DNA of 64,000 bases from Bacteriovoracaceae bacterium (lineage in GTDB: Bacteria; Bdellovibrionota; Bacteriovoracia; Bacteriovoracales; Bacteriovoracaceae): positions 62,001 to 126,000 of the forward strand of contig CANCFT010000006.1 of the NCBI GenBank assembly GCA_947377285.1, read 5' to 3'. Both the position numbers and the translations under genes were made by a program. Shown one piece after another: positions 1-64,000 of this stretch. Each line of letters begins with the position of its first letter. Positions within the stretch are counted from its first letter, which is position 1. The notes below the pieces were generated by a model. That model ran no database searches and was not told where the DNA came from. It saw only the letters and a list, made by a program, of their open reading frames with translations.

Positions 1-2
1 GT

Positions 3-518
3 GATATTGAATTTCGATGGAATACTGGCCGATTTGGAAAAGATTACAATAATTGTGAAGACATGGTGACAAAACATAATTGGAACAAGGAACTTAATCT
101 AGGACGTCAGAAAATATTTGAAGTGAGAAAGACTCACAATGATGTTAGTTTTATTGATGAATTTTTTACTGAAGAATTTTGTGAACGTCAGCAATTATTT
201 ACTTATAAATACAATCCAAGAACTGGGCGAAGCGAAATTGAAACCAGAGATTTTCTAGAAATAAAAAATAAATTACTTTCTCAATTATCAAATTTTGGAT
301 CCCCTGTGATTGAGGTGGAAAGCGGAAATTATCAAAATCGAGGTGAATTACTTCTTCGTCACAAGCATCTTGGTGTTGATCTTGATTTTGGTTATGCATC
401 TGATACACTTCGAAATCTTTATGCATTATGGAAGCGTCCAGTAAATATTGTGAGCAAACAAGAAGAGCAAATTCTCACACTTAGTTTTGATGGCCGGGAA
501 TTCAAACAAACCAAATAA
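3..518 (+). CDS. spoVR: SpoVR family protein, C-terminal part (5' end outside window)
   Basis: The reading frame is open from the first bases of the window, so this is the 3' part of a longer gene; the ATG at 63 is internal. The peptide matches the conserved C-terminal region of SpoVR/YcgB: FIDEFFTEEFC, then SNFGSPVIEV, NRGELLLRHKH and LRNLYALWKRPV. SpoVR proteins are cytoplasmic and usually travel with a PrkA-type serine kinase and a YeaH-type protein, which would lie to the left of the window. Their biochemical role is not settled; they were named for spore cortex formation in Bacillus but are widespread in non-sporulating bacteria. The next gene converges on this one with only a few bases between them. 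Confidence 0.85.
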   Translation, partial: DIEFRWNTGRFGKDYNNCEDMVTKHNWNKELNLGRQKIFEVRKTHNDVSFIDEFFTEEFCERQQLFTYKYNPRTGRSEIETRDFLEIKNKLLSQLSNFGSPVIEVESGNYQNRGELLLRHKHLGVDLDFGYASDTLRNLYALWKRPVNIVSKQEEQILTLSFDGREFKQTK

Positions 519-525
519 TGATTGG

Positions 526-1989
526 TTATTTATTATTTCTTAAAAGTTGAATTCCTGATCCGTCTAGCTCTTCAATATCTTTTTGATCAATATTGACTGA
601 TTCTTTGAGAGGATTAATTTCTTTTTTTAATTTAAGTGAATCGAGTGTCATCTCTTTATCTATAAAAATATCATCTTCTCTTTTAATGGTTTTTCCAAGG
701 TTTTCCCACTGAAGAGATTGTAAAGCTAGCCAACAACTAAAGCCATCAAATGATTTACAACCAAAATCGTTGGCCTCTTCAATTTTTCTTTTATCAAAAT
801 GATTATCTTTTTCACCCATTATTAATGAAATATAACTGTCCATAATACTGACTTCTAATGGTGGTTTGTGTTGAAAATCAATTTTTAGAAGTGTGATTTC
901 TCTTTCTGCTTCAATAAATTTTTTGTCTCTTATTAAAAAAGCAATTTTTACTGCTCTTTTATTTCTAGAATCAAGATCTTTATTAATATTATTATTAAGC
1001 ATACTAATACCATCGCTCCATTGATTCAGTAACCAAGCGAGGGGAATTGAGCGTTCGATCGAGTTAGTAGAGTCTTGTTTTTTTTGTAATGCTAATTTGA
1101 AATGACCAAAGGCCAATTCATATTCTTTTTTTTGTAGGTTTATACTTCCCTTTATATTTTCGGCATTGGCCGAATCAATATCATCTATAAATGCAAGGGC
1201 TTTTTGAATATTCTCTGGATTTTTTGATCTCAAATACATAAAGGCTACAATTTCTCTTAACCTTTTTGATTGATACGAACTTTCTGGTAAAATTGATATT
1301 AGAGAGAGAAACTCTTTTTCTTGATTTAAATACAGACCGGATTTTAGCCACAGTCTTGTCATTTCATCATCTGAAACTAAATTTACTGAATCATAAAAAA
1401 GATTTTGTCTAATTCCATTTTGATCGTTTAGATTTAATTTAATCATAGTATCTAGCCAGTAAGCTTCATTTTTAGAAGTTTTCATTGAATATTGCAGGCA
1501 ATTTTCGCTTTCATTTTTAAGAGATTTACGGTCTTTTGTGGCCATATAATTAATTAATTTAAGAAGACATACTTGTGGGTAAGAGGAGTCATTAAAATAT
1601 TTTTTATCACTTAAGTGACTTAGGGATTGATTAAAATTTCCTTCAATAAAGTCTATAATCGCAAGGTATCTTTCTTTGACGAAAAAGAGCTTACTTTTAC
1701 TATTGCTAATCCGATTTAAATAAAATCGAGCAATGCGAAGATCCCCACTTATTAATTTGTATTTGGCCCGAATCAAGCTATCTATATCTGAACCTCTCGT
1801 GAACGATTCGTTTTGGAGTTGAGCTTCAACTCCGGCGGATTCACCGTATTCATCATCATCGAACCAAATTTCTTTTAGATTAGCGTTTGAAACAAATTCA
1901 TTGATTTCTGCGAACCCAGAATTTGTTAGAAGGAATAAACCCACTATTACGGTCAGGATATATTTATTAAGTATGCAATTCATATTCAA
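526..1989 (-). CDS. Secreted protein of unknown function, helical-repeat (TPR-like)
   Basis: This is a 487-residue protein with a clear signal peptide: a hydrophobic stretch at about residues 9-25 ending in TNSGFA, with cleavage probably before EINEF. The mature part is rich in short amphipathic helices with repeated features such as LKLINYM, EYELAFGHFKLALQKK and LAWLLNQWSDG, which suggests a TPR- or Sel1-like solenoid acting in the periplasm. No catalytic motif is visible. It is divergent from the next secreted protein, with 53 bp between the starts, so the two may share a regulatory region. Function is unknown; the repeat assignment is inference from the helical pattern. Confidence 0.6.
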   Translation of the reverse strand: MNMNCILNKYILTVIVGLFLLTNSGFAEINEFVSNANLKEIWFDDDEYGESAGVEAQLQNESFTRGSDIDSLIRAKYKLISGDLRIARFYLNRISNSKSKLFFVKERYLAIIDFIEGNFNQSLSHLSDKKYFNDSSYPQVCLLKLINYMATKDRKSLKNESENCLQYSMKTSKNEAYWLDTMIKLNLNDQNGIRQNLFYDSVNLVSDDEMTRLWLKSGLYLNQEKEFLSLISILPESSYQSKRLREIVAFMYLRSKNPENIQKALAFIDDIDSANAENIKGSINLQKKEYELAFGHFKLALQKKQDSTNSIERSIPLAWLLNQWSDGISMLNNNINKDLDSRNKRAVKIAFLIRDKKFIEAEREITLLKIDFQHKPPLEVSIMDSYISLIMGEKDNHFDKRKIEEANDFGCKSFDGFSCWLALQSLQWENLGKTIKREDDIFIDKEMTLDSLKLKKEINPLKESVNIDQKDIEELDGSGIQLLRNNK

Positions 1990-2042
1990 TTTTTCGGATA
2001 ATCTCCCGATAACTTAAATAAGATTTTATTGAGGCAATTCGA

Positions 2043-3698
2043 TTGATAATAATTAAGTTTTCGATAACACTAATTTTATTTTTATGCTTAACGCAGAAGA
2101 ATGCTTGGGCCTTAGCTCCTATTGAGAGTTTAGTACTAGGCGATTTTTCTGAAAACTATACTGAATCAGAAACTGATCCACTTAATTATGTGTTTTCGAA
2201 AGGAAAGTCAGATGCGAATCAATCTGAGTTCAAAAAAGAGCTGGCCTATTATCGCGGCTTCTATGATGAAGGAAAAAACATACTCAATTATTGTAAGCCT
2301 ACTAGACCAATAAGGTATTCTTCAGAATGGGAAAAACTGCAAGTTAAGCGCTCTCTTATGTCAGAAATTCAATATATAGGTTTAGATATCGCTTCAAGGG
2401 CCCTGCCTCAATATGCCAAGGCCTTGGATTTTACTAAAGATGAATTTACCAATTTGGTAGATGGATTAGTTGGAAATTTTTGTTCCGCAAATCTCTCAGT
2501 AATCAGTAAAAAAGAATTGAGAAACAATTTATTAATTAAATTTAACAAAGATAATAATTTTAAAATTCCTAATAATGCTGGAAATTCTTTTTTTCCAGAT
2601 AATCTTGAAAATTATACAAGTCCCAAACTAGCTCTTGAACAAGAATTTAAATACACGGTAAAATTATTTCAATCTATTTGCTCTTGGAGTGGGGATCCAA
2701 CAAATCCAGGACTCATGGTTCCTATTTTAAAACATCCTTCATTAATGGCATTTTTCTTTCGACAAATGAATAATCAATCAATTGAATGGAGAGAATTTGA
2801 TAATAAACTTTTCATAAAAGAAGACTTTAATACTGTTCAAGTTGTCTGCGACAATTTAGTTTGTCGGAAGTCTAGTCGTGAAATGTTTTTTCAAAAAATA
2901 TATTTTTCTATTGGTGGAACTAATTTAAGCGAAGATTTGAGAAGGCTTTATTGTGAAGATTTTCAATTGAGTGATTATAAGACTAACGAACAAGATGAGC
3001 GTGTAAAAAAGATTATTAATTCAAGAACGTTTGATGAAGAATATTTTATTAATTCACAATTTATAGCGTTGCTAACAGGTGTTCCAGATTTTCTCATAAA
3101 AGTGGATAAATTTTCTAAAGGTGTAGACTTGTTACGAGCTGGTGTTGATTACACATGGACTAAATGGGCCAAATCTCAAACTGAATTTTTAAACCGAGAA
3201 CTATATTTTGAAGAGCCACTTTTACTTGAATTAGTAGATCGCAAATTATCTTTCGATCCTAATAAGCCAAAGCTAAAAGTTTCGTTTGATATCAATTTAG
3301 GTGAGTTTGATCGTATCAATCAAAAAGTAGGCAAAGTTAAAGTGTCATTCAATATAATGATTCAAAGAAACTTGATTCTCTATTTAAGACAAGCCTTTAA
3401 AGATTTAGATCCAAGAAATATCTCTGAAAAAGAAAGACTCATTAAAAGATTAAAATTTCAAATAACAAAAGATATCATTCTTGCTAGGCAAAAATTTATT
3501 ATTCCACCGTGGAAAGGTGATTTAGAAGGACTTATCGCTACTGAGCTTTCTGAAGAAATAATGCAGATTTCAGATAAAAACTTTGTAATGCCAAGCACAG
3601 GAGAAGAGTTAGTTACTGTAGACTTAAACTATGGTCTATTTGCATTAAAATATATTAATCACCAAAAAATAGTACAAAATGCTCAAAACAAAAAATGA
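2043..3698 (+). CDS. Secreted protein of unknown function
   Basis: The 551-residue protein begins at a TTG codon; no in-frame ATG lies close enough to preserve the signal peptide. Residues 1-23 form a signal sequence (hydrophobic ITLILFLCLT, then AWA, cleavage near LAPIE). The rest is a soluble protein of mixed charge with several cysteines (in NYCKP, GNFCSANLS, ICSWSG, VVCDNLVCRK and RRLYCED) that could form disulfides in the periplasm. I recognise no family. It precedes the rpoH-type gene by 48 bp on the same strand, but no functional link is evident. Confidence 0.6.
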   Translation: MIIIKFSITLILFLCLTQKNAWALAPIESLVLGDFSENYTESETDPLNYVFSKGKSDANQSEFKKELAYYRGFYDEGKNILNYCKPTRPIRYSSEWEKLQVKRSLMSEIQYIGLDIASRALPQYAKALDFTKDEFTNLVDGLVGNFCSANLSVISKKELRNNLLIKFNKDNNFKIPNNAGNSFFPDNLENYTSPKLALEQEFKYTVKLFQSICSWSGDPTNPGLMVPILKHPSLMAFFFRQMNNQSIEWREFDNKLFIKEDFNTVQVVCDNLVCRKSSREMFFQKIYFSIGGTNLSEDLRRLYCEDFQLSDYKTNEQDERVKKIINSRTFDEEYFINSQFIALLTGVPDFLIKVDKFSKGVDLLRAGVDYTWTKWAKSQTEFLNRELYFEEPLLLELVDRKLSFDPNKPKLKVSFDINLGEFDRINQKVGKVKVSFNIMIQRNLILYLRQAFKDLDPRNISEKERLIKRLKFQITKDIILARQKFIIPPWKGDLEGLIATELSEEIMQISDKNFVMPSTGEELVTVDLNYGLFALKYINHQKIVQNAQNKK

Positions 3699-3746
3699 TC
3701 AACAACTATCGATGACAAATCTGAGTCATTCGTTTAAACTTCCTCC

Positions 3747-4709
3747 ATGCCAAAAAAAGTAAATTCAAAGAAGAAACTTCAGGATGATTCACTACCAACT
3801 GTTTTTCCCTCGATGTCGAGAGATTTAGAAATTGTTAACCGAGTTTTAAATAATAATTCTAAAGACACAGTTGTAGCTCCCTCTACAGATCCACTCACCC
3901 AATATGTAAAAGAAATAAGCAGGTATAAACTTCTTACTATCGAAGAAGAAGAAGCCCTTCTTAAAGAAATGAGAGATTCGGGCGATATCGAAGTTGCTAA
4001 AAAATTAGTTTTAGCCAATTTACGCCTTGTGGTAAAAATCGCTCTTGAATACCGCTCTGCTTGGCAGAACGTTATGGACCTCATTCAAGAGGGCAATATT
4101 GGATTGATGAAAGCTGTTTCAAAATACGATGCTACAAAAGGTGCCAAACTTTCCTATTATGCTAGTTGGTGGATTCGCTCTTATATTTTAAAATTCATTC
4201 TCGATAACTTTCGCTTAGTAAAAATTGGTACAACCAATGAGCAAAAAAAGCTTTTCTTTAATCTTTTAAAAGAAAAAGAACGCCTGATTGGCATGGGGAT
4301 TAACCCTGACAATAAAATGATTTCGGCCAATCTTGGAGTTTCAGAAAAATCAGTGGCCGTCATGGATAGGCGCTTGAGTAGTGGAGGTAGTGAGCTATCA
4401 ATTGAATCAAAACTGGACGCTGACGGACCGAGTCTAGGTGAGAGTTTAGCTGACTTGAATTCAGAGCCAATTGACGAGCGACTCAGCAATCTCCAAGGTA
4501 TTGAGATCTTAAGGGATCACCTAAAGATTTTCTTAGATGATTTAAAAGAAAGGGACCGTGAAATCTTTGAAAAGAGACTTTTAACCGAAGTTCCTGCGTC
4601 GCTTCAAAGTATTGCTGATCAGTATGGTGTTTCTCGGGAGAGAATTCGCCAAATTGAGGAGAGATTGATCAATAATTTAAAAGTTTACATGTCTGAGTTT
4701 ATCCGCTAA
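3747..4709 (+). CDS. rpoH: RNA polymerase sigma factor, RpoH (sigma-32) type
   Basis: This 320-residue sigma-70 family protein directs RNA polymerase to promoters. Region 1.2 is seen around DPLTQYVKEISRYKLLT. Region 2 carries ANLRLVVKIALEY, DLIQEGNIGLMKAVSKYD and SYYASWWIRSYILKFIL. The segment just after region 2.4, TTNEQKKLFFNL, resembles the RpoH box that separates heat-shock sigma factors from RpoD. Region 4.2 has the helix-turn-helix SIADQYGVSRERIRQIEERL. The long N-terminal region 1.1 of RpoD is absent and the length fits RpoH. No Shine-Dalgarno sequence is obvious before the ATG. Heat-shock specificity is inferred; this phylum often has several RpoH-like paralogues. Confidence 0.85.
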   Translation: MPKKVNSKKKLQDDSLPTVFPSMSRDLEIVNRVLNNNSKDTVVAPSTDPLTQYVKEISRYKLLTIEEEEALLKEMRDSGDIEVAKKLVLANLRLVVKIALEYRSAWQNVMDLIQEGNIGLMKAVSKYDATKGAKLSYYASWWIRSYILKFILDNFRLVKIGTTNEQKKLFFNLLKEKERLIGMGINPDNKMISANLGVSEKSVAVMDRRLSSGGSELSIESKLDADGPSLGESLADLNSEPIDERLSNLQGIEILRDHLKIFLDDLKERDREIFEKRLLTEVPASLQSIADQYGVSRERIRQIEERLINNLKVYMSEFIR

Positions 4710-4740
4710 AACACTAAAACTATTATTAAACACCTTTATT

Positions 4741-4769
4741 TTGGTCTGAATCAAAATTCAAACTAGGAT
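4741..4769 (+). promoter_or_regulatory. Putative sigma-70 promoter of rpsO
   Basis: TTGGTC (4741-4746) and TAGGAT (4764-4769) are separated by 17 bases and lie just upstream of rpsO. A transcript would start near 4776, very close to the AGGAG ribosome-binding site and the ATG at 4787. Each hexamer matches the consensus in about four of six positions, so this is a prediction only. Confidence 0.4.
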
Positions 4770-4786
4770 CTTGGCGAGGAGACATT

Positions 4787-5065
4787 ATGATTACTTTAGA
4801 ACAATCAAAACAAATCGTATCTGAATTCGGTAAAGAATTTGGTTCAAGTGAAAAAGACAGTGGATGCACAGCTGTTCAAGTTGCATTAATCACAGCTAGA
4901 ATTTCTAACCTAGCACCTCACTTTGCAAAAAATAAACATGATTACTCTGGAAACCGCGGATTAATGAAATTGATTGGTCAAAGAAAAAGACTATTAACTT
5001 ATATTTCAAGAACTGATGCTCCAAAGTACCAAGCTTTGATTAAAAAATTAGGCTTAAGAAAATAA
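4787..5065 (+). CDS. rpsO: 30S ribosomal protein S15
   Basis: At 92 residues it is close to the usual 89 for S15. Family features include GSSEKDSGCTAVQVALIT near residues 19-36, and the H-rich and basic stretch HFAKNKHDYSGNRGLMKLIGQRKRLL followed by YLSR/TDAPKYQALIKKLGLRK-like sequence at the C-terminus (quoted in pieces). S15 binds 16S rRNA in the platform of the small subunit and starts its assembly. A good AGGAG site precedes the ATG. It is followed by a strong intrinsic terminator and then pnp, the common rpsO-pnp order, although here the two are separated by a terminator and 257 bp. Confidence 0.95.
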   Translation: MITLEQSKQIVSEFGKEFGSSEKDSGCTAVQVALITARISNLAPHFAKNKHDYSGNRGLMKLIGQRKRLLTYISRTDAPKYQALIKKLGLRK

Positions 5066-5077
5066 AAAAAACTTACC

Positions 5078-5105
5078 AAAAAAGGAACCTTCGGGTTCCT
5101 TTTTT
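5078..5105 (+). terminator. Intrinsic terminator after rpsO
   Basis: GGAACC (5084-5089), the stable tetraloop TTCG (5090-5093) and GGTTCC (5094-5099) form a perfect stem, flanked by six A on the left and a run of T from 5100. It is a textbook Rho-independent terminator placed directly after rpsO. Confidence 0.9.
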
Positions 5106-5322
5106 GTTTTAAACGGTTAAAATATTAGAACAGGAAAGTTGTTAAATTTTTAGTTGGGAATTTGAGGGATATTTGAATAGTGCGGTCTTTTGAAATTCTC
5201 CAGCATTTTAAAAAATCACTCTATTGAAATATCTTTTAAGTCCCACAACATTTTTATCACCTTTCTTATTTTTAAAAACGTTGCCACTAATGGTGACAAG
5301 AATAACGATGGAGTGATTTCTC

Positions 5323-7443
5323 ATGAACGAAAACAAAAAAGAGTACAAACTTAACTACGGTGGCAAAGAAGTTGTCATCGAAACTGGCCGCCTAGCTAAG
5401 CAAGCAGACGGTGCAGTTCTAGTAAGCTGTAACGGAACACAAGTACTAGTTGCTGTGTGTTCTGCAAGAGAATTAAAAGATGGACAAGATTTCTTTCCAC
5501 TTTTAGTTGAGTATCAAGAAAAATTTTATGGTGCTGGTAAATTCTTAGGTGGATTTATGAAGCGTGAAAACCGACCATCTACGGCGGAAATTTTAACTTG
5601 TAGGATTATTGACCGTGGTCTTCGCCCGATGTTCCCAAGTGATTATATGTTCGACACTGTAGTGACATGCTCTGTTCTTTCATACAATCCAGCAGGAGAC
5701 CCAGAAGTTTTAGCTGGTCTTGGAGCAAGTGCCGCCATAGCTATTTCAGACATTCCTTTTTCAGCTTCACTTGGAACTTGTAAAGTGGCCCGCATAGACG
5801 GAAAACTTTGTGTGAACCCTAATTTAGAAGACTGGGCAAAATCTGATTTAGAAATTGCTATCACAGCTTCTGCTGATGCTATCTTGATGGTTGAAGGTGA
5901 AGCTCATATCGTTCCAGAAAAAGATATGCTTGCTGCAATTAATTTTGGTCATGACCAAATTAAATCTTTTTGTGTTGTCGTCGATAAAATGCAAAAAGAA
6001 ATTGGTAAAAAGAAACGCGTTTATGTTTCTGCGGCATCAAACACAACACTTACTGAAAAAATTAAATCAACTTTTACAACGAACGCCAGAGCAGCTCTTG
6101 GAATAAGTGATAAAATGCAACGTCAAGATGCTGTCCGCGCACTTAATAAAGCAGCAGCTGACGCAATTAAACTTGACCCAGCAAGCTTTGGTTTAAAAGA
6201 CGATAAAGGAGCTTCTAAAGAAGCTTACAAAGGAATTGATGAACTTCTCTATAATATGATGAGAAATGATATTTTAGTTGAAGGAAAAAGAATTGCCGGC
6301 AGAAAATTAGATGAAGTCAGAAAGATTGAAACTGAAGTTGGCATTTTAGCAGCTCCACATGGTTCATCTTTATTTACTCGCGGTGAAACTCAAGTTATGG
6401 CCACTGTTACTGTTGGTGGATCTCTTGGGGATCAAATGCAAGACCGTATCACTGGATTAACATATAATAAATTCTACCTTCACTATAACTTTCCTGGATT
6501 CTCTGTTGGGGAAGCTAAAGGATCTCGTGGGGCCGGTAGAAGAGAATTAGGTCACGGGAATTTAGCAGAACGCGCTCTTAAAGCTGTTATGCCACCTCAA
6601 GAAACTTTTTCTTATACGACAAGAATCGTTTGTGAAGTTTTAGAATCAAACGGATCTTCTTCAATGGGTTCAGTTTGTTCTGGGTCTTTAGCACTTATGG
6701 ATGCCGGGATTCCAATCACAGCACCAGTTGCTGGGATCGCTATGGGGTTAATTACTGATGGAGCGAACTATAAAATTCTAACTGATATTTTAGGTGATGA
6801 AGATCATTTAGGAGATTTAGATTTTAAAGTTGCTGGAACAAAAGATGGTGTAACCGCAATTCAGATGGATATCAAGATTACAGGTTTAACTCCACAAATT
6901 ATTGAAGACGCTATTAACCAAGCTTATAAAGGCAGATTGCATATCTTAGGTGAGATGGAAAAAACCATGAAGACATCTCGCGATGGATTCAAACCAGGTG
7001 TTCCAACAATTCAAACAGTGATGATTCCAACTGATAAAATTGGAGCATTGATTGGTCCTGGTGGAAAAAATATCAAGAAACTTCAAGAAGAATATAAAGT
7101 GACAATTGAAATCACAGAAGAAGGAATGGTTAAAGTTTTAGGATCAGATAAAGATATTCTTAAAGCTTGCGTGACTGCAATTGATCTTCAAATCAATGGA
7201 CCAGAAATTGGATCTATCTTTGAAGCTCGCGTTGACTCGATTAAAGAATACGGAGCTTTCGTTGAATTCGCTGGAATTTCTGGACTGGTTCACGTTTCTG
7301 AATTATCAGATGATAGAGTTCAAAACGTTGGCGACTATTTAACAGAAGGTCAAATGATCAAAGTTAAAGTGATGGAAATTGATAAAATGGGAAGAATTAA
7401 ATTGTCGGCCAAAGCAGTTGAGTCGGTAAAGAAAAAATCTTAA
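5323..7443 (+). CDS. pnp: Polyribonucleotide nucleotidyltransferase (PNPase)
   Basis: PNPase degrades RNA from the 3' end with phosphate and works in the RNA degradosome. The 706 residues match the family length. Two RNase PH-like halves are seen: the first with GQDFFPLLVEYQEKFYGAGK and GGFMKREN near residues 60-95, the second with TRGETQVMATVTVG, YNFPGFSVGEAK, RRELGHGNLAERAL and VCEVLESNGSSSMG. A KH domain (IGALIGPGGKNIKKLQEEY) and an S1 domain (GSIFEARVDSIKEYGAFVEF to GRIKLSAKAV) complete the protein. The 217 bp after the rpsO terminator hold its leader, including an imperfect stem TTGCCAC/GTGACAA at about 5300-5319 next to the GGAG site. Leader-based autocontrol is known for pnp elsewhere, but I cannot show it here. 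Confidence 0.97.
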   Translation: MNENKKEYKLNYGGKEVVIETGRLAKQADGAVLVSCNGTQVLVAVCSARELKDGQDFFPLLVEYQEKFYGAGKFLGGFMKRENRPSTAEILTCRIIDRGLRPMFPSDYMFDTVVTCSVLSYNPAGDPEVLAGLGASAAIAISDIPFSASLGTCKVARIDGKLCVNPNLEDWAKSDLEIAITASADAILMVEGEAHIVPEKDMLAAINFGHDQIKSFCVVVDKMQKEIGKKKRVYVSAASNTTLTEKIKSTFTTNARAALGISDKMQRQDAVRALNKAAADAIKLDPASFGLKDDKGASKEAYKGIDELLYNMMRNDILVEGKRIAGRKLDEVRKIETEVGILAAPHGSSLFTRGETQVMATVTVGGSLGDQMQDRITGLTYNKFYLHYNFPGFSVGEAKGSRGAGRRELGHGNLAERALKAVMPPQETFSYTTRIVCEVLESNGSSSMGSVCSGSLALMDAGIPITAPVAGIAMGLITDGANYKILTDILGDEDHLGDLDFKVAGTKDGVTAIQMDIKITGLTPQIIEDAINQAYKGRLHILGEMEKTMKTSRDGFKPGVPTIQTVMIPTDKIGALIGPGGKNIKKLQEEYKVTIEITEEGMVKVLGSDKDILKACVTAIDLQINGPEIGSIFEARVDSIKEYGAFVEFAGISGLVHVSELSDDRVQNVGDYLTEGQMIKVKVMEIDKMGRIKLSAKAVESVKKKS

Positions 7444-7485
7444 GACGAAATTGTAAGTTGAAAATGTAAGAAGAGATTTGAAAGC

Positions 7486-7956
7486 ATGAACGATAAAAGA
7501 ATTATAGTCTCAGTGAAAAAGCTCTCTCATTATGATGAGAGCTTTCCACTTCCAAGTTATGAAACTACAGGTGCTGCTGGCGCGGACGTCCGTGCTAGCT
7601 TGGGCCCTGGAGAATCACTCCTTATTAAACCAGGAGAAAGGGTTTTAGTTCCCACAGGGCTTTCGATGGAAATACCACAAGGCTTTGAAGTTCAAGTTCG
7701 CCCGCGTTCCGGACTTTCATTTAAAACTGGTCTAATGGTTTTAAATTCACCAGGTACCATTGACTCTGATTACCGTGGTGAAGTGAAAATTATTCTTGGC
7801 AATTTAAGTCAAAAAGACGAAGTGATTAATCACGGCGACCGTGTGGCCCAATTAGTTTTGGCCCCTGTTACCCAAGCTCAGTATGTTGTAAGTGAAAGTG
7901 ATCTATCCGTTACAACGCGAGGTTCAGGTGGATTTGGATCAACTGGAAAGAACTAG
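7486..7956 (+). CDS. dut: Deoxyuridine 5'-triphosphate nucleotidohydrolase (dUTPase)
   Basis: It hydrolyses dUTP to dUMP and pyrophosphate, keeping uracil out of DNA and feeding dTMP synthesis. The 156-residue trimeric-type dUTPase shows its ordered motifs: GAAGADVRA, PRSGLSFKTGL, NSPGTIDSDYRGEV, GDRVAQLVLAP and the C-terminal arm RGSGGFGSTGKN that closes over the active site. It lies 42 bp after pnp and 12 bp before the next gene, so it is probably in the same operon as pnp. Confidence 0.96.
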   Translation: MNDKRIIVSVKKLSHYDESFPLPSYETTGAAGADVRASLGPGESLLIKPGERVLVPTGLSMEIPQGFEVQVRPRSGLSFKTGLMVLNSPGTIDSDYRGEVKIILGNLSQKDEVINHGDRVAQLVLAPVTQAQYVVSESDLSVTTRGSGGFGSTGKN

Positions 7957-7968
7957 GAAGACATTTAA

Positions 7969-8253
7969 ATGGGATTAAAAATTCAGTATAAAAATGTCAC
8001 AAGTTGTGATGAAGCATTTCTCAAAGTGAAGTCTTTTATCACTCCGGAGTATATCCAAAAATTTCAAGTGAAGGCCGATGTGAATTGTGATGATACAAAA
8101 AAAATTGTAAAAGCTACAGGGTCTGGGTTTACGCTGACTCTTAGTTTTTTCGAGAGCTATTGTGATGTTGATTTAGAATTATCCCTTATTTTAAGGGCCC
8201 TTAAATCAAAAATAATGGCTAAAATAGAAGACCAGATTTCAAAAAATTTATAA
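7969..8253 (+). CDS. Small protein resembling the polyhydroxyalkanoic acid system family
   Basis: This 94-residue protein has a central ATGSGFTLTLSFF strand pair and ends in VDLELSLILRALKSKIMAKI. That resembles the end of PHA granule regulatory-type proteins (PF09650), where a basic DNA- or surface-binding fold ends in a leucine-rich helix. The similarity is from memory of the family pattern and is modest. An AGGAAG site lies just before the ATG. It sits 12 bp after dut and 7 bp before the ferredoxin gene, so the three are likely co-transcribed. No PHA synthase is visible in this window. Confidence 0.5.
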   Translation: MGLKIQYKNVTSCDEAFLKVKSFITPEYIQKFQVKADVNCDDTKKIVKATGSGFTLTLSFFESYCDVDLELSLILRALKSKIMAKIEDQISKNL

Positions 8254-8260
8254 GGTAATT

Positions 8261-8959
8261 ATGTCGAATACATTTAAAGTGACTCTAAGGCCATCAGGCG
8301 AAATCGTAGAAGTTGAAGAAGGGAAAAATCTTTTAGTAGCTTTGCGAGAAAAAGATATTTATATAAAATCAAGCTGTGGCGGTCATGCAACTTGTACTGA
8401 TTGCATTATTAAAATTGTCTCTGGTGAAGATTATATTACACCTCCACCTTTTTCAGAATTAAAGCTTCTTGGAAATGTTTTTCATATCACAAAAGAGCGC
8501 CTTGCTTGCCAAACCTGTTTAACAGGGGATGTGACAATTGATATTACTAAACATGATAAAGCGACAGATGAAGCGAAATTAAAAAATAAGACGGCCAATT
8601 TTTCTAAAAAAAAACTACCTACAAGAATACGCAAAGAACCGGATATAAAAAAAATTCGCACTGAGCGCGCCGATGAACGGGCCCGCGAGGAAGTTGAAAA
8701 TTTAGTGAAAGCTGAAACTTGGAAAAAACATTGGGAAAAAAATCAAGATTCAGAAGCTCCTAAAAAATTAGCAGGTGGAAAGCGTCCTAAGTTTTTTGAC
8801 ACTGATAAAGTTGATTACGATAAAACAGATTACACAAGACCTCTTTCAGCTGAAAAACAAAAGTTGCGAGACGAGCGCTTAGAAACTGAAAAATTAAAAG
8901 CTGAAAATGATAAAAAAATTCAACCATCTGATAAAGAATACAAAAAATTTAGAGAATAA
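8261..8959 (+). CDS. [2Fe-2S] ferredoxin-domain protein with long charged tail
   Basis: Residues 1-95 form a ferredoxin-type [2Fe-2S] domain with ligands in CGGHATCTDC (spacing CX5CX2C) and a fourth cysteine in the RLACQTCLTGDV segment. The domain should carry electrons in the cytoplasm. Residues 105-232 form a very lysine/glutamate-rich, probably disordered or helical tail (for example RTERADERAREEVENLVKA), which ordinary ferredoxins of about 100 residues lack. The tail may bind a partner or nucleic acid, but this is a guess. It is the last gene of the run after dut and ends 3 bp from a convergent gene. Confidence 0.75.
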   Translation: MSNTFKVTLRPSGEIVEVEEGKNLLVALREKDIYIKSSCGGHATCTDCIIKIVSGEDYITPPPFSELKLLGNVFHITKERLACQTCLTGDVTIDITKHDKATDEAKLKNKTANFSKKKLPTRIRKEPDIKKIRTERADERAREEVENLVKAETWKKHWEKNQDSEAPKKLAGGKRPKFFDTDKVDYDKTDYTRPLSAEKQKLRDERLETEKLKAENDKKIQPSDKEYKKFRE

Positions 8960-8962
8960 TCG

Positions 8963-9586
8963 TTAATATTTATCAAGCATGTTTTTAATTTTAATGAGAT
9001 CTGCTTTTCTAGAATGTCGGTCTATCAAAATATTTTTGCCACCACTTTTGGCAAAAAGTTCAAAATACCCTCTATTTTCAAATTGTTTCAGTTCCGATGA
9101 ACTGTGGATTTTTGCCATATTAGGCGAGTCCATAAAATGATCAACAGATAGTGCATCTTTTGAGTCTAATTGAATCAATCGACTATAGAATGGAATAAAA
9201 AAGATTTTATAGACAAGTTTCAAATCAGTTCCCGATTTTCTTATTTGTTTTTCATAAAAAAAGAAACCCAATAAAATGATTGGAGATAAAATCAAAGTGT
9301 ATTGGACTAAGTAGGCTAAGGCCCAAAGACCCGTGTCTTCATAGGTTAATAACTTTTGAATGGCCGATCTTGAAGCGAGCCACATTGAAGCAAGGACTAC
9401 GAAACTTGCAGCTAAATAACCCCAAAAAACCAGAGGAAGTCCCCAAGTCTTAAGCACTAGAGTTTTTCTATCAGTTATTTGAAGGATTTCTATCCGTTCA
9501 TTTTCTTCTTCTGAAGAAGGAAAGAGATACATAAGTCCCATATTGTGATCAATCCTTGCGCTTTGCCTTTTGTAGTAGAGGCCCAT
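8963..9586 (-). CDS. Membrane protein of unknown function, two transmembrane segments
   Basis: The 207-residue protein has two hydrophobic segments, about residues 48-70 (LPLVFWGYLAASFVVLASMW) and 87-109 (LALAYLVQYTLILSPIILLG). The C-terminal half is soluble, with KIFFIPFYSRLIQLDSKDAL and a final basic helix. The layout resembles small membrane proteins with a PH-like soluble part, but I cannot assign a family. It converges on the ferredoxin gene and is divergent from the App1-like gene. Confidence 0.55.
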   Translation of the reverse strand: MGLYYKRQSARIDHNMGLMYLFPSSEEENERIEILQITDRKTLVLKTWGLPLVFWGYLAASFVVLASMWLASRSAIQKLLTYEDTGLWALAYLVQYTLILSPIILLGFFFYEKQIRKSGTDLKLVYKIFFIPFYSRLIQLDSKDALSVDHFMDSPNMAKIHSSSELKQFENRGYFELFAKSGGKNILIDRHSRKADLIKIKNMLDKY

Positions 9587-9640
9587 ATAATAAAGCTTAG
9601 TCTCTAGAAGATAAAGACCAATTAGCTAGGAGCGTGTGGT

Positions 9641-10444
9641 TTGAAGTCGATTTTAATACTACTTAGTTTGTTCTCATATTCCTTCGTCGCTTATTCAAAA
9701 ACTGTCGTTATTTCTGATATCGATGACACATTAAAAAAAGCCAATTCAATGGGGACGGCGACGGAGCAAATTTACCATTTTTTGAAAAAAATTCCTTATT
9801 TAGAAATGCGAGCCCTTTTTTGTGAAATTCAAAAAAATGAACTTGATAAAAATGAAGCCATTTCTTTTTATTATGTTTCTGCAGCTAAAAATTTTACATT
9901 TGACGCTCAAGCATGGCTGAGTAAATTTCACTTTCCCGCTGGTAGAAGTACGTTAAAAACAATTAAAAATCACGAAACGACTTATCTTTTTAAACATGCT
10001 GTGATTAAAAAAATTATTGAAGATGAATTAAAGGCCCTTGATAGATCGTCTGGAGAAACTCTTCATTTAATGATGTTTGGTGATAATGCCCAGGCCGATG
10101 CAATGGTTTATAGCGACTTAACTCGTGAAATGAATCTTGATTCTAAAATTTATATTCGTGATGTGAAAGCTGAAGCAAGCTTTTTTGATAATACAGTCCC
10201 ATTAAAACAAATTGCTGGAGTAAAATATTATTTCTCAGAAGTTGAGCTTTTTAAAAATAGTGAGTTTTATTTTTTATCAACTTCACTTAAAAGTAGAACT
10301 TATGAGAGTTATAAAAAAAGAGAGCTGATTCCGGCGTATACGTTTAAAACTCTAACTCGTAGACTAGATGCTTTATACAATAATAAAAATAAGGCCCGTG
10401 ATGATGCTAAAAAGTTCTGGAATGATTATTATGAGCGCTTTTAA
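9641..10444 (+). CDS. Secreted App1-like phosphatidate phosphatase (DUF2183/HAD-type)
   Basis: A TTG start is chosen because AGGAG lies 8 bases upstream and a signal peptide follows at once (ILILLSLFSYSFVAYS, cleavage near residue 19). The mature protein opens with the HAD-like nucleophile motif VVISDIDDTLK, followed by YYVSAA, FHFPAGRSTLK and MMFGDNAQADAMVY. This order of motifs is that of the App1/DUF2183 group, which includes phosphatidate phosphatase App1 of yeast. With 267 residues it is a stand-alone catalytic domain. Action on phospholipid or another phosphate ester in the periplasm or outside is inferred. A second, cytoplasmic relative lies at 27514-28728. Confidence 0.7.
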   Translation: MKSILILLSLFSYSFVAYSKTVVISDIDDTLKKANSMGTATEQIYHFLKKIPYLEMRALFCEIQKNELDKNEAISFYYVSAAKNFTFDAQAWLSKFHFPAGRSTLKTIKNHETTYLFKHAVIKKIIEDELKALDRSSGETLHLMMFGDNAQADAMVYSDLTREMNLDSKIYIRDVKAEASFFDNTVPLKQIAGVKYYFSEVELFKNSEFYFLSTSLKSRTYESYKKRELIPAYTFKTLTRRLDALYNNKNKARDDAKKFWNDYYERF

Positions 10445-10447
10445 AAA

Positions 10448-11410
10448 TCATACTTCAAAACAAGCAACTTCTCGACCCTGTTTAATTTCTAAATCCGGGA
10501 CACTTTCTTTACAACTGACCTTTGCATAAGGGCATCGTGGTTCAAAAGCACAACCTTTCGGCAGATTTAAGGCCGAAGGGAGCTCACCCTTTACAATGAT
10601 TTCTTGACCTAGAGTTTTTCCATGGGTCTTTTGGGACTTTTGGGTCTTTGGAGCACTTTCTAATAGAATTTTGGTATAGGGGTGAAGGGGATTATAAAAG
10701 ATTTGATCTCTACTTCCATATTCAACAACTCTGCCTAAATACATAACTAAAATTCTATCAGACATATGTTGAATGACTGAGAGATCATGAGAAATAAATA
10801 TATATGATAAATTGAATTCAACTTGAAGTTCCAGAAGTAAATTTAAGACTTGGGCCTGGATAGAAACATCAAGAGCTGAAACAGGTTCATCTAAAATTAA
10901 AATTTCTGGACGAAGCATAAGAGCACGCGCAATGCCTAAACGTTGGCGCTGTCCACCACTGAAATGGTGTGGATAGCGTTTTGAAAATTCTTCTCTAAGA
11001 CCAACTTTTTTCATCATCTCCATAACTAAGTAATCTATCTCTAGAGAAGAAGTTTGAGTGTTTATGCGTATTGGATCAGCGATTATATCAAATGCTTTTT
11101 TTCTTGGGTTTAAAGATTGATAGGGGTCTTGAAAAACCATTTGAATTTTAGAATGAAACTCAAGGGCCAGGTAATCATTGTATTTTTTTCCAAGTAAGAT
11201 GATTTCACCATGAGTGATGGATTCAAGTTTTGTAAGAACTTTTGCCAAGGTACTTTTACCACAACCTGATTCACCAACAATACCAAGAGTTTCTTTTTTA
11301 CTTAAATGAAAATTAATACCGGAGAGTGCTTTTAATTTTAGAGTTGGCTTAAAAAGTTTTTTAATATCGTAAGTTTTATGTAGGGCCTCAACTTTTAATA
11401 TTTCATTCAT
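10448..11410 (-). CDS. dppF: Peptide ABC transporter ATP-binding protein (DppF/OppF type)
   Basis: This is one of the two ATPases that power peptide uptake. Walker A is GESGCGKST, the signature is FSGGQRQRLGIARAL, and Walker B is LILDEPVSALD. The C-terminal oligopeptide-transporter extension has four cysteines (in KGCAFEPRCPYAKVSC and near the end), a pattern that in some DppD/OppF proteins holds an iron-sulfur cluster. The start is set at 11410, where ATGA overlaps the stop of the preceding gene; an upstream in-frame codon at 11440 would force a longer overlap. It is the last gene of a five-gene operon, and its 3' end abuts the convergent App1-like gene. Confidence 0.92.
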   Translation of the reverse strand: MNEILKVEALHKTYDIKKLFKPTLKLKALSGINFHLSKKETLGIVGESGCGKSTLAKVLTKLESITHGEIILLGKKYNDYLALEFHSKIQMVFQDPYQSLNPRKKAFDIIADPIRINTQTSSLEIDYLVMEMMKKVGLREEFSKRYPHHFSGGQRQRLGIARALMLRPEILILDEPVSALDVSIQAQVLNLLLELQVEFNLSYIFISHDLSVIQHMSDRILVMYLGRVVEYGSRDQIFYNPLHPYTKILLESAPKTQKSQKTHGKTLGQEIIVKGELPSALNLPKGCAFEPRCPYAKVSCKESVPDLEIKQGREVACFEV

Positions 11411-12384
11411 ACGATTGTCTCCTTCATTGGATGAAGGCATCGAACAAAATGTTCAATCGGAATTTTACCAAGTTTACAATCTTCTAAGACATGAATACAA
11501 CGTGGATTAAATTGGCAACCAGCGGGTCTTTGATGAAAGGCCGGAACAATTCCCGGGATTGAAGCGAGTGGTGTTTTAGCAGGTCTGGTAACGGCCCCAG
11601 GACGAGAACTTAATAGTCCAAAAGTATAGGGGTGTTTTGGATTTTTAATGATCTCACTAGTTCGACCAGTTTCAACCAATTCTCCAGCATACATAACTTG
11701 AACTCGTTCACTAAATTCACTTACAACTCCCAGGTCATGAGTGACTAGAATGACGGACATATTATTTTTTTCTTGGAGTGATTTTATCAACGTTAAAATT
11801 TGTTTTTGAATTGTCACATCGAGAGCAGTCGTTGGTTCATCGGCAATTAAAAGTTTAGGACTAGTTGAAATGGCCATCGCAATCATTACTCTTTGGGCCA
11901 TTCCGCCTGAGAGTTCAAATGGATAAGATTTTAATCGATCTTTTGGTGAAGTGATTCCAACTTGTAAAAGTAACTCAATAGCTTTATTTTTGGCTTCTCC
12001 TTTTGATATATTTAAATGGGCCAGAATAGTTTCGACAATTTGATATTCAACGGTGAGGAACGGATTTAAGGCCGTCATGGGATCTTGAAAAATCATAGAG
12101 ATTTCTCCTCCGCGAACCTTTTGCCATTCATGTTCTTTAAGATTTAAAAGCTCCCTATTATTTAGTGAGCATTGTTCTGCCCGAACAATTGCACTGTCTC
12201 CTAAAATGCCCATGAGGGCCAGGTTGGTTATACTTTTCCCTGAACCTGATTCACCAACGACTCCAAGCATTTCACCTTGTTTTAAGGAAAAACTGAGATC
12301 GCGAACAGCATGTATGGGGTCAGGATTTTTATCTGATTTAAAAAAAATATTTAGATCTTTAATTTCTAGTAAATTATTACTCAT
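11407..12384 (-). CDS. dppD: Peptide ABC transporter ATP-binding protein (DppD/OppD type)
   Basis: The 325-residue ATPase is the partner of DppF at the cytoplasmic face of the permease. It shows Walker A GESGSGKSIT, signature LSGGMAQRVMIAMAI, Walker B LLIADEPTTALD and the switch histidine in VTHDLG. The C-terminal extension carries four cysteines (GCQFNPRC, EDC, VRC), again the spacing seen in iron-sulfur-containing DppD-type proteins. It starts one base after the dppC stop and its own stop overlaps the dppF start (ATGA), so translation is coupled. Confidence 0.93.
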   Translation of the reverse strand: MSNNLLEIKDLNIFFKSDKNPDPIHAVRDLSFSLKQGEMLGVVGESGSGKSITNLALMGILGDSAIVRAEQCSLNNRELLNLKEHEWQKVRGGEISMIFQDPMTALNPFLTVEYQIVETILAHLNISKGEAKNKAIELLLQVGITSPKDRLKSYPFELSGGMAQRVMIAMAISTSPKLLIADEPTTALDVTIQKQILTLIKSLQEKNNMSVILVTHDLGVVSEFSERVQVMYAGELVETGRTSEIIKNPKHPYTFGLLSSRPGAVTRPAKTPLASIPGIVPAFHQRPAGCQFNPRCIHVLEDCKLGKIPIEHFVRCLHPMKETIV

Positions 12385-12385
12385 A

Positions 12386-13252
12386 TCAATTCTGCTTTTT
12401 TAAACGTGGATCCAGAGCATCTCTCAGACCATCACCGAGTAAATTAAAAGATAAAACTGTCACTAAGATACAAATTCCAGGAAGAGTCACCATCCAAGGT
12501 GAACTTTCTATATAACTTCTAGCATCTGAGAGCATTGTTCCCCATTCAGACATTGGAGCTTGTGCACCTAACCCTAAAAAACCTAAGGCAGCTACATTTA
12601 AAATGCCATCACTAAAACCAAGACTTGCCTGAACAATAAGCGGGGCAATACAGTTAGGAAGAATCTCAACAAACATTAGTCTAAAATTTCCGGCACCAAA
12701 AAGTTTTGCGGCAAAAACATATTGGCGATTTTTTTCCACCATTACTTGCGCTCTGATAATGCGGATGAAATTTGGAACTGCAACTATACTGACGGCCACT
12801 ATTGAATTAGTGATTCCTGGCCCCAAGACAGCTACGATAACGATGGCAAATAAAATGCTTGGAAGTGACATAATTAGATCGGTAAGCCGCATGATGATTC
12901 TATCAAGCAATCCACCATAAAATCCGGCCATCACGCCGAGAAATGTTCCAGTTATGAGAGAGAGAACGACGACACTAAAACCCACAGAAAGGGAAATGCG
13001 TGAGCCATAAATGAGCCGACTTAATAAATCGCGACCAATATCGTCTGTCCCAAAGAAAAATCCTGGTTTACCACCACTAACAAAAACGGGGGGCAGTCTA
13101 AGTGAATCGGAAAAAATTTCAGTAGGATTATGAGGGGCCAGAAGCGGAGCAAAGATCGCAATCACCAAACTTAGAATGATAATGATCACACCAGTCATGG
13201 CGCCGCGGTTTTTTTTCAATTCAAAATAGAGTTCACTAAAAAATATTTTCAT
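12386..13252 (-). CDS. dppC: Peptide ABC transporter permease (DppC/OppC type)
   Basis: This 288-residue inner-membrane permease has the OppC N-terminal region (LAPHNPTEIF and FGTDDIGRDLLSRLIYGSR) before the six-helix transport domain. The EAA-type loop is seen in AALGFLGLGAQAPMSEWGTML, which contacts the ATPases (quoted in part). With DppB it forms the channel through the inner membrane. It lies between dppB and dppD with gaps of 13 bp and 1 bp. Confidence 0.93.
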   Translation of the reverse strand: MKIFFSELYFELKKNRGAMTGVIIIILSLVIAIFAPLLAPHNPTEIFSDSLRLPPVFVSGGKPGFFFGTDDIGRDLLSRLIYGSRISLSVGFSVVVLSLITGTFLGVMAGFYGGLLDRIIMRLTDLIMSLPSILFAIVIVAVLGPGITNSIVAVSIVAVPNFIRIIRAQVMVEKNRQYVFAAKLFGAGNFRLMFVEILPNCIAPLIVQASLGFSDGILNVAALGFLGLGAQAPMSEWGTMLSDARSYIESSPWMVTLPGICILVTVLSFNLLGDGLRDALDPRLKKQN

Positions 13253-13265
13253 GAATTATTTTTCT

Positions 13266-14282
13266 CTAATTTCGCATTTTGGGGTTTAAAAAATAATAAA
13301 TAATATCAACAAAAATATTGGTCATGATAATGATAAAAGAAATAATTAAAACTCCACCTTGAATAACTGGATAGTCTCTAGCAGTAATACTCTGAACAAT
13401 CCATTTGCCAATTCCTGGCCAAGAAAAAATTGTTTCAGTTAAAATCGCACCTGTAATAATTGATCCAAACAACAGCGCCAAAGTTGTCACAATTGGAATG
13501 AGAGCATTTCTTAGAGCATGTATTGAAATAATTCGACTCTTTTTTATTCCTTTTGCTCTCGCCGTTCGAATATAATCTTCACCTAAAACTTCTAACATTG
13601 AAGACCTTGTCATGCGGGCAATCACAGCGAGTGGAATTGTGCCTAACGCTGTGGCCGGAAGTATAAGGTGACTGATCGCACTCCAGAATGGTTTAAAACC
13701 TTCGGCCTTAATCACTGAGACTTGGAGAGTGTCTATCAGATAGAGACCAGAAAAAAGTGGAATATCAAAAGTTAAATCAATTCTACCTGAAACTGGAGTA
13801 AGTCCTAATTTAACCGAAAAAATAAGTATAAGGATTAATCCCCACCAAAAAATAGGCATTGAATAACCTACAAGTGAAGTGCTCATTAAAAAATAATCAA
13901 AGAAGCTATTTCTTTTTATTGCGGCATAAATACCCAAAGGAATACCAATTAGAGTAGCAAAGAATAGCCCAACCATTCCCAGTTCAACTGTCGCTGGAAA
14001 TCTTTCCATAAATTCGGCCCAGACAGAATTATTAGAAACTATAGAAGTGCCTAAGTTACCTTGAAGAGCGGCTTTTAAAAAATGCCAGAATTGCTCAATG
14101 ATTGGCAGGTCTAATCCTAAGGATTTTTTCATTTCCAAGTATCGAGTAGGATCAACTCCGCGCTCACCAACAAGATTTAAAACCGGATCTCCTGGAATCA
14201 GTCTAATCATAAAAAAACAAATTAAACTAATTCCCAGAAGAGTCGGTATAAGATCGAGGAATTTTTTTAGAAAAAATTTCAT
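13266..14282 (-). CDS. dppB: Peptide ABC transporter permease (DppB/OppB type)
   Basis: The 338-residue permease begins with the typical OppB helix (LIPTLLGISLICFFMIRLIP, then GDPV) and continues with a periplasmic loop, PVSGRIDL, and the transport domain with the loop ARAKGIKKSRIISIHALRNA. It ends in YFLNPKMRN, the usual short cytoplasmic tail. It pairs with DppC. Gene order A-B-C-D-F and short gaps show a complete importer operon. Confidence 0.93.
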   Translation of the reverse strand: MKFFLKKFLDLIPTLLGISLICFFMIRLIPGDPVLNLVGERGVDPTRYLEMKKSLGLDLPIIEQFWHFLKAALQGNLGTSIVSNNSVWAEFMERFPATVELGMVGLFFATLIGIPLGIYAAIKRNSFFDYFLMSTSLVGYSMPIFWWGLILILIFSVKLGLTPVSGRIDLTFDIPLFSGLYLIDTLQVSVIKAEGFKPFWSAISHLILPATALGTIPLAVIARMTRSSMLEVLGEDYIRTARAKGIKKSRIISIHALRNALIPIVTTLALLFGSIITGAILTETIFSWPGIGKWIVQSITARDYPVIQGGVLIISFIIIMTNIFVDIIYYFLNPKMRN

Positions 14283-14296
14283 TAGATTCTCAGGAA

Positions 14297-15880
14297 TTAT
14301 TCGACATTAACTAAAGTAAAATTGTCGTGTCCTAGAGGATCCACTTTATAGCCTTTAATATTTTTGGCCATTGCTTTAAATACAGTAGAGTGTGCAAGAG
14401 TTACCCATGGAGCTTGTTCTTTAAAAACTTTTTGAGCTTCTTTATAAAGCATAGTTCTTTTTTTCATATCAGGTGTCGATTTAGCATCGGTAACCAGTTG
14501 ATTAAATTTTTTATCACACCACTTGGCATAATTACTACCTGAAGCAACTGCACCACATCCAAGAAGTGTATTGAGAAAATTATCTGGGTCACCATTGTCT
14601 CCAGTCCAACCCATTTGTAACATTTGCTGATCTCCAAGACCTGCTTTTTTTAAGTACGTAGGCCAATCAAAAGTGACAAGTTTTACTTTAATACCAACTT
14701 TTGCTAAATCAGCTTGCATAAGTTCCCCCATCTTTTTTCCATTTGGGTTATAGGGACGAGAAACAGGAAGTGTCCAAATTTCAGTCTCGAATCCATTTGG
14801 AAAACCTGCCTTTGCTAGTAAAGCGCGGGCCTTCTCAGGACTATATTCATAGTCTTTTATAGAATCGTTATACGACCAAATAGTCGGTGGAAGTGGATTT
14901 TTAGCAATCGTTGCGTTTCCAAGATAAATGGCATCGATATAAGATTTTTTATTAAGTGCGTGGTTAATTGCTTGTCTAACTAAAACATTATCAAAAGGCT
15001 TTTTAGTGACATTCATCGATAGATAACCAACATTTAATCCTGCATCTTGCATAACTATTAATTGATTATTTTTTTTCATTTCAGGGATATCAGCAGGACT
15101 TGGTTCATTTACAAATTGGCATTCTCCAGTTTTTAATTTTTGGTGGCGAACATTGGCGTCTGGAGTAATGGCAAAAATAAGTTTATCAATATTTCCATGT
15201 TTTCCCCAAAAATTCGGGTGACTCGAATATTTAATAGCACTGTCTTTGGCATATGATTGAAAGACAAAAGCTCCAGTACCAATAGGAAAATTGTCTATAT
15301 CTGATTTTTTATTAGCGGCACTTAATTGAGCACCATATTCTTCTGAAAGAATTCCCATGAAGCTCATTGCCATATTAGCAAGAAATGGCGCTTCAGGAGT
15401 ATTGAGAGTAATTTGAACAGTTGATGAATCAAGAGCTTTTACGTCTTTGATTATTTTCCCCATCTCCATGCCTTCAAAGTATTCATATTTTCCACCACTC
15501 ACAGAGTGAAACGGATGTGTCGTTATTCTTTGACGATCAATTGAAAAGAGAACATCTGAAGAATTAAATTCTCGCGATGGTGTAAAATATTTGGTCGTAT
15601 GAAACTTTACCCCTTTTCTTAATTTAAAAGTATAAGTCTTTTTATCTTTTGAAATTTCCCATGAAGTTGCAAGTGCCGGAATGATTTTGGTTGTCCCTGA
15701 TTCAAATTCAACTAAACCATTATAAAGCGTTGCGGATGTTGCATTTGTTGATGTCCCATCAGTAACGAGTTGAGGGTTAAAAGAACTAGGGGATCCTTCA
15801 GAGCAATAGACAAAGCTTTTAGCGAAGGCCGAATACTGGGCCGAGAAAAGAAGTAAACCAAATATCACAAGTGTTTTCAT
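14297..15880 (-). CDS. dppA: Periplasmic peptide-binding protein (DppA/OppA type)
   Basis: The 527-residue SBP family 5 protein has a signal peptide (FGLLLFSAQYSAFA, cleavage near residue 20). The family pattern is clear: CSEGSPSSFNPQLVTDGTS at the mature start, then LATSWEISKDKKTYTFKLRK, FSIDRQR, MQMGWTGDNGDPDNFL and YKEAQKVFKEQAPW. It catches peptides or another oligomeric ligand in the periplasm and hands them to DppBC. Peptides are the likely substrate, since YEYSPEKARALLAKAGFPNG-type sequence is common in DppA, but SBP_5 proteins also bind other compounds. It is first in the operon and would be made in largest amount. Confidence 0.92.
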   Translation of the reverse strand: MKTLVIFGLLLFSAQYSAFAKSFVYCSEGSPSSFNPQLVTDGTSTNATSATLYNGLVEFESGTTKIIPALATSWEISKDKKTYTFKLRKGVKFHTTKYFTPSREFNSSDVLFSIDRQRITTHPFHSVSGGKYEYFEGMEMGKIIKDVKALDSSTVQITLNTPEAPFLANMAMSFMGILSEEYGAQLSAANKKSDIDNFPIGTGAFVFQSYAKDSAIKYSSHPNFWGKHGNIDKLIFAITPDANVRHQKLKTGECQFVNEPSPADIPEMKKNNQLIVMQDAGLNVGYLSMNVTKKPFDNVLVRQAINHALNKKSYIDAIYLGNATIAKNPLPPTIWSYNDSIKDYEYSPEKARALLAKAGFPNGFETEIWTLPVSRPYNPNGKKMGELMQADLAKVGIKVKLVTFDWPTYLKKAGLGDQQMLQMGWTGDNGDPDNFLNTLLGCGAVASGSNYAKWCDKKFNQLVTDAKSTPDMKKRTMLYKEAQKVFKEQAPWVTLAHSTVFKAMAKNIKGYKVDPLGHDNFTLVNVE

Positions 15881-15954
15881 AGTATGCCTTTTAAAAATGG
15901 TTATTTATTTAATTACATTAAATTCTTAATTATCTGAGTGATTTTGACAAATAT

Positions 15955-15984
15955 TTACTTATAGTTAGAGGAAGATGATATAAT
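15955..15984 (+). promoter_or_regulatory. Putative promoter of the kinase/binding-protein pair
   Basis: A perfect TATAAT (15979-15984) is preceded by TTACTT (15955-15960) with an 18-base spacer, in the divergent region between dppA and the kinase gene. It would give a leader of about 45 bases. The -35 hexamer is weak. Confidence 0.3.
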
Positions 15985-16035
15985 TTGTCAGGAATATGGC
16001 TAAAGATTTAAGTTAATCTAACCGATTAATTTAAC

Positions 16036-17529
16036 GTGAATCTATTTAAAAATTTCAAAAATCTAACCCTTGCAAAAAAACTAACGTTTCTGACGTTGGC
16101 ATTAAGTATTGCCGGAACAATCTTTACGATTGGTTTAGTCTATAAATCAATCGTGGACATTAATCAAAAAATGTTATCGCGGGAAATAGATGCGAATAAA
16201 GCTATTATTACGAGGGCCTATGTTGAACCGTTGTGGAGTTTTGATTCTAAGCAAATAGAAGAAGTTTCAAATTCTTTTTTAGAAGACAATGGGTACGTAA
16301 CAACTTTTGCTCTTAAAGTTGTTGACGCTAACGGTACTACTCTTTATTCCAAAAATAATTTCACAGATAAAAAAGAAGATTTGAAATTTTATTCAAAACT
16401 TCCTTTTACTAAGAGTACAGAGTTAGAAATTAAAAAAAATGATGAAATCATAGGTAAAGTTTATATTGTATTTTCAACAAACGATATTATGAGAATGCAC
16501 CAGAAGATTTTAAGTGAAATTTTACTAATTTCATGTTTTATATGGATAGCTATAAGTATTGGAATCAATCACATATTTAATAAAATGCTCACCATTCCAT
16601 TTAATAATTTACTTTCTAATGTTGGCCAAATAAAAAATCAAAATTATCTTAAAAAAGAAATTTCGACATCTTCTCGCGAAATGCAAGAATTGGCCGGGGC
16701 CCTCGATTATGCAGCTTATATAATAAAGAAAAGAAATGATGAATTAAAAAGTCATTCAGAAAATTTAGAATTATTAGTCGAAGAAAGGACTAAAGAATTA
16801 GAGGCACAAATTATTAATAATGTTAATTCAAGCCGATTGGTAGCAGTTGGAGAGATGGCTTCAGGAATTGCCCATGAAATTAATAATCCATTAACGGTTA
16901 TTAACGGACAAGTTGCGATGCTTAAGCGCCAAATAAAAAATTTAGAACATGAAGATAAATTAGAAAATCATTTAGAAAAAATATCTCTTATGAGCAGTAG
17001 AATAGTTAAAATCGTAAATGGGTTAAAACTTATTTCGCGTGATGGAAGTTCCGATTTAATGGTTGATTTCTCAATTCATAATATGCTTGAAGAAATTAAA
17101 TTACTTACTGAAATGAAAATTAAAGCAATGAATATTAAATTTTCCATTGAAATGGATTTAGATCTTAAAATGGCCAATGGAAGAGAAGTTCAAATTTCAC
17201 AAGTGCTTGTTAATCTCGTTAATAACTCTATAGATGCTGTACATAATCTAGATGATAAGTGGATTAAAGTTAGTGTAGAGAGTTATGTCGATTTAATAAG
17301 ATTTACTATAACTGATAGTGGAAATGGAATTCCAAAAGAATTACAAGAAAAAATTATGCAACCATTTTTTACAACTAAAGGTGTTGGAAAAGGGACTGGA
17401 CTTGGGCTTAGTATTTCTAGAGGAATTATCCAGGAACATGGTGGAGAGTTTCAATACAATGACAAATGCAAAAATACTCAATTTATTTTTACGATTCATA
17501 AAGCTAATAAAATAACCATTGCTGCTTAG
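16036..17529 (+). CDS. Membrane sensor histidine kinase
   Basis: The 497-residue kinase starts at GTG. A first membrane helix (about residues 15-37) and a second (about 160-180) enclose a periplasmic sensor domain with YVEPLWSFDSKQIEEV and a small beta-rich part (VVDANGTTLYS). A HAMP-like linker and coiled coil follow. The phospho-acceptor is His280 in SGIAHEINNP. The ATPase domain has QVLVNLVNNSIDAV, TDSGNGIP and GTGLGLSISRGI. There is no response regulator nearby. Its 3' end lies 10 bp before the start of a periplasmic binding protein gene, so that protein may present a ligand to the sensor domain; this link is inferred from position only. Confidence 0.9.
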   Translation: MNLFKNFKNLTLAKKLTFLTLALSIAGTIFTIGLVYKSIVDINQKMLSREIDANKAIITRAYVEPLWSFDSKQIEEVSNSFLEDNGYVTTFALKVVDANGTTLYSKNNFTDKKEDLKFYSKLPFTKSTELEIKKNDEIIGKVYIVFSTNDIMRMHQKILSEILLISCFIWIAISIGINHIFNKMLTIPFNNLLSNVGQIKNQNYLKKEISTSSREMQELAGALDYAAYIIKKRNDELKSHSENLELLVEERTKELEAQIINNVNSSRLVAVGEMASGIAHEINNPLTVINGQVAMLKRQIKNLEHEDKLENHLEKISLMSSRIVKIVNGLKLISRDGSSDLMVDFSIHNMLEEIKLLTEMKIKAMNIKFSIEMDLDLKMANGREVQISQVLVNLVNNSIDAVHNLDDKWIKVSVESYVDLIRFTITDSGNGIPKELQEKIMQPFFTTKGVGKGTGLGLSISRGIIQEHGGEFQYNDKCKNTQFIFTIHKANKITIAA

Positions 17530-17539
17530 GAAAAATATT

Positions 17540-18298
17540 ATGAAAATGATTTATCTATTACTGCTAATAACCACTTATTCTACTTTAACTTATGCAGATG
17601 AAATTAGTCTTGCTTCTGATTTATGGTGTCCTTATGCATGTGACCCTAAATCAAGCACACCTGGATTTATGGTTGAAATTTCAAAAACAATTTTTGAAAA
17701 AGCAGGACATAAAGTGTCGTATAAATTACTTAATTGGGCCCGTGCCATAGCTGATACTAGAAAGGGAAAATTTACAGCAATCGTCGGTGCCTCGAGATCA
17801 GATGCACCTGATTTTCTAATTCCAAGTATAGAAATAGGGCACAATTCTAATTATGTTTGGGTACTTAAAAACGAGGCATGGGAATACAAAAACATTGATT
17901 CAATTAAAAATAAAAAAATTGGCGTTATCAATACATATTCATATGGAAAAGAAATAGATGGACCAGTTCAATCAAAAAATCCCGCTTTTATGATTGTATC
18001 TGGAGATGATGCTCTAATAAAAATGATTCGAATGACTAAAGCAAAACGACTAGATGGTTTTATTGAAAATCCAAATGTACTTGCATATAACTTAAAAAAT
18101 CTCCCAGAATTCCAGGATCAATTTAAGAATGTTGGAAAAGATGTTTGTGATGATTCTCAACTATTTGTTGCTTTTAATCCAAATAATCCAAAAGCTCATA
18201 TTTATTCTGAGCTTTTGGCCAAAGGGATGGTTGAGTTGAGAAAGTCTGGAAAACTTCAAGAAATTTTATCTAAATATGGTTTAAAGGATTGGAGATAA
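17540..18298 (+). CDS. Periplasmic solute-binding protein, family 3 (amino-acid type)
   Basis: The ATG at 17540 is chosen over a TTG at 17519 because AGG lies about 9 bases upstream and the signal peptide then starts correctly (MIYLLLLITTYSTLTYA, cleavage before DEISL). The 252-residue protein has the PBPb fold: ASDLWCPYAC at the start, GFMVEISKTIF, then WARAIADTRKGKF and VIKIGVINTYSYG-like second-lobe sequence. Two cysteines in WCPYAC may bond. There are no permease or ATPase genes beside it, and it directly follows the histidine kinase, so it is more likely a sensory ligand-binding subunit than a transporter part. Confidence 0.8.
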   Translation: MKMIYLLLLITTYSTLTYADEISLASDLWCPYACDPKSSTPGFMVEISKTIFEKAGHKVSYKLLNWARAIADTRKGKFTAIVGASRSDAPDFLIPSIEIGHNSNYVWVLKNEAWEYKNIDSIKNKKIGVINTYSYGKEIDGPVQSKNPAFMIVSGDDALIKMIRMTKAKRLDGFIENPNVLAYNLKNLPEFQDQFKNVGKDVCDDSQLFVAFNPNNPKAHIYSELLAKGMVELRKSGKLQEILSKYGLKDWR

Positions 18299-18306
18299 AT
18301 TTATAA

Positions 18307-19356
18307 CTATTTTAGTGCTTCTCTAATTACAGATGAAGCCCAATCCATTGTCCAAACAATAGCAGCTATTAAAATTACAAGTAAACCTACTTCACTCCAA
18401 CGTGCTTGACCTTGGTACTGCATTAATAGATTTCCAATTCCACCGCCACCGACAAGACCGATGACAGTTGCCATACGTACATTTATATCCCAACGATAAA
18501 TAGTGTATGAGAGATATGGAAGTACTATTTGTGGAACTACTCCAAACCATACGATTTGAATTGGGTGAGCTCCGGTTGCTGTGATAGCTTCAACAGGGCC
18601 ATCATCAATTGATTCAATTTGTTCTGAGTATTGTTTTGTTAAAGAAGCTATCGAATGTAAACATAATGCAAGCATACCAGAAAAAGGTCCTATTCCGACC
18701 CAAACTGAAAAAATAATCGCCCAAACAAGTGGTTCAATTGATCGAGAAATATTAAGAATTGCTCTAAGAGCATTATAACAAAAGAATGCAAAAGGATTTC
18801 CACTCATTAAATTTCTGGCCGCAAAAAAACCTAAAATAAATGCAATTGGAATGGCAATTGCCGTAGCAATAAAGGCCATGTAAATTGTTTCAATCGCCGC
18901 AAATAAACCTTGCTCAAAAATACTCCAATTTGGATGTAGTAGGGCCGTGAAAATTCTTTTTGCTCCTTCGAGCCCATTAGCGGAAAAAAATTCTTTAACT
19001 GAAACTTGTGAAACATAAAATCCAGTTAGGAAAGTAAGTGCAATTAATAGATAACCTAAATAGGCAAATGGCTTACTTGTTGAGGATTCTTGTTCACTTA
19101 TTTTAACCAGTCCAAAAAGTCCTTTTCCCAATGAGAAATTTGTAAAAAAGAAAATAATTGTCAAAGCTAAACCAAAATAGAGGGAATAAATAGGCTGCTT
19201 CCACGCAAATTCTGGATAGCGCACATCAATAATAATTTTTTCATAAATTATTTTATAACTAACTAGTGCGATATATGCCCAAGAAAGCACGTCAAAAATG
19301 AAAGCTTTGATAGTTTGTGTTTGTTTGTTAGCTTTTCGCTTGATTATTTTTTGCAT
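18307..19356 (-). CDS. phnE: Phosphonate-type ABC transporter permease (PhnE)
   Basis: The 349-residue permease carries two hydrophobic N-terminal segments and then the core with FEQGLFAAIETIYMAF, PIAFILGFFAARNLM, SIEPLVWAIIFSVWVGIGPF and GVVPQIVLPYLSY, ending with a GLVGGGGIGNLL motif. These are typical of PhnE. It forms the inner-membrane channel of a PhnDCE importer. It is the last gene of the phnD-phnC-phnE unit. No carbon-phosphorus lyase or phosphonatase gene is in the window, so the substrate (phosphonate, phosphite or related) is open. Confidence 0.88.
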   Translation of the reverse strand: MQKIIKRKANKQTQTIKAFIFDVLSWAYIALVSYKIIYEKIIIDVRYPEFAWKQPIYSLYFGLALTIIFFFTNFSLGKGLFGLVKISEQESSTSKPFAYLGYLLIALTFLTGFYVSQVSVKEFFSANGLEGAKRIFTALLHPNWSIFEQGLFAAIETIYMAFIATAIAIPIAFILGFFAARNLMSGNPFAFFCYNALRAILNISRSIEPLVWAIIFSVWVGIGPFSGMLALCLHSIASLTKQYSEQIESIDDGPVEAITATGAHPIQIVWFGVVPQIVLPYLSYTIYRWDINVRMATVIGLVGGGGIGNLLMQYQGQARWSEVGLLVILIAAIVWTMDWASSVIREALK

Positions 19357-19372
19357 AATTTTCTCAAAATTT

Positions 19373-20131
19373 TTAGTTAATGGTCACTTCAACAGCATCT
19401 TCGCCATAAATTGTTTTAAACCATTCTTCATTAATTTCTAACGGTTTTCCATCGTAAATTAATTTACCATGTTTTAATGCGACTACTCTGTGAGCATATT
19501 GTCGTACTAATGAGAGAAAATGTAGGTTACAGATGACAGTTACCCCTAGCTCTTCATTAACTTTTTTTAAATACTGCATAACAGAGTGAGAAGTGGCCGG
19601 ATCAAGAGAAGCCACTGGTTCATCTGCTAAAAGTATTTTGGGATTTTGCATAAGGGCCCGAGCAATTGAAACTCTTTGTTGTTGTCCACCTGATAAATTG
19701 TCGGCACGGTTTTTTTCTTTACCTTTTAAACCAACAATTTCAATGTATTTATTCGCTCGCTCTAAATCTTCCGGAGTATAAATTCCCAAAATAGATTTTA
19801 AAATACCTGTTCTTGATAAATTACCAGAAAGGACATTGGCCATTACAGTTTTTCTTGGGATGAGATTGAAATGTTGAAAAATCATTCCAATTTCAGAACG
19901 CATTTTTCTTAAAGTTGCTCCTTTTAATTTAGTTGTATCAACACCATTAAAAAGTATTTCGCCACTTGTTGGATCGTGCAAACGGTTAATACACCTAAGC
20001 ATAGTCGATTTACCTGAACCCGAAAGTCCAATAACCACTAAAAATTCTCCATCTGGTACACTAAAAGTAATATCTTTTAGTGCATGATGCCCATTAGGGT
20101 AAACTTTTTCTAGATTTTTAATTTCTAACAT
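19373..20131 (-). CDS. phnC: Phosphonate-type ABC transporter ATP-binding protein (PhnC)
   Basis: The 252-residue ATPase has Walker A GLSGSGKST, the PhnC-like Q-loop context GMIFQHFNLIPRKTVMANVL, signature LSGGQQQRVSIARAL and Walker B ILLADEPVASLDP, with the switch histidine in CNLHFL. It drives the PhnE permease. Gaps of 16 bp to phnE and 25 bp to phnD indicate one operon. Confidence 0.92.
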   Translation of the reverse strand: MLEIKNLEKVYPNGHHALKDITFSVPDGEFLVVIGLSGSGKSTMLRCINRLHDPTSGEILFNGVDTTKLKGATLRKMRSEIGMIFQHFNLIPRKTVMANVLSGNLSRTGILKSILGIYTPEDLERANKYIEIVGLKGKEKNRADNLSGGQQQRVSIARALMQNPKILLADEPVASLDPATSHSVMQYLKKVNEELGVTVICNLHFLSLVRQYAHRVVALKHGKLIYDGKPLEINEEWFKTIYGEDAVEVTIN

Positions 20132-20156
20132 ATCAACTCACCCAAAAAAAACGACA

Positions 20157-21062
20157 TTATTTAATTAACGATGAAACATCTGTATTAGTCGATTTAAGAA
20201 CTTTACGAAGGTCATCATAATCTTTATTAGTTGCAGGTACAACACCATCTACTGCATAGATATTTTTAAAAGCTTCTTTACCATCTTTAGTTGAAAGGTA
20301 TTTATTAAGTCCATCAATGAATTTTTTAGTCACATCAGCAGGCATTCCTTTTCTAAAAACAAATGGATCGTTAGGAATATGATCTGTAATTTTTAAAACA
20401 GTTACCTTTTTTTCTACATCAGGAAATTGAGTGAGAACTCTCTCTCTTGCATCTTTTATTTTTCCGTCAAATGCATCTGAATAAAATGCAGCTCCGGCAT
20501 CAACTTGACCTTGGTAAATCATTGTGATGACGTTATCATGCTTAATGGCAAATGTAGTATTGGCTAATTTTACTTTATTATCATTTAAAATTTTAAGAGG
20601 AAATAAATAACCAGATGTTGAAGATGCATCAGTAAAAGCGAATTTTTTACCATTTAAATCTTTTAGAGTTTTAATACCAGAAGCTGCATTTACATAGATC
20701 GCACCAGCATAATATTCTTTTCCATGGCGAAGAGTTTTTAATTTCGCTTCTGCTCCAAATTTTGAATTGGCCAATAGGTATCCAAAAGAATTCATAACAG
20801 CGATATCAGCTCGCGATGAACCAAATGCTTCAACTACTGCAATATAGTTAGAAGGAATTCCAGATTTATAAAAAAGTCCTGTTTCTTTTTCCATAAATTT
20901 TAAAAATGCTTCTGAGTTTGTCGCAATAGAGTTGGCGTCAACCGAAGGTGTAAAATAAATTTTAACTGGATTTTCTTTTGTCCCTAATTTATCTTCCGCA
21001 AAAAGGGAAAATGAAACAGCAAGAATTAATAGGCCAAGCAATGGTCTTTTCAAGATCTGCAT
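20157..21062 (-). CDS. phnD: Phosphonate-type periplasmic binding protein (PhnD)
   Basis: The 301-residue protein begins with a signal peptide (LLGLLILAVSFSLFA, cleavage before EDKLG). It contains the family pattern PVKIYFTPSVD, FGSSRADIAVMNSFGY and FTDASSTSGYLFPLKIL, the last being the phosphate/phosphonate-binding loop, then DAGAAFYSDAFDG. A strong AAGGAG site lies 7 bases before the ATG. It captures the ligand for PhnCE. I see no clear Pho box upstream, so phosphate control is not supported by the sequence. Confidence 0.9.
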   Translation of the reverse strand: MQILKRPLLGLLILAVSFSLFAEDKLGTKENPVKIYFTPSVDANSIATNSEAFLKFMEKETGLFYKSGIPSNYIAVVEAFGSSRADIAVMNSFGYLLANSKFGAEAKLKTLRHGKEYYAGAIYVNAASGIKTLKDLNGKKFAFTDASSTSGYLFPLKILNDNKVKLANTTFAIKHDNVITMIYQGQVDAGAAFYSDAFDGKIKDARERVLTQFPDVEKKVTVLKITDHIPNDPFVFRKGMPADVTKKFIDGLNKYLSTKDGKEAFKNIYAVDGVVPATNKDYDDLRKVLKSTNTDVSSLIK

Positions 21063-21226
21063 AGAAAAACTCCTTAAAAGATTTCAATAGTTTATTTCAA
21101 AATTTTGATGTGTAAATCTAACATAATATAACTGATTTGGTTAGTCAGGAATTGGTTTTAATAGGCTTTTTTAAGAAATAGTGTTATTTTTTTAGGTATT
21201 TGGCCAAAAAAATGGAGAATAACGCT

Positions 21227-21691
21227 ATGCGAATTTATTTGAAAACCATTCAAACTATTTTGATCTTATTACTCATTCAATTTTTAAGTAATTCAGTTTA
21301 TGCAGAAGTTAAAACCTATGAAATTACAGAAAATAGTGGTCTTAATAAATTAGAAAGAATTGACACTATGGATAAGTACTTAGTTGAATTATCTAATTCA
21401 ATAAAAATTATGGAAACAAAATTAAATGAGAATTCTGAGAAAATAAAATCTTTGGAAAATACCTTAAGAATTCAAAAAGAAGAGCTATTAAAAAAGCAAA
21501 ATGAAAAAACAACTACGGAAGTAAGTAAAGCATCGCCATTAAGTACTAAAGATCTAAGTGAGTTAGAGAAATTAAAAGCTGATTTTATCAGTCTGAAAAA
21601 TAATGATATTGAGAAATTAAAAGTTGATTTTCAAGATCAAAAAGAAACAATCAATATCATTCAAACAACACTACGTAACCAATTGAAATAG
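21227..21691 (+). CDS. Secreted coiled-coil protein of unknown function
   Basis: The ATG at 21227 is preferred to a TTG at 21200 because GGAG precedes it and the signal peptide follows directly (TILILLLIQFLSNSVYA, cleavage before EVKTY). The mature part, residues 30-154, is almost entirely heptad-like (KLERIDTMDKYLVELSNSIK, then EKLKADFISLKNND and EKLKVDFQDQ) and should form a periplasmic coiled coil. There is no known family. Its last codons run into the remnant of a broken receiver/CheX-like gene. Confidence 0.6.
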   Translation: MRIYLKTIQTILILLLIQFLSNSVYAEVKTYEITENSGLNKLERIDTMDKYLVELSNSIKIMETKLNENSEKIKSLENTLRIQKEELLKKQNEKTTTEVSKASPLSTKDLSELEKLKADFISLKNNDIEKLKVDFQDQKETINIIQTTLRNQLK

Positions 21692-22107
21692 TCGGCCCAG
21701 GTTATCCAGGAATTGTAAAAGATGAGTTGAGACTGGCCAAGCTAGTTAAAAATATTTCTCTTGAAAAATGAAAATTCTAGTTTTTTATCTGTGTTATCAC
21801 CAAATTTTAGTGGATCATTTATTCTTACTTTTTTTAAAAACTTTTTTCAAACCTGGCCCCTAAAGTAATTGATCAGAAATTTTTTGAAATTTCTGATGTT
21901 AATGAAGATTTTGCAGGAGAATTAAGTAATATTATTTTAGGTAAAACTAAGCGACTTTGGGTCGATAAAGGCTTCGCTGTAGAAAAAGCAATTCCCACTG
22001 TTCAAACAGGAGTTAAGTTCTCTTTGCATTCAGTTGAGAATATTCCTACTATCATTATTCCTTTTGAGTCAGATTTTGTGGAATTAATGAATGACAATTC
22101 CAATTAA
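21679..22107 (+). pseudogene. Remnant of a response-regulator/CheX-like gene
   Basis: This stretch of nearly 400 bases after the coiled-coil gene has no intact gene, but it does encode recognisable pieces. From 21853 to the stop at 22105-22107 a frame reads APKVIDQKFFEI, then GELSNIILGKTKRLW, EKAIPTVQTG and TIIIPFES. This is the core of the CheX chemotaxis-phosphatase family, including the conserved E-xx-N (GELSN). No start codon precedes it; a stop lies at 21835. A second piece, at 21679-21771 in another frame, reads IEIVGPGYPGIVKDELRLAK and resembles the third strand and helix of a receiver domain. At least one frameshift joins them near 21850. The 3' end overlaps the next, convergent gene by 24 bp. 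Confidence 0.6.
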
Positions 22108-22404
22108 TGTCGACTGGTCAATTTCTTTTGCATCCACATAAATATTTTGAATATCTGAAATCATTGGATTTTTAGTTTGTTTTATTATTATTGAACTACA
22201 ATCTTCTTTCATGAGAACTCCATCTAAGAAAACAAAACCCACGAGGTTGTGGATTGATTCTTTTGATCCTGCGCCAGTAAGTTCGCCCATTTTTATAATT
22301 AATCCGTTTTTTTTATATTCGTCAATTGGATTTAGGGTTAATGCCCAAGATTGATTAAAAACACAAAAAGTTAAAATATAAAAAGTGACAATAATATATT
22401 TCAT
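22084..22404 (-). CDS. Small secreted protein of unknown function
   Basis: The 106-residue protein has a signal peptide (IIVTFYILTFCVFNQSWA, cleavage before LTLNP). The mature part is about 85 residues with one cysteine and no known motif. Its start codon overlaps the stop of the upstream putative regulator (ATGA at 22401-22404), so the two are translated together. The function is unknown. Confidence 0.5.
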   Translation of the reverse strand: MKYIIVTFYILTFCVFNQSWALTLNPIDEYKKNGLIIKMGELTGAGSKESIHNLVGFVFLDGVLMKEDCSSIIIKQTKNPMISDIQNIYVDAKEIDQSTLIGIVIH

Positions 22405-23312
22405 TGGAAATTTACCTCATTCGTAATTTGTTTTGGCGTAATGCCTATAATGTCAGAAATCAAGACTGTGTAATAAGGAATTTTTCCTTGAAACATATTG
22501 TCTTTCATAATATTAAATATTTTTTTTATAGATTCTTTTTCTATTTCTTTTATTTTTTGAATTCCAGCTTCATTCATCCCCTCTGAGAGTGAATAAAATA
22601 AGTTATATCCCTTATGGCAATCTTCAGGTTTATACATATCGATGAGGGTATGGGTAAGTTGATGAGCTAGATTGAGATTAAGTGAAAAATTTTTTTCTTT
22701 AGCATGTAAATTTTCAACACCAGAATCAATTTGAATATAAATCCAATTTTGTTCAATTAAATCGTTAAGTTTTTGCAACCCAATTAATCCAAAGAGGTTT
22801 TTTATTTCTTCGATTGAGGTACCGCATTGATTAGCGGCTAATTTATAAATGAGATAACTTGTTTTATCCTTTAATAAATTATTCAAATCACTTTCAAACG
22901 AGTGATCAGACGTTTCTTCATCAAAAATAAATTGATCAAATGATCGGTTGAGCAAATCTGCAACTGGACCATCAATGATTTTGAGAAGTTTAGATATTTT
23001 TTTTTCTTTTAATAAATATGAAACTAATGAAAGTACTGAATGAGGTGCCATTTCATTTTTCTTTTCATTTACATGGCCGTTTTGCATTAGTCTTCTCATA
23101 GTTGTAGCAGGGACTCCACAACGCAATGAAAGCGCATTAAGCGTAAGGCCTGGGTGCTTTAAGAGATAATTCTCAGTAAGATTTCGAAGTTGGGTATTTA
23201 CGGAAATTTCATTTGTTGAAAGATTCATATCCTTTATAATTAATGGATATTTTAAATCGTGAAAACACTTTTTTGTTTGAAGTGAGTAAGAGTAAGTTAT
23301 TGGTAACATCAT
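22401..23312 (-). CDS. Putative HTH regulator-like protein
   Basis: This 303-residue soluble protein has near its N-terminus the segment LTLNALSLRCGVPATTMRRLM, which fits a helix-turn-helix with a recognition helix at PATTMRRLM (one residue beyond a short motif). A large helical region follows, with no visible enzyme motif. A second in-frame ATG at 23228 would remove 28 residues and place the start 102 bases after a 46-bp inverted repeat, but its Shine-Dalgarno spacing is poor, so the longer form is given. The downstream partner is a small secreted protein in the same operon. Regulation of that gene is inferred. Confidence 0.5.
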   Translation of the reverse strand: MMLPITYSYSLQTKKCFHDLKYPLIIKDMNLSTNEISVNTQLRNLTENYLLKHPGLTLNALSLRCGVPATTMRRLMQNGHVNEKKNEMAPHSVLSLVSYLLKEKKISKLLKIIDGPVADLLNRSFDQFIFDEETSDHSFESDLNNLLKDKTSYLIYKLAANQCGTSIEEIKNLFGLIGLQKLNDLIEQNWIYIQIDSGVENLHAKEKNFSLNLNLAHQLTHTLIDMYKPEDCHKGYNLFYSLSEGMNEAGIQKIKEIEKESIKKIFNIMKDNMFQGKIPYYTVLISDIIGITPKQITNEVNFQ

Positions 23313-23329
23313 ATATATTTTTCACTATA

Positions 23330-23375
23330 ATTGGAGCCAAATAGGTACTCATTTTAGAGTCGATTTGGCTCCAAT
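23330..23375. repeat. 46-bp inverted repeat, long hairpin
   Basis: ATTGGAGCCAAAT (23330-23342) and its exact reverse complement ATTTGGCTCCAAT (23363-23375) are 13-base arms around a 20-base centre. The centre itself contains ACTC/GAGT arms, so a nested hairpin is possible. It lies between the stop of a minus-strand DUF4360 gene and the start of the minus-strand regulator. No T-run follows on either strand, so it is more likely an operator, a processing site or an RNA element than a simple terminator. Confidence 0.7.
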
Positions 23376-23395
23376 TAAGATCATAGATTTATTTT

Positions 23396-24181
23396 TTAAT
23401 CACAGATGTTTTGAGCTCTACCATTTATTCTTACGATTCTACAATTACGACCAAGATTGCGACCTTGATTTCTGTCTGGAGATTCTGCACGGCATGGGGA
23501 AGTTTGTGCTTTTAATTTAATTCCACCTTTTAAGTCAGAAGAATCCATTGTTATCGTTCCAGATGCATTATTTCTTTCAAAACCACCTTGATTTTGTGTA
23601 GCAATTTGATGTTGTAAATGAATTGAGACTTTATCATCTTGTTTTTCCCCTCTACATAGAGAATTAACGGGTATTGATTTTATTGATTGAATATAAAAGT
23701 CTTCTTCTTGTTCATTTAAAATATTTGACCAATTTTTTTCTTGTAAGATTTGAGGTCCTTTAGCTCTTTGAGATTGTTCTGTTCCCAATCCCATTGAACT
23801 CATTATATAACTTTTAAAATTGCCACTTACTCCTTTCTCTAAAAATGTGTGTCCTCGCATGTCATAACTAATTTCTAAAGTATCCAGTTTTTCTCCTACT
23901 GGTAATTGAATATCAAAAAAAACATTACAATTTAATAATGAGAAATTTGCAGATCCTTTACCATTTATTACAATTGACGGTACGTGAGATTCAAAACTTT
24001 GGAAAAGAATACTTGCGCTTGTTAAGTCAGGCGAAGAAACGATTTGTGTTAATTCTGAGGGACATCCACTTCCTCCAACTCGAATATTTTGGATTTGAAA
24101 ATTACTAGCACTTGCAGCTTCAATATTAACAATACCACCAAATGTTAAAATTAAAGTTAGTAACAAAAAAGAATTATTCAT
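23396..24181 (-). CDS. Secreted DUF4360-family protein (long form)
   Basis: The 261-residue protein has a signal peptide (FLLLTLILTFGGIVNIEA) followed by the DUF4360 pattern: IRVGGSGCPSELTQ at the mature start, SILFQSFES, LLNCNVFFDIQLPVGE and YDMRGHTFLE. The family has a conserved GGxGCP start and an NC-x-(4)-P-x-G core; it is found in secreted proteins of fungi and bacteria and its function is unknown. Unlike its neighbour it has an insertion with an EEDFYIQSI segment and a basic, asparagine/arginine-rich tail with cysteines (NQGRNLGRNCRIV). It is divergent from the second DUF4360 gene, with 225 bp between the starts. Confidence 0.75.
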   Translation of the reverse strand: MNNSFLLLTLILTFGGIVNIEAASASNFQIQNIRVGGSGCPSELTQIVSSPDLTSASILFQSFESHVPSIVINGKGSANFSLLNCNVFFDIQLPVGEKLDTLEISYDMRGHTFLEKGVSGNFKSYIMSSMGLGTEQSQRAKGPQILQEKNWSNILNEQEEDFYIQSIKSIPVNSLCRGEKQDDKVSIHLQHQIATQNQGGFERNNASGTITMDSSDLKGGIKLKAQTSPCRAESPDRNQGRNLGRNCRIVRINGRAQNICD

Positions 24182-24251
24182 AATGTATCCCCCTTTGCTT
24201 AAATTAATTTATGTTGTTCATTTAAACAATAATACATTTGATAGTTTTAAA

Positions 24252-24308
24252 GTTTGTCCGCTACATGGCGAACTTGTAATTCACAAGTCAGCCAAGTGGC
24301 GATCAAAC
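24252..24308. repeat. 57-bp imperfect palindrome between divergent DUF4360 genes
   Basis: The segment reads from GTTTG at 24252 to CAAAC at 24308. Its arms pair as GTTTG/CAAAC, CGC/GCG, TGGC/GCCA and ACTTGT/ACAAGT around AATTC, separated by symmetric 2- to 4-base mismatched stretches. The symmetry of the mismatches suggests two old half-sites of about 26 bases or a structured RNA. It is in the middle of the shared upstream region of two DUF4360 genes, so a two-sided operator is one possibility, a small repeat element another. Confidence 0.6.
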
Positions 24309-24406
24309 AACATTGTCTGAAATATTACTCTTTCTTTTAAATAATGATTGAATTAAAAAATAATTAACAAAAGCATTTTTGCTTTTAAAAAAGAACAGGG
24401 GGACCT

Positions 24407-25018
24407 ATGAAATTGAATTTAACTTTTGTAAAATCAGCTTTCCTTGCATTAACATTATCAGCTTTTCAATCAGCACATGCAGATGACATTCAATTAGGTA
24501 CTCCGGCCTATGGTGGTAATGGCTGTCCTTCTGGGACTGCTTCTGTAACTCTCAGTCAAGATGCAAAATCTCTTTCACTTATTTTTGATCAATTTATTGT
24601 TGAAGCAGGAGGTGCAAATAGAAATTTAGAACGTAAAAGTTGTAATGTCGCTATTCCAGTTCATATTCCACAAGGATTTAGTGTTTCTGTTGTCAATGTA
24701 GATTACCGAGGCTATGTTTCTCTTCCAGCACAAGCCTCTGCTAGAATGACTGCAGAGTATTTCTTGGCCGGATCAGCAGGCCCGAAATTTGATAAAATGT
24801 TTCTCGGAAGAACTGATACAGACTATCAGTTTACTAATAACCTAGATATTAATGCACAAGTTTGGTCTGCTTGTGGAGCAGATACTATTTTGAGGGTAAA
24901 TGCGGCCATGTTAGTTAAAACTAACCGCCTAAATGATCAGGCCACGGCAACAGTAGATTCCGCCGATTTTAAGACTGGTATATTGTATCAGCTTCAATGG
25001 AAACGTTGTTCAAGATAA
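24407..25018 (+). CDS. Secreted DUF4360-family protein
   Basis: The 203-residue protein starts with a signal peptide (FLALTLSAFQSAHA, cleavage before DDIQLG). It then shows PAYGGNGCPSGTASV, SLSLIFDQFIVEAGG, RKSCNVAIPVHIPQGF and YRGYVSLPAQASA, the DUF4360 core in order. A final cysteine pair (WSACGADT and WKRCSR) probably forms a disulfide. A GGGGG-rich ribosome-binding region (ACAGGGGGACC) precedes the ATG. It is a paralogue of the divergent gene at 23396-24181 and is followed by a strong terminator. Role unknown; location outside the inner membrane is supported by the signal peptide. Confidence 0.8.
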   Translation: MKLNLTFVKSAFLALTLSAFQSAHADDIQLGTPAYGGNGCPSGTASVTLSQDAKSLSLIFDQFIVEAGGANRNLERKSCNVAIPVHIPQGFSVSVVNVDYRGYVSLPAQASARMTAEYFLAGSAGPKFDKMFLGRTDTDYQFTNNLDINAQVWSACGADTILRVNAAMLVKTNRLNDQATATVDSADFKTGILYQLQWKRCSR

Positions 25019-25023
25019 CTTTT

Positions 25024-25061
25024 AAAAAAAAGACCCACATTTATTGTGGGTCTTTTTTTTT
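25024..25061. terminator. Bidirectional intrinsic terminator
   Basis: AGACCCACA (25031-25039) and TGTGGGTCT (25045-25053) form a 9-base stem with a 5-base loop, with A-run on the left and T-run on the right, so it works on both strands. It serves the plus-strand DUF4360 gene; the stop codon of the convergent gene at 25041 lies in the loop. Confidence 0.9.
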
Positions 25062-25508
25062 GTTTGAATTTTCTGTAATAGAGACATCACTCTGACTATT
25101 TCTTTCTATTGCGATATCGCTTATTTTTTCTTTACTTTCTTTTATCCCTAAATCATAACCATCCATAAAGTAAGTTGCGGCCGTAAAAGCAATATCACAG
25201 TTTTTTTCAAAATGACTTTTGCTTTCCTTTGTTTTAATCTTTTCCTGAATAAGTTTGAAGCATTTATTATACATTTGAGAAATAATATCATTCGAGTTTT
25301 TTTCTGTTTTACAAAGTCTTATAAATTCAAAATTTAGTTCTTTTTTCATTTCATTAAATGGCTTTTCTTCTTCACCCTGAAAAATGGTATTAGAAATATT
25401 CATACTTTGCATTTGACCTGCAGTTGATTGGCAAATTTTTTCACTAGCACTCAAATCTCCCCAAATTTGCATTATAAAAAAAAGTAATAGGTAAATTGAT
25501 TTTTTCAT
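25041..25508 (-). CDS. Secreted protein of unknown function, cysteine-containing
   Basis: The 155-residue protein has a signal peptide (IYLLLFFIMQIWGDLSA, cleavage before SEKIC). The mature part is charged and helical, with four cysteines (KICQS, IRLCKTE, YNKCFKL, KNCDIA) that could form two disulfides. The C-terminus is polar and the stop codon lies in the loop of the shared terminator. No family recognised. It is read toward the DUF4360 gene. Confidence 0.5.
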   Translation of the reverse strand: MKKSIYLLLFFIMQIWGDLSASEKICQSTAGQMQSMNISNTIFQGEEEKPFNEMKKELNFEFIRLCKTEKNSNDIISQMYNKCFKLIQEKIKTKESKSHFEKNCDIAFTAATYFMDGYDLGIKESKEKISDIAIERNSQSDVSITENSNKKKDPQ

Positions 25509-25658
25509 GAATATTCCCTAGAAAGTAGTGCCTCATCTTCGGAAATAATTTTTAATTTCTTGATGATATTTTTCTTGAAAAAAAATATTCTCTAAGTACT
25601 GATAATTAAATTCTTTTAATCTTGAGAAGAGAGATTTGCTATCTTTTTTTTAAAGAAT

Positions 25659-27287
25659 TTAGATTGTGTATAGATAAATAACATCAAGAATATCAACTCT
25701 TGGAATAATCATCCCTTTAGTAGTAGGATGGAAAAGTATTCTTGGGATTTTTAATTCTAATTGATAAAGTGTTCGTAATTTTGGGTGTATAATCTTGTCT
25801 TCTTCTAAAGTATTCGCTACTTGAAGAATTCTTTCCAATCTACCAATAAAGAGTAAGCAGTGATCATTAAGAGTTTGGGGAAGATGATCAACCAAATTTT
25901 TAAACTCATCTAAAAGGTTAAAAAGCACTCTTTGATGTGTTTCGAACATATATTGGGCAATTAAAAAATAAAACTGAGCAACGCACTTTTCTGGGTAATC
26001 TTCTAAGTGATCAATTGCAAATTGTAAGTAGTGGTAAACATTTTGTGAATCTTTTTGATCAAATCCTTTTTGAGCTTTCATCAAAGAAGAAAGTCCCTCA
26101 TAGTAGTTGTCCGAAGCCATTTTATTCTTTTTAACATTTTTCGCTTTTATTTGAATTTGAGTAGGATTTTTAAAACAATCGTTTAGAGACAATATATTAT
26201 CTCTGTAAAGCTTAGGAGCAGGTCCATCTAGGTATAGGGCCGAGGCCCTCGTTGGATTCATTGTGACGACCGTCAGACTTGAAGGAGTAATATTGTCCAT
26301 TAAATAATGTTCATAGTGTCCTGGAGTTTTAACTTTTTGGTTTAGTGGGGTTGCCATTAGTTGTATTAATTCAAGTTCAGATTTATGTTTTTGTTTGTTA
26401 AACTCTTTAATTTTCTTATTGGCCACTTCTTCACGCATTAAATTATATTGGTGAAAACCTGTTGGCAAAAAATCTTCTTGCTTGAGTGTTTTATTTTCTA
26501 AATGATTACAAAAGTAAAGTACATCATTGTCGGGAATTGATAATTGATTAAAATAATGTTCTTTCCCCATTAGATCGACGGCCAGAACATCTCCATTTTT
26601 AAAAGAAATATAAAGACACCAAGTAGTTATACTTTGTTGATTTTTTAAAAAGTCGATTGCAGAATTTCTGTCATTGGCATTTTTGATCAAATTTAAAACA
26701 ATTTCAAAGATTGAAGTTCCATCTTTATTGAGAATATTAGTAAATTTTTGATGTAAAGAAAGAGTCATTCCCCCTTCTGTCATCAATGTAATTGAAGGAT
26801 AGGGAATACCACTGGCCCCAAATCCAAGAGTTTTTGGCATTCCTTTTAAATCATAAAGAATCGCTCTTTCATAATGGTCATAGGAGCCTTGGAGAGGAAA
26901 ATCCAAAATGCGGCCATGGACAACTTCACTTTTTTCATTTCTCATGAAAAAACTTGAGCAACCTAAATTTCCCTTTATTAAGCCCGGGGCCCATTTAGAC
27001 ATGCAACTGACTATTTCCGGAATTAGCATAATATATATTGTTTCTTCTAATTTTATTCCGAGACCTTCACTATAGCTCTTAAGTTGACTTAAATGATCAG
27101 GGTTGTTTTTAATTGAATTTTTTATAATTAATTTTGCGACTTCTTCAATGGCCTTATTAACAGGTTTCCATGGGGTACTTAGCATCAATCTTACGTCACG
27201 ATGGACTTCTTTTGCCCTTTCTCGGTCAAGAAGGCCTAATTGGTAAAAATTTTCTTCGGCATCACCGATAAGTGTAATGAGATCCAT
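25659..27287 (-). CDS. C45-type acyltransferase/peptidase-like protein
   Basis: The 542-residue protein resembles the C45 / isopenicillin acyltransferase Ntn-hydrolase group. The candidate nucleophile is Cys110 in LGCSSFFMRN, followed by HGRILDFP, the family pattern of the strand after the nucleophile. GFGASGIPYPSITLMTEGGM and TWCLYISFKNGDVLAVDL are also typical. In known members the chain is cut before this cysteine to free the active N-terminus; here about 109 residues would be removed. A helical C-terminal region (residues 385-542) is extra compared with simple C45 enzymes. No signal peptide. The natural substrate is unknown. Its start is 30 bp from that of a small divergent membrane protein. 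Confidence 0.7.
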   Translation of the reverse strand: MDLITLIGDAEENFYQLGLLDRERAKEVHRDVRLMLSTPWKPVNKAIEEVAKLIIKNSIKNNPDHLSQLKSYSEGLGIKLEETIYIMLIPEIVSCMSKWAPGLIKGNLGCSSFFMRNEKSEVVHGRILDFPLQGSYDHYERAILYDLKGMPKTLGFGASGIPYPSITLMTEGGMTLSLHQKFTNILNKDGTSIFEIVLNLIKNANDRNSAIDFLKNQQSITTWCLYISFKNGDVLAVDLMGKEHYFNQLSIPDNDVLYFCNHLENKTLKQEDFLPTGFHQYNLMREEVANKKIKEFNKQKHKSELELIQLMATPLNQKVKTPGHYEHYLMDNITPSSLTVVTMNPTRASALYLDGPAPKLYRDNILSLNDCFKNPTQIQIKAKNVKKNKMASDNYYEGLSSLMKAQKGFDQKDSQNVYHYLQFAIDHLEDYPEKCVAQFYFLIAQYMFETHQRVLFNLLDEFKNLVDHLPQTLNDHCLLFIGRLERILQVANTLEEDKIIHPKLRTLYQLELKIPRILFHPTTKGMIIPRVDILDVIYLYTI

Positions 27288-27316
27288 GAATCTTATTTTT
27301 CCTTGGAGAGATAGCT

Positions 27317-27553
27317 ATGTTTAATATTGTAAATGGTTTTAATGGGGCAAGCAATCAATGGTTAAATATTGCAATGTTGTTGGCCGCTGTTTTTAGAGTT
27401 TATTTAGAAATAATAAAATTTGATTTTTCTCAATTGCCTTTAACTAAAGGAATTTTTCAAGACGAAGCAAAAGCTATGAAGTTTCACCAAAATGGTTTGT
27501 ATTTAAGTCTTGGCTATATTGCATTATCTGCGCCATTTACATTATTTTCTTGA
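27317..27553 (+). CDS. Small membrane protein of unknown function
   Basis: The 78-residue protein has two hydrophobic segments, about residues 15-30 (WLNIAMLLAAVFRVYL) and 60-76 (LYLSLGYIALSAPFTLF). GGAG lies before the ATG. The 3' end overlaps the convergent App1-like gene by 40 bp, yet the start site and membrane pattern support a real gene. No family recognised. Confidence 0.5.
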   Translation: MFNIVNGFNGASNQWLNIAMLLAAVFRVYLEIIKFDFSQLPLTKGIFQDEAKAMKFHQNGLYLSLGYIALSAPFTLFS

Positions 27554-28728
27554 GTAGATTTTAAAAGATCAAATTCTTCTTGATAAAGTCCGTCGTACAT
27601 TTCAATTAAATCAATGTAACTTTTTTGTTTATCAAAAGCTTCAGGGTAAATGACTACATCGTTTTTAAATTTTTTACGGATATATATTTTAATCATTATT
27701 TTTTTAGAAGGATTTTGGTAACCAACATCCTTTCTCTTTCGAGTAAGTAAGTTATCTAGTTGATAAATTTTATTCAAAAACTGCGAGTTTTGCTTCTTTT
27801 TAAGCTGGAAAATATCTTGTTCTTTTATATTATTCCAAATAACCCAAGGATCAATGTCTTCGCGGAGAATTTTAGCGAGAGTTAAATAAATAGCAGGATC
27901 AGACTCAAAATTATCTCCCATTAGAATAAGCTCATCAGGTATTCCAGTCATTAGTAAGATATCTAAAAGATGATTGAGTTTATACAGTCCTTGAAATTTT
28001 AAATCTTTAGTCGTTAATTCTCCTTCAAGAAAAGAAAAAAAATGGCGGTAATCTTTTAGAAATATTCCCGCTGAAAATATATTATTTTTAAAAAGCCAAT
28101 CTCTCATTGAATCTTCATAAAAGTGAGGCGAAGCTGAAAGTATAAATGGATGATATCCAAGTTTAATATAGCGGTGTAGAATATTGACACTTGAAGTGAC
28201 AGTGGGATTTTCTGCCATTGGTCTTGTTAAGGAACGATAAACTTCTTTCGTTGTTGAGTATTTGGTATCAACTAATGTTTTGTCAAAATCACAGATAATA
28301 ATTTTTTTAGGCGAAAAGATTCGAAGTGGAATATAAGTCCCTAGATGCAATTCAAGTCCACGGTGCTTTTTGACTTCAAATAATTGAAGGATTTCGATCT
28401 GGTCTCTCTCGAGGGTTTTTGGAATTTTAAAATTAAAATTACCAAATGAATCAGATTCAAATGATTTTTTATAAATTTCTCTTTGATCTTTGGTAACACC
28501 AACGATTTTTAGCGTGAATTGATAAGCATTTAGTAAACGTAAGGCTTGAATAGGAAATTTTGGGGTCGGAATATCGAGGTCTAGATTTTGAGCAATTAAA
28601 TTTTCCTTTAAAGTGATAGATGCCTTGATATTTATCGAGTCATCGGTCACTATTGCTAGAAAATGAACGAGATGTGGTCTTTTCATAATTGGGAAATTGG
28701 TCTTATAATAGATTAATAGTACTCTCAC
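27514..28728 (-). CDS. App1-like phosphatase (DUF2183/HAD-type), cytoplasmic
   Basis: The 404-residue protein carries a catalytic core with IIICDFDKTLVDTKYST, then ILSASPHFYEDSMRDWLF, FSAGIFLKDYR and LILMGDNFESDPAIYL, in the order of the App1/DUF2183 phosphatases. The N-terminal 130 residues form a beta-rich domain without a signal peptide. The GTG start given at 28728 lacks a clear ribosome-binding site; an ATG at 28686 is a good alternative and would remove 14 residues. A secreted relative is at 9641-10444. Action on phosphatidate or a similar ester is inferred from family; no partner gene is evident. Confidence 0.7.
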   Translation of the reverse strand: MRVLLIYYKTNFPIMKRPHLVHFLAIVTDDSINIKASITLKENLIAQNLDLDIPTPKFPIQALRLLNAYQFTLKIVGVTKDQREIYKKSFESDSFGNFNFKIPKTLERDQIEILQLFEVKKHRGLELHLGTYIPLRIFSPKKIIICDFDKTLVDTKYSTTKEVYRSLTRPMAENPTVTSSVNILHRYIKLGYHPFILSASPHFYEDSMRDWLFKNNIFSAGIFLKDYRHFFSFLEGELTTKDLKFQGLYKLNHLLDILLMTGIPDELILMGDNFESDPAIYLTLAKILREDIDPWVIWNNIKEQDIFQLKKKQNSQFLNKIYQLDNLLTRKRKDVGYQNPSKKIMIKIYIRKKFKNDVVIYPEAFDKQKSYIDLIEMYDGLYQEEFDLLKSTQENNVNGADNAI

Positions 28729-28808
28729 TAGTCTATCAAAAAGGTTATCTTGATAAAAGGCATAAGTGAGATTTAGCTAAAATGTTTTTTTAAGTAAAGG
28801 ATGAAATT

Positions 28809-29573
28809 ATGGTTGCGACCGATACGGTTTTTATAGAACATTTAGGACAAGTCGACCCTTATTTTGGTATGGGTATTAAAATTGTCACAGGTCTCATTCT
28901 AGGAAGCTTGGTTGGGTATGACCGAGAACAAAAAATGAAAAATGCAGGGATCAAAACCAATGTTCTTATTTGCCTTGGAGCAACGCTTTACACTGCCATT
29001 TCAATGTTAGGTCACGTCCAGGGGGGAGGTATTGATTATGACTCAGCAAGAATACCTGCTCAAATAGTTTCTGGAATTGGATTTTTGGGAGCTGGTGCCA
29101 TAATGCAAGATAAAGGCAATATTATAGGCCTTACTACTGCGGCTACAATTTGGGTCGTCGCTGCAATCGGAATGACTATTGGATATGGCTTTCCAATTAT
29201 GGCCACAATATTTACACTTACTATACTTTCGGTTTTAAGACTACTTGGGCCAATTTATCAAGGATTCGAATCCACAAAAAATCATCGGTATTACCATATA
29301 GAAATTCTCTCAGCAGGGGACATTAAAAATTTAGTCAAAGAAATTGTTTTTAATATTACAGACCGAATTGATGAATTACATGAAGAAATTCTTGATAAAG
29401 AAAAAAATACACGTCATATCGACTTTTATGTTTTTTTACACCCTAAAAAAATGAGAATTATGGGGGATCAGTTACGAGATATAGTTCAAGTTGAAAAAGT
29501 TCATTATCATCAAATTGAAAGCAAAACTATTAATAGAAGTTCGGCAACTCATTCAACGACGTACGATGATTAG
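28809..29573 (+). CDS. mgtC: MgtC/SapB family membrane protein
   Basis: The 254-residue protein shows the MgtC signature: GLILGSLVGYDREQKMKNAG, then VLICLGATLYTAIS, RIPAQIVSGIGFLGAGAIM and GLTTAATIWVVAAIGM. Four membrane segments are followed by a cytoplasmic domain (residues 165-254) with an ACT-like pattern. MgtC proteins help cells cope with low magnesium or with growth inside other cells, partly by acting on ATP synthase in Salmonella; which role applies here is unknown. No magnesium transporter gene lies beside it. Confidence 0.9.
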   Translation: MVATDTVFIEHLGQVDPYFGMGIKIVTGLILGSLVGYDREQKMKNAGIKTNVLICLGATLYTAISMLGHVQGGGIDYDSARIPAQIVSGIGFLGAGAIMQDKGNIIGLTTAATIWVVAAIGMTIGYGFPIMATIFTLTILSVLRLLGPIYQGFESTKNHRYYHIEILSAGDIKNLVKEIVFNITDRIDELHEEILDKEKNTRHIDFYVFLHPKKMRIMGDQLRDIVQVEKVHYHQIESKTINRSSATHSTTYDD

Positions 29574-30745
29574 AGTTTTGCAATTTTAAAACTCAATATG
29601 CCATTTTCATATTTTTGAGTAATCTCTTTAGAATTAAGTATATCTTTAGTTGGAAAATCTTTGCTGAATAATTCTGTCCGTGTTGATTTATTTGTCCCGC
29701 CAAATTCATCAGCAATTGAATCACTGAATTTCCGAGTCAAAGTCAACTTAACAACTCTGCCATGAGCCGATAAATGTACATTTTCTTTTTCGTGCTCGGG
29801 GACTTCAATTGAAACGAGCATTTCTTTGGGATTGTCTTGAATTTCAGGCTTTAGTGTTTCAACACGATAAAAACTATCTTCAATTTTATTTGTTAGATTG
29901 TTTTTTTGAGATGCATTTTGAACTACCAACTTTTTGACATCTTTGTCGAAATGGGTTTTAAGTTCGCTTAAAATTGCTTCATTTTCTTTAACCATATTTT
30001 CATAACGTACTTTAAAATCATTTTGTTTTTGGGTAATCAGGTCTTTTTGATGAAGATCAAGATAGTTGAGTTCATTGGTCTGAACTTTTAATTTTTCGTC
30101 TTCTATGCGTTTATTTTTTTCAGCATTTTTATCCATTAATTTTCGCAATTCATTTTTTTGAAGATTTAAATCTTCTTGGTGTGCACGAATATTATTATCT
30201 AGATTTGACCTAAAATCTCGTTCTGTAGATAGGCCCTTTTGATTGTACTCATTAGAAAGATTATTGATTTCAGTATTGGCTTTCATTTCTAAATGATTTC
30301 TTTGCATTCGAGTAGAGTCATTAATGGCATTGAGTTTATTTTGTGTCTGTTGATTTATAATATTTTGTTGCTCTGAGGCATTTCGAAGTTGATTGTCGAT
30401 ATTGCTTCTAAATTGATCTTTTGAAGTTTCCATCTTTTGGGTTTGATCCAATTTTAAAGAATTCTCTTCTTGGTTTATCATTTTTTGAGTTTTTTCAAGA
30501 TTCTCTTTATAGCCGTTGAGTTTATCTTCATAATCTTTTGATGCACCAATTAATTGCTCATCATTTTTTTTGAGTGCACTAATATAGCGGTCTTCACCTT
30601 CAATTTTAGTGTCATCAATTCGTTTTTCATAAATTGATTTGATTGTTTCTATTTCTCTTTCTTTATTTATTGTTTGATTCTTTAACCGATCATTAAGTTT
30701 TTTAGAATAATCAATTAATTCAGAATTACTTTCAGAAACTTTCAT
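29570..30745 (-). CDS. Long coiled-coil protein with C-terminal alpha-crystallin-like domain
   Basis: Residues 1-285 are an almost continuous, charged coiled coil (for example KLNDRLKNQTINKEREIETI) with no signal peptide. The last ~100 residues are different: MLVSIEVPEHEKENVHLSAH, then VVKLTLTRKFSD, an acidic loop with FGGTNKSTRTELFSKDFPTK, and a final YENGILSFKIAK. This beta-rich pattern is that of an Hsp20-type alpha-crystallin domain, including the G-[IVL]-L motif near the end (NGILSF). Fusion of a long coiled coil to such a domain is unusual. The start overlaps the upstream gene by ATGA. A cytoplasmic filament or holdase is possible, but no function is shown. Confidence 0.65.
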   Translation of the reverse strand: MKVSESNSELIDYSKKLNDRLKNQTINKEREIETIKSIYEKRIDDTKIEGEDRYISALKKNDEQLIGASKDYEDKLNGYKENLEKTQKMINQEENSLKLDQTQKMETSKDQFRSNIDNQLRNASEQQNIINQQTQNKLNAINDSTRMQRNHLEMKANTEINNLSNEYNQKGLSTERDFRSNLDNNIRAHQEDLNLQKNELRKLMDKNAEKNKRIEDEKLKVQTNELNYLDLHQKDLITQKQNDFKVRYENMVKENEAILSELKTHFDKDVKKLVVQNASQKNNLTNKIEDSFYRVETLKPEIQDNPKEMLVSIEVPEHEKENVHLSAHGRVVKLTLTRKFSDSIADEFGGTNKSTRTELFSKDFPTKDILNSKEITQKYENGILSFKIAKL

Positions 30746-31050
30746 GGTTTCACTCCCGATTGTAAACTTGGAGTACTCTTTAAGTCTAAGTTTTCAGCGA
30801 GTGTGCATACTGGAATTTTAGAAGTATCACCCATGCATTGCCAAGAACGTAGTAAATTAACTTCTATGGATTCATTTCCACCATGATAGGCGACATAAGC
30901 AATAGGATTAAGAGTTGAGGTGACTAACTCGGCAGCGACAGCTGTTAAATTTTGTATTTTAGGTCTGACATAGTATTGAAAAACTCGATACTCACTAAAA
31001 ACCAAGCTTGAATAAAAATACGTTAATAGTAAGATATGTTTTTTTATCAA
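30742..31050 (-). CDS. Small secreted protein of unknown function
   Basis: The 102-residue protein has a signal peptide (HILLLTYFYSSLVFS, cleavage before EYRVF). The mature part has a beta-like start and a cysteine pair (RSWQCMGDTSKIPVC) likely joined by a disulfide. Its stop overlaps the start of the coiled-coil/alpha-crystallin gene (ATGA), while its own start follows the 112-residue gene by two bases, so the three form a coupled unit. Confidence 0.55.
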   Translation of the reverse strand: MIKKHILLLTYFYSSLVFSEYRVFQYYVRPKIQNLTAVAAELVTSTLNPIAYVAYHGGNESIEVNLLRSWQCMGDTSKIPVCTLAENLDLKSTPSLQSGVKP

Positions 31051-31052
31051 AA

Positions 31053-31391
31053 TTAATGAATCTCTGGTTTTAAATCTAGGATCTTACCTTCTACTAATTT
31101 AAAAAATGCCTTCATAAATAACAATCTATCGTTATCATCCATTGATAATAAAACAGTTTTTTTATGTTCCAACTGTCTATGTTTAGATACTCTTTGAAAA
31201 AGTTTTTTTGCCCGGGCCCGTTCGCCACCAGTAATCTTATGAAATTTTTTCGCCATTATTTCAGGATCTTTCATCCATAGTTCGTGAAACAGGGGATAGT
31301 GTCCCTGTGTTCCAAGATGAATTAGCGCTCTCATTGATTCTTCAGGGCGATAGTTTATTTCCAAAAATCCTCCAACAAAAAAGTTCTGCAC
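31053..31391 (-). CDS. Small helical protein of unknown function
   Basis: The 112-residue protein is soluble and basic, with helices around MRALIHLGTQGHYPLFHELW and ERARAKKLFQRVSKHRQLEH. The motif order is not one I recognise. The first residues (MQNFFVGG) may be preceded by other possible starts. It is first in a three-gene unit with a small secreted protein and the coiled-coil/alpha-crystallin protein. Confidence 0.5.
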   Translation of the reverse strand: MQNFFVGGFLEINYRPEESMRALIHLGTQGHYPLFHELWMKDPEIMAKKFHKITGGERARAKKLFQRVSKHRQLEHKKTVLLSMDDNDRLLFMKAFFKLVEGKILDLKPEIH

Positions 31392-31606
31392 TTCTATATA
31401 TTAGTTCAAATATTTTATTTAAATGGAGAGGTAACTCTTTCCGTAACAACAACTTATTTAAAAAAACAATACGTTAGAATAAAAATAAATTAAAAGTATA
31501 TTAGTCGGGCATAAATGCTTTGTTTATATTTTTTTAAAATGCAGGTATTCTATCAATGGGTTCGATATCTTGTATTTTTTAGGTATTTTCATAATTAAGG
31601 ATTAGT

Positions 31607-32464
31607 ATGAAATTTCTTATTGGTTTAATAGTTATAATTTCATTTTCATTCTGTGCACCAGCTTATTCAATTGTAGATTATAGTGACAATCAACCGGCCA
31701 AGACAAATGGAAAGACTCAGGCCCCAGTTCAAGAATCTAGATCAATGTTATGGAAATCGGATTTTTCTTTCAGTAGTGATTATGAAGCTCTTACTATCGA
31801 TTCGGAAAAAGTAGGTGTCTTAAATCTCAATACGCATCTTCAGACACCGTTTAATATTTATTTTGATGTCAGCTATTGGAACGCTAATACTAAGGTGGGT
31901 TCTAACCAGGGAAATCCAAAGGCCATAATTGGTTTTAATTGGCTACATTTTGGTTCAGTTAATGATGAGGCCCGCCTCGATTTTTATGGCGGAGCAAAGA
32001 TGTCAAGTAGTTCACTCTTAGGTAGCTCAAGAAATGATAAAATTTTTGGATTTGAAACTACAAAACGATTTGGGACTTTTGGACTTGGACTTGGCTATGA
32101 AATGACTATGCCAGGAACTCCAAAAAATTCACTTGATTTAAGCCTTGGTAATATAACTCGTATTTCAATTAGCGGGGGATGGATGGTTTCAAGTGACATT
32201 CAATTTGAATTAGAAGCTGAAACATTTAAAATTAATCAATCTAGTGAAACAACACGTCTAAATTATTTAATGAAAAATGTGAGTTTTTCTACTCTATCTC
32301 CAAAGCTAAGTTTAATTATAGCACCGGCCATAAGTCTCGAATTAGGAGCTCGTTTTAGAACAAATAAACCGAAATCTACACAAGATTTAGCAAAAGCTAA
32401 AATATTTGATTTGCATGGTGCTTATTCTAATTCTCTTTTTGCCGGTTTAAGTTTAACTTTATAA
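31607..32464 (+). CDS. Probable outer-membrane beta-barrel protein
   Basis: The 285-residue protein has a signal peptide (IGLIVIISFSFCAPAYS, cleavage before IVDYS). The mature part is rich in alternating polar/hydrophobic strands (FNIYFDVSYWN, ARLDFYGGAKM, FGLGLGYEM, SLELGARFR), which suits an outer-membrane beta barrel of about 10-12 strands; the chain ends in LFAGLSLTL, close to a barrel sorting signal. No family recognised. The next gene begins 22 bp downstream. Confidence 0.6.
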   Translation: MKFLIGLIVIISFSFCAPAYSIVDYSDNQPAKTNGKTQAPVQESRSMLWKSDFSFSSDYEALTIDSEKVGVLNLNTHLQTPFNIYFDVSYWNANTKVGSNQGNPKAIIGFNWLHFGSVNDEARLDFYGGAKMSSSSLLGSSRNDKIFGFETTKRFGTFGLGLGYEMTMPGTPKNSLDLSLGNITRISISGGWMVSSDIQFELEAETFKINQSSETTRLNYLMKNVSFSTLSPKLSLIIAPAISLELGARFRTNKPKSTQDLAKAKIFDLHGAYSNSLFAGLSLTL

Positions 32465-32486
32465 AAAAATATAGTGAAGATAACAA

Positions 32487-33380
32487 ATGAATTTTAATAA
32501 AAATCTCTATTACTGTTGTGAATGTAAAACAATTATTTCATCAATAGAGAAACTTCTTTTTGTTGAAGAAAAAAGTTCAAAAGGCTTTTGTTCTGAATCT
32601 TGTATTGAAGATTTTTATCAACCATTAATAAAATATTTTGAAAATTGTGAAAAACTTTCAAGAAAAAGACTAAATTTAGAATTAGAAGATTGTCAAAAAT
32701 CTTTGCCCGAAAAAGAACTCGTAGACACAGTATTAGAAGCCCCAGATGAAATATGGAAAGCAAGTAACGAGCTTGGTGAAGAAACTTTTACTTATATTAA
32801 GCAGCTTAATAATTCATATGGAATTATTATTTGCAAAGTCTATGAAGAGACGGCTTCTTTTGTTTTACTAGTGACACAAACTAATTCGTTTCTATTACTT
32901 TCTGAAATTCGTTTTGGTGAAAAAATTATGTCAGTCACTTTTGCAAAAAGTGAAGATACTAACGAAGAATTACCACCTAGTGAAAGTATAGAATTAACAG
33001 AAGATGATTATATTTTTATGCAATTATTAGAAAATAAAAAATCTAAATTATTGGCAGATTTACTAGTGAAAAGAAAAGATAATGATATATCTTTTGAAGA
33101 ATTTTCTAATTTTGAACCTTTTTTTTCAGAAACTCTTGAAAATCCAGATGAGGTTTTTGAGTCAAAAGACAATGAAGGTGATTTGTTTTTTAATTATATA
33201 AAGTCTATCTTATTAGATAATAATAATTTTTATTATATTATTTCGTGCTTAAAACGAAAAGAATCAACAGAGACTAATGAAGTGAGTGTTTTTCCCGTAT
33301 TAGCGTTTCCAACTAATGACTTAGAATTATATTCTCATTTTAGGGTTGGAAAAAAAGTTTCAGGATTGTTACAAAACTAA
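32487..33380 (+). CDS. Cytoplasmic protein with N-terminal zinc-type cysteine cluster
   Basis: The 297-residue protein starts with YYCCECKTII and then GFCSESCIEDFY; the CxxC and CxxxC pairs about 26 residues apart resemble an MYM- or treble-clef-type zinc site. The rest is acidic, with two similar segments (EAPDEIWKASNELGEETFTY and ENPDEVFESKDNEGDLFFNY) about 125 residues apart, suggesting an internal duplication. No signal peptide. It follows the beta-barrel gene by 22 bp and is likely in its operon. Function unknown. Confidence 0.5.
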   Translation: MNFNKNLYYCCECKTIISSIEKLLFVEEKSSKGFCSESCIEDFYQPLIKYFENCEKLSRKRLNLELEDCQKSLPEKELVDTVLEAPDEIWKASNELGEETFTYIKQLNNSYGIIICKVYEETASFVLLVTQTNSFLLLSEIRFGEKIMSVTFAKSEDTNEELPPSESIELTEDDYIFMQLLENKKSKLLADLLVKRKDNDISFEEFSNFEPFFSETLENPDEVFESKDNEGDLFFNYIKSILLDNNNFYYIISCLKRKESTETNEVSVFPVLAFPTNDLELYSHFRVGKKVSGLLQN

Positions 33381-33389
33381 TTTTGAATT

Positions 33390-34067
33390 TTAAAATTGTT
33401 TAAATACATATTGGCCAACTTGTTTAAAAGAAGAGCAGTATGCAGTATTTCCATAGGCAAGCATGTTCATACAAGTCTTGTAAGCATCTAAAGTCATCAT
33501 ATAGCTATTGTAAACAGGGTAATACCAGCTCAAATCTTTAAAAAATAGTACACCAGTAATTGTAGCATTTGAGTATTGAGAATATTTTATAAATGTAATT
33601 TTTCTCACTGATTTTGGATCTTTAAAATATCCACACATTGGATTTCCAACATAAATTGAATTTGAACCACTGCTTGTCGTAGGAATTAAACAAATACTTA
33701 CATCACCATTACTACCAGTTGGTGGTGTTTTTAATTGGAAATAAGCAGTATTTTTATCTGTAGAGCTTTGGCAAAGAGTATATTCACCTAAGTGAGTACT
33801 AGTAGATTCAAAACCTGTAACTCCATCTGTAGCAAATTTACATTGCGTAGCATCTGATGGAATCACTGAATTAGTAGTTCCTGTCGTTGTTGTTGAGGTT
33901 GTAGAAGTCGAAGAGGAGTTAGTGTTGTCAAGATTTACGGTTGCGATGTTTCCGCTGCTCGTAAGTCCATTATTATAAGTTGAGCTTAAGGCCCTTTGTG
34001 ATCGAGGAGAATCACAAGATGCTAATGTAAAAAGAATAAAAATCATCTGAGGTAATAAATTTTTCAT
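33390..34067 (-). CDS. Lipoprotein of unknown function
   Basis: The 225-residue precursor has a lipoprotein signal (QMIFILFTLASC, lipobox LASC, Cys at about 19), so it is anchored in a membrane. A Ser/Thr/Asn-rich linker (SSSTSTTSTTTTGTTNS) follows, then a folded domain with cysteines (TQCKFAT, TLCQSS, VSICLIP, NPMCGYF, KTCMNML, AYCSSF). It converges on the zinc-cluster gene with a gap of 9 bp. No family recognised. Confidence 0.6.
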   Translation of the reverse strand: MKNLLPQMIFILFTLASCDSPRSQRALSSTYNNGLTSSGNIATVNLDNTNSSSTSTTSTTTTGTTNSVIPSDATQCKFATDGVTGFESTSTHLGEYTLCQSSTDKNTAYFQLKTPPTGSNGDVSICLIPTTSSGSNSIYVGNPMCGYFKDPKSVRKITFIKYSQYSNATITGVLFFKDLSWYYPVYNSYMMTLDAYKTCMNMLAYGNTAYCSSFKQVGQYVFKQF

Positions 34068-34224
34068 AATATTCAGCCTTGACTGGAGTTACCAACTGTA
34101 AACTATTATACCTTTCGGTTAGTAGTTATAATAGTTGAGGAACTTCTTTACCGATTTAAGTATTAAGTCCTTTTTTCTCTATCAATTTTTAAACTTCTAA
34201 AGACTTATTTACGATAAGTAGTCT

Positions 34225-35502
34225 ATGCTTAAAAAAAGTCTATTCTTGATTGTATTGGTTGGTTTAATCGTCTTTACAGTTGCTCTATTTGCAATTGCCC
34301 CTTACCACATTTACACGCTTACCTTAACTGAAGGTGTTTCTACTCGATTTCTGGAAATGAAACCCACTATTTCTGCCTTATATGATGGACAAGAGTTTCG
34401 ATTCAAAAGTGAGTTAGGATCTGCAAGGCAAGACTCAGGTCTTTATACAATGTTTCATTTTTCTAATTTTGTAATGCCAATTCCCCTGAATCATCCCATT
34501 TTTTCACTTATTCCAACGATTAAAATTGAAACCACGGGGCCTAGGTTAGGTGGAAGTTTTCTCGATGGTAAAAATGCTGATTTATTTTCTTTTATGCAAG
34601 AAAAAATTTATAAGCTTGATATGACGACAGGAAATCAACAGTTGTTTTTATTACCTGTATTTAAAAATCATATTTCTAGAAAATTACAAGATGAAATATG
34701 GCGAGATCTTTTTTCAAAAAAACTTTCACTTCCTTCAAATGATGGAAAAAGTTTCTTTGAATCTTTATTCATGTTAAGGAAAGTAACATATAACGATTTA
34801 GTTTATAATTTATTTATCTTATATAATCGAAATTTATTATTTCCTTCAAAAACCACTCGTATTTCATATGATAAAGTTACTAATCATGGATTAGTTGAAT
34901 TAGTAAGTGATGACCCAAAATATTTACTAGAGAGATTGTATTTAAATGAAAATGGAATTATTTATTCAATGACTATTAGGACGAAAATTGACAATATTAC
35001 AGCGGAACATTTTAGAGAAAAGATTTTAAAAGAAACTTATTTTAAAAATAGTACTACTGATTCAGCAATTCCTATTTATGCTCATTATAAAAGTATTACC
35101 TATGGAAAAAGAGTTGATCAACAAGGAATGACCTATTTATATTCTGCATGGTCTCATGATTTAAATAATCGTGATTTTGTAAGAGTTATTATTTTATTCT
35201 TAGAGAGAGGAAAATCAAATTTAAAATTCTTAAAACCATTTTATGATTATGCTTACAAAAAATTTGGTTCTAGTTTTTCAACTGGAACTGAAGAGTTAAT
35301 TGAAAATGCGGATGTTAAGCTCAAACGTCAAATGAAAGAAGAACTTGAAAATGAAGTAAAAAATGAAGAATCTCAAACGAATAAACCAAAGTTTGAGGGA
35401 AATTTTGCAACTCCCGCAGATAAAATAAATTTTTATTTGGATAAGGCTAAAGAGAAAAAAACAAATTCTGATGACGCAGATAAGTTACTAATTCAGCAAT
35501 AA
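34225..35502 (+). CDS. Membrane-anchored periplasmic protein of unknown function
   Basis: The 425-residue protein begins with one hydrophobic segment (FLIVLVGLIVFTVALFAI) without a clear cleavage site, so it is probably anchored by its N-terminus with the rest in the periplasm. The body has mixed alpha/beta character, and the final 60 residues are highly charged and likely helical (RQMKEELENEVKNEESQ). No motif recognised. It converges on the next gene with a 3-base gap. Confidence 0.5.
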   Translation: MLKKSLFLIVLVGLIVFTVALFAIAPYHIYTLTLTEGVSTRFLEMKPTISALYDGQEFRFKSELGSARQDSGLYTMFHFSNFVMPIPLNHPIFSLIPTIKIETTGPRLGGSFLDGKNADLFSFMQEKIYKLDMTTGNQQLFLLPVFKNHISRKLQDEIWRDLFSKKLSLPSNDGKSFFESLFMLRKVTYNDLVYNLFILYNRNLLFPSKTTRISYDKVTNHGLVELVSDDPKYLLERLYLNENGIIYSMTIRTKIDNITAEHFREKILKETYFKNSTTDSAIPIYAHYKSITYGKRVDQQGMTYLYSAWSHDLNNRDFVRVIILFLERGKSNLKFLKPFYDYAYKKFGSSFSTGTEELIENADVKLKRQMKEELENEVKNEESQTNKPKFEGNFATPADKINFYLDKAKEKKTNSDDADKLLIQQ

Positions 35503-35505
35503 AAT

Positions 35506-36432
35506 TTAGAATTCAAGTGCCACTCCAATATTCAAATTGATACCTGAAATTTTAGTAATACCGCCAACGATTACACCATTTTCATCGACAAGGTTTTCGG
35601 CATTGTAAACTTTATAATTTCTATAACTAATACTGCCGAATGGATGATATTTTAGAGTTGGAAAAAATGCTATACGGCCTCCCATTTGAGGCCCAAACAT
35701 AAAAGCTGCTCTTTCAATTTTGTCATTGATTTTAAATTGAGCGCTAATTGAGAAATCGAGGGCCAATGTTAAATCGACTAAAAAAAGAGGATTTCTAAGA
35801 ACCGTGTATCCTATGTTTGGGTTTAACATATAAATGGGAAGTTTAATATTTTGAGTTGTGAGACTATTATATTCATATCCAGCACCCCAGAAAATTTTTC
35901 CTCCAATCTGGCGATGAAAAAGATATATTCCAAAACCTAAAAAATTATCTTTAAGAACTCCATCTGTTGAATTAACTAAATTTTGAGTTTCTTGTCCTGA
36001 CGAAAATTGCTGAATAGAGAAATAAACTGAATTATTTTCAGATAACCTTTCTTCAATTTTTGATAATGTGATATCGATATTATGTTCTTTAGGTGCACCT
36101 CGCTTTGAATTCATAGCTTCAACTGAGGCATTTTCATAATGAATATTTTTAAGTTCGATAAAAGCTATTCTTCCATAAACGACAATCGGAACTAGGTCAG
36201 GATTTTTTTTTCGAGGATTTCCAACTGAAATAAGTTTTCCGTTAGATATATACCCTAATGGGCTATTCATATTTTCATCAGAATAAACGATGGCCCTAGT
36301 CACAACAACTCTTGCTGATTGAGGTCCATTTATACTACTAGAGGATTCAGACTCTGATGAGCCTCTAGCAATATAGGGAGTGACGAATAAAAAAATACAT
36401 CCTAAAATAAGGATATTCAATTTTGTTAACAT
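35506..36432 (-). CDS. Probable outer-membrane protein with N-terminal SH3-like domain
   Basis: The 308-residue protein has a signal peptide (ILILGCIFLFVTPYIARG). Residues 40-105 resemble a bacterial SH3 domain (ARVVVTRAIVYSDENMNSPL, then ISVGNPRKKN and AFIELKNI). The remainder has amphipathic strands (YFSIQQFSSG, FLGFGIYLFHRQ, GRIAFFPTLKY) and ends in INLNIGVALEF, a C-terminal phenylalanine typical of outer-membrane barrels. The start is 25 bp from that of gsk, divergent. Role unknown; peptidoglycan contact through SH3 is a guess. Confidence 0.55.
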   Translation of the reverse strand: MLTKLNILILGCIFLFVTPYIARGSSESESSSSINGPQSARVVVTRAIVYSDENMNSPLGYISNGKLISVGNPRKKNPDLVPIVVYGRIAFIELKNIHYENASVEAMNSKRGAPKEHNIDITLSKIEERLSENNSVYFSIQQFSSGQETQNLVNSTDGVLKDNFLGFGIYLFHRQIGGKIFWGAGYEYNSLTTQNIKLPIYMLNPNIGYTVLRNPLFLVDLTLALDFSISAQFKINDKIERAAFMFGPQMGGRIAFFPTLKYHPFGSISYRNYKVYNAENLVDENGVIVGGITKISGINLNIGVALEF

Positions 36433-36445
36433 TAATATAAATTAT

Positions 36446-36451
36446 AAGGGG
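36446..36451 (+). promoter_or_regulatory. Ribosome-binding site that sets the gsk start
   Basis: AAGGGG ends 6 bases before a TTG at 36458. That TTG opens the exact N-terminus expected for Gsk (KFPGKRKTKHYFPV), whereas the upstream ATG at 36380 lies inside the divergent gene. Confidence 0.75.
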
Positions 36452-36457
36452 CATTCC

Positions 36458-37756
36458 TTGAAATTTCCAGGCAAAAGAAAGACAAAGCATTACTTCCCAG
36501 TTGCAGAATCAGTTAGAATACCTTTCGACCTAGATTTTTCTGAAAGGGGATCAGTTTACCTGGTAGGTATAGACCAATTAATTGTCGATATTGAAGCAAA
36601 TGTTGATTTTTCATTCATTTCTAAATTTGGAATTAAAAAAGGTGAATCTGCCGTTTTGTCAGATCAGATAGTTGAAGAAATCTATCTGGAATTAAAAAAA
36701 AGTAATTCTATTATTGGAGAATATGCTGGCGGTGCTATTGGAAATACGCTCCATAATTACAGTGTTCTTTCTGATTCACGTTCTGTTGCCTTGGGTGCCA
36801 TTTCAAAAAATATTTCTGTTGGCGACTATGCTTTTAAATATATTTGCACTACAAACTCCTTTGTTGATTTTTCATATTTAAAGCCGGTAGATGGCCCAAT
36901 GGGTAGGGCCTTATGCTTATTAACTCCTGACCGTGAACGATCATTTGCTATCGGTAAAGGAATTATGAATGAACTTTCTCCAGACTATATACCTGAAGAT
37001 TTAATTAAGGGAGCTGCTGCTTTATTAGTTTCGGCATATTCGCTTCGAGATGATTCTAGTTCAATGTATTTAGCAAATTTAAAAGCCTGCGAAGTGGCAA
37101 AAAAATATAATGTACCTGTCGTTCTTTCGCTGGGAACAAGTACATTGATTTCGTCAAAAAAAGAATTCTTTATAAAGTTTATTAAAGATTTTGTTACAAT
37201 TTGTGCGATGAATGAAGATGAAGCTTTTTCACTAGTTGATGAAGTAGACCCATTGCTAGCATGTGATAAGATTCTTAATTTATGCGATATGGTTTTATTA
37301 ACAGTTGGTGCTCGAGGGCTCTATTTGGGCGGGCATGTTGATGAATTAAGCAAACGAGAAACAAAAGATATGATTCATTCAAAGTCTATTGCTGAATATA
37401 ATAAATTTGAGTATTCCAGAGCAATGATGAAGAAAGATTGTAAAAATCCACTTAAAATATATACTCATATTAATCCCTATATGGGTGGACCTGGTATTAT
37501 AAAAAATACTAATGGAGCAGGCGATGCGGCCCTCTCGGCATTATTACATGATATTGCTTCAAATACGTATCACCGTCAGGTCACTCCCAATTCACCTAAG
37601 CATTCAGTGCTTTACCTAACATATTCATCTATACATCAAGTAAGCAAATATTCAAATCGAGCAAGTTTTGAGGTATTGAAACAAAATTCTCCTCGTTTGG
37701 TTAAAGGTTTACCAGCTAGAGAAGAAAGTTTAGAAGAAGCTTACTGGGATACTTGA
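36458..37756 (+). CDS. gsk: Inosine-guanosine kinase
   Basis: This PfkB/ribokinase-fold enzyme phosphorylates inosine and guanosine to IMP and GMP for purine salvage. From the TTG start it has 433 residues, against 434 in Escherichia coli Gsk, and it matches from end to end: KFPGKRKTKHYFPV at the start, GGAIGNTLHNYSVL, AKKYNVPVVLSLGT, MNEDEA, NPLKIYTHINPYMGGP and ESLEEAYW at the end. The catalytic region is NTNGAGDAALSALLHDI, with GAGD carrying the general base. The close likeness to the gammaproteobacterial enzyme is notable. Its 3' end overlaps the convergent kinase gene by 16 bp. Confidence 0.95.
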   Translation: MKFPGKRKTKHYFPVAESVRIPFDLDFSERGSVYLVGIDQLIVDIEANVDFSFISKFGIKKGESAVLSDQIVEEIYLELKKSNSIIGEYAGGAIGNTLHNYSVLSDSRSVALGAISKNISVGDYAFKYICTTNSFVDFSYLKPVDGPMGRALCLLTPDRERSFAIGKGIMNELSPDYIPEDLIKGAAALLVSAYSLRDDSSSMYLANLKACEVAKKYNVPVVLSLGTSTLISSKKEFFIKFIKDFVTICAMNEDEAFSLVDEVDPLLACDKILNLCDMVLLTVGARGLYLGGHVDELSKRETKDMIHSKSIAEYNKFEYSRAMMKKDCKNPLKIYTHINPYMGGPGIIKNTNGAGDAALSALLHDIASNTYHRQVTPNSPKHSVLYLTYSSIHQVSKYSNRASFEVLKQNSPRLVKGLPAREESLEEAYWDT

Positions 37757-39117
37757 GTATTAATGATTGAGTTTTTAAATTCTAAAACAAATGTTGTGTT
37801 TTCTAAATTTAAATCAATGAAAATTTTTCCTTGGTGATCTATAACAATTTTTTTAGAAATACTTAATCCTATCCCGGTTCCGATTCCAACTTTTTTTGTT
37901 GTGAAAAAAGGTTCAAATATTTTGGCACAAATTTCAGATTTAATTTTTGGACCTCCGTTAGATACAAATATCTTAATTAAATCTTGATCTAATAGAAATT
38001 GAATGCGAATCCATTTTTCAATCTCTGGTAACTCTTCAGTGATTACTTCAGAAGCATTTTTTATTAAATTAATCAGAACTTGTGAGATTTGAACCGGATG
38101 ACAAAAAATACTTGCCTCAGGAACTGTATCAATAATTAATTTTATATTTTGTGAAATTAACAGCTCACTACAGAAAAAACCAGTATCTTCGATAATTTCA
38201 TTTAAACTAAAATCAACTTTAGGCAGATGGTCAGATTGATGAGAGAGATTTCGTAGACCTTTAACAATATTAACAATTCTTGAAACAGAACGATTAATTC
38301 GATCAGTATTAAGATTTAAAACGTCTCTATTTATATCATTCTTGGCAGACTCTCTGATAATCATCTTTGAACTGGCGCTAACAACTGCAATTGGATTATT
38401 TATTTCATGGGCAATTGTTGCTGACATTTCACCTATGGCCCCGAGCCTAGATGTATGGGCCAAGAGTATTGATTGATTGAGAAGTGCCTCTTGGCTTTCT
38501 TTAAGTTTTTTATTTTTATTTTCTAAAGTGATTTGGTATTTAAATAGTTTTACTAATTCAAATCGATAAGTTTTAAAGGCTTTCAATTGATAAAGAAAAT
38601 AGAGAATATATAAAACTATCAATGGAAGATTGTTTAAGTGTTGGGAATTAAAATAATAATAATAAACAATAATAATAATTTGAGGTAACAAAATAGCGAC
38701 TTGAAATGGAATAAATAATTCAGTGAAATAAGAAATTGTTACGATCGAGGCACCGACTAATCCTGCAAGTAGAGTTGTGACGACAATAAAATGAATTCCT
38801 GTTAATTGTAATTCAAAAGATGCAGTATTTAAAATTATTCCCCAACAAATGCCATTGATCCAAATAAGAGATTTTAAGCAGATCCATTCTTTTTGATTAA
38901 TTGTTTTTTGCTTGATAATTCGGTTGCTGAGTCGGTTGCGAATAATTGTTGAAATAAGTGAAATGACAGAAGTGATTTTGATTATCCATAAATACTTACT
39001 TATTGAATAACCATAAAAAAAGCTAAATATTGCAAAAAAGGCAAAGAAATATGTCGACGCTTGTCCCTTATGAGCAACTTCATTTTTTAGGAGATTTTTG
39101 ATTTTATTTTCCATCAT
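37741..39117 (-). CDS. Membrane sensor histidine kinase with altered ATP-lid motif
   Basis: The 458-residue kinase has about six membrane segments in residues 20-180 (a MASE-like integral sensor without a large outside domain), then a coiled coil and the H-box SATIAHEINNP with His237. The ATPase domain retains QVLINLIKNASEVI (N box), PFFTTKKVG and GTGIGLSISKKI. Where relatives have DSGxGIP, this protein reads VSNGGPKIKS, so the aspartate that normally holds the adenine is missing. It may bind nucleotide poorly. No response regulator is adjacent. It follows the pyr operon on the same strand by 50 bp. Confidence 0.85.
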   Translation of the reverse strand: MMENKIKNLLKNEVAHKGQASTYFFAFFAIFSFFYGYSISKYLWIIKITSVISLISTIIRNRLSNRIIKQKTINQKEWICLKSLIWINGICWGIILNTASFELQLTGIHFIVVTTLLAGLVGASIVTISYFTELFIPFQVAILLPQIIIIVYYYYFNSQHLNNLPLIVLYILYFLYQLKAFKTYRFELVKLFKYQITLENKNKKLKESQEALLNQSILLAHTSRLGAIGEMSATIAHEINNPIAVVSASSKMIIRESAKNDINRDVLNLNTDRINRSVSRIVNIVKGLRNLSHQSDHLPKVDFSLNEIIEDTGFFCSELLISQNIKLIIDTVPEASIFCHPVQISQVLINLIKNASEVITEELPEIEKWIRIQFLLDQDLIKIFVSNGGPKIKSEICAKIFEPFFTTKKVGIGTGIGLSISKKIVIDHQGKIFIDLNLENTTFVLEFKNSIINTQVSQ

Positions 39118-39167
39118 TGATTATTAAATAAAATTTCTTAATAATCTAGTGATATCAAAATCATTAA

Positions 39168-39860
39168 TTAAGTTAATTCTAGGAGGCGCTGTCTAAGGTT
39201 CTTAGTTTGAGTTAATGAGCGGCCAATTACAATATAGTCTGCTCCTAAGTTGATTGCCTCTTGTGGAGTAGAGACTCTTTTTTGGTCTTGAGTTATTTCA
39301 GCTTTTATCTCATCTATGAAACGAATCCCCGGTGTAATTGCAAGTAAATTTGGAAAATCTTTTTTTAGAAGTACTATTTCTTGTGGTGAGCAAATAACAC
39401 CATCAATTTTTGTCTTATTGGCCATTTGAAAAAGTCTTAAAAATGCAACTTCAGGATTAGTTATACCAAATAGAGAATTTAAATCCTTAGCTTCTAAAGA
39501 AGTTAGAAAGCTAACTCCCATTATTTTACAATTGGGAATGCTTTTTCTTGCCTCAAGTAGTGCAGATTTTAGCATTTCTTCACCACCACTTAAATGAACT
39601 GTTAAAAAATCTATTGGCAAATCTTTTAATGAATAAATTGCCCGCGAAACAGTTATAGGGATATCGTGAAGTTTAAGATCAAGAAAAATTTTCTTTTTGA
39701 ATTGATTATGAATTTTTATGACAAGTTCAGGTCCATGTTTGACAAAAAGTTCTAATCCAATTTTTACAGTTTCTAATGTATTCTCAGGCAGTGAAAGAAA
39801 GTTTTCAATTTCTTCAATTGTCATTTGATCAAGTGCTACAATAGTTTTATTTAAACTCAT
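39168..39860 (-). CDS. pyrF: Orotidine 5'-phosphate decarboxylase
   Basis: PyrF makes UMP from OMP, the last step of pyrimidine synthesis. The 230-residue protein has the catalytic Asp-Lys-Asp array in IFLDLKLHDIPITV, then VHLSGGEEML, and the phosphate-binding loops TPGIRF and GADYIVIGRSLT. Its ATG overlaps the carAB stop (ATGA), so it is coupled to carAB translation. It is third in pyrB-carAB-pyrF. Confidence 0.95.
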   Translation of the reverse strand: MSLNKTIVALDQMTIEEIENFLSLPENTLETVKIGLELFVKHGPELVIKIHNQFKKKIFLDLKLHDIPITVSRAIYSLKDLPIDFLTVHLSGGEEMLKSALLEARKSIPNCKIMGVSFLTSLEAKDLNSLFGITNPEVAFLRLFQMANKTKIDGVICSPQEIVLLKKDFPNLLAITPGIRFIDEIKAEITQDQKRVSTPQEAINLGADYIVIGRSLTQTKNLRQRLLELT

Positions 39861-42800
39861 CTTTTCATCTCTTGAAGTGCCAGAGGTAAAATTTCACTAT
39901 CATGTGAACCAATAAGAGCTTCTGCCACGGCCCTTATATTTTCAGGTCTTGTAAAACATGGAATTGCATATGCAATGGCCGAGTTTCTAATATGCTCACC
40001 ATCATTTTGCGATTGACCTTGGTTTTGTGGGGTATTGAAAACCATTTTCATTGATTCTTCTTTGAGGACTTCAAGAATGTTCATGCCGTCTTCGGAAATT
40101 TTTTTAACAATTTCACAAGGAATTCCTTGCTGTTTAATATATTCGCAAGTTCCACGAGTAGCAACAAAAGTAAATCCAATTTTAAAAAGTGATTTAATAT
40201 AAGGGAGGATTGTGTCTTTAGTATTGTCTGCAAGACTAATAAGAATTTTTCCTTTCGAGCCTAAGTTTGGATAATTACCCTGATAAGATTTTAAGATAGC
40301 TTTTTCTTTATCGCGGTCAATTCCCATTGTTTCACCAGTGGATCTCATCTTTGGACCCAATAAAATATTGTCTTGAACAAATCGATCAAAAGGAAAAGTC
40401 GATTGCTTTACACTAAAGTAACCAGTGTTTGTTTGCTCTGTATTTTGAATTTCTAGTCCTAGCATTGCATCTGTGGCAATTTTTGGAATTGAAATATTAT
40501 AGGCTTTACTTAAAAATGGTAGAGTCCGAGAACCTCTGGGATTAGCTTCAATACAATAAATTTTTCCTTCTTTGATGGCGAATTGAAAATTAATAGGACC
40601 CACAATTTCAAGTTTGTTGGCAATCTCAAAAGAAATTGTTTTTAAATCATTATAATTTTTCTGAGTTAATACAACAGGAGGCGTAATCATTCCTGAGTCA
40701 CCAGAATGAACTCCGGCAAACTCTATATGTTCACAAATTGCAAAAGAAAAATTCCCAAATTGGTCACGAACTAAATCAACGTCGTATTCAATCGCATTTT
40801 CAAGATATGTTTCTACTTGGAAAGTTGCAGTTCCATCTTGCAGTTGATCTTTAAATGCTTTTGGTAGTTCATTTAAATCTTCATGTGAGTAAAAAATATA
40901 CATTGATTCGCCGCCAATGACAAAAGAGGGACGAATGATAACTGGAAGCCCAATGTCAATCATTGCATTGACTAAATTTTTCTTACCTGAAATTTCCATT
41001 GAATGAGTATGCGAGAGGAGAGTTCCTTTAGTAAGTTCACTAAATTGTTTTCGGTCCTCGGTCATTTCTAAGATTTTCCAAGTTGGTCCTAGAAAATTAA
41101 TTTTAAATAATTCTTGCCTGAAACTTCGTTCTAGGTTTTCTCTTAATTGAATTCCTGTTTGCCCACTAAATGAAGCAATAACACCAAATGGTTTTTCGTT
41201 AAGAAGAATATCAAATAAATCTTCGGAATAAAGAGGAGAGAGATAAAGTCGATCTGAGCTGTCGTAATCGGTTGAAACAGTTTCAGGATTAGAATTGATC
41301 ATAATTGAGAGAATTTTCTGTTCTTTGAGACGCTCACAAGATTTGACACAAGAATAATCAAACTCAATACCTTGACCGATCCGATTTGGACCAGATCCTA
41401 AAATGGCCACCGACTTACCAATATTACTTAAAGTTATAGCTTCATTAACTTCAGCATAGGTAGAATAAAAATATGGTGTTTCTGCAAAAAACTCACCTGA
41501 ACAAGTATCTACTGCTTTATAAACGGGGAATATTTTATGAAGGAATCGGTATTCTAAAATATCTTTTTGAGACTTATTTGATAAAAGTGCAATATGCTTA
41601 TCAGAGAAACCTAATTTTTTAATTTCCCAAATTGCCTCTGGATTTTTAAAAATAGAAAGGTTTTGTTTTAGGTTTTTTTCTGCAATAACTAAAATTTCCA
41701 TTTGCTCAATAAACCATTTAGTGATTTTAGAGTGCTTATATATTTCATCAACACTCATTCCGGCCCGAAGTGCTTCAAGAGCTGTCAGTAAAGACAGCTC
41801 TCTTGGTGTTTGAAGTCTTTTTGTAATATAATTTAAATCCATATCAACAGGAGTGGCTTTGAGTTGTGTTAAGCTTGGAATTTCTAAGCCCATCTCAAGA
41901 GCTCTTAGTGCTTTTAAAAAAGCTTCTGAAAAACTTCCTCCCAACGCTAAAACTTCCCCAACAGATCGCATTTGCGGTCCTAAATTTTGTGAGGAACTTG
42001 GAAATTTACTAAATGGAAAAATAGGAATTTTCAAAGCGACATAGTCAAGTGTCGGCTCAAAAGCAACTGGTGAAGCTTTAGTAATATCATTGAGAATTTC
42101 TTTTAAGGTATACCCAATAGACAAGAGGGCGGAAATTTTAGCAATCGGATAACCAGTTGCTTTTGAAGCTAATGCACTAGAGCGCGATACGCGAGGGTTC
42201 ATTTCGATGACTGTAATATCATCTTCATTATTTTCATTTATAGCAAACTGGACATTGGCCCCCCCTGCAACAACACCCATATGTTTAGCAATCGTCAGAG
42301 TCATGGTTCGAAGCTTTTGCATACAGCGGTCACTGATCGTCATGGCCGGTGCAACTGTAATAGAATCCCCAGTATGAATACCACAAGGATCGACGTTTTC
42401 AATTGAACAGATGATTACACCATTGCGTTGGCAATCAACCATAACTTCTAGTTCAATTTCTTTTTGACCAACTAAAGATTTTTCCATAGTTATTGGAAAT
42501 TTTATATCTGAAGTAAAAACTTCTTTAAGTTCATTGGTATTATAAACGAGAGCTGCTCCTTTTCCACCTAATGCAAAATCTCGTCTTATAATTAACGGAA
42601 ATTTTACTAATTCTTGGGCCATTAACAGAGCTTCAGATTCACTTTTGGCCGTAAATCTTTTACCTGTTTGATATCCAAGAGTATCAAGTTCTAAAGCAAA
42701 GAGAGCTCGGTCTTCAGTTTTTCTGATTGTATCGACATTGGCGCCTAATAAGGCAACGTTATGAGCTTTTAGAAAATTTTCCTCTTCAAGTTCAACACAT

Positions 42801-44260
42801 AAATTAAGTGCGGTTTGACCACCCATAGTTGAAAGTACAGCATCGACTTTTTCTTTCAAAATAATTTTTTTTATCGTTTCTTTGGTAATGGGCTCTATAT
42901 AAGTTCGAGTACACATTTCTGGATCAGTCATTATTGTCGCAGGATTTGAATTAAGAAGAACGACATCGATGCCTTCTTCTTTGAGAGCTTTGAGGGCCTG
43001 TGTTCCTGAGTAATCAAATTCGCTTGCTTGTCCAATTTTTATTGGACCTGAGCCGATCAAAAGAATGCGTTTATAGGGAGTTTCTTTTTTTAAGCGCGTC
43101 GTGAGTTTATTAAAGGGAAATAATTTTTTTGTTTCAATTGGCGATTTGATTAATCCATTTAAGTAATCTTTGATCTCTAAAAAGAAATCATGAGCATCAT
43201 GAGGACCGGGGTTTGCTTCCGGGTGGTATTGAACTGCTTTTATGAAATGATCAGTTGAAGCGATTGATTCGATGGAGTCGTCAAAAAGGGAAGTATGCTG
43301 AATATATAATTCTCGATTGAGTATATTTTTATTTTTCTTCTGCTGAAAAGATTTTGTTTCTAAAGCGTATCCATGATTTTGGGAAGTAATCACAATCTTA
43401 TTTGTGACATGGTCTATTACAGGATGATTGGCCCCTCTTTGACCAAATGGAAGTTTTTCTACTTCAATATCCAAGGCCCTTGCAATTAATTGGATACCAA
43501 GGCAAATGGCCCTTATCGGAATATTTTTGTGGAGTAATTCTTTAACAACTGTAATTTCTTGAAGATAATTTCTTGGGTCTCCAGGGCCATTAGATAAAAA
43601 TAGAAGCCTTGGATTGAGGGCAATTATGTCACTGGCTTTAGCATTATGAGGTAATGAGACTAAGGGAAAACCAAGAAATAAGAGTTGGTCGATAATTGCC
43701 TGTTTGATTCCATAATTTAATACGACGATTGGATTGGGTCCTTCTCGGTGAATAATTTTTTCTTTTTGAGACACGAGATGAAGATCGTCGGTTATTAGTC
43801 GAGCATTACTAAATTCAAGAGCACTAGGAGTCAATGGATTAAAAGTTAAAACAGATTTATGAGAAGTTGATTTTTTTGAAGTGAGATATTTTACGAGTGC
43901 TCGCGTGTCTGCTCCTGAAAAAAGTGGAATTCCAATATTAGCGAGGCATTCGTTATAAGAGAAATTGCGAGCAATAAGACAAGTTGCAAAACTCTTTTTC
44001 GATTGAGCAACATTAAAATTTGATTCATAATTACCAATATGAGCATTGGTGAAAATTATATGCTGACCTAGAAAAGATGGATCAGTTATGGTCTCTTGGT
44101 AGCCGCTCATCCCTGTGGTAAAAGCAGATTCTCCCCAAATTCCTTGTTTTAATTTTTCATTTTGAGAATCTAAATTAACAAATCCTTTAAAAGTAGTTCC
44201 ATCTTCAAAATGAAGATAAGCGACAGACGTTTTGAGGGCCTGATTAAAATTTTTCTCCAT
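39857..44260 (-). CDS. carAB: Fused carbamoyl-phosphate synthase (CarA-CarB in one chain)
   Basis: One 1467-residue polypeptide makes carbamoyl phosphate from glutamine, bicarbonate and 2 ATP. Residues 1-365 are CarA: nucleophile Cys253 in AICLGIQLIA, SQNHGYALE, and His346/Glu348 in QYHPEANPGP. After a linker of about 30 residues CarB starts near 396 with RILLIGSGPIKIGQASEFDY, followed by two ATP-grasp halves (ALGGKGAALVYN and PSFVIGGESMYIF) and a C-terminal MGS-like regulatory domain from about residue 1330. In most bacteria CarA and CarB are separate; fusion is typical of eukaryotic CPS. The start is ATG 44260 (GGGA upstream), which overlaps the pyrB 3' end by 17 bp. Confidence 0.95.
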   Translation of the reverse strand: MEKNFNQALKTSVAYLHFEDGTTFKGFVNLDSQNEKLKQGIWGESAFTTGMSGYQETITDPSFLGQHIIFTNAHIGNYESNFNVAQSKKSFATCLIARNFSYNECLANIGIPLFSGADTRALVKYLTSKKSTSHKSVLTFNPLTPSALEFSNARLITDDLHLVSQKEKIIHREGPNPIVVLNYGIKQAIIDQLLFLGFPLVSLPHNAKASDIIALNPRLLFLSNGPGDPRNYLQEITVVKELLHKNIPIRAICLGIQLIARALDIEVEKLPFGQRGANHPVIDHVTNKIVITSQNHGYALETKSFQQKKNKNILNRELYIQHTSLFDDSIESIASTDHFIKAVQYHPEANPGPHDAHDFFLEIKDYLNGLIKSPIETKKLFPFNKLTTRLKKETPYKRILLIGSGPIKIGQASEFDYSGTQALKALKEEGIDVVLLNSNPATIMTDPEMCTRTYIEPITKETIKKIILKEKVDAVLSTMGGQTALNLCVELEEENFLKAHNVALLGANVDTIRKTEDRALFALELDTLGYQTGKRFTAKSESEALLMAQELVKFPLIIRRDFALGGKGAALVYNTNELKEVFTSDIKFPITMEKSLVGQKEIELEVMVDCQRNGVIICSIENVDPCGIHTGDSITVAPAMTISDRCMQKLRTMTLTIAKHMGVVAGGANVQFAINENNEDDITVIEMNPRVSRSSALASKATGYPIAKISALLSIGYTLKEILNDITKASPVAFEPTLDYVALKIPIFPFSKFPSSSQNLGPQMRSVGEVLALGGSFSEAFLKALRALEMGLEIPSLTQLKATPVDMDLNYITKRLQTPRELSLLTALEALRAGMSVDEIYKHSKITKWFIEQMEILVIAEKNLKQNLSIFKNPEAIWEIKKLGFSDKHIALLSNKSQKDILEYRFLHKIFPVYKAVDTCSGEFFAETPYFYSTYAEVNEAITLSNIGKSVAILGSGPNRIGQGIEFDYSCVKSCERLKEQKILSIMINSNPETVSTDYDSSDRLYLSPLYSEDLFDILLNEKPFGVIASFSGQTGIQLRENLERSFRQELFKINFLGPTWKILEMTEDRKQFSELTKGTLLSHTHSMEISGKKNLVNAMIDIGLPVIIRPSFVIGGESMYIFYSHEDLNELPKAFKDQLQDGTATFQVETYLENAIEYDVDLVRDQFGNFSFAICEHIEFAGVHSGDSGMITPPVVLTQKNYNDLKTISFEIANKLEIVGPINFQFAIKEGKIYCIEANPRGSRTLPFLSKAYNISIPKIATDAMLGLEIQNTEQTNTGYFSVKQSTFPFDRFVQDNILLGPKMRSTGETMGIDRDKEKAILKSYQGNYPNLGSKGKILISLADNTKDTILPYIKSLFKIGFTFVATRGTCEYIKQQGIPCEIVKKISEDGMNILEVLKEESMKMVFNTPQNQGQSQNDGEHIRNSAIAYAIPCFTRPENIRAVAEALIGSHDSEILPLALQEMKR

Positions 44261-45209
44261 GAATATTCCCAATATTTTTATCGTTGTTTACGAGCATTGA
44301 TTGAATGATCGCCATTCGCACAGGAATGGAATTTTGAACTTGTAGATAACCGTTGTATAAAGATGATTTAATAAGAGCTGAATCTATTTCAACACCAATA
44401 TTGGCTGGCCCTGGATGAAAGACAGGAATAAACTTTTGTAAGTTTTTGAGTTTTGAGAGAGTTACTCCAAAAGTTTCTAAATAGTCGAAATTTTCTTGAT
44501 ATTTTAGTGGAACTTCAACACTATCGTGTCTTTCTTTTTGAATCCTTAAAAGATAAATAAAATCGCATTTGAGTAATGTATCATCGCGGTTATTGGATAA
44601 TTCAATATTTGGAGGTAAGTCTTGTTTTTTGGGAAGAAAGTGCTCTGGCCCACAAAGAATAATTTTCATTCCAAATTGAGGCAAAAGTTTAATTAGCGAA
44701 TGCCCAACTCGAGAGTGGATATTGTCACCAAAAATGGCAAGTGTTTTTCCTTGGAGATCAGGAGTGTGCTCTAGAAGTGTGAAGAGGTCTAAAAGTGCTT
44801 GAGTAGGATGTTCATTAATACCATCGCCACCATTTATGATTTTAAGTGGTGGAGATTCTTTGAATTGTGCCAACTGATTTGAAATATTAGATCTAAAGAT
44901 ACATAGATTCACACCTTGGTTAAAAAGAGTGAGAAATGTTTCTTCAAGGCTTTCCCCTTTTTTTAAACTTGAGGTTTCTGCATTAAAATCGATATAAATG
45001 GCACCCATTTTTTGGATTGCGATGGCAAAAGAATGTTTTGTCCGAGTTGAGTTTTCGAGAAAAGAAGTGGCAATAATCGGACGTCGATAGGTAAATAAAC
45101 TTGATTCACTTTCACGGTGTTTAAATTTATTTGCAAGGGAAATAAGCCCGTCGATCTGAGATTTATTGAGATCGTTGATACTTTCAAGTAATGAAGGAAA
45201 TGAATTCAT
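44244..45209 (-). CDS. pyrB: Aspartate carbamoyltransferase catalytic chain
   Basis: PyrB joins carbamoyl phosphate and aspartate. The 321-residue chain has SFLENSTRTKHSFAIA (carbamoyl-phosphate loop), GGDGINEHPTQALLDLF and VFHPGPANIGVEID. Length matches catalytic chains without fused domains; no pyrI regulatory gene is present here. AAGGAAG precedes the ATG. It is first of the overlapping pyrB-carAB-pyrF operon, so product passes directly to the next step only for PyrB; dihydroorotase and PyrD/PyrE genes are not in the window. Confidence 0.95.
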   Translation of the reverse strand: MNSFPSLLESINDLNKSQIDGLISLANKFKHRESESSLFTYRRPIIATSFLENSTRTKHSFAIAIQKMGAIYIDFNAETSSLKKGESLEETFLTLFNQGVNLCIFRSNISNQLAQFKESPPLKIINGGDGINEHPTQALLDLFTLLEHTPDLQGKTLAIFGDNIHSRVGHSLIKLLPQFGMKIILCGPEHFLPKKQDLPPNIELSNNRDDTLLKCDFIYLLRIQKERHDSVEVPLKYQENFDYLETFGVTLSKLKNLQKFIPVFHPGPANIGVEIDSALIKSSLYNGYLQVQNSIPVRMAIIQSMLVNNDKNIGNIHGEKF

Positions 45210-45230
45210 TTTCTTCCTTGAGGCTTTGAT

Positions 45231-45236
45231 ATTATA
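45231..45236 (-). promoter_or_regulatory. Possible -10 box of the pyrB operon
   Basis: A perfect TATAAT on the minus strand lies 22 bases before the pyrB ATG, in the context CATATATAATATC. No clear -35 hexamer is at the right distance, so the call is weak. A leader of only about 15 bases leaves no room for an attenuator. Confidence 0.3.
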
Positions 45237-45316
45237 TATGCAAAGCGTTCGTTTCTTTGTTTTAATTAGTTTAGTGATTGAGTTACTGTTTGAAAAGAAT
45301 TAAATATTAAAATTTT

Positions 45317-46342
45317 ATGAAGAATATTGACTATAGTAATCAAATGCAAAAAGAAGCAATTCTCAATGAATGCAAAGGTAATTTGTTTGAATTTTTAGTC
45401 GCTCAGGGACTCGCAAAGCTTTCTGGATTAGAAGATCATTTCTTACTTAATTTAGACTCAGATTTTAAAAATAAATTAAAAAGTTATGAAGATTTAATCC
45501 GTTCACATGACGGTCAACTGCTTCAGTCACTTCCTGAACTTTCAAAGCTTACAGTAAAAACAATTTGGAATGATGCAAGCTTGGCAAAATTTACATTTCT
45601 TGAATGGAGAGTCATTGGGAAGCTAATGTCTACTACTGATAATAAATTTTGGAATGAAACGGATATTGTAGGAGTTATAAAAACAAAAGAAGAAGCTACG
45701 AAACATATGGTCTTTAGTTTGAAATTAAGTAAGGACCATAGTTATACAAATACTAAAAGTGCAGGCGTTAAAAGCTTTCTTGTTAAATATTTTTCTTTTT
45801 TTGGAAATGTTGTGACTGAACTACAAGCTGAGTTAAATAAAGTTGTCGATGAATCATTTTTAATAATGGGACATCGCCTTTATTCTCATATTGATCGAGA
45901 ATTTACAGGTTGTTTTAACTCTGACTGGACTCAAAAATATACTGAGCTTCCGGGTGAGCTTTCTCCAGAGATGAAAACCATTGTTCATCAAAATTACCAC
46001 CGTGTGGCACTTAAACTTTCTGAACTATTAAATGAATTGAAAGAATTAGATAATGATAAGTTTTATCAGTCACTGGCTGCTTTATGTGGTTTTAGCCATT
46101 CTGAAATTATCCAAGTGACGTGTTTTCATCATGAAAACAACTTTAAAAATATTTCAATAAAAAATAGTTTTGAATTTTTTTCGAGTTATCAAAATAATTA
46201 TCAAATTTTACCTCTTAAAGAATTGGCCAGCTCGATTGAGATATCTATAGGTAAAGTGTCTTTGCAACTAAGAGTTAAGCCTATGAATAAATTCACAACC
46301 CCGGCCTATAAAATAAATTGCTCAATTAAGGTTAAAAAATGA
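45317..46342 (+). CDS. Unknown protein, possible PD-(D/E)XK nuclease fold
   Basis: The 341-residue soluble protein is not one I recognise. Its first 160 residues show an order compatible with a PD-(D/E)XK core: KGNLFEFLVAQ (Glu25), NETDIVGVI (Asp116) and MVFSLKLSKD (Ser134-x-Lys136), then NTKSAGVKSFLVKYF, a segment that in such nucleases follows the active-site strand. The SxK variant of ExK occurs in some families. The C-terminal 180 residues could bind DNA. No methyltransferase is beside it, so it is not obviously a restriction enzyme. Its stop overlaps the next start (ATGA at 46339-46342). Confidence 0.45.
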   Translation: MKNIDYSNQMQKEAILNECKGNLFEFLVAQGLAKLSGLEDHFLLNLDSDFKNKLKSYEDLIRSHDGQLLQSLPELSKLTVKTIWNDASLAKFTFLEWRVIGKLMSTTDNKFWNETDIVGVIKTKEEATKHMVFSLKLSKDHSYTNTKSAGVKSFLVKYFSFFGNVVTELQAELNKVVDESFLIMGHRLYSHIDREFTGCFNSDWTQKYTELPGELSPEMKTIVHQNYHRVALKLSELLNELKELDNDKFYQSLAALCGFSHSEIIQVTCFHHENNFKNISIKNSFEFFSSYQNNYQILPLKELASSIEISIGKVSLQLRVKPMNKFTTPAYKINCSIKVKK

Positions 46343-46887
46343 ATCACATTTCTCACAGTAATCACAGGTGTTCGGCCCTTTTTTTGGACAGAGATGGAAT
46401 TATTAATATCGATAAATCCTATGTATTTCGCTTCGAGGAAATAGAATGGGTGGAAGGAATTTTTAACTTAATTCAATTTGCCAATGCCCAAGATTTATTG
46501 GTCATTGTTTTAACAAATCAATCAGGGGTTGCCCAAGGAATGTATCAAGAAAGCGATGTCATAGATTTGCATATTCAAATGAATGAATATTTAAAATCTA
46601 AAAACTGTAAAGTTACGGATTGGTTTTATTGTACTGAATACGATAGTTCTTGTCGTAAACCTAATCCTGGAATGATGATAGAGGCTCAAAAAAAATATAA
46701 TATTAATCTGTATAATTCTTATATGGTTGGAGATAAATCAACTGACATCCTAAAGATAGATGGGCCAACCACTTTTTTAGTTAGAGGAAATTATCCATTA
46801 GGTGATATCGATAAAACTGAAAAAGTAGAAGTTTTTGATTCACTTGCGGATGTTTTAAAACGATTAAAACATGCTTTTCAAGCCTAA
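46339..46887 (+). CDS. gmhB: HAD phosphatase, GmhB/HisB-N type
   Basis: The 182-residue protein has the HAD-IIIA motifs: LFLDRDGIINID, VIVLTNQSGVAQGMY, RKPNPGMM and YMVGDKSTDI. This is the pattern of D-glycero-D-manno-heptose-1,7-bisphosphate phosphatase, used in making the heptose of lipopolysaccharide core. The zinc-binding loop of Escherichia coli GmhB (two Cys, a His and another Cys) is reduced here to WFYCTEYDSSC before RKPNPG, so zinc binding may be lost. A histidinol-phosphate phosphatase role cannot be excluded. It is coupled to the preceding gene by ATGA. Confidence 0.7.
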   Translation: MNHISHSNHRCSALFLDRDGIINIDKSYVFRFEEIEWVEGIFNLIQFANAQDLLVIVLTNQSGVAQGMYQESDVIDLHIQMNEYLKSKNCKVTDWFYCTEYDSSCRKPNPGMMIEAQKKYNINLYNSYMVGDKSTDILKIDGPTTFLVRGNYPLGDIDKTEKVEVFDSLADVLKRLKHAFQA

Positions 46888-47043
46888 TCAGTCCCAAATT
46901 GCTACCAGGATTGGGGCCAAAATATTCCAATTGACTCTCATAATATATTAAAGACTTACTGTCTAAATCTTTTAGTCGACTTAAAAATAGGTGAATGATA
47001 ATTCTAAATCAATGTTCAACAGTCAGTTGAATTTGGGGGAATT

Positions 47044-47964
47044 ATGAAAAAAAGATTTCAATTTTTATGTCAATTATCATCTTTGTTAATCCTTGCGGCA
47101 CTGACTAGTTGTAGTGGTGGTGGCGGCGGTAGCAGTAGCAGCAGCAGTGGTAGTGTTGGGGGAATAAGCGGTGGAGGTGTAGGTGGTGGATCAAGCACTT
47201 CTACTTACGGAAGTCAGTCCTCTCCAAATATTTTGGCTTCAGAGTTTGTGGCCGCATTAAATACTAACGATGGAACATATACTTCTAGTGTAAAGCTTTA
47301 CACGAATGAAACTCTTCGTTCGCAACAGCCTGGACAAGAGAAATGGTTTGTTATTTGGGATTCTAAATTCAGTGAATATAAAGCTGTGAGTTTAAATTAT
47401 GTAAGAACAATTGTTTATTATGATTATTATTCTAATAATACTGCGGTTGCCTCTGAATTTCGGTCGATTGAACGTGGAGATATTTTATCTGGACGAGTCA
47501 ATGGTGATAGCTATGGAAATGATTATGAAGTTGTCGATTACCGAAACACCTCAGGTTATTACGAAGGTCGAAATTCAGGATATCTTTATGAAGATGAATT
47601 GGGATCTTTTGACGTAAGTTTAATGTCTAAAGAACAGGAGAAATTGAAATTTTATGAAAAAGCAGCAAGAGTCTCTTTTGCTTATAGTGTAAGTCTTGAA
47701 ACATCTATGTCTATGGTCACTTTAGGATCTAAAATTGAGAAAATGCTTTCACATAGTAATGGTGAACTAACAAAAGAAGACCAACTTTCTATCTTGGGTG
47801 ATCTTAAAAGTTTAACTGGGGCAAGTTTTGAGGAATTGGCCTTAGCTTCTCAAGATTCAAAGTCTAAGTCAGAAGTACTAGAGAAAATTGCTGCTAAAAT
47901 TGGAACAAGTTCAGAGAATTTAGAGCAAAAGTTTTTACCTGAAGTTTTTGGTATTACTTTATAA
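47044..47964 (+). CDS. Lipoprotein with Gly/Ser-rich linker, unknown function
   Basis: The 306-residue precursor has a lipoprotein signal (SLLILAALTSC, lipobox LTSC) directly followed by about 35 residues of glycine and serine (GGGGGSSSSSSGSVGG). A folded domain follows, rich in Tyr and Asp (TIVYYDYYSNN, GDSYGNDYEVVDYRN), then a helical C-terminal part (LEKIAAKIGTSSENLE). The long flexible linker would let the domain reach away from the membrane. GGGGG precedes the ATG by few bases. No family recognised. Confidence 0.6.
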   Translation: MKKRFQFLCQLSSLLILAALTSCSGGGGGSSSSSSGSVGGISGGGVGGGSSTSTYGSQSSPNILASEFVAALNTNDGTYTSSVKLYTNETLRSQQPGQEKWFVIWDSKFSEYKAVSLNYVRTIVYYDYYSNNTAVASEFRSIERGDILSGRVNGDSYGNDYEVVDYRNTSGYYEGRNSGYLYEDELGSFDVSLMSKEQEKLKFYEKAARVSFAYSVSLETSMSMVTLGSKIEKMLSHSNGELTKEDQLSILGDLKSLTGASFEELALASQDSKSKSEVLEKIAAKIGTSSENLEQKFLPEVFGITL

Positions 47965-47995
47965 TTCAATTGGCCAAAGTTGTCGATTTCATTCG

Positions 47996-48021
47996 TGGGC
48001 CTGTGCAAAATCACAGGCCCA
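47996..48021 (+). terminator. Hairpin after the Gly/Ser-rich lipoprotein gene
   Basis: TGGGCCTGTG (47996-48005) and CACAGGCCCA (48012-48021) are perfect 10-base arms with loop CAAAAT. The T-run is not directly behind but begins some 20 bases later, so it may be a weak or Rho-assisted terminator or a 3' stabilising hairpin. Confidence 0.55.
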
Positions 48022-48107
48022 ATTAACGTGTAAAATTTATCATTTTTTTCCCTTTTTAGCTCTAATCTGGTAATCCATTAATTCAAACTAGTTTTTGTTA
48101 GGAATGT

Positions 48108-49001
48108 ATGGATTCTTCTCCCGGTATTGTAATAAAAAAACCTACTTTTGCTGACAAGTTTAGTCAATTTAAACTTAAATTCTTTCTTGCCTTCTGGACG
48201 ATAATTTTTATTTTAGTTTTTCAATTTTCAGCTCCTTTTATTCAATCTCTCTATTCAATTACCAAGATAAAAGAGAGTACTTTTAATATTAGTGTGCAAA
48301 ATAATTCTGCTCTCTATGAATTAACATCAACTCCAGAGCCTACTTGGGTTCCATTATCAAAAATATCAAAAAAACTTCAAGCAGCGATTATTGCCAGTGA
48401 AGATGGAAAATTTTACAGTCATCCTGGGTATGACTTAGATCAGTTTACTGATGCTATGAATGAGACAATCAAATATAAAAAGAAGCTTCGTGGAGCTTCG
48501 ACCATAACTCAACAACTTGCAAAGAATTTATATCTTAGCCGCAAGAAAAACTTAGGAAGAAAATTTCAAGAATTAATATTTGCGATTATGATTGAAAAAT
48601 ATGCCGAGAAACAAAAAATTTTAGAAACATATTTAAATATTATTGAATTTGGCCAAGGACTTTTTGGAATAGAAAAGGCATCAAGATTTTATTTTTTCAA
48701 GCCTGCTTCAAAGCTTACTGCAAGAGAGTCAGCTTTTTTAGCAATGCTTTTACCAAGTCCTATTAAATATTCAAAATCTTTTAAGAATAAATATTTAAGC
48801 CCATTTGCCAAAAAATCAATTGATTCAATTTTACTAAAAATGAGACAAGCTGGGGCCTTGTCAGAGCTTGAGTTTGAAGAGCAATTAGGAAGTCAATTTT
48901 CTTGGGAAAGGCAAAATCCCAATATCGATACAAATCCAATTTCAATGTTAGAAGTCGAGAGTAAAGATGAATTTAATGGCGAATCAAATAATGAAAACTA
49001 A
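48108..49001 (+). CDS. mtgA: Monofunctional peptidoglycan glycosyltransferase
   Basis: The 297-residue protein polymerises lipid II into glycan strands at the inner membrane. One N-terminal helix (FFLAFWTIIFILVFQFSA) anchors it. The GT51 domain carries ASEDGKFYSHPGYD with the catalytic Glu, RGASTITQQLAKNLYLS, KILETYLNIIEFGQGLFGIE and AMLLPSP. There is no transpeptidase domain, so it is of the MtgA type. Its 3' end overlaps the next ORF by 35 bp if lplA starts at 48967, or 11 bp if it starts at 48991. Confidence 0.92.
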   Translation: MDSSPGIVIKKPTFADKFSQFKLKFFLAFWTIIFILVFQFSAPFIQSLYSITKIKESTFNISVQNNSALYELTSTPEPTWVPLSKISKKLQAAIIASEDGKFYSHPGYDLDQFTDAMNETIKYKKKLRGASTITQQLAKNLYLSRKKNLGRKFQELIFAIMIEKYAEKQKILETYLNIIEFGQGLFGIEKASRFYFFKPASKLTARESAFLAMLLPSPIKYSKSFKNKYLSPFAKKSIDSILLKMRQAGALSELEFEEQLGSQFSWERQNPNIDTNPISMLEVESKDEFNGESNNEN

Positions 49002-50028
49002 ACTTAGAGTACTTATCTCTGATACTTTTGATCCATGGTTTAATATCGCAACTGAAAACTGGATTTTTCGCGATATGCTAACTGATCAAGAAATTGAAGA
49101 TGATACGCAAATATTATTTCTCTGGAGAAATGATCAAACTGTCGTAATCGGCCGTTTTCAAAATCCATGGACAGAATGTAATACAGCTAAAATGGAGAGT
49201 GACAATATTTTTTTGGCCAGAAGACAAAGTGGCGGTGGGGCAGTCTTTCACGATTTAGGAAATACAAATTTTACTTTCTTATCGAGTAAGAAAAGCTCTG
49301 AAAAAGCGGTCAATAACAAAATTATCACGAACGCGGTTAATTCTTTTGGACTAAATTCATTAGCGTCTGGAAGAAACGATTTAGTTGTCGAAACCCTTGA
49401 AGGGGAAAAAAAATTTTCAGGAAGTGCTTTTAAAGAAACTAAAGATCGCTCATTTCATCACGGCACACTTTTAATAAATGCAGACTTGAATAAACTTGGT
49501 CAATACCTTAATCCAAATAAAAAGAAATTGGAATCAAAAGGGATAACTTCTGTTCGATCGAGAGTTATTAATTTACATGATTTAAATTCAACGATTACTC
49601 ATGAGCTTTTATCTGAAAAAATTATTTCTGAATTTTTTAATCATTATCAAAGTGAATGTATAGTCGAAGTCCTAGATCATCAATATTTGCAATCACTCCC
49701 ATCTTTAAATGAGCACTATTTAAAGATGAGTAATTGGCATTGGCGCTTTGGAGAGTCACCAAAGTTTAACCATCAAATGTCCGAGCGTTTTAGTTGGGGA
49801 ACGGTTGACGTCTATCTTGATGTTCATAAGGCCCATGTTGAAAAAGCTCAGATTTTCTCAGATTCATTACATCCAGAAATGATTGAACTACTCATGGCCT
49901 CTTTAAATAATATTTCCTATACTAGGGAAGCTTTTAAAAATTCTATCGATCAGGTCATCTTGGAAATCCCAATGATTCAAGATTATCTTTTAGAATTTGA
50001 AGAATGGATATTAAAAGAAATCAGTTAA
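48967..50028 (+). CDS. lplA: Lipoate-protein ligase A
   Basis: LplA activates lipoate with ATP and attaches it to lysines of E2 and H proteins. The match to Escherichia coli LplA is strong throughout: LISDTFDPWFNIATENWIFR, FLWRNDQTVVIGRFQNPW, RRQSGGGAVFHDLGNTNFTF, SGRNDLVVE, FHHGTLLINADLNKLGQYL and KGITSVRSRV. The large and small (C-terminal) domains are both present. Family alignment would put the start at ATG 48991 (MKTKLRVL); the ATG at 48967 has better upstream purines, so eight extra residues are uncertain. No lipoate synthase is nearby. Confidence 0.95.
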   Translation: MNLMANQIMKTKLRVLISDTFDPWFNIATENWIFRDMLTDQEIEDDTQILFLWRNDQTVVIGRFQNPWTECNTAKMESDNIFLARRQSGGGAVFHDLGNTNFTFLSSKKSSEKAVNNKIITNAVNSFGLNSLASGRNDLVVETLEGEKKFSGSAFKETKDRSFHHGTLLINADLNKLGQYLNPNKKKLESKGITSVRSRVINLHDLNSTITHELLSEKIISEFFNHYQSECIVEVLDHQYLQSLPSLNEHYLKMSNWHWRFGESPKFNHQMSERFSWGTVDVYLDVHKAHVEKAQIFSDSLHPEMIELLMASLNNISYTREAFKNSIDQVILEIPMIQDYLLEFEEWILKEIS

Positions 50029-50055
50029 TCGTTATATTAGGAATTCAGTAGAAAC

Positions 50056-51768
50056 ATGAAGTTTCAAAAACATTCAAAAACTATTTGGAAAAATTTTCTC
50101 GCTGACCGATGGATGATCTATTCCTGGGGAGCGTTTTCAGTCTTATTAACCAATCTCATGCAAGTATTGGCACCTAAAAATATTGGGTGGATTGTCGATT
50201 TCATGACAAAAAAACCTATTCCCAAAATTTTGACTGGTACAAATGCTCATGAAACATTTATAAAATTATTTATTCTATTAGTAGCTTCAAGATTACTAAT
50301 TAATGTTTTTCGGTTTATGTGGAGAATAACTCTAGGAAGACAAACTCACTATGCTTGTGGAATGCTTAGGCGAGAAGTTTGGAGTCACGTTCGTTTTTTT
50401 AAGAAGACAGATTTGGAGCGTCGTTTTACTAAAGGTGTTTTAATGAATGCTTCGGCGTCAGACACTAATAGTGCACGATTTGTTTTTGGATTTACCTTAG
50501 TTGCGATTACAGATGTTCTGTTTTTAGGATTATTTACTTTTTTCACAATGGCCGCCATTCATCTGCCAATGGCCTTGATGTCTTTTGTTGTCCTATTATT
50601 TGTTCCTATATTTGTAAGAAAATTATCAAAGAAAGAAGTTGAGCAATACCGAGCGATACAAGACACATTATCAAATTTTAATGATCTTTCCTCACAGGCC
50701 GTCTCTACTATTAAGCTTCAGCGGTTAACCCAAACTGGTCCTTTTTGGGAACGTCGTTTAATGATGGTTGCAGAGAATCATCGCACTCAAAAATTAAAAG
50801 GCATTAATCTAAACCTACTCTATATACCAGTAATGGGTGTGGCTTCTGTGATTTCCTATTTAGTTCTTTTTGGGATGGGGATAATATTTACATTTAATGG
50901 AAAAATGACTGTTGGTGAATTTATTTCAATGCAAGGATTAATTTTTTTACTTCATGATCCATTAATGTCATTGGGGTTTATCGTTTCGGAATGGAAGAAA
51001 GGTTTTACAGCTCTAGAGAGATTAGCTGAAATTTATCTTCATGAAAAAGATTTATGCTTACTTTCCGAAGGAGAGTCTGCAATAGACAATGAAGTAAAAA
51101 ATTCAGATCAACTTATATTAGATGTTCAAAATTTAAGTTTTTCTTTTGATAATTCCCCAGCACTTTTTGCAAATTTAAACTTTAAATTACATAAGGGGGA
51201 CCGACTTGGCATAACTGGCCCAATCGGAGCTGGTAAGAGTACTTTATTATCTATTCTCACCGGCCTTGAGCGAACAAAAATCAATGGAAGTGTGACTCTC
51301 TTGGGGAAACCATTTTCTAATTATTCACATGATTCGCTTAGAAATTATATTGGTCATGTTTCACAGAAACCATTTTTATTTGCTGACTCTATTCGAGTGA
51401 ATGTGGCAATGAATGGCAATTTGACTGATGAAGAAATTTGGTCATTTTTGGATCTTGCTGGATTGAAAGAAGACGTTTCTCAATTTCCCAATCAACTAGA
51501 TACGCAATTAGGAGAATGGGGAATTAATCTCTCTGGAGGTCAAAAGCAAAGGCTAACTTTGGCCCGGGCCCTTGCTAAAAAACCGAGATTATTATTTCTT
51601 GATGATTGTTTAAGTGCAGTTGACACAATTACAGAAGAGCGAATCTTAAAAAATCTCGATCAATATTTATTGGATGTTACTTTGGTATGGGTTGCTCATC
51701 GTCAATCAACTCTTAAATATTGTAATTCTACTTTTGAGTTGAAACCAATGATGGGTGATTTTCAATGA
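50056..51768 (+). CDS. mdlA: ABC exporter half, degenerate-site subunit (MdlA-like)
   Basis: The 570-residue protein has six membrane helices (residues 20-310) and an ATPase domain with Walker A GPIGAGKST, signature LSGGQKQRLTLARAL and Walker B LLFLDDCLSAVD. The catalytic glutamate after Walker B is Asp, as in MdlA, so one of the two ATP sites of the dimer should be inactive. It pairs with the next gene, whose start overlaps its stop (ATGA). Export of lipids, drugs or peptides is typical; the substrate is unknown. Confidence 0.88.
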   Translation: MKFQKHSKTIWKNFLADRWMIYSWGAFSVLLTNLMQVLAPKNIGWIVDFMTKKPIPKILTGTNAHETFIKLFILLVASRLLINVFRFMWRITLGRQTHYACGMLRREVWSHVRFFKKTDLERRFTKGVLMNASASDTNSARFVFGFTLVAITDVLFLGLFTFFTMAAIHLPMALMSFVVLLFVPIFVRKLSKKEVEQYRAIQDTLSNFNDLSSQAVSTIKLQRLTQTGPFWERRLMMVAENHRTQKLKGINLNLLYIPVMGVASVISYLVLFGMGIIFTFNGKMTVGEFISMQGLIFLLHDPLMSLGFIVSEWKKGFTALERLAEIYLHEKDLCLLSEGESAIDNEVKNSDQLILDVQNLSFSFDNSPALFANLNFKLHKGDRLGITGPIGAGKSTLLSILTGLERTKINGSVTLLGKPFSNYSHDSLRNYIGHVSQKPFLFADSIRVNVAMNGNLTDEEIWSFLDLAGLKEDVSQFPNQLDTQLGEWGINLSGGQKQRLTLARALAKKPRLLFLDDCLSAVDTITEERILKNLDQYLLDVTLVWVAHRQSTLKYCNSTFELKPMMGDFQ

Positions 51769-53627
51769 AGAAATGGACAAAATTTAAACGACCAAAAAAA
51801 TCCTTAACACCAAAAGGATTATTGAGTGAAATAACTAAAAATTCATATATCATGGCCGACGATCAAGATGAAAGTCGTCTATCTGAAAAAAGTCTAGGAG
51901 ATATAAAGTCATTTCAAACTTTATTTCAATATGCCAAACCTTTTAAGTTTCAAATCATTTGGGCCCTATTTTTGATTTTTATGAGTGCTCTTTTAGCAAT
52001 TTACTCTGCTAAATTAATGGGCGATTTATTAGAAAAAGGACTTATGGTCAAAAATATGAATAAATCGTTGCAGTTTTCACTGGAAATAATATTTTTAGAA
52101 ATTGGAAGTATCGCTTTTATTTGGCATGGAAGAAAAATTTTAGCTGATTCATCTTCAAGAGTAATTTTTATTGTTAGACAGCACTTGTTTAGAAAATTAC
52201 AAGAGCTACCATTGCAGTATTATGACCGGCAGCCACAAGGTCGAATTGTGACAAGAATTACTCACGATGTTGAAGGAATTGAAGAATTTTTTACTTCAAG
52301 TTTAGGCAATTTAGTTTCCGCCAGCATGATGACCATTTTAGCAGTAACGGCCATGATATTTTCCAATTTTAAACTTGGCATGATTATGACTATTGCCATA
52401 CTTCCATCACTTTTTTTAATGTTTAAGACTAAAGATTTTTTAAAAAATTCAAACCGTCGAGTTTCTAAATTTTCCTCAGCAATTAACGCGAAACTATCTG
52501 AATATTTAAATGGTATGGATGTCATAAGAAGTTTTGGTTTAGAAAAGTGGACTATGGAGAAATTTGATCAAACTGTTGATGATTACCTCTATGCTCAATT
52601 AAAAGGAAATTTTTTATTTGCCTGGAGCATGCCATTGGTATCATTTTTTGCAACAATTCCGTTGATTGGATTAGTTTGGTATGGCGGTATGGGTGTTGTT
52701 GACGGTGTCTTTAGCGTCGGTTTATTTATTTCATTTGTCCGCTATTACGAACGTTTCTTTAATCCAATGATGCTTTTATCTCGAGAGATTCATGTGGTTC
52801 AACAAGCGTTTACCAGCACAGAGCGAGTCATGAGTTTTCTAAACGAAGCAGATGAAGAAAAAATATTAATGAATAATGGTAAAATGGTCCTCAATCATCT
52901 CGAAGGCGATATTAAATTTGTAAACGTTTTCATGCAATATATGCAAGGTGATTGGGTATTAAAAGACTTAAATTTTCACATTAAACCCGGTGAAAAAATT
53001 GGACTTGTAGGGAAAACAGGTTGTGGAAAAAGCTCTACTGTTTCACTCATTTCTAGATTGTATGAATTTCAAAAAGGTGAAGTCTTTATTGACGATATTC
53101 CAATTCGAAATTTTAATCGACATGCATTAAGAGACCAAATTGGATTTGTCTCTCAAGACGCAATTATCTTCAAGGGATCATTGCGAGAGAATCTTTCTTG
53201 TGATGAATTATTAACTGATCAAGTCCTAATTGATGCAGCAAAGACAACAGGGCTAGTGAAGGCCATGTCAAAAGAAGGGTTTAATCTTGAAATGGCAGTC
53301 TTAGAAAGTGGGGCCAATTTAAGTGTGGGTCAGCGGCAATTAATAAGTTTAACTAGAGTCTTACTAAAAAATCCTTCGATTCTAATTTTAGATGAGGCTA
53401 CCGCTAATATTGATCCATTCTATGAAGAGATCATTCATGAAGCTGTAATGAAAATGATGAAAAATAGAACCTGTCTCATCATAGCTCATCGACTTGAGAC
53501 ACTTAAGCAATGCGATCGAGTCTTGGTTTTCAATAATGGAGAATTAGTGGAGGAAGGGTCTATGGATGATCTAATTAGTCAGGGAAAATATTTTTATCGA
53601 CTTCACCATGCACAGGCCATTCATTAA
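51765..53627 (+). CDS. mdlB: ABC exporter half, active-site subunit (MdlB-like)
   Basis: The 620-residue partner has an N-terminal cytoplasmic extension of about 50 residues, six membrane helices (residues 60-345) and an ATPase domain with Walker A GKTGCGKSS, signature LSVGQRQLISLTRVL and Walker B ILILDEATANIDP. The LSVGQ signature is the MdlB hallmark, and the glutamate after Walker B is intact. Together with the preceding protein it forms a heterodimeric exporter. It is translationally coupled to it. A PAS kinase gene follows closely. Confidence 0.9.
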   Translation: MKKWTKFKRPKKSLTPKGLLSEITKNSYIMADDQDESRLSEKSLGDIKSFQTLFQYAKPFKFQIIWALFLIFMSALLAIYSAKLMGDLLEKGLMVKNMNKSLQFSLEIIFLEIGSIAFIWHGRKILADSSSRVIFIVRQHLFRKLQELPLQYYDRQPQGRIVTRITHDVEGIEEFFTSSLGNLVSASMMTILAVTAMIFSNFKLGMIMTIAILPSLFLMFKTKDFLKNSNRRVSKFSSAINAKLSEYLNGMDVIRSFGLEKWTMEKFDQTVDDYLYAQLKGNFLFAWSMPLVSFFATIPLIGLVWYGGMGVVDGVFSVGLFISFVRYYERFFNPMMLLSREIHVVQQAFTSTERVMSFLNEADEEKILMNNGKMVLNHLEGDIKFVNVFMQYMQGDWVLKDLNFHIKPGEKIGLVGKTGCGKSSTVSLISRLYEFQKGEVFIDDIPIRNFNRHALRDQIGFVSQDAIIFKGSLRENLSCDELLTDQVLIDAAKTTGLVKAMSKEGFNLEMAVLESGANLSVGQRQLISLTRVLLKNPSILILDEATANIDPFYEEIIHEAVMKMMKNRTCLIIAHRLETLKQCDRVLVFNNGELVEEGSMDDLISQGKYFYRLHHAQAIH

Positions 53628-53653
53628 ATTGAAAATTGGGTTATACTTATAAA

Positions 53654-54814
53654 ATGAGTACAAAACTTCAAAATGAATCTCTCGTTCAGTTAGCGGAACA
53701 ATTTAGTGACCGAGATGAATTATTAAACGCCATCGATCAATTGCTTAGTGAGCAAAAATTAAGCAATCAAGTTCTAAAAGAAGAATTTGAACGTTTAAAT
53801 GTCATTATAGATTTAATTCCTAATACTATTTCTTGGGTTAATCGCGATATGACTTATTTTGGAGTCAATCAAGCACTGGCCGAAACTTGTGGATTCACTC
53901 CGGCCGAATTCGTTGGAAAAACGATTGGCTTTCACACACAAGAAACATTTTTTCATGAGTTTGTAACAGAACTTTTTAAAAGTTCTAGCAATACATTTTA
54001 TCGAGAACTAGTGGCCACTATTGGTGGTGTTGAGCATACTTACTTAGTAAGTGGAACAAAACTTAAAGATAAAGATAAGGCCGTAGTTATCGGTGTAGAT
54101 ATAAGTGAATTAACTCAATTGAAAGGTCACGCTGCTTTTACTGAAAAATTGGCCACCTTAGGTGAAATTTTTGCTGGAATTATTCACGATATCAATAATC
54201 CTTTAATGATGATTGAAGGCAATGTGAAAAGAATCCGAAAAAGAGTTAATGATGAAGAGGTTTTAGATATACTTAATAAAATAGAGATGGGTTCAAAAAA
54301 AATCTCTAAAATTGTTTCAGGAATTAAAGTTTATATTCGTCAAGATGGTGAACAACCATTTGAAGAAGAAGTTTTTGGTAAAATTCTTGAGGATGCTACA
54401 ATTATTTGTGAAAACAAATTAAAAGATAAAAATGTTACACTTCGGATCGATCCTCGATTAAATGATATTAAATTGAATTGTCATTTCACTCAGATTTTTC
54501 AAGTTTTTGTAAACTTAATTTCTAATTCCGTTGATGCAATAAATGGTCTACAAGAGAAGTGGATTGATATTGGATTGATTGAAGATTCAACAACTCCTGA
54601 TATATTAAAAATTAAATTTATGGACTCTGGGCATGGAATACCTGTAGAAATTCAAGAAAAAATTTTTAACGCCTTTTTTACGACAAAAGGTCGGGGGGTG
54701 GGCTCTGGATTAGGACTCTCACTTTGTAAAAAAATTCTTGAAGCCCATAAAGGCTCTCTTTCAATTGACAACCTTGCAGATAATACAACCTTTATCATTT
54801 CACTAAAAAAATAA
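53654..54814 (+). CDS. Cytoplasmic PAS-domain histidine kinase
   Basis: From ATG 53654 (an upstream TTG at 53636 is possible) the 386-residue protein has no membrane segment. Residues 45-155 form a PAS domain (VIIDLIPNTISWVNRDMTYF, then GFTPAEFVGKTIGFH). The H-box is GIIHDINNPLMMIEG with His178. The ATPase domain has QVFVNLISNSVDAI, MDSGHGIP and GSGLGLSLCKKI. It lies 27 bp after the exporter gene and lacks a response-regulator gene nearby. It shares the KWI motif after the N box with the two other kinases of this window. Confidence 0.88.
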   Translation: MSTKLQNESLVQLAEQFSDRDELLNAIDQLLSEQKLSNQVLKEEFERLNVIIDLIPNTISWVNRDMTYFGVNQALAETCGFTPAEFVGKTIGFHTQETFFHEFVTELFKSSSNTFYRELVATIGGVEHTYLVSGTKLKDKDKAVVIGVDISELTQLKGHAAFTEKLATLGEIFAGIIHDINNPLMMIEGNVKRIRKRVNDEEVLDILNKIEMGSKKISKIVSGIKVYIRQDGEQPFEEEVFGKILEDATIICENKLKDKNVTLRIDPRLNDIKLNCHFTQIFQVFVNLISNSVDAINGLQEKWIDIGLIEDSTTPDILKIKFMDSGHGIPVEIQEKIFNAFFTTKGRGVGSGLGLSLCKKILEAHKGSLSIDNLADNTTFIISLKK

Positions 54815-54826
54815 ATTTATTTTTTT
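54805..54826. terminator. A/T-only palindrome between convergent genes
   Basis: AAAAAAATAAA and TTTATTTTTTT are perfect 11-base arms joined without a loop, located between two convergent stops. Such AT-only palindromes can act as weak two-way terminators, but base pairing is not strong. Confidence 0.35.
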
Positions 54827-55970
54827 ATTTAGCATCTTTTGCGTAAACAAATGCACGTTTTCTAATATTAGAAACGATATCACTTGAATGTTTCGTTTGA
54901 ATGTTAGTTTTATTCAAATTTTTTAATTTAATATTTTGATCATGCATTTTTATAATTTCTTCACCAATGGCCTTGCCTAATAATGGAGGAACTGCATTTC
55001 CTATTTGTCTCCATTGGGCAGAAAGAGGTCCTTTGAATATAAAATCACTTGGAAAGCTTTGAAGTGCTGCTGCTTCTCTTTGTGTGAGATAGCGATTTTC
55101 AGTTGGGTGAAAATAATTCTGCCGGTGAGTCATGATTGTAGGGCTAGGTTTTTTTCGATCAAGGCGTTGGTATTTAGTTTGCCGAAAACGATTTTCGCGC
55201 AAATTTTTCCAATCAACTCCGAGTTTAAGTTTCTTGGGTAAATAAGCTTCTTCATCTGCTTCGTACCGAATTCCTTTTCCTTCAGGGATACAAGCAATTC
55301 GATCTAGGTCTAATTTTGATTTAATCTTTGAAAGTTCTAAATCATGGTTATAAATTTTTCCATTTGCCGACTTCAAATTTTTAAGGGCCTCACCTACAGT
55401 TTTTATAGGACTATTAGGCATTGGAAATGTAATTGTTTCATGAATTCGCGAGCCAATGATTATAGTTCGTCTACGCCGTTCAGGAACGCCATAATTTTCT
55501 GAAGACATTACTTGAAAATTTAAGTGATATCCCATTTTTCCAAACAGCGTGATGATATTTTTAATCGTTTTTTGATTTTTTAAAGCAAGTAATCCCGTTA
55601 CGTTTTCAATGATCACATAATAAGGTTTTGTAATTTTGACAATTCTTATGAACTCTTTAAACAAAGAGTTTCTTAAATCGTTGGGATCCCCAACACCAAC
55701 TGTCGAAAAACCTTGGCATGGAGGTCCTCCGACAACAACATGAATAGGGTTATGATTAGTCAGAGATTTCAGTTCTTTTTCTGTTAGCTCTAAAACTGAG
55801 CCACAGTAGGTGTTTGCATGGTGGTGATTTGCTTTAAAAGTTTCAATGGCATTTTTATCCATATCAATTCCAAGCAAACACTTCATTCCGGCCAATTCTA
55901 AGCCGCAAGATAATCCGCCCGCACCTGAGAAAATATCGATAAAATTAAGTATATTTTTTGTTTTTGTCAT
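54825..55970 (-). CDS. DNA (cytosine-5) methyltransferase
   Basis: The 381-residue enzyme methylates cytosine at C5 using S-adenosylmethionine. Motif I is DIFSGAGGLSCGLELAG, motif IV is VVVGGPPCQGFSTVG with catalytic Cys85, motif VI is VIENVTGLL, motif VIII RRRRTIIIGSR, and motifs IX-X include YQRLDRKKPSPTIMTHRQN and IGNAVPPLLGKAIG. The variable target-recognition part between VIII and IX is short. No restriction endonuclease gene is adjacent, so it looks solitary. Its target site cannot be read from sequence. Confidence 0.92.
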   Translation of the reverse strand: MTKTKNILNFIDIFSGAGGLSCGLELAGMKCLLGIDMDKNAIETFKANHHHANTYCGSVLELTEKELKSLTNHNPIHVVVGGPPCQGFSTVGVGDPNDLRNSLFKEFIRIVKITKPYYVIIENVTGLLALKNQKTIKNIITLFGKMGYHLNFQVMSSENYGVPERRRRTIIIGSRIHETITFPMPNSPIKTVGEALKNLKSANGKIYNHDLELSKIKSKLDLDRIACIPEGKGIRYEADEEAYLPKKLKLGVDWKNLRENRFRQTKYQRLDRKKPSPTIMTHRQNYFHPTENRYLTQREAAALQSFPSDFIFKGPLSAQWRQIGNAVPPLLGKAIGEEIIKMHDQNIKLKNLNKTNIQTKHSSDIVSNIRKRAFVYAKDAK

Positions 55971-56023
55971 AATGTGTATGACTATTATTCAAATAGAGGT
56001 GTGGTTTTGTCAATTATTATAGA

Positions 56024-56734
56024 TTAAGCAGCTGTTTTTTTTCCCACTTCTTTATTGGGAAAATGGAAGATGAGTCCAGAGTCTTTGGGTTCTGGTTTAA
56101 TATTAGGCGCGAAGAAGTGATTTTTTTCTTGGTTCCAGGCCCAGTTTTTTTGAATTTTTTCAATTGAAAAACTGTAATTCAACTCTCGTTTCACATGGTG
56201 ATTAACATGATTCATCCATAAGTCTAATTGTTCAGAAAAAATAAAGACATTTTGCTTGTGAATCGAAATATGTTCTTTTAAAGCACTTATGAATAAATTT
56301 ATGCATTCTTCATCAAGGTCTTTTTCGGGTTCTTCTAAAAATATATATTGGCCCTCAAATATTAACGATTTGATTAAAGAACTTACTTTTCTCATCTGCG
56401 CATCTGTGTGGGCCGGAAGCTCATGGGGCAATGCAATTTTTTGATAAAGTTTTTCAAGATCTCTATTGGGTTGCTCTTTTAGAAATTCCTGAAATTGGAA
56501 CTCTCTACCTGCAGTTAGAGAATTTGGGCTAAAATTCATCAGAATATTTTCGTTGAGAGTTAATTCTGGAATCAGGCCATCACCACTTGAAACGTAAGAA
56601 AATTTATATGGAAGATTGATTTTATTAAATTTTAAAAAGGATAAAAATTCATTGAGTTTTGAAAAATTATTTTCAAAATCTGTTTTAGTAAATAAATAAA
56701 TTTCGAAGCTTTCTTCGAAGTTAACTTTTGTCAT
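56024..56734 (-). CDS. ABC-ATPase-like protein lacking a Walker A motif
   Basis: The 236-residue protein is given from ATG 56734, which has AGAG upstream; an ATG at 56752 is possible. It is similar in order to an ABC ATPase: KFSYVSSGDGLIPELTLNEN resembles the Q-loop region, AQMRKVSSLIKSLIFEGQ the signature helix, and YIFLEEPEKDLDEE Walker B and D-loop, then VFIFSEQLDLW the switch region. But there is no GxxGxGK[ST] in the N-terminal part and the signature is not LSGGQ. It is probably unable to hydrolyse ATP, or binds another partner. It is divergent from an MnmA-like gene that has itself lost catalytic residues. Confidence 0.5.
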   Translation of the reverse strand: MTKVNFEESFEIYLFTKTDFENNFSKLNEFLSFLKFNKINLPYKFSYVSSGDGLIPELTLNENILMNFSPNSLTAGREFQFQEFLKEQPNRDLEKLYQKIALPHELPAHTDAQMRKVSSLIKSLIFEGQYIFLEEPEKDLDEECINLFISALKEHISIHKQNVFIFSEQLDLWMNHVNHHVKRELNYSFSIEKIQKNWAWNQEKNHFFAPNIKPEPKDSGLIFHFPNKEVGKKTAA

Positions 56735-56861
56735 CAGATCTCTATCGACCATTGGGATGAAAATCTTAAAAAAATATTCACCGAGTTATGTGATCAGGAA
56801 TACCTATTTTCCACATATTAAAAATAATTTTAAAAATACTTTTCAGCGATATAATAGAGTC

Positions 56862-58085
56862 ATGATTATTAAACCTTCAAAACAAACAGTTTTAATTGCT
56901 ATGACCGGTGGTCTTGAATCGACTGTCGCTGCCTATTTGTTAAAGAAGCAAGGTTTTCGATGCATTGGTATTGGATTGCAATTATTCGAAGATGGTGAAG
57001 ATCCAGGCCCTTTTGGCGATGTTATGGTTACCGATTTAAATAAAGTGAAGAGTATATGTAACTATTTGGATATACCTTTTTATGCCGTAAACGCTTCTGC
57101 GCGTTTTGCAGATATAGTTCTAGATCCTGTTGTTGGCCGAATATTAAGTGGTCAAACTTTTGAACCAATTGTATTTTTAAATTTAGTATTGATGGATATA
57201 CTCATAGAAAAAGCTGCAAAGTTTAACACCAATCTAATCGCAAGTGGGCATTACGCGAAAGTATTAAAGAATCAAAAAACTGGAAGTTTTGAGTTAATGG
57301 TGGCCAATGATTTAGAACATGATCAATCCTATGTTCTTTCACGTTTAGGCCAAAAACATTTAGAACATCTTATTTTACCTTTGTCAGAAATACGAAAAAA
57401 AGAAGTAGAAAAAATTGGTAGCCTAATTAAAGTTGACTATCAAAAAAGGCTTAAAACTAATATTCATCACATTATGCGCGACCCAAGGATGGCGTTGTTT
57501 GTTGAGGGCCGATCCCCTAAAGATCTTCGCCGAACGGGCTCAATTTATGATTACCGTGAAGAAAGTCCGATTTGTGAACATATTGGTATTCACTATTATT
57601 ATATTGGACAAAAAAATCTCATTAAAAAAATTGAACCACCTATAGATCCCCTCAAGGAAGTTATTTCTATTATTCCTTTTAAAGGAAATATTTTTATTGA
57701 TTACCCCGATCGATTAAAATATTCACATGCACTGGTGAATCGTTTTATTACTTCCGGTAAAATTGATATGACTCTACCAATTGCTGTGTATGTTAAAATG
57801 TCTTCTGGTGGAACTAAAATACCCTGCAGACTTTATTTTAAAAATAATGATACTTGCCTCATTGATTTTGAATGTGAAAGACCCGGATTATTAATTCCTG
57901 GACAATTCTTTGTTTTTTACAGTCGATCGGCCGATAAAGGAAAAGTGATAGGCAGCGCTATTGTAGAAGTCGGCGGTATGTTTGCTAATAATGAATTCAA
58001 TACACTCCCAAAAAATAAGAAGGATTCAGATGAAGATGATGATGATGACAACAAAACAGTGCAAATCGAAAAAGTTCATTTTTAA
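56862..58085 (+). CDS. Divergent MnmA paralogue lacking catalytic cysteines
   Basis: From ATG 56862 the protein has 407 residues. It aligns with MnmA along its length: AMTGGLESTVAAYLL for the PP-loop (SGGVDSS in true MnmA), LIASGHYAKV, LEHDQSYVLSRL and YIGQKN. Neither catalytic cysteine remains: NPDVLCNREIKF is FEPIVFLNLVLM here, and GICFIGER is MALFVEGR. Thiolation of tRNA in the usual way is therefore unlikely. The C-terminus ends in an acidic tail (DSDEDDDDDNK) encoded by DNA that also holds the next gene's start. ATG 56757 gives a longer frame but leaves 5 bp to the divergent gene. A perfect TATAAT at 56850-56855 lies right before the start. Confidence 0.8.
   Translation: MIIKPSKQTVLIAMTGGLESTVAAYLLKKQGFRCIGIGLQLFEDGEDPGPFGDVMVTDLNKVKSICNYLDIPFYAVNASARFADIVLDPVVGRILSGQTFEPIVFLNLVLMDILIEKAAKFNTNLIASGHYAKVLKNQKTGSFELMVANDLEHDQSYVLSRLGQKHLEHLILPLSEIRKKEVEKIGSLIKVDYQKRLKTNIHHIMRDPRMALFVEGRSPKDLRRTGSIYDYREESPICEHIGIHYYYIGQKNLIKKIEPPIDPLKEVISIIPFKGNIFIDYPDRLKYSHALVNRFITSGKIDMTLPIAVYVKMSSGGTKIPCRLYFKNNDTCLIDFECERPGLLIPGQFFVFYSRSADKGKVIGSAIVEVGGMFANNEFNTLPKNKKDSDEDDDDDNKTVQIEKVHF
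58017..58024 (+). promoter_or_regulatory. Ribosome-binding site inside the preceding gene
   Basis: AAGAAGGA ends 5 bases before the ATG at 58030 and lies within the 3' part of the MnmA-like gene. It decides the start of the M28-like gene; the frame extends upstream to 57982, but no such site precedes that codon. Confidence 0.8.
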
Positions 58086-59217
58086 TTCAACACTTATTTC
58101 ACTATTGATTAGCAATTCTGCGGCTCATTCTTTTGAAATAAGTAATTATGAAAAAAAAATTAAAACAAATTTTAATATTACATCTGTTACAGAGAAAATA
58201 TCGAGAGATTCACTTGAGAAAAATTTAAGAGATTTTGTGGCCAGTGGACGCCCTTCTCGTTTTGTAGGAAGCCCCGGGCATCAAAAAGCTCAAGACTACT
58301 TAGAAGAGAAATTAAAATCTTTTCATTCAACTGGAGCAAGTTCTAAGAAAATTGAATTTATTCCAAATATTGCCAAGGCCGGAGAGTTTTATGCTGAAGA
58401 TTTTAAAAAAGAAGTTGTAGCGAAGATTTCACCAACAGACCCCAATTATGATCACTGGAAAGGCTTTACATTATCAATGATGAAAACTCTTGAGTCCGTC
58501 AAAGATAAAAAAGGTTATAATTTTGTATGGGAAAAAAAAGGAACTGTCTCTCCTGATGAAGTCCTTATCCTTGGCGCAAACTATGATACACTTTTAAATG
58601 ATCCTAAAACGATGAAAGTCGACTCAACTAGTTCAATGCCAGGAGCTGACAATAATGGAACAGGAGTGGCCGCACTATTATCAATGATAGAAATTCTTGA
58701 TAAATTAGATCTCCCTAAGACTGTCAGAATTGTCTTTTTTGATTTTGAAGAATTAGGATTTTCCGGCTCGAGAGACTATGTTGAAAGTTTAAAATCTAAT
58801 ACAACGACACAAAAAATTATTGGATATATTAATCTAGTGATGCTTGGAAATGATTCTAAACGTGAAGATAAAGAAAAAAAATTAAATAATATGAAACTGT
58901 ATTTGAGATCTCCTGGAGAAAAAGGGGCCGAAGATGATTTGGCCCTGACGACAATGATTACTAAAAATGGATCTCGACTTTATTCTCAAGTGGAATTTAA
59001 GCCTGAAGCCAACGGAATGAATTCGAGTTCTCATATTAACTTTTGGGCCGCAGGCTACCCAGCAATTTGCATGTCACAGAACTGGGAAAGTGATTTTAAC
59101 CCCCGTTTTCACACGCCAAATGACTTTGTAGAGACTTTGAATATAAATACTTATACCAATGCCTTTAGATATATTACAGGGTCTGTGATCGCTTGGAACT
59201 ATGGCGTGGTCAAATAG
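58030..59217 (+). CDS. Secreted M28-family peptidase-like protein with altered metal ligands
   Basis: The 395-residue protein starts inside the MnmA-like gene (56-bp overlap). It has a long basic N-region (MKMMMMTTKQCKSKK) and a signal peptide ending in SNSAAHS. M28 motifs are present in order: LILGANYDTLL, SMPGADNNGTGVAALL, VFFDFEELGFSGSRDY, YINLVMLGND and SSSHINFWAAGYPA. Compared with Aeromonas aminopeptidase, the first metal ligand His is Asn184 and the Asp of the fifth motif is Val270; Asp207, Glu240/Glu241 and His335 are kept. It may be inactive or bind one metal. It could be a glutaminyl-cyclase- or aminopeptidase-derived binding protein. Confidence 0.75.
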   Translation: MKMMMMTTKQCKSKKFIFNSTLISLLISNSAAHSFEISNYEKKIKTNFNITSVTEKISRDSLEKNLRDFVASGRPSRFVGSPGHQKAQDYLEEKLKSFHSTGASSKKIEFIPNIAKAGEFYAEDFKKEVVAKISPTDPNYDHWKGFTLSMMKTLESVKDKKGYNFVWEKKGTVSPDEVLILGANYDTLLNDPKTMKVDSTSSMPGADNNGTGVAALLSMIEILDKLDLPKTVRIVFFDFEELGFSGSRDYVESLKSNTTTQKIIGYINLVMLGNDSKREDKEKKLNNMKLYLRSPGEKGAEDDLALTTMITKNGSRLYSQVEFKPEANGMNSSSHINFWAAGYPAICMSQNWESDFNPRFHTPNDFVETLNINTYTNAFRYITGSVIAWNYGVVK

Positions 59218-59241
59218 CCAAATTTCTGATATAGATCCCTT

Positions 59242-60411
59242 ATGAATACACTCACTCAAGAAAAAACAAAAGCTCAGACCATGGTTATAGTCGGTATGTC
59301 CGGCGGAGTTGACTCGTCGGTTTGCGCTGCCCTCTTAAAAGAAGAAGGCTATAATGTTGTCGGTCTTTTCATGAAAAATTGGGAGGAGTTTGACGAACAT
59401 GGAGTCTGTCAGTCTTCCAAAGAGTATGCAGATGTTGTCCGAGTTTGTGAGAAATTAGATATTCCTTATTATTCGATCGATTTTATCAAAGAATATCGCG
59501 ACAATGTTTTCGCCCAATTCATTGAAGAATACCAATCGGGATTTACTCCTAATCCAGATGTTTTATGTAACCGCGAAATTAAATTTAAAGTGTTTTATGA
59601 AAAGGCCCGTGAATTGGGTGCAGACTTTCTGGCCACTGGACATTATTGCCAGAAAGTTCAGAATAATTCTAGAGATTTTTCACTCATTAAAGGGGCAGAC
59701 CCTCTTAAAGACCAATCGTATTTTCTCTACACTATTAAATCTGAAATTTTAAAACATGTTCTCTTTCCTATTGGTCATTTGCCTAAAACAGAAGTCAGAA
59801 GAATTGCAGCAAAATATGATTTGGCCACTAAAGATAAGAAAGATTCAACAGGAATTTGTTTTATTGGTGAAAGAAATTTTAAAAATTTTTTATCAAACTA
59901 TATTACTTTCACTGATGGAAATTTTGAAACTCTAGATGGTGCCATTGTTGGACGACATACAGGTGCAACTTATTATACGATTGGACAACGAAAAGGTCTA
60001 GGTCTCGGCGGACAAGGTGAAGCTTGGTTTGTTGTTGGAAAAAATATTGAACGAAATGTCGTTATAGTCGAAAGGGGAGAGAGTCATCCCGCTTTATACG
60101 CGGATACTTTAGAGGCCAGTGACTTATCTTTTACCAATGGAGAGTTTCAATTTGAACTTCCCTTTAGGTGTAAAGCTAAGATCCGCTACCGTCAAGCAGA
60201 TCAAGATTGTACCATTACTAAAATTGAAAATGGAATTGTCTATGTTGAGTTTGATATTCCTCAAAGAGCAATTACATTAAGGCAATCAATTGTCTTTTAT
60301 GATGGGAATAATTGTTTTGGTGGTGGCATGATTAAAAGTGCGGGGCCCAGCTATTATGAATCTAAAAAGCAGCTTTCTATCCCCACTATCCCCAATATTT
60401 TGGATCATTAA
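59242..60411 (+). CDS. mnmA: tRNA-specific 2-thiouridylase MnmA
   Basis: MnmA makes 2-thiouridine at the wobble position of tRNA for Lys, Glu and Gln. The 389-residue protein has the PP-loop GMSGGVDSSVCAALL, the first catalytic cysteine in NPDVLCNREIKF, the second in STGICFIGERNF, ATGHYCQKV, and YTIGQRKGLGLGG in the central domain. All key residues are present, unlike its upstream relative at 56862-58085. Its 3' end overlaps a small convergent gene by 26 bp. Confidence 0.95.
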   Translation: MNTLTQEKTKAQTMVIVGMSGGVDSSVCAALLKEEGYNVVGLFMKNWEEFDEHGVCQSSKEYADVVRVCEKLDIPYYSIDFIKEYRDNVFAQFIEEYQSGFTPNPDVLCNREIKFKVFYEKARELGADFLATGHYCQKVQNNSRDFSLIKGADPLKDQSYFLYTIKSEILKHVLFPIGHLPKTEVRRIAAKYDLATKDKKDSTGICFIGERNFKNFLSNYITFTDGNFETLDGAIVGRHTGATYYTIGQRKGLGLGGQGEAWFVVGKNIERNVVIVERGESHPALYADTLEASDLSFTNGEFQFELPFRCKAKIRYRQADQDCTITKIENGIVYVEFDIPQRAITLRQSIVFYDGNNCFGGGMIKSAGPSYYESKKQLSIPTIPNILDH

Positions 60412-60607
60412 AATCTTTTTTTTCATTTTCATTTTTAGAGGGCTTCGCTTCAAATGAAGTACAGTCGTGTCCACTTGATTGTTTCACAAGAACATAAGGC
60501 ATGACGGCCGATTTAAACCCATAAAGTTTACATCCCCTAGGTGACGTTGAATCAAAGGTGACATGGTAGTGTTTGCATTTCATGCAGGCAATTCTTTCAA
60601 ATTCCAT
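60386..60607 (-). CDS. Small conserved cysteine-containing protein
   Basis: The 73-residue protein has CMKCKHYHVTFDSTSPRGC, then YGFKSAVMPYVLVKQSSG and HDCTSFEA, a pattern I recall from short bacterial proteins sometimes labelled uracil-DNA glycosylase by transfer; no glycosylase motif is present. Four cysteines (C8, C11, C27, C49 approximately) could bind zinc. The ATG has TAAGGAG-like purines upstream. It overlaps the mnmA 3' end by 26 bp on the opposite strand. Confidence 0.65.
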   Translation of the reverse strand: MEFERIACMKCKHYHVTFDSTSPRGCKLYGFKSAVMPYVLVKQSSGHDCTSFEAKPSKNENEKKDFNDPKYWG

Positions 60608-60657
60608 AAGGACTCCTTAATCCATTATAGTTGATTGTCTTTTGTTTAGTGAACGTC

Positions 60658-60695
60658 TCGGCAGAATATGCCGAAAAATGTCTAAAAATTAGACA
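60658..60695. repeat. Two adjacent perfect short palindromes in a divergent region
   Basis: TCGGCA/TGCCGA (60658-60663, 60669-60674) and TGTCTAA/TTAGACA (60679-60685, 60689-60695) lie side by side in the 235 bp between two divergent genes. Either could be an operator; a T-run about 15 bases after the second could also make it a weak terminator on the plus strand. Confidence 0.5.
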
Positions 60696-60842
60696 GATAA
60701 ATTTTAGTTTCACTTTTTTTTAGTCAATTGATCCTCTTAACGACTTAAATATAGGTAATTATTTTAGGCACCCATTGTGCAAAATGTATTAACGGATGAT
60801 TATGAATGAGGTTTTTAAAATTGATTTTTTAAAGGGATATTT

Positions 60843-61244
60843 ATGAAAAGCAATTCTCGAGATGATGCCGAATTTCACAATTTAGTAATGTTTCCTTCCT
60901 CTAAAAATTTTAAAGTAGATTTGAAATCTATCCAAATCGAATCTGACCCATTAAAAGATTTGCTCAATGAGTACGCCCATGTTTCAGATGGTGATATTCC
61001 AATCCAATTTGATGAACGGTTTGAAGCTGAAACTGATTTTATCCTTGAAGATGTCTTAGAAGGAGATTCCTACCATAGCCTAGAGGCCTTTATGACCCGA
61101 AATCACCGAGGAGAGAACCAATCTCCAGATGATAAGTTAGTTGCCATCATCAATGAGCGAATTAATGGGATAAAAGAGGCCAAAGAGCGTATTAAATTTT
61201 ACTTAGATGAAATTGAAATGTTCTTACCGAGTCGCAAAAAATAG
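60843..61244 (+). CDS. Acidic protein of unknown function
   Basis: The 133-residue protein is soluble and acidic. A segment of about 80 residues with PIQFDERFEAETDFILEDVL precedes a helical end (INERINGIKEAKERIKFYLD). AAGGG precedes the ATG by 6 bases. It is the last gene before the tRNA-Leu gene. No family recognised. Confidence 0.5.
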   Translation: MKSNSRDDAEFHNLVMFPSSKNFKVDLKSIQIESDPLKDLLNEYAHVSDGDIPIQFDERFEAETDFILEDVLEGDSYHSLEAFMTRNHRGENQSPDDKLVAIINERINGIKEAKERIKFYLDEIEMFLPSRKK

Positions 61245-61322
61245 AATTTCTTTAAGTTTTGCTTGCCAATAAATTTCCAGGTCCCTATTATTTGAACTTA
61301 TTCTCTCTTTACTACTATGTTT

Positions 61323-61406
61323 GCGCTGGTGGTGAAATGGCAGACACACTACCTTGAGGTGGTAGCGCCGCGAGGCATGGGGGTTCAAGTCCCTTCCAGC
61401 GCACCA
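61323..61406 (+). tRNA. tRNA-Leu (anticodon GAG)
   Basis: Acceptor arms GCGCTGG (61323-61329) and CCAGCGC (61396-61402) pair, followed by discriminator A and an encoded CCA (61404-61406). The anticodon stem CTACC/GGTAG encloses loop TTGAGGT, giving GAG for CUC/CUU leucine codons. A long variable arm (GCGCCGCGAGGC region) and the GGTTCAAGTCC T-loop fit the leucine class. The integrase gene stops 14 bp downstream, so this tRNA is the probable attachment site. Confidence 0.95.
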
Positions 61407-61420
61407 ATTTTTTTAACTTC

Positions 61421-62557
61421 TTAATATCCAACAACTTTTTCCAATAAATTATTTCTCATAGTTAGAATATGGTTAGGTTCGGAATTTCCGTTTGAATCAA
61501 GCTGACCTAAACCAAAACCCAGCATCGACTTTTGTAAGTACTCTGGAGAGAAATGAGCGTATCTGGTCGTCATCGTAATATTGGTGTGACCTAGAATTTT
61601 TTGAAGCTCATAGATGCTATAACCACTCATGATGAACTGACTGGCGAAGGTATGGCGAAGATCATGGAATGTTATTTTATTGATCATTCCGGCCTTTTTT
61701 TGGGCCTTACCAAAGTCTCTGTAGATATGGTGGGTGTCGATTGGATCACCGTTAGGTCGAATAAAAACATAATCGCTGGAAGACTTCCTTTTATGTAAGT
61801 CGAGGAGAGTTGTTCTGGTGAAGTCATTCATCGGTATGACTCTTTTTAGATTTGTTTTAGTCCTCTCCTTTAATCCATGTTGGTCTCTGGTTCTTGTCAC
61901 GGTTATTTGGTTTCTTGCAAAATCAATTCTATCCCAACAAAGCCCGGCTAATTCGCCTTTTCTCATTCCAGTATTAATGGCCATAAGAAAAAGGTCATGA
62001 AAGTCAAAAAGGTAATTTGCTTTTAAGAATTGATCAATCTCGGCCCTCGTCCAGTAAGCATCGTGATTATTATCCTCTGAGAATCTTTTGATGAATTCCG
62101 CGGGGCTTTTAATCAAGAAACCTTCTTTTACAGCTTCTTTAAATAAGGTCTTTAAAACCGTTATAATTAAATTCGTGCCTTTGGCATTGTGAGATTTTCT
62201 CAACCTAAGTTGAAATGCTTCCAGTTCTACTTTCTTAATTGATTTCAAATCTCTTTTTAAGAACGCTGGCCCAATATGGACACGTAGATAAGATGCATAA
62301 TGAATGAGAGTTGATTTGGCAATTCCGCTGGCCTCTTTGCTTTTAAGCCATTCCTGGCCATTTTCCTCAAGCGTTTTAATCTCACGAAGTTTTTGGAGAT
62401 CACCGTAAAGTTCATTTTCAACTTTTTGAGAACGCTGTTTCGCAAGCCATTGGATGCAATCGTATTTTCTTCGAAAGATAGGACTTTTAATTGATTTTCC
62501 ATTAATCCAAATCATTTCTCGAAATCGTATACCTGATTTTCTTTTTATAGTTTCCAT
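61421..62557 (-). CDS. int: Tyrosine recombinase/integrase
   Basis: From ATG 62557, which has AAGGAG 5 bases upstream (62563-62568), the protein has 378 residues; an in-frame start at 62578 is rejected. An N-terminal arm-binding domain (WINGKSIKSPIFRRKYDCIQ) and a SAM-like core-binding domain (residues 60-160) are followed by the catalytic domain with Arg in NTGMRKGELAGLCWDRI, FHDLRHTFASQF, and LGHTNITMTTRYAHFS with the nucleophilic Tyr. All RHRHY residues seem present. It should insert and excise the element at the tRNA-Leu gene; no excisionase is recognised. Confidence 0.93.
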   Translation of the reverse strand: METIKRKSGIRFREMIWINGKSIKSPIFRRKYDCIQWLAKQRSQKVENELYGDLQKLREIKTLEENGQEWLKSKEASGIAKSTLIHYASYLRVHIGPAFLKRDLKSIKKVELEAFQLRLRKSHNAKGTNLIITVLKTLFKEAVKEGFLIKSPAEFIKRFSEDNNHDAYWTRAEIDQFLKANYLFDFHDLFLMAINTGMRKGELAGLCWDRIDFARNQITVTRTRDQHGLKERTKTNLKRVIPMNDFTRTTLLDLHKRKSSSDYVFIRPNGDPIDTHHIYRDFGKAQKKAGMINKITFHDLRHTFASQFIMSGYSIYELQKILGHTNITMTTRYAHFSPEYLQKSMLGFGLGQLDSNGNSEPNHILTMRNNLLEKVVGY

Positions 62558-62708
62558 AGTTGCTCCTTTAGAGGCCATGGAGTTTTTCTTCTACTGTTTT
62601 CAAATGTTAAAGAGCACAGTTTGTAGTTATATATGTATTTTAGTATTACTTTCAAGTTTAAAATCTCGGTGTGAAAAACCTTCAAAATGGTTGGTTTAAA
62701 GTCTAGTT

Positions 62709-63128
62709 TTAGATTGATTCAGTCTTCTTATAATTAAGTTCTATGCTTTGGATAAACTGTTCAATCGTTTGAGGGCTGTAACGGTCAATTAAGACGTCTA
62801 TACGCTTTCCTGTGTCGAGTAGGAGAGTGATGAGTTTATCAGTCGCAATTTCTTTTAAGTCCCTTTCTTGGATTTCTTTATTTATTCTGTCTGAAAGTTC
62901 TTTTAATGCGTTAGCGCGGTCAAATATACTCAAGTCGTAAGTTTCGATGATTAAATCAAAATGACTCTTTTTTAGCTTGTGAATATCTTCTTTGAACTGC
63001 TTGTCCCAAGCAATCGCCGTGCTTTTTGAGATACCTATTTCTTTACTAATCCCTTCCAAGCTCATCCCCACGACAGCACGATATTCGACGAACTGTTCTT
63101 GTTTTTCTTGTGACTCGTGTGATTTCAT
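62709..63128 (-). CDS. HTH protein of the integrated element
   Basis: The 139-residue protein has an N-terminal helix-turn-helix (GMSLEGISKEIGISKSTAIA with recognition helix SKSTAIAWDKQF). A helical part follows (LKELSDRINKEIQERDLKEI). It looks like terminase-small-subunit or transposase-like HTH proteins of phages and plasmids, but the assignment is open. Its start overlaps the stop of the 52-residue gene (ATGA at 63125-63128). Confidence 0.6.
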   Translation of the reverse strand: MKSHESQEKQEQFVEYRAVVGMSLEGISKEIGISKSTAIAWDKQFKEDIHKLKKSHFDLIIETYDLSIFDRANALKELSDRINKEIQERDLKEIATDKLITLLLDTGKRIDVLIDRYSPQTIEQFIQSIELNYKKTESI

Positions 63129-63283
63129 TCTGTGGCTCCTAAGAAATGACGTAAGTTTTCTTGGTATTTTTGATTAATTTGCATTTGAAGATCACTTGAT
63201 CTCAAATACTTTTTATAATTTCTGTCAAAATTGTTCTGTTTATTTAAGGCCATGCGAGCTTTGCTTAAACCATTTTGATTCAT
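63125..63283 (-). CDS. Small 52-residue protein linking Rep-like and HTH genes
   Basis: This short gene fills the gap between the Rep-like and HTH genes exactly. Its ATG overlaps the Rep-like stop (ATGA, 63280-63283), and its stop overlaps the HTH start (ATGA, 63125-63128). The product is basic and rich in Asn/Gln (NGLSKARMALNKQNNFDRNY near the start, LRHFLGATE at the end), with no membrane segment. The double overlap is good evidence that it is translated. The function is unknown; a small DNA-binding or regulatory partner is possible. Confidence 0.7.
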   Translation of the reverse strand: MNQNGLSKARMALNKQNNFDRNYKKYLRSSDLQMQINQKYQENLRHFLGATE

Positions 63284-63945
63284 AAGTAGTGAAGTGCCTG
63301 TGCCTTTGGAGAATCATCATCTATTTCATAATATTCGATCCCGTGAAATGGAGGCGATTCTATATATTTTGTCAGCTCTGATAAATGTTTGTTTTTAACT
63401 TTTGCTCCAAATTGTCGAAGCTCTATCCTGGTAATAATTCCAAGCTCGTGACTATTATCTCTTTTGTATTTCTTGGAAGCTAATTGATAGCCTTTATCGT
63501 AGATGCAATAGACTTCTGGCTTTTGACCAAAAATGCTACCAGTTAAAAATTTGCCCTTTGATGAAAAATTTTCTTTAAATGTCGTATTATCTTTTTTGTT
63601 TTTAATTAAAACTCCAGACAAGAGTTGATCAAGTGGTCTTTGAATATCAACGGCGTGATCAATGCGAGTAATTTCTAGTTCTTTAGGATCAATTATTTTT
63701 GAAACGAGTGTAGTTAAATTCATGAACGATTCATATTTTGTAGGATTTAAAACAATTTTTGATTCATGAACACCCCATAGTGGATTTGTTTTGATCGTTA
63801 TAAGTTGACTCCCATTTTTTCCAATCGTCATACATGTTCTATAGAGAGGATCTCGCATGAATCTGATTTCATGATTTTTAAAGCATGCATTCAAATCGTT
63901 GCAATTTATTCTCTCGTTTGTTCTTAATTCTAGCTTGTCGAGCAT
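63280..63945 (-). CDS. Replication-initiator-like protein of the integrated element
   Basis: The 221-residue protein has features of phage/plasmid rolling-circle-type initiators: ELEITRIDHAVDIQRPLDQL, VYCIYDKGYQLASK and LGIITRIELRQFGAKVKN. The RxD-xxxD and YDKxxQ arrangements occur in that group, but the catalytic tyrosine region could not be fixed. It is short for a complete Rep of this kind (about 300 residues), so it may be a variant or a shortened form. It starts the coupled trio; 55 bases before its ATG hold no further gene up to the window edge. Confidence 0.5.
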   Translation of the reverse strand: MLDKLELRTNERINCNDLNACFKNHEIRFMRDPLYRTCMTIGKNGSQLITIKTNPLWGVHESKIVLNPTKYESFMNLTTLVSKIIDPKELEITRIDHAVDIQRPLDQLLSGVLIKNKKDNTTFKENFSSKGKFLTGSIFGQKPEVYCIYDKGYQLASKKYKRDNSHELGIITRIELRQFGAKVKNKHLSELTKYIESPPFHGIEYYEIDDDSPKAQALHYL

Positions 63946-64000
63946 TTTGAATTACCTGAAAAAGTTGGGTCAATGACTAAAGGACTACGGTTAATATTAG

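Follow-up and report, generated by a model that had tools for sequence, protein, structure and literature searches.

Results

Gene organization of the pseudo-MnmA locus

The window, namely the whole stretch of 64,000 nucleotides analyzed here, carries on its forward strand a gene for a 407-residue degenerate MnmA (pseudo-MnmA; 56862–58085), which was characterized using Pfam and NCBIfam models, a family alignment, trees, and dN/dS, and is nearest to the C-type of MnmA. An uninterrupted reading frame spans 56757–58085. The ATG at 56862 is the preferable start, since TATAAT, a −10-like element on the same strand (56850–56855), ends 6 nt upstream. Of 13 copies from the same genus, 12 likewise carry TATAAT directly before the start codon, consistent with a leaderless transcript. 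A looser TANNNT, located 4–9 nt before an in-frame ATG, was found in 33 of 80 family paralogs, a count for which the chance expectation was not computed. Downstream lies a canonical D-type mnmA (59242–60411, forward strand, 389 residues), which scored 449.9 bits against an NCBIfam cut-off of 284 and contains GMSGGVDSS, PNPDVLCN, and STGICF. It starts 1157 bp past the end of the pseudo-MnmA gene, as the original prediction of a normal mnmA 1.2 kb downstream had stated. The gene in between encodes an M28 family peptidase (58030–59217, forward strand; Pfam E = 2.1e-24), whose inferred start overlaps the 3′ end of the pseudo-MnmA gene. On the reverse strand, an ABC-ATPase remnant without Walker A (56024–56734; C-terminus KKTAA), detected through ABC ATPase profile matches, is the divergent neighbor, followed by a C5-cytosine DNA methyltransferase (54825–55970; Pfam E = 8.1e-69), which is present in 42 of the 72 loci compared.

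As shown by Pfam, residues 9–195 of pseudo-MnmA form a HUP/tRNA_Me_trans domain (PF03054, E = 2.5e-37), which was matched by all 54 aligned paralogs. The C-terminal barrel barely passed (23 bits against a cut-off of 20.6), and the central tRNA-reading domain (PF20259) gave no match in the window protein and E ≤ 0.01 in 32 of the 54 paralogs. Pseudo-MnmA fell under the cut-offs of both NCBIfam MnmA equivalog models (177.4 versus 284 and 146.3 versus 236.95 bits) and shared 27% identity with the adjacent MnmA over 255 aligned columns. These two were the only MnmA-like genes in the genome; a third was absent at E ≤ 0.001. An AlphaFold model of pseudo-MnmA with eight close relatives was poor (pLDDT 58.6), and a Foldseek search with this poor model ranked MnmA at the top (E 4.4e-17, TM 0.42, rmsd ~11). 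Phage records yielded 24 matches to pseudo-MnmA, and the 10 matches listed showed 23.6–27.8% identity.

Loss of active-site residues

The original prediction of an MnmA-like protein with an altered PP-loop was confirmed by the family alignment; residues 13–21 (56898–56924, forward strand) read AMTGGLEST in place of the GMSGGVDSS of MnmA. The same alignment revealed no Cys at any of the three active-site positions. The CxxC site is occupied by IVFL (residues 103–106, with I103 and L106; 57168–57179, forward strand), and the third cysteine is replaced by H203 within HHIMRDPRM (57468–57470, forward strand). All cysteines of the protein are found elsewhere, at residues 34, 66, 238, 322, 332, and 338. 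Thus, the claim that both thiolation cysteines are replaced held in that no Cys is near either site, but the second site is H203, and the MALFVEGR segment previously assigned to it lies about seven residues off. The losses were common to all 13 genus copies aligned, ruling out a sequencing error as their cause.

We then compared 80 paralogs, a set that includes two copies from genome G032 and leaves out pieces shorter than 300 residues (L110, and L091 in two pieces). The Cys triad was complete in 41 copies, absent from 35, and partial in 4; the cysteine losses are shared throughout the aligned genus copies, but not throughout the family. Among 79 paralogs judged for the PP-loop, 6 had SGGxDS, 19 had the relaxed form [ST]GGx[DE]S, and 54 were broken, many of them with Arg, Lys, or Ser at the second Gly. 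A broken PP-loop was also observed in 30 of the 40 judged paralogs that retain the triad. The region was absent from two aligned rows: L078, which stops at a contig end and was not judged, and L066, where the gap reflects start-codon choice and the DNA reads GVTGKLDS, i.e., broken. The MnmAs next to the paralogs had SGGxDS and DCC in 72 of 72 cases. In a separate case, the paralog of G072 (L180:7276-8493) reads GIRHSLDS in the PP-loop region; this genome is 96% complete, and no D-type mnmA was found in it.

Conserved positions were compared with nine genus copies thinned. Columns conserved in both MnmA types numbered 64, of which 18 are retained throughout the paralogs, 4 are retained in copies with the triad only, and 42 are lost, including MnmA K114, K156, R186, K199, R315, and R342. 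The loss of these columns, basic residues among them, makes the previously suggested binding of tRNA without thiolation appear less probable. The T-G-H motif of MnmA is kept at 0.87, 0.93, and 0.93 in the triad-less copies, and the window protein has S-G-H.

Distribution of the paralog

Bacteriovoracaceae include known predators. A profile of 54 paralogs, searched within Bdellovibrionota, gave a match of at least 314 bits in 106 of 129 Bacteriovoracaceae genomes, and the next match under this group, at 251 bits, was a D-type MnmA. The G072 copy was recognized as a paralog from its 217 bits versus 74 bits with the D-type profile; counting it, the paralog is present in 43 of 48 Bacteriovoracaceae genera. 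It was not found in G064, G065–G068, and G105, where mnmA is present in full or in pieces. Other family genomes without a full paralog are incomplete, or their copy is cut or not resolved. Within the genus of the window, 13 of 14 genomes had a match, with 52–100% identity; the one exception, G011, has a completeness of 84% and is spread over about 550 contigs. All seven relatives that bear names are MAGs, assigned to Bacteriovorax and other Bacteriovoracaceae; many of the genomes consist of hundreds of contigs.

Among the matches listed for 292 genomes of the phylum with at least 85% completeness, none outside the family exceeded 326 bits. Of the best 12 matches outside the family, 11 were read, and all had SGGxDS and the three cysteines. 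A literature search gave no MnmA paralog in Bacteriovoracaceae among the matches listed, and the main text of a study on predator markers (PMC4646340) makes no mention of thiouridylase, trmU, mnmA, or tRNA.

Relationship to C-type and D-type MnmA

MnmA is described as divided into DxxC-C (D-type) and CxxC-C (C-type) kinds (PMC11784392), and the C-type MnmA of Thermus thermophilus is described as carrying a [4Fe-4S] cluster (PMC8584467). Among 36 genomes that were read from other Bdellovibrionota families, 35 had a C-type MnmA and the exception, G282, had a D-type; this count is biased toward the C-type because 20 of the 36 were picked from high-scoring rows. The C-type MnmAs of these families are probably iron-sulfur proteins. 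Both types were present in 9 of the 36 genomes (G286, G287, G290, G291, G292, G303, G305, G307, and G310), each time on different contigs.

A quick tree, built from 108 rows without L143 and L138, placed the 48 paralogs in one clade, which was grouped with the C-types apart from the D-types. A careful tree, built from 39 rows, put the paralogs and the D-types each on one side of a branch with 100/100 support. When this tree was free, the paralogs fell inside the C-types (fork 82/89), and the C-types stood alone on one side in only 8% of 200 bootstrap trees. Constraining the paralogs to group with the D-type MnmA of Bacteriovoracaceae itself cost 60.6 log units (AU p 6.8e-05) and was rejected, indicating that pseudo-MnmA did not arise through local duplication of the adjacent mnmA, contrary to the original prediction. 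Constraining the paralogs with all D-types against the C-types cost only 0.12 log units (p 0.498) and was not rejected; hence the long paralog branch is not firmly placed within the C-types. At 12 columns that distinguish the two types, 69 of the 80 paralogs were closer to C, 6 tied, and 5 were closer to D. The paralog profile matched MnmA chains at 2e-71 versus 1.4e-07 for TtuA chains, and by this measure the paralog is closer to MnmA than to the Ncs6/TtuA class. As judged from the trees, the paralog clade lies nearest to the C-type MnmAs of other Bdellovibrionota, and the adjacent working MnmA is a D-type.

Selection and stepwise decay

Selection was analyzed with 12 paralog and 11 mnmA sequences. 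In the two closest pairs, dN/dS was 0.081 and 0.047 for the paralog, and 0.067 and 0.032 for mnmA. These values rule out a simple pseudogene and bear out the earlier view that the intact frame is not one. Across all genus pairs, with synonymous sites almost saturated, the paralog had a median pN/pS of 0.27 and mnmA one of 0.17, indicating that the paralog is less constrained.

The quick tree, with the motif columns excluded, needed 5 changes of the Cys triad, a minimum for that tree, and its well-supported branches force only 1. The window genus belongs to a group of 35 that is without the triad (support 90). Rooting on the intact C-type MnmAs makes the intact triad the older state, which was departed from in the window genus. 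Homologues with the cysteines in place, which had been named as evidence against the original prediction, do exist (the 41 triad-retaining paralogs), but under this rooting they represent the older state.

The nine other-family genomes that carry both types had an intact D-type in 9 of 9 cases and a C-type without SGGxDS in 7 of 9. Where only a C-type was read (26 genomes), SGGxDS was present in 25, and the remaining one was a fragment without that region. Because those copies lie in another part of the tree, the decay in other families looks independent. We read these patterns to mean that the presence of a D-type enzyme leaves the C-type copy free to lose its chemistry, and that the copy was nevertheless kept in Bacteriovoracaceae.

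Several individual copies were also recorded. Eight diverging C-type copies in families f23/f24 (L130, L131, L133, L137, and L150–L153) form a second, apparently independent set in genomes that also carry a D-type MnmA; seven of them keep all three cysteines, and seven are without SGGxDS. The paralog at L091:8669-10156 (G040) is in two reading frames beside an intact M28 gene and mnmA, which may be a real break or an assembly error. Stops were found inside the paralog matches of G071 and G054. In G028, the D-type mnmA (C10:204457-205553) is seemingly in two frames, through a frameshift or an assembly error, and the paralog on C5 is intact.

Acidic C-terminal tail

Pseudo-MnmA ends with a derived acidic tail (58011–58082, forward strand) terminating in EKVHF-COOH. 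The derived tail of the paralogs had a median of 37 residues and contained 27% D/E. A terminal Phe was present in 62 of 80 paralogs and in 50 of 68 after twelve genus copies were thinned, often as F-[KR]-F. The corresponding counts were 1 of 72 for the MnmA next door and 40 of 777 for other ORFs of the loci without the paralogs (124 of 967 with them included). The Phe tip was kept where mnmA follows directly without the M28 overlap (e.g., L076, L092, L095, L113, and L114). By its composition, acidic with a hydrophobic tip, the tail looks like a docking peptide. The C-terminal tip of SSB likewise consists of an acidic linker and a hydrophobic tip with a terminal Phe. The SSB tip and the paralog tail are alike in the acidic stretch, hydrophobic end, and terminal Phe, but the proteins differ, and any ligand of the paralog tail is only a candidate.

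Divergent ABC-ATPase remnant

Across 72 loci, the order paralog–M28–mnmA was observed in 48; mnmA lay within 150 bp of the paralog in 16 and within 6 kb in 4, and linkage was not seen in 4, some of which stop at contig ends. Altogether, mnmA was linked to the paralog and shared its strand in 68 of the 72. A homologue of the ABC-ATPase remnant was upstream and divergent in 55 of 72, and in 54 of these 55 it was divergent at less than 190 bp from the paralog. Its profile matched ABCE1 best (E = 4.4e-10) and also ABC-F chains, with ABC exporters scoring nearly as well; from the matches to ABCE1 and ABC-F chains, the region from the signature to Walker B is kept. The Walker A pattern was found in 0 of 55 copies, single-protein Pfam scans gave nothing convincing, and the AlphaFold model was poor (pLDDT 45.0). 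The remnant C-terminus is conserved and KKxAA-like, with a final Ala in 38 of 55 copies, and resembles ClpX-type degrons.

A remnant match of at least 57 bits was found in 94 of 129 genomes, 88 of which have a full paralog. The other six are G011 and G092, where the remnant is at a contig edge, G024 and G103, with a partial paralog beside the remnant, and G090 and G118, which were not resolved. The remnant was missing from 18 of the 106 paralog-bearing genomes, and it was not found in any of the 6 that have mnmA and no paralog; a weak match in G105 (~43 bits) resembles an ordinary ABC protein. Only 55 bp separate the methyltransferase from mnmA in G064, where the paralog, remnant, and M28 gene are all missing between them, an absence that one loss event could explain.

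Evolutionary distances of the paralog and remnant were correlated in 29 loci (partial r 0.42–0.47 after removing any third gene), and those of the remnant and other genes with the paralog removed were hardly so (−0.02 to 0.07). Stronger pairs were MnmA–methyltransferase (0.53–0.70) and M28–methyltransferase (0.48–0.67), and paralog–MnmA (0.37–0.59) was like paralog–M28 (0.40–0.59). These correlations are modest and single out no partner; therefore, the case for the remnant as a partner rests more on position and co-occurrence.

Discussion

The account that we find probable, with modest confidence, is that pseudo-MnmA is a pseudoenzyme, a displaced C-type-like MnmA kept as a non-catalytic binding protein. 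A D-type MnmA would have displaced the C-type enzyme in Bacteriovoracaceae, leaving the D-type copy as the one fit for thiolation of tRNA U34, and the C-type-like gene would have been retained for a second, non-catalytic job. Decay would then have proceeded stepwise; most copies have a broken ATP-binding PP-loop, and the cysteine triad is in general either complete or entirely lost, the latter in the window genus. The acidic tail with its hydrophobic tip, usually ending in Phe, may have been gained as a docking peptide, such that the most likely mode of work would be the binding of other proteins. The leading candidate partner would be the divergent ABC-ATPase remnant, followed by the adjacent MnmA. 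Only two features of pseudo-MnmA, its descent and its linkage to mnmA, hint that it may help to tune tRNA thiolation or translation. Regulation, as mentioned in the original prediction, may be close to this non-catalytic reading.

Alternatively, pseudo-MnmA may form a heteromer with the adjacent active MnmA, in which the dead homologue is needed for or tunes U34 thiolation like Ctu2/Ncs2. Its absence of cysteines in a thiolase homologue recalls the relation of Ctu2 to Ctu1 as described in PMC10067955, and the same-strand linkage to mnmA noted above favors this view. However, the same source describes E. coli MnmA as a monomer (PMC10067955), G065, G067, and G068 still have MnmA without the paralog, and the G072 paralog occurs without a detected mnmA. 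Furthermore, the distance correlation of the paralog with MnmA is no better than that with M28, and the two are not sister sequences, so we consider such a subunit possible but unlikely. Triad-retaining members could also be iron-sulfur sensors without ATPase function, of which the window genus would be a further reduced version. This would fit the broken PP-loops among the judged triad-retaining paralogs (30 of 40) and the cluster described for the T. thermophilus C-type MnmA (PMC8584467); the window protein has no triad, so sensing cannot be its present function, and we give this proposal a rather low probability.

We regard it as improbable that pseudo-MnmA is still an enzyme, i.e., a PP-loop ATPase that does not thiolate but acts on a different substrate. 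Adenylation of another substrate, which had been suggested earlier, is unlikely for the family because SGGxDS is kept in only 6 of the 79 judged copies and 54 fail even the relaxed pattern, although the window genus retains a conservative variant with both glycines, an S-to-T and a D-to-E change, and the T-G-H motif is well kept in triad-less copies (S-G-H in the window). Finally, the fast divergence of the paralogs (mean identity 0.29–0.35 within paralog groups versus 0.59 for the partner MnmA) and the copies of G040, G071, and G054, which are split or contain stops, would be expected of a functionless decaying gene whose frame is preserved by chance or because it overlaps that of M28. The closest-pair dN/dS of 0.05–0.08, the occurrence at ≥314 bits in 106 of 129 genomes, and the tail kept also without M28 overlap all oppose this explanation, making it highly improbable.

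Returning to the non-catalytic binding protein, a more specific and quite speculative version, to which we assign little probability, is a complex of two pseudoenzymes specific to Bacteriovoracaceae. Here, the dead MnmA and the ABC ATPase without Walker A would be expressed from one divergent promoter region, held by their conserved C-terminal peptides, and regulate tRNA thiolation or translation; given the degron-like end of the remnant, proteolysis may switch the complex.

The paralogs offer a bacterial case in which the stages of decay are found in living relatives, i.e., intact C-type enzymes, copies with the PP-loop lost and the cysteines kept, and copies with both lost that are still under selection. 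The case would connect the replacement of one enzyme type by another with the origin of a non-catalytic protein. In practice, 'MnmA' labels on second copies in Bacteriovoracaceae should not be trusted, and a second function of the MnmA fold is directly testable by deletion.

Pseudo-MnmA is like C-type MnmA in its HUP domain, the remnants of the barrel, its position as nearest in the free trees, and the three cysteines of 41 of 80 paralogs; in contrast, the paralogs mostly have a broken PP-loop and a derived acidic tail, and the window protein is without all three cysteines. With the adjacent D-type MnmA it shares fold and location, but that protein has 27% identity to it, an intact active site, and a separate group in the tree. 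The Ctu1/Ctu2 pair, as described in PMC10067955, sets a eukaryotic precedent for an inactive homologue that serves an active thiolase. Ctu2/Ncs2 is likewise described as a U34 thiolase homologue without the cluster cysteines (PMC10067955); however, its partner belongs to the Ncs6/Ctu1 class and is not MnmA, and eukaryotic thiolation depends on it.
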